DNA of 20,710 bases from positions 1 through 20,710 of IMG/VR virus record IMGVR_UViG_3300046000_003751; one strand, written 5' to 3'. This stretch comes from a virus. Below, piece after piece: positions 1 to 20,710 of the stretch. The notes beneath the pieces were generated by a model. That model saw nothing but the letters and a program-made list of their open reading frames with translations, was not told the origin of the DNA and ran no database searches. The position numbers were made by a program, and so were the translations under genes. Position 1 is the first letter of the stretch. Each line of letters opens with the position of its first letter.

Positions 1-2
1 AA

Positions 3-680
3 CAAGACGGCCACGCGTTTTATGTGTTGAATTTTCCCACCGCTAACGTGACTTGGGTGTATGATGTTGCTACTCAAGGATGGCATGAGCGCGCAGGGTT
101 TTTAAACGGCGATTTTACTCGCAACAGAGGCAATTGCCAGTGTAATTTTCTTGGGACAATTATTGTCGGTGACTTTGAAAACGGCAACATTTACTCTTTA
201 GATTTGACCACTTACGCTGATAACGGCGGTCCTCAGAAATGGTTACGCTCATGGCGCGCGCTGCCGACCGGCACAAACAATCTAAAGCGCACTGCTCAAC
301 ATAGTCTTCAATTAGATTGCGAGACAGGTGTAGGATTAAACGGCGTTGATCAAACTGAAAATATTGAATGGTTTTTTTACACTTCTAGTGGAGATCAACT
401 TGTAACTACCAGTGGTGATTTGTTACTTTTTTCGCCGCCTTTTGTACAAGGCGTTAATCCTCAAGTTATGCTGCGTTGGTCCGATGACGGCGGCCACACA
501 TGGTCAAATGAGCATTGGGCGTCAATTGGTAAAATTGGCCAGTTTGGGTTCCGCGCCATCTGGCGTCGACTAGGCATGACGCAAAAGCTGCGCGACCGAG
601 TGTATGAAGTGTCAAGCACTGATCCAGTTAAGATCGACATTGTGGGCGCTGAACTAATCATTAGCGGCACAAATGCCTAA
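3..680 (+). CDS. P22 gp10-like packaged-DNA stabilisation / tail protein (5'-truncated)
   Basis: The reading frame is open from the window edge (codons from base 3 read [12 protein letters not shown]), so the true start lies upstream and only the C-terminal part (about 225 residues) is present. The pieces [41 protein letters not shown] and [18 protein letters not shown] resemble the C-terminal half of the phage stabilisation proteins (P22 gp10 type). In P22 this protein plugs the portal channel after packaging and holds DNA in the head. A GTG at base 24 could be read as a start but falls inside the conserved block. The next gene starts inside its last codons (8-base overlap), suggesting translational coupling. 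Family assignment is from recalled sequence patterns; the virion role is fairly secure. Confidence 0.8.
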
Positions 681-2097
681 CATCACCCAAATCCCCGCGC
701 CTCGCGTACCTCTTGTTCAAGGCAATACGGGGTTAATGACTACCCAATGGTTTAGGTATTTTAACAACCTTAATACCATTCTTGGTAGCGGCACGGGTAT
801 CACTACGCCAGTGTTTGGCGGTACAGGCACAAACGTCATCCCCACAAATGGGCAAATTTTAATTGGTAATTCTGCCGGTAACTATACTGTTGCATATCTG
901 ACCGCGGGGACGGGGCTTTTTAGAACTAACGGCAACGGCGCGTTAACGGTCGGTATATCTAACACAGGTGTCACGGCTGGCTCTTACGGTTCTGCATCGT
1001 CTGTAACGACTTTAACAGTTAACGCTCAAGGTCAATTGACAGTTGCGGGAAACGTTGCAATAGCGATTGCGGCTTCCCAAATTATTAGCGGCACATTAGC
1101 TGTTGCCCGTGGCGGCACGGGATTATCGTCTTACACAATTGGCGATATTATCTTTGCAAGTGGCACAACAACATTATCTACATTACCTGACGTTGCTACT
1201 GGCAACGCATTGCTATCTGGTGGCGTTGGCGTTGCACCTGCATATGGTAAAGTCGGTCTGACTACCCATGTGTCGGGAGTGCTGCCTATTGCTAATGGTG
1301 GCACAAATATTTCAACGTATGCTGTTGGCGATATTCTTTATTGCAGCGCAACAAACGTATTGTCTAAGTTAGCAAAGCCATCATCTAGTTCGTATTTAGC
1401 AATGACTTCAGCGGGTGTGCCTAGCTGGAAAAATCCTAAATATGGCACGTTTTACAACACAACGACTGAAACCGTTGGAATCATCAATACGGCGTATCCA
1501 CTTAATTTTGATACAACAGACTTAAGCAATGGCGTGACTGTTGCAACGACTGCTGCGGTGGTAACGGGCAGCATTGCGCTATTTGTGTTGACTGTCACAG
1601 CGGTCACAAGCGGCACTTTATCAATTGGTCAAGTAATTAGCGGAACGGGCGTTACGGCTGGAACTCGAATTGTTGCGTTTGTATCTGGATCGGGCGGTGT
1701 TGGTACTTATACGTTAGATAAATCACAAACTGTTACAAGCACAACGATTTCAGCAACTAAGCAATCAAGATTAACCGTATCGGCTGATGGGGTGTATAAC
1801 TTTCAGTTTTCTTGCCAACTTGATAAAACAAGTGCAACTGCTAAAAGCCTTTATATATGGCCACGGATTAATGATGTTGATGTAGCTAACTCAGCAACAG
1901 AAGTTACATTAGCTGGCTCAAATGCTGCGACTGTTGCGGCATGGAACTTTGTTTATAACCTGTCGGCTAATAGTTATTTTGAGCTAATGTGGTCTGCGGA
2001 AGATACGGATTGCATTATGCCCGCATCAGCGGCGGTTGCACCAGTTCCTGCAATACCAGCAATTATTATGACGGTAACGGACAATATCAGCGTATAA
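673..2097 (+). CDS. Tail fibre / tail spike-like structural protein with GGTG repeats
   Basis: 474 residues. The N-terminus ([20 protein letters not shown], then WFRYFNNLN) looks like the short virion-anchoring segment that often follows gp10-like genes. Residues about 45-250 carry repeats of the fibre type: [38 protein letters not shown] and [20 protein letters not shown], with SGTLAVA / SGVLPIA preceding the last two. Around residues 310-365 is a Thr/Gly/Val-rich beta segment ([40 protein letters not shown]) also seen in many phage structural proteins. The C-terminal 110 residues look like a compact jelly-roll-like head without Cys pairs. It likely forms a trimeric fibre contacting the host surface. 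It overlaps the preceding gene by 8 bases and has no strong Shine-Dalgarno, consistent with coupling. The receptor is unknown. Confidence 0.75.
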
Positions 2098-2162
2098 CTT
2101 TAATTTTATTGGCAAAAAACAATGGCTTCGGTTAACATTAAAATAATTGAATGTGGGCTTAC

Positions 2163-2630
2163 ATGTTAGTGAGAAAAGCTACTGAAGCTGACCTTGATAA
2201 GTATGTCACGCTTGCGCAAGATTTTCACGCAGCATCACCTATGCACGGCGTAGTAGAGTTTGATCGCGAAGGGTACGGGCAGTTTTATTTGTCTTCGTTG
2301 CAAAACGAATCTATTGGCGTATGGTTAGCCGAGCTAGACGATGAAATTGTAGGTATTTCAGGCGCGATTGCGTACCCGCTGTACTTTAGCCCTAGCGCGA
2401 TTGTAGTGCAGGAATTGTGGTGGTGGTTGACCCCAAACGCTCGCGGAAGCGGAGCCGGCGCGGCTATGTTTAAGCAGATAGAGGCTTGGGCAAAAGAGCG
2501 TAGCGCATCAGCGTTGTTTATGATTGCGCTTGAAGATGATCGGGCGCAAAAAATGGAAAAGCTGTACTCGCGAGCTGGCTTTAGACCAATGGAACGTACA
2601 TTTATTAAAGAGGTTACATCATGGCAATAG
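2163..2630 (+). CDS. GNAT-family N-acetyltransferase fold protein in the virion module
   Basis: About 155 residues. The acetyl-CoA binding motif A is visible as LWWWLTPNARGSGAGAAMFK (R-x-x-G-x-G), followed by the usual helix QIEAWAKERSA and C-terminal LYSRAGFRPMERTFIKEV. I chose ATG 2163 because GNAT proteins typically begin like MLVRKATEADLDKY. ATG 2151 adds four residues (MWAY), and neither start has a clear Shine-Dalgarno. The gene ends inside the start of the next gene (10-base overlap), so it is co-translated with virion proteins. T7 gp13 and its relatives are placed in the GNAT superfamily and sit before gp14-gp16, so a virion or ejection-related role is possible. It may instead be an active acetyltransferase acting on a host or phage substrate, and the intact RGSGAG motif argues that acetyl-CoA binding is kept. 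Confidence 0.8.
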   Translation: MLVRKATEADLDKYVTLAQDFHAASPMHGVVEFDREGYGQFYLSSLQNESIGVWLAELDDEIVGISGAIAYPLYFSPSAIVVQELWWWLTPNARGSGAGAAMFKQIEAWAKERSASALFMIALEDDRAQKMEKLYSRAGFRPMERTFIKEVTSWQ

Positions 2631-3823
2631 CAACTGGCACCGCATTAGCGCTTGGCGCGGCGGGTAGTCTTGCGGGCTCCGTTATCGGGGCCCAAGCAGC
2701 CGGCTCGGCGGCAAACAAACAAATAAAAGCATCGCAACAAGCCGCCGCGCAACAATACGAAGCAGCGCAAGCGTCTATCAGAGCGCAACAGCAAGTGTTG
2801 GACGCGCAGCTTCGCAACGCTAATAACGTCCAAGCCGCGCAGATTCAATCGCAAAAAGATTCTCTTGACCAGCAATTGCGCGTAGCCGCTGAAACGCGTG
2901 ACGCACAACTTGCTACGGCTAGAATGACCAAGGATGAACAGTTAGCCTTTGCGGGTAAAACTAAAGACGAGCAAATGCTTATCGCTCGCGAAGTGCTGGG
3001 TAAGCAAGAGGGTGCGTATAGCCCGTATCAAGAAGCTGGGCTAGAAGGCCAAAATCGGCTGCGAGAATATCTTGGTATAGGCGGCAACGCTGCGGCGCCT
3101 GGTTACGGTCAGTTTGCTACGGCTGAATTTACGCCCGAAGCGTTTGCCGCAGGGCAAGACCCAGGCTACGCTTTCCGTATGAAGGAAGGTCTTAAAGCGG
3201 TAGACGCGCAAGCGGCCGCCCGTGGTGGGTTGATTTCAGGTGCCGCCCTTAAGGCCAGCCAACGCTTTGGGCAAGACATGGCGTCGCAGGAATACCAGAA
3301 CGCATTTAACCGTTACCAAGCCACACGTCAAAATACGCTTGCGCCTTACCAGTCTTTGCAAGGCGTAGGCATGGGCGCGGCAGGCGGTTTGTCTGGCGCG
3401 GCAGGCGGCTATGGGCAAACAGGATTTAACTCACTAGCTAACTATGGAAATACCGGCGCTAACGCAATTGGCACAGCAGGCGCGCAAGCAATTGGTGCAT
3501 ACGGCGGCTATGGCAGCGCCGCGGGCAATGCTTACGGTAACTACGGCAACAACTTGGCAAACGCAGTAGGTACGGCTGGCGGCCAAATTTACGGCGCGTA
3601 TGGTAACTTTGGCAATCAGTTTACTGGAGCTATGACAGGGTTTGGCAATAACCAAGCTAACTTGACAACAGGCGCGGGTAACGCAGCCGCCGCGGGTCAA
3701 ATTGGTCAAGCTAACGCAATCTCAGGTGGCATTAGTAACTTGAGCAATATGTACTATCAAAATCAATTGTTTAACATGTTAAACAAGCGCGGGCCTGAAT
3801 CAACGCTTGGTAGCGAGCCTTAA
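2621..3823 (+). CDS. Putative ejection / internal virion protein with Gly-Asn-Tyr repeats
   Basis: 400 residues. Residues 1-30 are a hydrophobic Ala/Gly segment (LALGAAGSLAGSVIGAQAAG) that could insert in a membrane. Residues 33-125 are Gln/Ala-rich and predicted coiled coil. Residues 170-247 hold a stretch I recognise from many phage virion proteins (DPGYAFRMKEGLKAVDAQAA, then RGGLISGAALKA and QEYQNAFNRYQ). Residues 270-350 are Gly/Asn/Tyr/Ala repeats built on ANAxGTAGxQxxGAYGxxG. By position (after the gp10-like, fibre and GNAT genes) and composition it corresponds to the ejection-protein slot of P22 (gp7/20/16) or T7 gp14. Those proteins enter the cell envelope with the DNA. GAGG before ATG 2621 gives a good ribosome site inside the GNAT gene. 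A precise family name is not assigned. Confidence 0.7.
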   Translation: MAIATGTALALGAAGSLAGSVIGAQAAGSAANKQIKASQQAAAQQYEAAQASIRAQQQVLDAQLRNANNVQAAQIQSQKDSLDQQLRVAAETRDAQLATARMTKDEQLAFAGKTKDEQMLIAREVLGKQEGAYSPYQEAGLEGQNRLREYLGIGGNAAAPGYGQFATAEFTPEAFAAGQDPGYAFRMKEGLKAVDAQAAARGGLISGAALKASQRFGQDMASQEYQNAFNRYQATRQNTLAPYQSLQGVGMGAAGGLSGAAGGYGQTGFNSLANYGNTGANAIGTAGAQAIGAYGGYGSAAGNAYGNYGNNLANAVGTAGGQIYGAYGNFGNQFTGAMTGFGNNQANLTTGAGNAAAAGQIGQANAISGGISNLSNMYYQNQLFNMLNKRGPESTLGSEP

Positions 3824-3832
3824 GGATAAATC

Positions 3833-5536
3833 ATGGCAATCAATCCAAACATTGCGCTAGGTATTCAACAACCGCAACAAGTTAATATGCTTGGCCAATA
3901 CGCACAAGTTATGGCTATCCGCGCTGCGCAACAAGAAATGGAAGGCAATGAGGGCGTAAGAAGCGCATTGTCGCGGGGGGTGCCTGAAGACCCTACGCAA
4001 TTGTTGCAGTACGGAAAACAAGGCCGCGCAACGTACGAATCATTGCTTAAAGGTAGAAAAGAGCAAGTAGATACCGCGGCTAAAACTTTAACTATGGCTG
4101 GTCAAATTGCTGGCTATGTTCGTGACAATCCAACACCCGAAAACTTTGTAAACGCCGTGGGCACTATGGTGCAAAACGGTGTTCTTACGCGAGCACAAGC
4201 CGAACGCGTTATTGCTGACGCCGGCAACGACCCCGCTAAGATTAAATCATACGCAGAACGCACTGCATCCGACGCGCTTTCTGAAGCAGATAGGTTAACC
4301 GCACGCACTAGAATTCAAGCTGCTAACATTGGTGCCGCGCCTGGTCATCGTCAAGCTGATATTGCAGGTCGACGCTTGTCTATGGAAGAACAACAACAAG
4401 CAGATATTGCTCGTATATTGCGCGGCGAGCCGTCTGTTGGGGCGGGGGCTACAACCGCGCCTTCTATGGGCGGCGGCGCGCCCGTTACCGGCGCAATGGC
4501 TCCCGTAAGTGGTGGCGCACCTGTTACTGGCGCGGTAGCTCCCGTTGTCGGCGCGCCTGTTATTGGTGCAGTAACGCCTGTTGCCGCACCAGCTACAGCG
4601 CCAAACGTAAACGCGCTTAACGCGGGTGCTACACCAGCAACCGCGGCTAACGTCAACTCGCTTACTGCGGGGGCGGTTCCACCAGAAATAGCGCAAATGC
4701 AAACGCAAATTGGTCAACTGATTAGAGTTGGGACACCTAAAGCAATAGCTGCCGCAGACGCGTTAATTAAGCAGCACAACATGCTGATGCCTTCGCAACA
4801 AATAGTACAAAATACAAAAGGCGAGTATGTGCGTGTTGATCAACGCTCAGGCGCTTCTACACCTGTGCTTGACGCAAGTGGTCAGCCATTAGTAGGCAAA
4901 TTGCCGCCCGAACAATTTGAGTCTGAGTACAGAAAAGTTGTTGGTAAAGCCGCTGGCGACCGCGATGTCGGAATTGCTACTAGCGCAACCGCCGCAGCCG
5001 GAAACTTACCTAAACTGTACGAAACTCTTGATCAACTTAAAACGTCTGACGCCATTACTGGCTTTGGTGCGGGGGTTATTAAAAATATTGAAGCTTTCCG
5101 CGCTAAATTTGCTAACGATATTAAAGCAGGCAAAAGAGTTGCAGATACTGAAATTCTTGACGCTATGTTGGGTTCCGATGTGTTCCCAATGATTCAATCG
5201 TTAGGGGTCGGCGCAAAAGGCATGGATACTCCGGCCGAACGCGAGTTTTTGCGTAGTGTGATGACCGGTACAATTAACATGGATAAAGCCGCGTTAATTA
5301 AATTAACTGACATCCGCAAAAACATTGAAGAACGTGCTATTAAACGGTATAACGAAGCCGTCGACAGCGGTCAACTTAATAGATTTTTTGAAACGCAAGG
5401 CGTTAAACCTGAAAAAATTGAAGCGCCCAAGTACGAACCGCGGCTTAAGCAAGTGGATCAAGACGCGCTTAATTGGGCTAAAACTAATCCTAATGACCCC
5501 CGCGCCGCGCAAATTCTCCAACGATTGGGAATGTAA
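3833..5536 (+). CDS. Putative internal virion / DNA ejection protein
   Basis: 567 residues. Residues 1-195 are helical and Gln-rich near both ends. Residues about 200-282 are a low-complexity Ala/Pro/Val/Gly hinge with repeats such as GGAPVTGAMAPVSGGAPVTG and NVNALNAGATPATAANVNSL. Residues 285-567 are helical and include GAKGMDTPAEREFLRSVMTG followed by TDIRKNIEERAIKRYNEA. This C-terminal pattern recurs in large podovirus virion proteins (recalled, not searched). The start is preceded by AAGGA six bases upstream, nine bases after the previous stop. It sits between two other long helical Ala-rich proteins and has no enzymatic motif. I infer that it is one of three ejection proteins stored in the capsid. 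Confidence 0.65.
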   Translation: MAINPNIALGIQQPQQVNMLGQYAQVMAIRAAQQEMEGNEGVRSALSRGVPEDPTQLLQYGKQGRATYESLLKGRKEQVDTAAKTLTMAGQIAGYVRDNPTPENFVNAVGTMVQNGVLTRAQAERVIADAGNDPAKIKSYAERTASDALSEADRLTARTRIQAANIGAAPGHRQADIAGRRLSMEEQQQADIARILRGEPSVGAGATTAPSMGGGAPVTGAMAPVSGGAPVTGAVAPVVGAPVIGAVTPVAAPATAPNVNALNAGATPATAANVNSLTAGAVPPEIAQMQTQIGQLIRVGTPKAIAAADALIKQHNMLMPSQQIVQNTKGEYVRVDQRSGASTPVLDASGQPLVGKLPPEQFESEYRKVVGKAAGDRDVGIATSATAAAGNLPKLYETLDQLKTSDAITGFGAGVIKNIEAFRAKFANDIKAGKRVADTEILDAMLGSDVFPMIQSLGVGAKGMDTPAEREFLRSVMTGTINMDKAALIKLTDIRKNIEERAIKRYNEAVDSGQLNRFFETQGVKPEKIEAPKYEPRLKQVDQDALNWAKTNPNDPRAAQILQRLGM

Positions 5537-5538
5537 AA

Positions 5539-7344
5539 ATGGCTTTCGATCCCGATGCTTATTTGGCTAAGACCGCCCCTACAGCGGCGCCGGCGGCAAA
5601 AACACCCGCCGCTAAGTTTGACCCCGACGCATATTTAGGGACATCGCCTGAAGGTATGCCGCTTGCGCGGCAACCGGATTGGGCGCAGACAAGCCCTAAC
5701 TTATATAGAGCCGCCACTACTGCGCGTGAATATTTGGGGCCAACTATAGAGGCATTAGGCGCAGCAGGCGGCGGTGTGTTAGGTACAACACTAGGTCCAC
5801 TTGGGACGGTTGCAGGCGCTGGCTTAGGGTATGGCATAAGTAAAGAATTGTTGCAAGGCGCAGATGTAGCGTTAGGTCTTAAGCCTCCGCGTACGCCATA
5901 TCAAACAGTTCAGCAACCCGCACAAAACGTCATGGAAGGCGCTTTTTTTGAGGGCGTTGCGCCTGTAGTAATTCAAGGCGGCGCGCGGTTGTTTGACGTC
6001 GGTCAACGTAACGCATTAAAAGCTAAAAAGATAGTTACTGAAACATTAGGCGGCGTGGATACGCCAGCCGTGCGCAACATGCTTACCCGTGCGGGCGATG
6101 ATGTAACTGCTGCACAAGCGCTAGAGGGTATTGATAAGCCAGCGTTCCAAGCGTTAGCTGAACGTGTAAGCGGTCGCACAGTAAGTGCTGCGGGGTCAAA
6201 ATATACTACGCAAGAAGCGCAAGAAGCTGCACGACGCGTTGGAATTAAAAGCGTTACGCCAAATTTGGTTGAAAGCATCAAAATGCGTGACCAAATATCG
6301 CGCCCATTTTATGAAGCGGCTGACAAAGCCGTTGTTAAAATTGACGACGAATTAAAAACCATTTTTGACCGTATGCCAGAGGGCACGTTAAAAGCCGCCG
6401 CTGACATAGCAAAAATGGAAGGCCGCCCATTTATTATGGGCGCTGCCAAACCCGCCGGATCAGTGCCAACAGGGCTAGTCGATGCCGCGGGCAATCCGAT
6501 TATGAAACAAACATCTGCTGAAATTCCTGAAATTACCGGCGAGTCAATGCACTTTATTAAGCGCGCGTTGTCAGACATAGCTAACGCGCCGGCATCCCAA
6601 AAAGGGATTGGACGCGATACGCAAGCGGCGGCCAAAGGCGTTTTAAATGATTTCATAACTAGTTTTGAAGCGCGCGTTCCTGATTATGGAACCGCTCGTA
6701 ATTTATTTTCAGAAGCGTCAGGGCCAGTCAATCAGTCTAAAGTTTTGGACGCCATGATGAAAGTGCTTGATCAGCCTGGTGGCGGCGAGCGGGTAATGCC
6801 GTTCCTAAATGCGCTAGGTCGTGGCGAAACAGCGTTGCTTAAGCGTTCTACTGGTTTTCCTCGCTACGAAACTGGCGACTTGACCAAGATATTAACGCCC
6901 GAACAGATGGGCGCTGTAGACGACGCAGTCAAACAAATGACGCGCGATATTCGCATATCCGATCAAGCTACCACAGGCCGCGAAGCGTTGGCTGACGTGT
7001 TAAAGGGCAACCTAAAATTGTTCCGTTTACCTACAACGCTGAATTTCAAAGGCACAATTGCTAATGAAATGTTAGCTAAAATTGAGGGTAAAGTTGGCGA
7101 CAAGGTAATGAATACTTTGACCGATTCGCTTAAGACCGCAAAAACGGCCGAAGAATTGTTGTCTGTGTTGCCCGCGCATGAGCGCATTAAAGTTCTCAAT
7201 ATTATGTATGACGTTGCCGGTAGCGCTGCGCCAGCTCAACGCGCTTTGCGAACCGGCGCAAAAGTAGCGGCTACGCAAGAAGAACCCACAAACAACCTTG
7301 CCCCATTAACACTTTTCCAAAACCGTAATTCGTTGAGGCCGTAA
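5539..7344 (+). CDS. Putative ejection protein with FDPDAYL repeats and glycine zipper
   Basis: 601 residues. The N-terminus carries the motif FDPDAYL twice (residues 3-9 and 27-33), separated by an Ala/Pro/Thr linker, a feature common in long phage virion proteins. Residues about 69-102 form a glycine-zipper segment (ALGAAGGGVLGTTLGPLGTV then AGAGLGYG) typical of membrane-inserting ejection proteins. The rest is mostly helical with no catalytic signature that I recognise. The gene begins two bases after the previous stop, and its stop overlaps the next start as TAATG. As the third and last of the long helical proteins before the lysis cassette, it parallels P22 gp16 or T7 gp15/16 in position only. 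A transglycosylase or protease motif was looked for and not seen. Confidence 0.65.
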   Translation: MAFDPDAYLAKTAPTAAPAAKTPAAKFDPDAYLGTSPEGMPLARQPDWAQTSPNLYRAATTAREYLGPTIEALGAAGGGVLGTTLGPLGTVAGAGLGYGISKELLQGADVALGLKPPRTPYQTVQQPAQNVMEGAFFEGVAPVVIQGGARLFDVGQRNALKAKKIVTETLGGVDTPAVRNMLTRAGDDVTAAQALEGIDKPAFQALAERVSGRTVSAAGSKYTTQEAQEAARRVGIKSVTPNLVESIKMRDQISRPFYEAADKAVVKIDDELKTIFDRMPEGTLKAAADIAKMEGRPFIMGAAKPAGSVPTGLVDAAGNPIMKQTSAEIPEITGESMHFIKRALSDIANAPASQKGIGRDTQAAAKGVLNDFITSFEARVPDYGTARNLFSEASGPVNQSKVLDAMMKVLDQPGGGERVMPFLNALGRGETALLKRSTGFPRYETGDLTKILTPEQMGAVDDAVKQMTRDIRISDQATTGREALADVLKGNLKLFRLPTTLNFKGTIANEMLAKIEGKVGDKVMNTLTDSLKTAKTAEELLSVLPAHERIKVLNIMYDVAGSAAPAQRALRTGAKVAATQEEPTNNLAPLTLFQNRNSLRP

Positions 7345-7565
7345 TGGATTCACAAATGCTTTTCAACATTGCGATTGGTTTGGCGTCGTTCTTCGGTGGT
7401 TGGGTGCTGAACAACATCACCAAAGCAATTGATCGCTTGGATAACGACGTGCGTAAGATGCCGATGGTCTACATTAGCAAAGACGAGTACCATCGCGACA
7501 TCGCCGAAATTAAAACCATGCTTGGCAAGATTTTTGACAAGCTTGACAATAAAATGGACAAGTAA
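7344..7565 (+). CDS. Small membrane protein, first gene of the lysis cassette (holin/antiholin-like?)
   Basis: 73 residues. One N-terminal membrane segment (residues 6-24, LFNIAIGLASFFGGWVLNN) is followed by a charged helix ending in a coiled-coil-like tail (EIKTMLGKIFDKLDNKMDK). Such one-helix proteins are common beside holin genes in tailed phages; I do not know a characterised member. Start and stop are both fused to neighbours as TAATG. GAGG five bases upstream is a good ribosome site. Context points to lysis timing (holin, antiholin or pinholin partner), but it could also be a small virion-associated membrane protein. The tail would face the cytoplasm if the N-terminus is outside. Confidence 0.6.
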   Translation: MDSQMLFNIAIGLASFFGGWVLNNITKAIDRLDNDVRKMPMVYISKDEYHRDIAEIKTMLGKIFDKLDNKMDK

Positions 7566-8206
7566 TGGCCACCGCTAGAAGGCCCGCAACAAGGGCTAGA
7601 AAAGCAGCGCCGCGCGACACAACAGATAAGATTCTTGACCTGATCAAGTGGGTGGACAACCCGTTCAAGCTTGTTTCGGTCATCCTACTGTCTACCATTG
7701 CCTTCACCGGATACTTTGCGTGGGATAGCCGTCAGGTCATCTTGGCTGCAATCAAGTCCAGCAACTCAATGCCACAACTAAAAGATCATGAACAGTTGCT
7801 TCCTCTGGCAAACGCTTTAGTTAAAGAAGTAAGCGCTATCGGTGTTGTGGTTAATAAGGTCAATCTTGCAACAAACAGCCGAACGACGGTATTAGCTATT
7901 GCAAACGGTGAGCGCAACCACAAACTCGAAGGTTTAACAGTCAGCCTGTTTGCCGCCAGCCCTGAGCGCAATGCAGATGTAGTCTCAATGTTAAACAACG
8001 AAGTAGCGTGTAAGCCGTTTGAGTCATCTAGCCCCGTCGGTGAGTGGGCAAAGCTGATGGGTGTTACTTACATGTGCAGGGCTTCAATACCCAATGAGAT
8101 TGGCAAGTTTGCTGGGTACATTGCTGTAGGCTTTAAGTCTGAGCCACGGGACTTGATATCCGTTAAGACCCGAATGATATTAGCCGCATCGGAGATGGAC
8201 AAATGA
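7565..8206 (+). CDS. Candidate holin with T4 gpT-like topology
   Basis: 213 residues. A basic N-terminus (ATARRPATRARKAAPRD) and a short helix precede a single membrane span at about residues 36-54 (LVSVILLSTIAFTGYFAWD). A periplasmic domain of about 155 residues with two Cys (149 and 171) follows. This is the layout of T4 holin T (218 aa: about 34 cytoplasmic residues, one span, about 160-residue periplasmic domain with a disulphide). From memory the strongest local match is VTYMCRASIPNEIGKFAGYI against the YMYSCP...YAGTITM stretch of T4 T. In T4 this domain binds antiholin RI and controls lysis timing. The gene is fused to both neighbours (TAATG, ATGA). Homology to T is my inference; it could be an unrelated single-span envelope protein. 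Confidence 0.5.
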   Translation: MATARRPATRARKAAPRDTTDKILDLIKWVDNPFKLVSVILLSTIAFTGYFAWDSRQVILAAIKSSNSMPQLKDHEQLLPLANALVKEVSAIGVVVNKVNLATNSRTTVLAIANGERNHKLEGLTVSLFAASPERNADVVSMLNNEVACKPFESSSPVGEWAKLMGVTYMCRASIPNEIGKFAGYIAVGFKSEPRDLISVKTRMILAASEMDK

Positions 8207-8289
8207 AAACAAAATGGGAAGCACTCAAGGCTTGGTGTAGCGCCAAGTGGACAGCAACTAAAGCATGGTTTTCAAACGTGAGGCTCTAA
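8203..8289 (+). CDS. 28-residue Trp-rich cationic peptide in the lysis cassette
   Basis: ATG 8203 overlaps the holin stop as ATGA and has GGAG eight bases upstream; TAA ends at 8289, just before the next gene. The peptide has four Trp (5, 11, 16, 22), five Lys, one Arg and one Glu. Residues 4-14 and 15-25 are an 11-residue tandem repeat of the form KWxAxKAWxSx. On a helical wheel the Ala residues gather on one face, with Trp and Lys on the other. There is no hydrophobic span long enough to cross a membrane, so it would lie on or disrupt a bilayer. It resembles cationic antimicrobial-type lysis peptides (the disruptin idea), but there is no sequence homology I can name. The Shine-Dalgarno and tight packing make translation likely; the function is inferred. 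Confidence 0.6.
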   Translation: MKTKWEALKAWCSAKWTATKAWFSNVRL

Positions 8290-8290
8290 T

Positions 8291-8722
8291 ATGTTACCGA
8301 TAATGGATATCCTTGGCATCGGCATGAAGGTTCTGGATAAGTTCTTTCCCGATCCTGAACAAAAAGCAAAGGCTCAGCTAGAGCTAATGCAGATGCAACA
8401 GAACGGTGAGCTTGCTAAGATGCAAGCCGACATGCAAGAGCAAGGCGAGCTGACCAAGCGCCAAGAGAACGACATGAAGTCCGACTCATGGCTCTCTAAG
8501 AACATCCGCCCCATGACGCTCATTGCGATCCTTGCCGGCTACTTTACGTTTGCCATGATGAGCGCGTTTGACATGGAAACAAACAAAGCGTACGTCGAAC
8601 TGCTTGGCCAGTGGGGCATGTTGATCATGTCGTTCTATTTTGGTGGCAGGACGTTGGAAAAGATTATTGATATGAAAACTAAAGAAAAAGTCACTGAAGC
8701 GGAGATTAAAAATGCAAAGTAA
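8291..8722 (+). CDS. Holin of the GTA/3TM type
   Basis: 143 residues. An N-terminal amphipathic helix (MDILGIGMKVLDKFFPDPEQ) and a Gln/Met/Glu-rich helix are followed by SDSWLSKNIRPMTLIAILAG, the signature of the 3TM holin family first described for gene-transfer-agent release. Hydrophobic spans lie at about residues 74-93 and 103-120, and the tail is charged (KEKVTEAEIKNAK). Holins of this type make lesions that let a cytoplasmic endolysin reach the peptidoglycan, which fits the signal-less muramidase encoded next. GAGG seven bases before ATG 8291 supports the start. The gene overlaps the endolysin by 11 bases. This is the best-supported holin of the cassette. Confidence 0.8.
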   Translation: MLPIMDILGIGMKVLDKFFPDPEQKAKAQLELMQMQQNGELAKMQADMQEQGELTKRQENDMKSDSWLSKNIRPMTLIAILAGYFTFAMMSAFDMETNKAYVELLGQWGMLIMSFYFGGRTLEKIIDMKTKEKVTEAEIKNAK

Positions 8723-9257
8723 CTGGAATAAGTCGTTTGATTTAATGATCAAGAGCGAGGGTGGCTTTAGCGACGACCCCCGCGATGATGGCAACAAACT
8801 GCCAGACGGTCGCCCAGGCTCAACCATGTTGGGCGTCACGCAATACAATTGGGAAGCGTGGACAGGCCATCAGGTCACGCATGAGCAGATGAAGAAGCTT
8901 ACGCCAGAAGACGTTAGACCATTCTACAAACGGAAATTCTGGGATATATGTCGTTGCGACGAGTTACCATCACCCATTGACTATCTGGTGTTTGACATCG
9001 CGGTTAATGGTGGCCCAGGCCGTGCCGGTAAGCTATTGCAAGAGTGTGTTGGCGTGCCGGTCGATGGTGGGATTGGCCCTATCACTTTGGCTGCCGTTGC
9101 CAAACAAGACGTAAACGAATTGATCGACAAGTTCTCGGCCGCCAAAGTGGACTTCTACTTGGGTCTAAACAATCCTGTTTATGAAACAGGTTGGTTAAAC
9201 CGTGTCAAGCATGTGCGGACTGCCGCGCTTGGGATGGTGGACTCCAACCAAACTTAG
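8712..9257 (+). CDS. Endolysin, GH108 N-acetylmuramidase with C-terminal PG-binding domain
   Basis: 181 residues. The GH108 catalytic domain spans about residues 8-95. The probable catalytic Glu is E16 in KSEGGFSDDPRDDG, with TMLGVTQYNWEAWTG and FYKRKFWDICRCDELPSPID following. A peptidoglycan-binding type 3 domain begins near YLVFDIAVNGGPGRAGKLLQ and continues through the conserved VDGGIGPIT. The enzyme hydrolyses the MurNAc-GlcNAc bond of peptidoglycan. No signal peptide or SAR segment is present, so it stays cytoplasmic until a holin acts. GGAG seven bases upstream of ATG 8712 is a strong ribosome site. The last 53 bases overlap a small gene on the opposite strand. No Rz/Rz1 pair follows or is embedded in this gene. 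Confidence 0.9.
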   Translation: MQSNWNKSFDLMIKSEGGFSDDPRDDGNKLPDGRPGSTMLGVTQYNWEAWTGHQVTHEQMKKLTPEDVRPFYKRKFWDICRCDELPSPIDYLVFDIAVNGGPGRAGKLLQECVGVPVDGGIGPITLAAVAKQDVNELIDKFSAAKVDFYLGLNNPVYETGWLNRVKHVRTAALGMVDSNQT

Positions 9258-9339
9258 CCCACGTCTTAGCAACGTCTGTTGCGGCTGACGGTACATACAC
9301 CCAAGTTGGGTCGTCGATCAGGGGGCAGCGTAGTTTCAT
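9205..9339 (-). CDS. 44-residue conserved-looking small protein, antisense to the endolysin 3' end
   Basis: On the minus strand, AAGGAG sits seven bases before ATG 9339, and the frame runs 44 codons to TGA at 9205. The N-terminal sequence is MKLRCPLIDDPTWVYVPSAA, and the middle contains DVAKTWAKFGWSPP. The strong ribosome site, Trp/Pro content and my recollection of similar small phage proteins with TDVxxTWxxxGW motifs support it as real. Function is unknown; two Trp and a single Cys are the only notable residues. It is the last gene of the leftward operon, separated from the previous one by 99 bases with a hairpin, and it overlaps the endolysin tail-to-tail by 53 bases. Confidence 0.6.
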   Translation of the reverse strand: MKLRCPLIDDPTWVYVPSAATDVAKTWAKFGWSPPSQARQSAHA

Positions 9340-9402
9340 TTTTAGTCTCCTTCATACATCGGTCATAAAGATTGCACAAGGGTATGTGCTCGCACCTACA
9401 AA

Positions 9403-9425
9403 TTTTGTCCGACTCTTGGACAAAA
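9403..9425. terminator. Inverted repeat / hairpin between two minus-strand genes
   Basis: TTTTGTCC and GGACAAAA are perfect 8-bp arms around a 7-base loop. The stem lies 14 bases after the stop of the DUF6378 gene (minus strand) and upstream of the 44-aa gene. It is AT-rich and has A/T runs on both sides, so it could be a weak bidirectional terminator or attenuator, a protein-binding operator, or an mRNA stability element. Confidence 0.4.
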
Positions 9426-9438
9426 ATCTTAATCAGGA

Positions 9439-9774
9439 TCATCGGACAACTCCCTCTAGTCGATCTGCGATCAATTTAGCGTAGCCCGCAATGTCTAACC
9501 ACGAATCGGCGTAGTCAGGATCGCCATTCAGGATGCGCGCAATCTTCTGAGCAATTACCTCAAGCGCTTCCTTTTGATCGGGGGCGAGTCTTGCCCAGCC
9601 TTCTTCTTGTTTCATCATATCTTTTATCGTCTGCGACATACTGGCTAGGTCTTTAAACAGACCATAGCGTTTGCCGCGCTCCTCTAGTATGGCTTCTACG
9701 CCTTTAATTGGGTGCGCGTAGCCTTGGGCGTAATCGCGCGCTACGATGTCGGCAAGCGTTTCAATGTTCTTCAT
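9439..9774 (-). CDS. DUF6378-type phage protein
   Basis: 111 residues. The C-terminal half reads KEALEVIAQKIARILNGDPD then YADSWLDIAGYAKLIADRLE, the signature block of the DUF6378 family that is frequent in phage early or replication regions. The N-terminal half has AILEERGKRYGLFKD and SMSQTIKDMM, also typical of the family. The all-helical make-up and the DSW..IAGY pattern recall nucleotide-pyrophosphohydrolase-like helical folds, but I know of no assigned activity. ATG 9774 overlaps the preceding gene's stop as ATGA. It belongs to the leftward operon of nuclease, methyltransferase and helicase. The family call is confident from pattern memory; the function is unknown. Confidence 0.75.
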   Translation of the reverse strand: MKNIETLADIVARDYAQGYAHPIKGVEAILEERGKRYGLFKDLASMSQTIKDMMKQEEGWARLAPDQKEALEVIAQKIARILNGDPDYADSWLDIAGYAKLIADRLEGVVR

Positions 9775-9959
9775 GGCTGTCGTGCCTCATTCATAATCTC
9801 GATACGTTCGCGGTCTGCACGTAGCGCCGTATAGCGCTGGTGCAACCGCTTTAGTATAGATGAGCGCCGTGCTGTTGCGCGTTCTTCGTTCAATAGCTCT
9901 AAAACGGTTTGCTCGCTTAGGCTATGCAATTCGTTATTTAGACTGCGCCAGGTTTTCAA
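9771..9959 (-). CDS. Small basic phage protein of unknown function
   Basis: 62 residues from TTG 9959. I chose this start because GGAG lies seven bases upstream; TTG 9980 and TTG 9929 are alternatives without a ribosome site. The core LSEQTVLELLNEERATARRS then ILKRLHQRYTALRADRERIE is a helical hairpin seen in many small phage proteins (recalled). It is rich in Arg/Glu and could bind nucleic acid or a partner helix, but no motif proves this. It overlaps the upstream coiled-coil gene by 26 bases and the downstream DUF6378 gene by ATGA, so it is translationally coupled on both sides. Confidence 0.6.
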   Translation of the reverse strand: MKTWRSLNNELHSLSEQTVLELLNEERATARRSSILKRLHQRYTALRADRERIEIMNEARQP

Positions 9960-10098
9960 TTTTTTGCTCCAAGTCTGCAATGCGTGAGGTGACGTTAAAT
10001 AATGCGCGTTGAACGGCGTTAGCTTGGCGCTGCCGAATGGTTAGCTCAACCTTTGCGGCTTTCAGTTTGGCTTTGTAGAGTTCTAATCGTTTCATCAT
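9934..10098 (-). CDS. Small coiled-coil protein (54 aa)
   Basis: On the minus strand the frame from ATG 10098 (or the adjacent ATG 10095, which has AAGGA five bases upstream) encodes 53-54 residues and ends with TAA at 9934. The sequence is almost entirely charged helix: RLELYKAKLKAAKVELTIRQ at the start and SRIADLEQKIENLAQSK at the end. It overlaps the upstream 46-aa frame by 53 bases and the downstream gene by 26 bases. The ribosome site and heptad pattern support translation, while the large overlap lowers certainty. Function unknown; a coiled-coil adaptor or regulator is possible. Confidence 0.5.
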   Translation of the reverse strand: MMKRLELYKAKLKAAKVELTIRQRQANAVQRALFNVTSRIADLEQKIENLAQSK

Positions 10099-10186
10099 AT
10101 TCCTTAATCATTTGTGCAATTTCAAGTTGTTCTTGCTGGGTAATCAATCCGGTGTTTAATATCTCAATTGCTCTTTCTAGTGTCAT
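10046..10186 (-). CDS. 46-residue phage protein coupled to the helicase gene
   Basis: ATG 10186 overlaps the helicase stop as ATGA, with GGAGG seven bases upstream inside the helicase gene. The frame encodes 46 residues, TLERAIEILNTGLITQQEQL followed by EIAQMIKEYDETIRTLQSQ, ending with TGA at 10046. It is a short acidic/Gln-rich helical protein without recognisable motifs. Coupling and the strong ribosome site make it a likely gene. Its 3' third is read in another frame by the coiled-coil gene. Confidence 0.6.
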   Translation of the reverse strand: MTLERAIEILNTGLITQQEQLEIAQMIKEYDETIRTLQSQTESRKG

Positions 10187-11511
10187 TTCAACGCCTCCAT
10201 AGCGATATCAGACACGGCGCGCTTGTTGTGTAGCGCCGCCCAAATTTTCTCATCAACGGTTTTGTTGGTAAGCAACACGTACACCCACACGTCATGCTTC
10301 TGGCCCGAGCGGTGCAGACGCCCTACGGTTTGTTCGAACAATTCAAGACTCCAAGGCAGTGACAGAAAGACCATCCGGCAACCGCCGTGTTGCAAGTTAA
10401 GCCCATGTCCGGCTGACTTGGGGTGGACAAGAAGCAACTCCACCTCTCCCTTATTCCAGCGCTCGATAGCGCGGTCATCGTCAAGGGTAAGGGCGTGCTT
10501 ATAGCGGCGCTTGAGCTCGGCGAGCTCTTCCTTGTACGTGTACGCGATGATTGTGTTGGCATGTTGGTTCTCCTGTATTAGATCGTCGAGTAGTTCAAAC
10601 TTGTGGCGGCTAAACCAGATAGGCGTCTGCGTTGTCACAAACTTGCCTGGTGCTAACGGGTTGGGCTTGACTGACGTGTCGTACACAAACCCAGACGCCA
10701 TTTGTTGCAGCTTGCCTGTCACAACCGCAGCGTTCACCGCCTCGATCTGCGTATCGCCATACTGCAACACAAAATCTTTTTTCATTTGGTTGTACTCGAT
10801 CATCGGCATATCGCAGCGCAGCTCGACCGTGTGACAGGGCGCAAGCTTGTCTGCATACTCACCAGGCTCAAGCAAGTACGTTGCAGGGCGAATGACGTCC
10901 ATGACCATCTTGAGCGAGCCAGCGCGAGGCGCCCACTCGCCATACTCGGGGTTCATCAGCACAAAATACTTCTGCATAAACGCGCCCTTGCTGCGCCCAA
11001 GCAAGCTCTGGTCCACGATTTTGCATTGGCCGAACACGTCTTCTAGGCCATTCGAGGTAAACGATCCGGTCAAGCCCCAACGAATACGCATCTTGTCGAT
11101 GATCTTAAACAACGCCTTGAACCGTGCGCCTGACGGGTTCTTAAGCCTTGTCAGTTCGTCAAACACCACGCCATCAAAGTCCAATTCTTGCTTGGCTAAC
11201 CATTGCAGATTGTCGTAGTTGGTGACGACCACGTCAGCCGTAAGTGCTGCCAACCGTTGCTTGGGCGTGCCCACGGCCACCGCAATGTCAAGCTTAGGCG
11301 CCCACTTAGGGGCTTCAACCGGCCAGACGTCAGTTGCCACACGCTTAGGCGCCAACACTAGCCACCGGTGCACCACTCCCTTGTCAAGCGCGTCTTGCAT
11401 GGCGGTGAGTGTGATGGCCGTCTTACCCGCGCCCACAGGCGCTAACACCATTGCACGATCATGTTCGTACAAAAAGTCAGCCGCTTCGTTTTGGTAGGGT
11501 CTAAGATTCAA
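10183..11511 (-). CDS. SNF2-type DEAD/DEAH helicase
   Basis: 442 residues. The superfamily 2 motifs are in order: Q-like LRPYQNEA near the start, Walker A APVGAGKT (24-31), motif Ia LVLAPKRV, motif II FDELTRLKN (DE at 118-119), motif III GLTGSFTSN, and in the second RecA domain HPKSAGHGLNLQHG and motif VI QTVGRLHRSGQKHDVWVY (394 onward). GRxHRxGQ is typical of SNF2-like ATPases. Phage members usually sit with VRR-NUC, PolA and DUF2800 genes in the replication module and probably remodel DNA or protein-DNA complexes. The start is TTG 11511 with GAGG six bases upstream, overlapping the methyltransferase by 11 bases. Length is normal for the phage version, which lacks the extra domains of cellular SNF2 proteins. 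Confidence 0.9.
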   Translation of the reverse strand: MNLRPYQNEAADFLYEHDRAMVLAPVGAGKTAITLTAMQDALDKGVVHRWLVLAPKRVATDVWPVEAPKWAPKLDIAVAVGTPKQRLAALTADVVVTNYDNLQWLAKQELDFDGVVFDELTRLKNPSGARFKALFKIIDKMRIRWGLTGSFTSNGLEDVFGQCKIVDQSLLGRSKGAFMQKYFVLMNPEYGEWAPRAGSLKMVMDVIRPATYLLEPGEYADKLAPCHTVELRCDMPMIEYNQMKKDFVLQYGDTQIEAVNAAVVTGKLQQMASGFVYDTSVKPNPLAPGKFVTTQTPIWFSRHKFELLDDLIQENQHANTIIAYTYKEELAELKRRYKHALTLDDDRAIERWNKGEVELLLVHPKSAGHGLNLQHGGCRMVFLSLPWSLELFEQTVGRLHRSGQKHDVWVYVLLTNKTVDEKIWAALHNKRAVSDIAMEALK

Positions 11512-12361
11512 GATACGCCTCTATAAAGGTTTGCGCGGCTTGCGGGACGATGGCGTTGCCGTAGGCGCGCAAACGTCCCACTCTGGCGGTAGACCCATAA
11601 GCCAACGGGAATGTGCTGGGTTCAACTGGGCGCGTTTTGCCGTCGGTGCAGTCGATCCAATCGGCGGCTCCCCAGAAACCAGACGTACCGCATTGGGCAA
11701 TTCGCTGTTCTTGTGTTTCGCCGCCCCCGCTGACCCCCGACCGTCCGCTCTGAGCGGTGTCGGCCAACTCGCTAGATGCGCCTCGTCCCTTAGTTTGTAC
11801 TTGCCCGCTGTCCCTGGGCGTATCTCCATTACGCCGCCCTCCCCGTCCGACTTTTGAGGGCTGCGCCACGAAGTACAGTCTGTGTCGGATATGCGGCGCA
11901 CCGACGCCCGCAGCAGGAATACCTGCAGCCCCGACGATATAATTTTCTCTTTCCAAGTCATTTTGAACAAGATCGAGCCATCCGTGTTTAATCGCGCTTT
12001 CAACTTGTTCGCCAAAGATAACGTCAGGTCGGCACTGCTGGATAAGTTCAAACCATGCGGGCCACAAGTGTCGTTCGTCAGTGACGCCGGCGCCTGCTCC
12101 GGCAATGCTAAAGGGTTGGCAGGGGCAACTGCCTGTCCAGACAGGTCGGTCGTCTGACCATCCTGCGTTTCGCAAAGCGTGGCTCCAGACGCCGATCCCT
12201 GCGAAGAAATGGCACTGGGTATATCCTTTAAGATCGTTTGCTTTAACATCCACAATACTCCTTGTGTCTACGTCGCCTGGCGCGATATGCCCAGCCGCAA
12301 TTAGGTTACGCAACCATTCGGCGGCGTATAAATCTATTTCGTTGTAATAGTTAAGACCCAT
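11501..12361 (-). CDS. C5-cytosine DNA methyltransferase
   Basis: 286 residues. Motif I is [11 protein letters not shown] (from residue 53). Motif IV is GSCPCQPFS with catalytic C81. Motif VI is GEQVES (117-122, Gln in place of the usual Asn of ENV). Motif VIII is [12 protein letters not shown], and motif X is [10 protein letters not shown] (265-274). It transfers a methyl group from S-adenosylmethionine to cytosine C5. The Gly/Ser-rich target-recognition stretch (about 170-245) is short and of unknown specificity. Residues 1-45 form the extra N-terminal segment seen in phage Dcm-like enzymes. AAGGAG lies eleven bases before ATG 12361. There is no restriction partner, so self-protection against host restriction is the likely role. 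A second long frame runs through this gene on the same strand. Confidence 0.92.
11521..12249 (-). CDS. Overprinted ORF inside the methyltransferase gene (+1 frame), own ribosome site
   Basis: The +1 frame of the methyltransferase gene, same strand, is open for 242 codons from ATG 12249. A consensus AAGGAG (12258-12263) lies eight bases upstream. The product starts [20 protein letters not shown] and contains [41 protein letters not shown] and C-terminal [20 protein letters not shown] followed by [10 protein letters not shown]. From memory this matches an unnamed family common in phage proteomes (DIPSA, LTWK, LRAS.RR.S, WLMG.PPEWD). Its APANP and CAPTATPSS blocks are the shifted readings of methyltransferase motifs IV and X, so resemblance could be a by-product of methyltransferase conservation. 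The correctly placed Shine-Dalgarno and length favour a real dual-coded protein. Function unknown. Confidence 0.5.
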
Positions 12362-12615
12362 TGTTTTACTTGCTCCTTAGTCCATAGACAACTGTAGTTT
12401 TGTTTAAGTCTTACCATTTCCGCGGCGAATAACTTTTGGAGTGGTGAAAGCTTGCCACCCTTGGTCTTCAACTCCACGAACCACGTCTGCCCATCGGGCA
12501 GGCACGCTATTCGATCTGCGACGCCCCGATGCGATGGCGATGTGAACTTGTAAGTGATGCCACCGACCATTTCGACCGACCATTTGAAGTACGCCTCGAT
12601 TTCTGATTCACGCAT
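12334..12615 (-). CDS. VRR-NUC domain nuclease
   Basis: 93 residues from ATG 12615. The PD-(D/E)XK-type VRR-NUC core is visible: E5 region MRESEIEAYFKWSVEM, then SHRGVADRIACLPDGQTWFV and ELKTKGGKLSPLQK, with D of ADRI and E-x-K of ELKTK as the metal-site residues. Stand-alone phage VRR-NUC proteins are predicted Holliday-junction or flap nucleases. The frame stays open upstream to GTG 12663, but the added residues (NLYLTSFCFCCQILF) are read through the intergenic promoter and are not family-like. No Shine-Dalgarno precedes ATG 12615. The predicted promoter would start the mRNA at or within about one base of this ATG, making it leaderless. Overlaps the methyltransferase start by 28 bases. Confidence 0.88.
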   Translation of the reverse strand: MRESEIEAYFKWSVEMVGGITYKFTSPSHRGVADRIACLPDGQTWFVELKTKGGKLSPLQKLFAAEMVRLKQNYSCLWTKEQVKQWVLTITTK

Positions 12616-12620
12616 AAAAA

Positions 12621-12655
12621 GTATTTGACAACAAAAACAAAATGATGTCAAATAC
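12621..12655. promoter_or_regulatory. Mirror-image divergent promoter / operator palindrome
   Basis: GTATTTGACA (12621-12630) and TGTCAAATAC (12646-12655) are perfect 10-bp inverted arms around a 15-base AT-rich spacer. Each strand therefore reads TTGACA, 17 bases, TCAAAT: a consensus -35 with a 4/6 -10. The plus-strand copy points at the gene at 12680 (predicted start near 12660, AGGAG at 12667-12671). The minus-strand copy points at the VRR-NUC gene. The arms could also bind a dimeric regulator that controls both directions at once. Confidence 0.65.
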
Positions 12656-12679
12656 AAATTCACAACAGGAGACTACACT

Positions 12680-12868
12680 ATGAACACACCCGCCTTCCCC
12701 ACTTGGTCTGCTAAGGACGTCGTCCAAGGCATGACATTACGCGATTTCTTTGCCACAGCCGCCTTGCAAGGCCTTCTTGCAGTGAACCCGCCTCTTGCCC
12801 CTAAAAATGTTGTTGACGCCGCGTATGAGTACGCCGACTTGATGATGGAGCGCCGCGATGCTGCATAG
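12680..12868 (+). CDS. Small phage protein of unknown function
   Basis: 62 residues, first gene of the rightward replication operon. The sequence SAKDVVQGMTLRDFFATAAL and VVDAAYEYADLMMERRD follows a pattern (GMTLRDYFA...A...AY..AD.M...R) found in many small phage proteins near replication genes; no activity is known. AGGAG lies eight bases before ATG 12680, and the mirror promoter ends 25 bases upstream. It overlaps the DUF2800 nuclease gene by 11 bases, suggesting coupled expression. Confidence 0.75.
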   Translation: MNTPAFPTWSAKDVVQGMTLRDFFATAALQGLLAVNPPLAPKNVVDAAYEYADLMMERRDAA

Positions 12869-13949
12869 TTCAATCGTAGGCGGCTCGACCGCCAAGCGCG
12901 TCATGGCGTGCCCCGCCTCCGTTAACTTATGCGCCAAGATGCCGCCTAGACCATCTAGCGTACACGCTGACCGTGGCACGCTACTGCATGACGCAATTGC
13001 TATGCTCTTAGATGGTAAAGTCGAAAGCGTAATCGGTATGGAATACAATGGAATCATACTCACGCAGGAGCTTTACGATGACAAGATTGCCGTTGCACTT
13101 GCTGCACTTGACGAGATCGATCCTGACAAGCGTATGGAGTTTGCTGTGGAGAGCCGCGTGGGTTTTGGCAATCTCTTGCCTGGGGTGTTTGGTTCTGCTG
13201 ATCTGCTTGGCCGCATTGGTGATCGGGCCATTGTTTTGGATTGGAAGTTTGGTGATGGTGTGGTGGTTGATGCAGTAGAGAATGCCCAAGGGATGTTCTA
13301 CGCGGGCGCCGCTATGCGTACGCCTGACACGCAATGGGTGTTTGACGGCGCAACTGAAATTGAAATCATCATTGTGCAGCCCCCTATGACGCGTCGTTGG
13401 GTCACAACACCCGCACGCATTAAACAGTTTGAGGCCGAGTTAGTTGCCGCCGTTAAGCAGTCGCAAAAAGATGATGCGGCTTTCAACGCCGGTGATCATT
13501 GTCGTTGGTGTGCGGCCAAGCCCGTGTGCCCCAAGATGACAGGCGAAGTTGATCGCTTTATGAAGACAAGCTTGCAGACAATTGACGCAACTCAGATTGG
13601 TCATTACTTGCAACAAGCCGATCAGATTGAAGACTTTATTAAGTCTGTGCGTGAGATGGCGTTTACCATGCTTGAGAACGATGTCCCAGTGTCTGGCTAC
13701 AAGTTGGTTGCCAAGCGTGGCACACGTCAATGGACGAACGAAGACGACGCAATAAAATTTTTAGGTGACAAAGCTTTTGAAAGTAAGCTAATATCTGTCG
13801 CTGCTGCCGAGAAGTTGGTCGGCAAAAAGAATTTCCCGCAGGAACTAGCTGTATCGGTTTCATCGGGCAATACGCTGGCAAACGAGGATGATCCTCGCCC
13901 AGCAATCTTGAACCTCTCAAAGGTTCTATCTAAACTTAAGGTAATCTAA
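12858..13949 (+). CDS. DUF2800 family PD-(D/E)XK (Cas4/RecB-like) nuclease
   Basis: 363 residues. The nuclease core shows GSADLLGRIGDRAIVLDWKF (D115, and D128-x-K130) and the following VENAQGMFYA (QxxxY-type motif, Q144). Cys 18 (MACPAS) together with C215, C218 and C224 (HCRWCAAKPVC) is placed like the four Fe-S ligands of Cas4/AddB-type nucleases. Such phage proteins are expected to resect DNA ends during replication or recombination. The C-terminal third (about 235-363) is helical and family-typical. GGAG sits seven bases before ATG 12858. Next to it is the gene in the usual single-strand binding protein position, as in many phages that carry DUF2800, SSB and PolA in order. Confidence 0.85.
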   Translation: MLHSSIVGGSTAKRVMACPASVNLCAKMPPRPSSVHADRGTLLHDAIAMLLDGKVESVIGMEYNGIILTQELYDDKIAVALAALDEIDPDKRMEFAVESRVGFGNLLPGVFGSADLLGRIGDRAIVLDWKFGDGVVVDAVENAQGMFYAGAAMRTPDTQWVFDGATEIEIIIVQPPMTRRWVTTPARIKQFEAELVAAVKQSQKDDAAFNAGDHCRWCAAKPVCPKMTGEVDRFMKTSLQTIDATQIGHYLQQADQIEDFIKSVREMAFTMLENDVPVSGYKLVAKRGTRQWTNEDDAIKFLGDKAFESKLISVAAAEKLVGKKNFPQELAVSVSSGNTLANEDDPRPAILNLSKVLSKLKVI

Positions 13950-13950
13950 A

Positions 13951-14589
13951 ATGTCTAATATCGCAACTTTTAAATCCGCAAACCTCCCCGCTGTTTCGTC
14001 ACTCTCTCAGTCGCTTCGCGCGCTTGAGCAAGACGTGGGCACGCCTGGCTCGGTCATCATTAAGATGGACAAGACAGGCCATTGGGTATTTGGTGCAGAC
14101 CAGACCGAAGCCGAAGACGACGCTCGTTGGGCAATCAATCCTTTCTCATTTGTTCACGGCTTTATTGCTTGGGGCGAGGGTGAAGTTCTCGGCGAAAAAA
14201 TGGTGTCGGTGTCCGAGCCGTTGCCTGAGCTTGACACACCACCACCAAACGCCAAGCGCGGCTGGGAAACGCAAGTCGGTATGTCGCTTAAGTGTGTCTC
14301 CGGCGAAGACGAAGGGATGGAAGCGCGTTACACCGTGACTTCCGTCGGCGGTAAGCGTTCGGTGCAAGCGTTGGCGGTCGCCATCGCAAACCAAGTGGAC
14401 GTTGACCAAAGCAAACCTGTGCCTGTGGTGTTGCTAAAAAAGGAACATTATCAGCATAAGAGCTATGGCCGCATCTACACGCCAGTCTTTGAGATTGTCG
14501 AGTGGGTTGGCATGGACGGCGAAGTAGCAGAGCCCGCAGTAGCGGAAGCTGAAGCAGCCCCCGCACGTCGTCGTCGAGGTGCCGCATGA
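13951..14589 (+). CDS. Putative ssDNA-binding protein (by position)
   Basis: 212 residues, one base after the DUF2800 nuclease stop. It has aromatic/Gly-rich beta-strand stretches (HWVFGADQTEAEDDARWAIN, FVHGFIAWGEGEVLG) and a C-terminal domain segment HYQHKSYGRIYTPVFEIVEW. The tail is Ala/Glu-rich and ends in RRRRGAA rather than the acidic tip of bacterial SSB. I do not recognise a named domain. The slot between DUF2800 and PolA is where DUF2815-type SSBs are usually found, so an SSB role is inferred from context. AAGG nine bases before the start is a moderate ribosome site. Stop and next start overlap as ATGA. Confidence 0.55.
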   Translation: MSNIATFKSANLPAVSSLSQSLRALEQDVGTPGSVIIKMDKTGHWVFGADQTEAEDDARWAINPFSFVHGFIAWGEGEVLGEKMVSVSEPLPELDTPPPNAKRGWETQVGMSLKCVSGEDEGMEARYTVTSVGGKRSVQALAVAIANQVDVDQSKPVPVVLLKKEHYQHKSYGRIYTPVFEIVEWVGMDGEVAEPAVAEAEAAPARRRRGAA

Positions 14590-14726
14590 TTGACTTGACC
14601 CTTTCAATTGAACAAGTCAATGTAATTATGGGTATGCTTGGCCGCCAACCTTACGAACAGGTCGAAGGCCTGATCGCTGAGATTCGCGCTCAAGCTATTC
14701 CACAATTGCCAAAGACAGAAGAGTAA
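14586..14726 (+). CDS. 46-residue conserved-type phage protein
   Basis: ATG 14586 overlaps the previous stop as ATGA, with GAGG six bases upstream; TAA ends at 14726. The protein reads DLTLSIEQVNVIMGMLGRQP, then YEQVEGLIAEIRAQAIPQL. The pattern LTxEQxNxIxxxLGxxPYxxVxxLIxxIRxQ recurs in many phage genomes as a tiny all-helical protein (recalled); no function is known to me. Confidence 0.75.
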   Translation: MIDLTLSIEQVNVIMGMLGRQPYEQVEGLIAEIRAQAIPQLPKTEE

Positions 14727-14844
14727 GGTTCAGGGGCGGTTAGGCAAGCATTCAAGGATGTCGTAAGTGCGTGTTTTTCTTGCCTTCCAACGCACAGTTA
14801 GTCACGACCAAATTGACGCCCCACCTATACAGTAAGGTAAAGTA
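14727..14844 (+). promoter_or_regulatory. Non-coding leader with interleaved inverted repeats
   Basis: No credible frame exists here. AGGCAAG (14742-14748) can pair with CTTGCCT (14779-14785), and GTGCGT (14767-14772) with ACGCAC (14790-14795). The two stems interleave, a pseudoknot-like arrangement. TAAGG at 14833-14837 is the ribosome site of the following gene. No convincing sigma70 promoter was found, although TATACA at 14826-14831 could serve as a -10. Confidence 0.3.
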
Positions 14845-15678
14845 ATGAAAGAAAAATATCAAATCTCGTTTAGCGGCGGGCGCACTAGCGCTTACATGAC
14901 CAAACTTTTAGTAGACAATTGGTCAGATCGGTACGATTTTATTGTGACGTTTGCTAACACGGGTCTTGAGCACCCTAAGACTTTAGAATTTGTCCACAAT
15001 TGCGACCAACATTTTAAATTTAATACGGTTTGGCTAGAAGCTGTAGTGCACGAAGGCCGCGTGTCCAGTTCGCACAAGATAGTAAATTACAAATCAGCAG
15101 CGCGTAAAGCTGAACCTTTTGAGGCTGTTATCGCAAAGTATGGGATACCCAATGTGTCTTTTCCGTATTGCACGCGCGAATTAAAAATCAACCCCATGAA
15201 TTCATATTTGCGTAGCATTGGTCTTGATTACAAAACGACACCTACTGCTATTGGCATACGCAAAGATGAAATACGGCGCGTAAGCAAGACTGCGGGCGTA
15301 ACTAACATTCAGTATCCATTAGTTGATGTGTGGCCAACGGATAAGGATGAAATACTGGATTGGTGGGCGGAACAAACTTTTGATTTAAATATTGACGAGT
15401 TTGAAGGTAATTGCCAAGGGTGTTACAAAAAAAGTTTGCCTAAGCATTTTATGCAAATCCAACGCGATCCTAGCGTATATGATTTTCATCGTCGCATGGA
15501 ACAACAATATAGATTACATGGCCCGCAAATTGGCGAGCGTGTGTTTTTTCGTAAGCATATAGATACAATCGGCCTTTTTAAATTGTACGAAGAAAATAAA
15601 GACACACCTATGCGCGTGGCGCGTGCTGATGAAAATAGTGGGTGTTCTGAATCTTGCGAAGTTTATACAACAGAATGA
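14845..15678 (+). CDS. PAPS-reductase-like (ATP pyrophosphatase fold) protein
   Basis: 277 residues. The PP-loop is SFSGGRTSAYM (SGGRTS at residues 10-15), the ATP-pyrophosphatase signature. Other family features are FANTGLEHPKTLEFV, FPYCTRELKINP (C109), GNCQGCYKK (C190, C193) and the C-terminal GCSESCEVYT (C267, C271). Cys of this kind can bind an Fe-S cluster in related enzymes such as DndC. Phage members are commonly called phosphoadenosine-phosphosulfate reductases, but DNA or tRNA modification roles are equally possible. Codon use is visibly more AT-rich than in the flanking replication genes, and the gene has its own 118-base leader, which suggests a separately acquired cargo gene. Its stop overlaps the polymerase start (ATGA). 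Confidence 0.8.
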   Translation: MKEKYQISFSGGRTSAYMTKLLVDNWSDRYDFIVTFANTGLEHPKTLEFVHNCDQHFKFNTVWLEAVVHEGRVSSSHKIVNYKSAARKAEPFEAVIAKYGIPNVSFPYCTRELKINPMNSYLRSIGLDYKTTPTAIGIRKDEIRRVSKTAGVTNIQYPLVDVWPTDKDEILDWWAEQTFDLNIDEFEGNCQGCYKKSLPKHFMQIQRDPSVYDFHRRMEQQYRLHGPQIGERVFFRKHIDTIGLFKLYEENKDTPMRVARADENSGCSESCEVYTTE

Positions 15679-17585
15679 TTCTTTGGCTTGATTTTGAAAC
15701 CCGTAGCCATTGCGACCTAAAGAAGCACGGCGTCTACAATTACGCGCAGGACGGCACAACAGACGTGCTCTGTATGTCGTACGCGTTTGATGATGAAGAC
15801 GTGCGTACTTGGACGCCCGATCAACCATTCCCCGAAGATGTCCGGCACCACACGGGCGAGATCCGCGCGCATAACGCGACCTTTGAACGCCTGATCTTTT
15901 GGTATGTACTCAATGTACAGTTCGACTTAGAGCAATTCTACTGCACCGCAGCACAAGCCCGTGCCAACTGTGCCCCAGGCTCGCTTGAGGACGTCGGCCG
16001 CTTTGCAGGAGCCAGCATGAAGAAAGATCACCGCGGCGCGCAACTTATCCGTGCGCTGTGCGTGCCGCCGTTTAAAAACGACCCTGCACTTATGACCGAA
16101 CTCGTGCAATACTGTGAGCAGGACGTGCGTGCCATGCGTGCGATTAGTCTAGGTATGCGCCCCCTCTCACCGGATGAGCTAGGAGATTATCATGTCAACG
16201 AACGAATCAACGACCGTGGCGTCTTGGTGGACGTGCATCTTGCCACAGCAGCCGTTGGATATGCGGCACAAGAGCTCGAAGATATACAGTCCATTGTCCG
16301 ATCCGTCACCGATGGCGCGATCACGTCAGTCCGGTCGCCGAAAATGCGCGAGTGGGTCAAAGAAAGGGTCGGCCAAGACGCGTTAAAACTTATGGAGGTT
16401 GAAGATGGTAAGTACAGCATCGACAAAACGGTTCGTGCGAACCTACTCGCAATGGACGACCCCGAGCAAGTACCGCCCGACGTGGCCGAAGTCATACAGT
16501 GCGCCGATGACCTTTGGGCGTCGTCGGTTGCTAAGTTCAGCCGCCTTAAAGACTTGGCGGACGTCGAGGATTGCCGCGTTAGAGGCGCTTTTGTGTTCGC
16601 TGGTGGATCAGCTACAGGCCGAGCTTCTAGCTATGGCGCCCAAGTCCATAATTTCACTCGTCGATGCGCAGACGACCCAGATGCGGTACGACAAGCAATG
16701 GTCAGAGGACATGACATCGTCCCCAAGTACGGCAAACGAATTACAGACGTACTCAAGGGAATGCTTCGACCTTCAATCATTCCAGCCAAAGGTAAAGCAT
16801 TAGTTGTTGCTGACTGGTCGTCTATTGAAGCGCGCATGAATCCGTGGCTGTCCAACTGCGTAGCGGGCAACGCTAAACTTGACTTGTTTCGCCGTGGTGA
16901 GGATGTGTATGTCGCTAACGCACGCGCAACATTTCACACCCAAGAGATCAGCAAAGACCAACGCCAGATTGGTAAGGTTCAAGAGCTCGCTTGTGGGTTT
17001 GCCGGTGGCGTGGGCGCCTTTGCTGCGATGGGTCGCGCCTACGGTATTCACTTACCCGAGTCGGACGCGCGGCGCATGGTAGACGCTTGGAGGCGTGCCA
17101 ATCAGTGGTCGGTGCCCTACTGGCAAAAGCTTGAAGAAGCGTACACCCGCGCCATGCGAAATAAAGGTTATGAATTTAGCGCAGGACGCGTGACGTACCT
17201 GTTTGACGGTCAACACTTATGGTACGCTTTACCTTCGGGACGCGTCCTGTGTTACCCGTTCGCCAAACTTGATAATGACGGTGTTACTTATGCCAAAGCC
17301 GCTTGGAAGCCCGCCGCCGACGCCACAGAGTGGCCACGCGCTAGGCTCTGGAAAGGACTCGCTTGCGAGAATATCACCCAAGCCGCAGCCAACGACGTAC
17401 TACGCCACGCATTGCGTGAGTTACCAGACGCAATACTTCATGTACATGACGAAATCGTACTCGAAGTCGAAGACCCCGAAACAGCTATGCTTGAATTGGA
17501 GCGTGTGATGTGCACGCCTCCCGCTTGGTGCCCTGATCTTCCGTTGGGCGTTGAAGCGCAGATTATGACCAGATACGGTAAGTAA
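15675..17585 (+). CDS. polA: Family A DNA polymerase with 3'-5' exonuclease
   Basis: 636 residues from ATG 15675, which overlaps the previous stop as ATGA; an upstream TTG 15654 adds seven unlikely residues. Exonuclease motifs: I LDFET (D6, E8), II HNATFER (66-72), III YCEQD (146-150). Polymerase motifs: TGR (314-316), A VVADWSSIEAR (D380), B RQIGKVQELACGFAGG (R430, K434), C HVHDEIVLEV (D592, E593). All catalytic acids are present, so it should be an active proofreading replicative polymerase. It has no 5'-nuclease domain, as usual in phages. The residue equivalent to E. coli Pol I F762 is Leu 438, and the equivalent of Y766 is Phe 442. Primase-helicase follows after 42 bases. Confidence 0.95.
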   Translation: MILWLDFETRSHCDLKKHGVYNYAQDGTTDVLCMSYAFDDEDVRTWTPDQPFPEDVRHHTGEIRAHNATFERLIFWYVLNVQFDLEQFYCTAAQARANCAPGSLEDVGRFAGASMKKDHRGAQLIRALCVPPFKNDPALMTELVQYCEQDVRAMRAISLGMRPLSPDELGDYHVNERINDRGVLVDVHLATAAVGYAAQELEDIQSIVRSVTDGAITSVRSPKMREWVKERVGQDALKLMEVEDGKYSIDKTVRANLLAMDDPEQVPPDVAEVIQCADDLWASSVAKFSRLKDLADVEDCRVRGAFVFAGGSATGRASSYGAQVHNFTRRCADDPDAVRQAMVRGHDIVPKYGKRITDVLKGMLRPSIIPAKGKALVVADWSSIEARMNPWLSNCVAGNAKLDLFRRGEDVYVANARATFHTQEISKDQRQIGKVQELACGFAGGVGAFAAMGRAYGIHLPESDARRMVDAWRRANQWSVPYWQKLEEAYTRAMRNKGYEFSAGRVTYLFDGQHLWYALPSGRVLCYPFAKLDNDGVTYAKAAWKPAADATEWPRARLWKGLACENITQAAANDVLRHALRELPDAILHVHDEIVLEVEDPETAMLELERVMCTPPAWCPDLPLGVEAQIMTRYGK

Positions 17586-17612
17586 AAAAAAGACCACCGG
17601 CAAGGGTGGTCT
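17584..17612 (-). terminator. Rho-independent terminator oriented to the minus strand
   Basis: AGACCACC (17591-17598) and GGTGGTCT (17605-17612) form a perfect 8-bp stem with a 6-base loop. Read on the minus strand it is followed by a run of T (A-tract 17584-17590 on plus). On the plus strand there is no T-run, and the AAGGAG ribosome site of the next gene starts four bases later. No minus-strand gene ends nearby. Confidence 0.6.
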
Positions 17613-17627
17613 AACAAGGAGTATTAC

Positions 17628-19925
17628 ATGAACTTTTTTGAGTATATAACAAACTTAGCCCCTGAGGGCGAAACCGTACTTTTTGTGCGTCAAAAGCCAC
17701 AGTTAAAGAATGGCGAGTACCAGTTTCACGCCGATGGTGCGATCAAGTGCACTTGGCCGGCTTACTTGCCCGAAAAATACAACGGTCAAGGTGCGTGGTA
17801 CGCCAATACGGCTATGTTTATCGTGAGCCGTTTTAAAGACGGCCGCCCCTCGGCGTCCATCGCCAATTGCGAGCGTGTCGGCTTCCTAGTCTTAGACGAT
17901 GTCGGCACCAAGTCCAAGCTGCCCCCGATCGAGCCCACTTGGAAGATCGAAACCTCTCCCGACAACTACCAGTGGGGCTACACTTTTGCATTAGACGATC
18001 ATCCGACCGTTGACGAATTCACCGCCGCCATCAAAGCGATTGCAGAGGCCGGCTACACCGATCCAGGGGCTACGAACGCTGTGCGTAATTTTCGGCTCCC
18101 CGAGTCAGTCAACCTAAAACCTGGGCGTGAGAGCTTCGCCGCACGCTTAACCGAGTTTCACCCCAAGCGCGAGTTTAGTCTCCCCCAGATATGCGAGGCG
18201 CTAGGCGTCACCCCCGCCCCGATCGAGAACGCGCGCTTCACACCCATTCGTGTAGCAGACGATGGTCAGGACGATGTCGTGATCTGGCTAAGCTCAAACA
18301 GTCTGGTGCTATCACGCCCCAACCCCGAGGGCTGGATGGGGGTAGTCTGCCCCAACAGTGCCGAGCATACCGATGGCAACCCCGAGGGGCGTTATAACCC
18401 CTCGATGCGCGCCTACTGCTGTTTGCACTCGCATTGCTTAGACTTAGATTCGCACACCTTTTTAGAGTGGGTAGGCGACCAAGGCGGCCCACAACACGCC
18501 CCAGGACTTAGGGATGAATTGCTCGCCTCCATGATGACGGGCGCGCTATCCCGATTGCAACCTACCGAGGCGTTCCCCGACCGTGCTACCGAAATTATTA
18601 AAGAGGTCGAGCGTAAGCAACTCGGGCGGGTTGAAAAAGCGGAATGGTTTACCCGTTTTGCGTATGTTCAGGACGATGACGCGTACTTCGATATGCAAGA
18701 GCGCAACGAAGTGTCGCGTATATCTTTTAACGCGTTGTTCCGCCATATTGACTGCAAGAGTGTGCATAACCTTAAGCGGCGGGTAGAAGCTTCGGTGTCA
18801 TACGATGAGAATCGGCAAGATAACGGCGCGCCCGCCTTGAACGGCATCACTTATGCTGCGGGTGAGGGTGTGCTAGTGTCCCGAGGCGGGCGGGTGTTTG
18901 GTAACCGTTGGCGTGATCTGCGCCCCCCTGTTGTCTCGGGCGATGTTACCCCTTGGATTAGCCATTGCGTACGCCTTGTGCCCGACCAAGCCGAGCGCGA
19001 ACATATTCTTAATGTTATGGCGTTCAAATTGCAGTACCCCAAGGCCAAAATTAATCACGCTATCCTGCATGGCGGGCACCAAGGCTCGGGCAAGGACACC
19101 ATGTGGGCACCGTTTTTCTGGGGCATACGCGGGGACTCAAAAGAAAATGTCAAGCTTATGAGCGCGCAGCAGTTAAATAGCCAATTCCAATATCAGCTAG
19201 AAACCGAAGTCTTGGTGCTTAACGAATTGCGTGAGCCCGATGCCCGAGAGCGGCGCGCGTTAGCCAATGCACTTAAACCCATCATTGCCGCCCCGCCAGA
19301 TTTGATTTCAATTAACCGTAAGGGCTTGAAGCCCTACGAAATGCTTAACCGAATCTTTGTCATGGCGTTCTCTAATGACCAAGTTTCCATTACCCTAGAC
19401 TCGGATGACCGCCGCTGGTTCTGCGTATGGTCTACCGCCCCTAAAATGAGCGAGGCAGAGAGCGCGCGCTTGTGGGCATGGTATAACGCTGGCGGGCTGT
19501 CTGCGTGTGCTGCGTGGCTGTATGCACGGGATGTGAGCGCGTTTAACCCCTCGGCTGCGCCCATGTTGACCGATTACAAACGCTCGATGATTGAACAGGG
19601 CATGAGTAGCGCGGAAAGCTTTCTTTACGAGCAATTGACCGAGCGTAAGGGCGAATTTGCTCGTGGTGTGGTTGCCGCGCCCTTCCAGGCACTCTGTGGG
19701 CGGTTAAGTAATCAGGGCGTACGCATACCCCCGCCCGCGCTAGTACACGCGCTAGCGGAGGCGAAATGGGTAGATTGTGGGCGGGTTATGACGCGCGAAT
19801 ATACAACCAAGAAACAAATATACGCCGCGCCTGAAATGGCTAAAAAGTACAATAAGGCGGAACTCAGGCGGTTGGTAGAAGAATTGCCCGCTACTTCTCC
19901 GCCCTTACAAATAGTTAAGAAATAA
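17628..19925 (+). CDS. Primase-helicase: RepB/PrimPol-like N-terminus, SF3-like (DUF5906) helicase C-terminus
   Basis: 765 residues. Residues about 1-185 resemble RepB-type primase/PrimPol domains (GFLVLDDVGTKS, WKIETSPDNYQWGYTF, GATNAVRNFRLPESVNLKPG). Residues 241-270 hold a possible zinc site (CPNSAEH and YCCLHSHC). The helicase domain has Walker A HGGHQGSGKDT (481-491) and Walker B VLVLNELRE (528-536, with the NE typical of this class), then SINRKGLKPYEMLNRIFVMA and SDDRRWFCVW. It should prime and unwind DNA for the neighbouring PolA. AAGGAG six bases before ATG 17628 is a strong ribosome site. It is the last gene of the rightward operon and ends at a bidirectional terminator. Confidence 0.85.
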   Translation: MNFFEYITNLAPEGETVLFVRQKPQLKNGEYQFHADGAIKCTWPAYLPEKYNGQGAWYANTAMFIVSRFKDGRPSASIANCERVGFLVLDDVGTKSKLPPIEPTWKIETSPDNYQWGYTFALDDHPTVDEFTAAIKAIAEAGYTDPGATNAVRNFRLPESVNLKPGRESFAARLTEFHPKREFSLPQICEALGVTPAPIENARFTPIRVADDGQDDVVIWLSSNSLVLSRPNPEGWMGVVCPNSAEHTDGNPEGRYNPSMRAYCCLHSHCLDLDSHTFLEWVGDQGGPQHAPGLRDELLASMMTGALSRLQPTEAFPDRATEIIKEVERKQLGRVEKAEWFTRFAYVQDDDAYFDMQERNEVSRISFNALFRHIDCKSVHNLKRRVEASVSYDENRQDNGAPALNGITYAAGEGVLVSRGGRVFGNRWRDLRPPVVSGDVTPWISHCVRLVPDQAEREHILNVMAFKLQYPKAKINHAILHGGHQGSGKDTMWAPFFWGIRGDSKENVKLMSAQQLNSQFQYQLETEVLVLNELREPDARERRALANALKPIIAAPPDLISINRKGLKPYEMLNRIFVMAFSNDQVSITLDSDDRRWFCVWSTAPKMSEAESARLWAWYNAGGLSACAAWLYARDVSAFNPSAAPMLTDYKRSMIEQGMSSAESFLYEQLTERKGEFARGVVAAPFQALCGRLSNQGVRIPPPALVHALAEAKWVDCGRVMTREYTTKKQIYAAPEMAKKYNKAELRRLVEELPATSPPLQIVKK

Positions 19926-19952
19926 AAAAGCCCCGCAAGGGGCTTATTTTTT
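19921..19952. terminator. Bidirectional rho-independent terminator
   Basis: AAGCCCC, loop GCAA, GGGGCTT, with an A-tract before and a T-tract after, directly behind the primase-helicase stop. It works in both directions and closes the rightward replication operon and the leftward small-gene operon that converge here. Confidence 0.85.
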
Positions 19953-20010
19953 AGAGGTCAAAGGTTAGGATCATCAAGAGGACTACTGCCGCTATTATCA
20001 GGGACGCCAT
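19951..20010 (-). CDS. 19-residue hydrophobic peptide
   Basis: On the minus strand, GGGGAGGT lies nine bases before ATG 20010 inside the 3' end of the preceding gene. The frame encodes MASLIIAAVVLLMILTFDL and stops at 19951, at the edge of the terminator. The peptide is a single membrane-length hydrophobic segment. It overlaps the 75-aa gene's stop by 13 bases. A ribosome site this good and a pure membrane sequence favour a translated micropeptide, but the length is too small to be sure. Confidence 0.4.
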   Translation of the reverse strand: MASLIIAAVVLLMILTFDL

Positions 20011-20225
20011 GCGCTCAGTACCTCCCCGAATAGCGGGTGTACATTGTCCCAATAAGCACCTATGTCTTTAGGGTACAGTGGGCGCAGCGTGCGGCTTTCG
20101 TCCATGCTACGGGCGTATACATAGCCCGATTTCTGATCGTATGAATCTACCGTGTAGGCGCGATTCTTTACATGGACGATGTCCCCGTGCTGAACTGGCG
20201 CGCCAGTGGAGTATTTAATAGGCAT
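19998..20225 (-). CDS. 75-residue hypothetical protein, small beta-barrel-like
   Basis: ATG 20225 is preceded by AGGGGA five bases upstream. The sequence has a strand-turn pattern (PVQHGDIVHVKNRAYTVDSY, GYVYARSMDESRTLRPLYP) typical of SH3-like small barrels, then DIGAYWDNVHPLFGEVLSAW. HGDIVHVKNRAYTV resembles the opening strands of KOW/SH3-type folds, but no family is recognised. It overlaps the upstream 58-aa gene by 11 bases and belongs to a leftward operon of small proteins, likely early-expressed host-takeover or regulatory genes. Confidence 0.65.
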   Translation of the reverse strand: MPIKYSTGAPVQHGDIVHVKNRAYTVDSYDQKSGYVYARSMDESRTLRPLYPKDIGAYWDNVHPLFGEVLSAWRP

Positions 20226-20391
20226 AGTGTTCCCCTAGATGTTCAAGTTCGGTTAGTTCAATTTCTTTCAAATCAAAGTCTGATAATTGGGCATCGTAAA
20301 ATTGCTTTTCTGCTGATTCATCGTTCGCCGCGATAACTTCAATCGTGACTTTAACAAAGCCGGTTATTTTATAAAGCTGTGGTTTGTTCAT
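20215..20391 (-). CDS. 58-residue acidic small protein
   Basis: ATG 20391 is coupled to the upstream stop as ATGA, with GAGG seven bases upstream; the frame ends with TAA at 20215. The sequence NKPQLYKITGFVKVTIEVIA then ANDESAEKQFYDAQLSDFDL and KEIELTELE is acidic. It suggests one beta strand followed by a helix and another strand. The pattern (strand VTIEV, A.(N/D)..A, SDFDL..IEL) loosely resembles the truncated protein at 20567-20710, so they may be paralogues. No function can be assigned. Confidence 0.65.
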   Translation of the reverse strand: MNKPQLYKITGFVKVTIEVIAANDESAEKQFYDAQLSDFDLKEIELTELEHLGEHYAY

Positions 20392-20570
20392 ACTGTCACC
20401 TCAAGCTGTAATTTTAAAACCGCCATTGCCTCGGCGAATGTATCCCAACAATTGTCCCCGTTATCATCATCAAGGTATTCATCCTCAAACAGAACCATGA
20501 ACCCGTTTGATGTTTCCAGTACATCAACGCATAAAACGGTAGTGCCGCCCGTCATTTCGTTTACTCTCAT
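20388..20570 (-). CDS. 60-residue acidic small protein
   Basis: ATG 20570 overlaps the upstream stop as ATGA, with GAGG seven bases upstream. The sequence VNEMTGGTTVLCVDVLETSN, FMVLFEDEYLDDDNGDNCWD and a final QLEVTV is strongly acidic, with two Cys. It may mimic DNA or bind a basic host protein, as many acidic phage early proteins do, but that is speculation. It is coupled to both neighbours through the same short junction sequence. Confidence 0.6.
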   Translation of the reverse strand: MRVNEMTGGTTVLCVDVLETSNGFMVLFEDEYLDDDNGDNCWDTFAEAMAVLKLQLEVTV

Positions 20571-20710
20571 GCTGTCACCTCTTGAATAGAAATACAGTTT
20601 TGCTCGTAGAATTCGTCCAGATCAAAGCAAACATCAGAAAAGCCCTCGCACGCTAACTCGTACGCATCATCGTCATTAGTTGCTTGCACTGTGATGGTTT
20701 TGGTAATAAT
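20567..20710 (-). CDS. Small acidic protein, 5'-truncated by the window edge
   Basis: The minus-strand frame is open from the window end to TGA at 20567, giving 47 residues: IITKTITVQATNDDDAYELA, CEGFSDVCFDLDEFYEQNCI, SIQEVTA. The start lies beyond 20710. It is acidic with three Cys, and its strand-helix pattern recalls the 58-residue protein two genes downstream. It is coupled by ATGA to the next gene. Confidence 0.55.
   Translation of the reverse strand: MITKTITVQATNDDDAYELACEGFSDVCFDLDEFYEQNCISIQEVTA

Follow-up and report, generated by a model that had tools for sequence, protein, structure and literature searches.

A predicted family of Trp-rich cationic microproteins in the lysis cassettes of freshwater tailed phages

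By what means phages that lack a spanin breach the outer membrane of their Gram-negative hosts is an open question (PMC6139136, PMC12819732). The disruptin, gp28 of phage phiKT, was found in a spanin-less phage, as the work of Holt et al. (2022, J Bacteriol 204:e00214-21) is summarized in PMC12819732 and PMC9239132, and PMC12819732 describes disruptins as short antimicrobial helices of amphipathic character. In phage T4, two antiholins, one periplasmic and one cytoplasmic, control holin T (PMC11413866).

A lysis cassette and its 28-residue micro-ORF

The window, by which we mean the whole stretch of DNA analyzed (20,710 nucleotides; a complete 20.7-kb database record that is itself a fragment), carries a lysis cassette in which a 73-aa protein with a transmembrane (TM) segment and coiled coil, a 213-aa protein, a micro-ORF, a GTA_holin_3TM protein, and a GH108 endolysin follow one another:

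7344..7565, plus strand: 73-aa TM and coiled-coil protein at the cassette head (PHROG 462 "lipoprotein," E 1.4e-9; weak match to PHROG 9316, holin)
7565..8206, plus strand: putative 213-aa T4-T-like class III holin (PHROG 31287; predicted structure; BFVD class III holins)
8191..8194, plus strand: GGAG ribosome site of the micro-ORF, 8 nt before its ATG and invariant in the alignment
8203..8289, plus strand: micro-ORF for a 28-aa cationic Trp-rich protein (ATGA overlap with the upstream gene; conserved; coding test)
8212..8244, plus strand: first 11-residue repeat, KWEALKAWCSA (tandem repeat comparison)
8245..8277, plus strand: second 11-residue repeat, KWTATKAWFSN, which decays in relatives
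8291..8722, plus strand: 143-aa holin of the GTA_holin_3TM family (PF11351, E 2.3e-11; PHROG 3427, holin)
8712..9257, plus strand: GH108 endolysin with PG_binding_3 and no evident signal peptide (PF05838, E 4e-23; PF09374; PHROG 315)

Translation of 8203–8289 on the plus strand gives MKTKWEALKAWCSAKWTATKAWFSNVRL, with four Trp, five Lys, one Arg, and one Glu (net charge +5), in agreement with the four-Trp, five-Lys, 28-residue peptide described in a sequence-only reading of the window. Both translation signals named there, a ribosome site and ATGA coupling, are present: GGAG lies at 8191–8194, and the start codon shares bases with the TGA of the 213-aa gene (7565–8206) in an ATGA. KWEALKAWCSA and KWTATKAWFSN are a true tandem repeat, identical at 7 of 11 residues at lag 11—a level reached by 0.18% of same-composition shuffles (P = 0.0018)—and agreeing at 19 of 33 nucleotides. 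No signal peptide, lipobox, or TM segment was found in the peptide: it lacks the signal or TM anchor of spanins and the lipobox of o- and u-spanins, and 28-mer and 20-mer alike lack the one or more transmembrane helices that define a holin (maximum 15-residue hydropathy −0.03 and −0.23, respectively).

The 213-aa protein has a basic N terminus, one TM segment, and a GAF-fold C-terminal domain with two invariant Cys, as judged from an AF2 model and alignment. The best structural alignments of the model are with T4 holin T (6px4_B, Z 13.5; 6psk_T, 13.4; 6pxe_B, 13.3), entries that rank at the top, although other GAF domains come within one Z unit and so tie with them; among the BFVD matches are Proteus and Serratia phage proteins annotated as class III or T holins. 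Its layout fits that of T4 T, with a cytoplasmic N terminus, one TM segment, and a folded periplasmic C-terminal domain, even though the fold match is shared with other GAF domains. The fold alone is no proof, and because of size, TM segment, and cassette position we read the gene as most likely a T4-T-like class III holin. Such holins, with the GAF-fold C-terminal domain, are widespread among freshwater phages beyond the T4 group (L001–L080); when bacterial genomes were scanned with the T-like profile for a host or prophage link, no relative came up. A 91–95-aa protein with a signal-like N terminus and two invariant Cys adjoins the T-like holin at L056:4601–4888, L066:3257–3532, L075:4638–4922, and in their relatives. 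It is a candidate RI-like antiholin only by position and signal-like N terminus; the 95-aa protein gives a confident all-helical model (pLDDT 88), but the matches listed for it included no PDB entry and no T4 RI.

Elsewhere in the window, a 244-codon open frame on the minus strand (11521–12255) lies wholly inside a C5-cytosine methylase gene (11501–12361), in another frame of the same strand; it has a protein-like composition and no Pfam match.

Conservation, coding, and exchange

About 45 locally distinct freshwater viral cassettes keep the micro-ORF frame at the corresponding place. A viral contig scan with the 213-aa protein yielded 80 loci, the closely related ones mostly carrying the micro-ORF, and DNA patterns independent of that neighbor yielded 46 and 9 contigs; removal of local duplicates left about 45 cassettes, a figure that may miss divergent members since relatives were sought with DNA patterns. 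Encoded lengths are restricted to 20, 28, 29, or 31 aa, and all length changes are in-frame. The 28-mers come in more than 20 variants; 20-mers include MNWIKEKWAQLVEWFKGLKL and MTYLKAKWAQFVAWFKGLRL, the 29-mer reads MIWINEKWAAFKAWCIRAKDWIKSQIIKG, and the 31-mer starts like a 20-mer and ends like a 28-mer. The Lys, Trp, Cys, and Phe residues hold their positions whereas the remainder change, and all four lengths share a KW/W pattern.

Across 28 distinct alleles encoding 28-mers, 41 base changes from the consensus create no stop codon (P = 0.005) and include an excess of synonymous changes over random placement (P = 0.023). The ratio pN/pS is 0.46, and it is lowest in the annotated frame, which led us to reject coding in another frame. 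An RNA element inside the ORF was likewise rejected: Folding energy equals that of shuffles (z about 0), and 0 of 27 pairs are compensatory. An Rfam search of the window gave no match. Judged from these alignments, ORF 8203–8289 is a genuine gene and more than a chance ORF, and the conservation in related phages that the sequence-only reading had proposed as a check is borne out. The 11-residue duplication it had emphasized is real in the window but is not conserved: Many relatives have Arg or Ser in place of the last Trp, in the second repeat, which means that the duplication as such is not strongly selected, and the 20-mers have a single unit. The 20-mer and 31-mer forms suggest that the 28-mer arose by duplication of one unit.

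Searches of Pfam and PHROGs with the peptide gave no significant match, and sequenced phage isolates gave chance matches only (E of 2 or worse). By sequence comparison, the micro-ORF is a genuine member of a new, undescribed family of cationic, Trp-rich microproteins (20–31 aa) of freshwater tailed phages. The family is new among lysis-cassette accessory proteins, and so small a gene, shuffled independently between lysis cassettes, can easily be missed by automatic annotation.

Divergence along the cassette indicates that the micro-ORF has a history of its own. Synonymous divergence is 0.23 in the micro-ORF vs. 0.47–0.73 in the flanking genes, and third-position identity falls at both ends of a stretch from about −20 to +88; an RNA-structure signal does not explain the low divergence of this stretch. 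Alleles are identical over 84 bases in the pair L039/L046, whose flanks differ by 22% and 36%, and in the pair L013/L019, whose upstream gene differs by 26%; some mosaics could be metagenomic assembly chimeras, and single cases are to be read with that caveat. The micro-ORF is cleanly absent from five relatives (L048, L247, L249, L252, and L265), in which the holin begins at the same ATGA. On these patterns, the micro-ORF evidently moves between cassettes as its own module. At L031:4639–4989, a predicted 116-aa protein separates the T-like holin from the micro-ORF, whose own ribosome site is retained.

The micro-ORF could also be a mini-moron, a small module hitchhiking in the late operon and aimed at a non-lysis target such as a host protein or defense system. 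The L039/L046 identity, synonymous divergence far below that of both neighbors, and optional presence all fit it. Morons sit at many places, however, whereas the micro-ORF was seen nowhere but immediately ahead of a holin-type gene in the lysis cassette, and possible chimeras weaken the mosaic argument; we consider this origin rather unlikely. The junctions on both sides of the micro-ORF (ATGA, TAATG, or TAAnATG), together with the low synonymous divergence, could also mark a translational spacer that mainly sets the coupling, and through it the dose, of the downstream holin relative to the upstream gene, its peptide being incidental. The retained Lys, Trp, Cys, and Phe positions and the pattern common to all length variants argue against a spacer, as do RNA structure no stronger than in shuffles and relatives such as L048 that couple the holin directly; a spacer is thereby the least probable of the readings considered here, and distinctly so.

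Spanins and the 3TM-holin module

The sequence-only reading had noted no visible spanin in the cassette and proposed that the peptide supplies the outer-membrane step. The first statement is true of the window, in whose cassette the search turned up no Rz1-type lipoprotein ORF, but the window is only a fragment. An Rz1-type scan of the large contigs of four micro-ORF relatives (G001, G003, G004, and G005) returned no convincing gene, its few matches being weak TTG-start or out-of-cassette ORFs; the same scan recovered Rz1 in 8 of 8 positive-control loci and nothing in phiKT. Seven micro-ORF records searched for an L020-type Rz elsewhere gave no match, in a search run without a positive control.

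Spanin genes do occur beside the micro-ORF. Three cassettes (L020, L283, and L285) are ordered T-like holin, micro-ORF, 2TM protein, Rz with embedded Pro-rich Rz1 lipoprotein, and GH108 endolysin, the Rz/Rz1 calls being made from anatomy (TM segment plus coiled coil; embedded lipoprotein) and weak PHROG spanin matches; in L284, the end of the micro-ORF precedes the same 2TM–Rz/Rz1–GH108 block. Conversely, none of the 227 loci with a 3TM holin has Rz/Rz1 (0 of 202 where at least 1.5 kb downstream is visible), with or without the micro-ORF, vs. 30 of 50 T-like loci that lack the 3TM holin. Because the tally contains redundant and related contigs, and some of the Rz loci had been retrieved with an Rz query, a Fisher test on it does not give a true probability. 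Across cassettes L001–L308, the GTA_holin_3TM gene and Rz/Rz1 are mutually exclusive, with the 3TM gene apparently standing where a 2TM plus Rz/Rz1 block would otherwise be. Neither a Trp-rich micro-ORF nor an Rz1-like gene was found in MW202753 and MW202879, two complete circular 3TM-holin genomes. Because Rz/Rz1 is missing from 3TM loci with or without the micro-ORF, these distributions suggest that spanin absence goes with the 3TM-holin module rather than with the peptide. The peptide had looked like a ready answer to spanin-less lysis; the comparison turns attention to the 3TM-holin cassette.

The idea of a disruptin that replaces a missing spanin is therefore weakened and survives only in part: A coupled, cationic, Trp-rich gene of the lysis cassette exists as claimed, but Rz/Rz1 stands beside it in L020, L283, and L285. 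A role as a simple substitute for an absent spanin is not supported, since 3TM cassettes lack Rz/Rz1 regardless of its presence, the duplication decays, and the 20-mers carry a single unit. A broader disruptin-like role, in which a cytoplasmic peptide destabilizes the outer membrane after holin opening and wall cutting, alone or as a spanin helper, draws on its short length, cationic charge (+2 to +6), Trp content, and place in the lysis cassette, on the absence of an Rz1-type gene from the window and the four scanned relatives, and on the archetype phiKT gp28, which is also cationic and sits between endolysin and holin. Opposed to it are the coexistence with Rz/Rz1, the two complete genomes with neither gene and the indifference of spanin-less 3TM cassettes to the micro-ORF, a lack of sequence similarity to gp28, and some 20-mers with a charge of just +2. 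The helical moment of the 28-mers is not above that of shuffles on three scales, for which we rejected a strong amphipathic antimicrobial helix. We hold this role to be unlikely, if marginally less so than the moron origin. A related reading, also unlikely, is that ultra-short (20–31 aa) cationic Trp-rich peptides are shuffled between freshwater phage cassettes as auxiliary membrane disruptors, beside a spanin pair or a spanin-less 3TM-holin cassette; if true, disruptin-type peptides would be a shuffled accessory, not a spanin replacement.

A possible role in lysis timing, and known systems

The most constant feature of the micro-ORF is what follows it. A multi-TM holin-type gene lies directly downstream in 45 of 45 cassettes, either the 3TM holin (42) or an unrelated 2TM protein (3), and a T-like holin is present in 40 of 45, mostly directly upstream. 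In L151, a TM and coiled-coil gene precedes the micro-ORF and the T-like gene is absent from the 18.8-kb record, so the T-like holin cannot be a universal partner. In other phages (L153–L179, L216, L067–L073, and L082:5889–5999), unrelated single-TM micro-ORFs of 24–36 aa, Trp-containing and often with an acidic N terminus, take up the same slot, either ahead of the 3TM holin or behind the T-like one.

Positions 1, 5, 8, 12, 16, 19, 23, and 26 of the 28-mers are nearly all bulky and hydrophobic, forming an 80-degree, Lys-flanked stripe with 3-4-4 spacing. This stripe is significant in 28-mers (P = 0.0002–0.003, post hoc) and not in 20-mers, and it would fit a short helix that lies along a membrane or packs against a second helix.

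Our best guess, tentative and unproven, is that the peptide is an inner-membrane-associated accessory of lysis timing, an antiholin or holin modulator; helix formation, membrane binding, and holin modulation are each inferred steps. Translational coupling would produce the peptide just before the holin-type gene, a short helix might attach to the inner membrane on its cytoplasmic side, or to a holin located there, and the peptide could thereby tune the triggering time of the neighboring holins. We favor lysis timing because the micro-ORF adjoins holins whose prototype, T4 T, has two antiholins. Its invariable place before multi-TM holin-type genes of two unrelated kinds, mostly after a T-like holin, the use by related phages of unrelated micro-ORFs in the slot before the same holin, and a peptide that combines the stripe with no signal, lipobox, or TM segment all point the same way. 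Clean presence or absence fits an optional tuner, and coexistence with Rz/Rz1 means that the micro-ORF need not be the outer-membrane step. Weighing against a timing role, antiholin activity is backed by neither experiment nor homologue, L151 lacks the T-like gene, the downstream holins are of two kinds, the helical moment is unexceptional, and net charge and Trp content fit a membrane disruptor equally.

Compared with known systems, the micro-ORF resembles phiKT gp28 (56 aa and net +7 by the same count, read from JN882298) as a short cationic peptide (here 28 aa, net +5) with no signal or TM segment, encoded in the lysis cassette beside a holin gene. It differs in being half as long (28 vs. 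56 aa), in showing no similarity, and in its Trp-rich 11-residue repeat; its relatives carry Rz/Rz1, whereas the disruptin, in the available summaries of its description, comes from a spanin-less phage, and comparison across the micro-ORF family does not support replacement of an absent spanin. With the two-component spanin Rz/Rz1 it shares lysis-cassette location; unlike those proteins it has no signal peptide, lipobox, or TM segment, and the two stand side by side in three cassettes. The T4 antiholin RI has a signal sequence and is far longer than the micro-ORF, which has none and to which no homology is shown; RIII is also far longer. The pairing of T with an antiholin is not matched in L151, where the micro-ORF occurs without a T-like gene, and an RI-like trait appears instead in other relatives, in which the 95-aa protein with a signal-like N terminus comes after the T-like gene. 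Like antiholins, the micro-ORF is encoded next to a holin, and as T4 has T with RI and RIII (PMC11413866), so the gene directly upstream of the micro-ORF is T-like in fold and layout.
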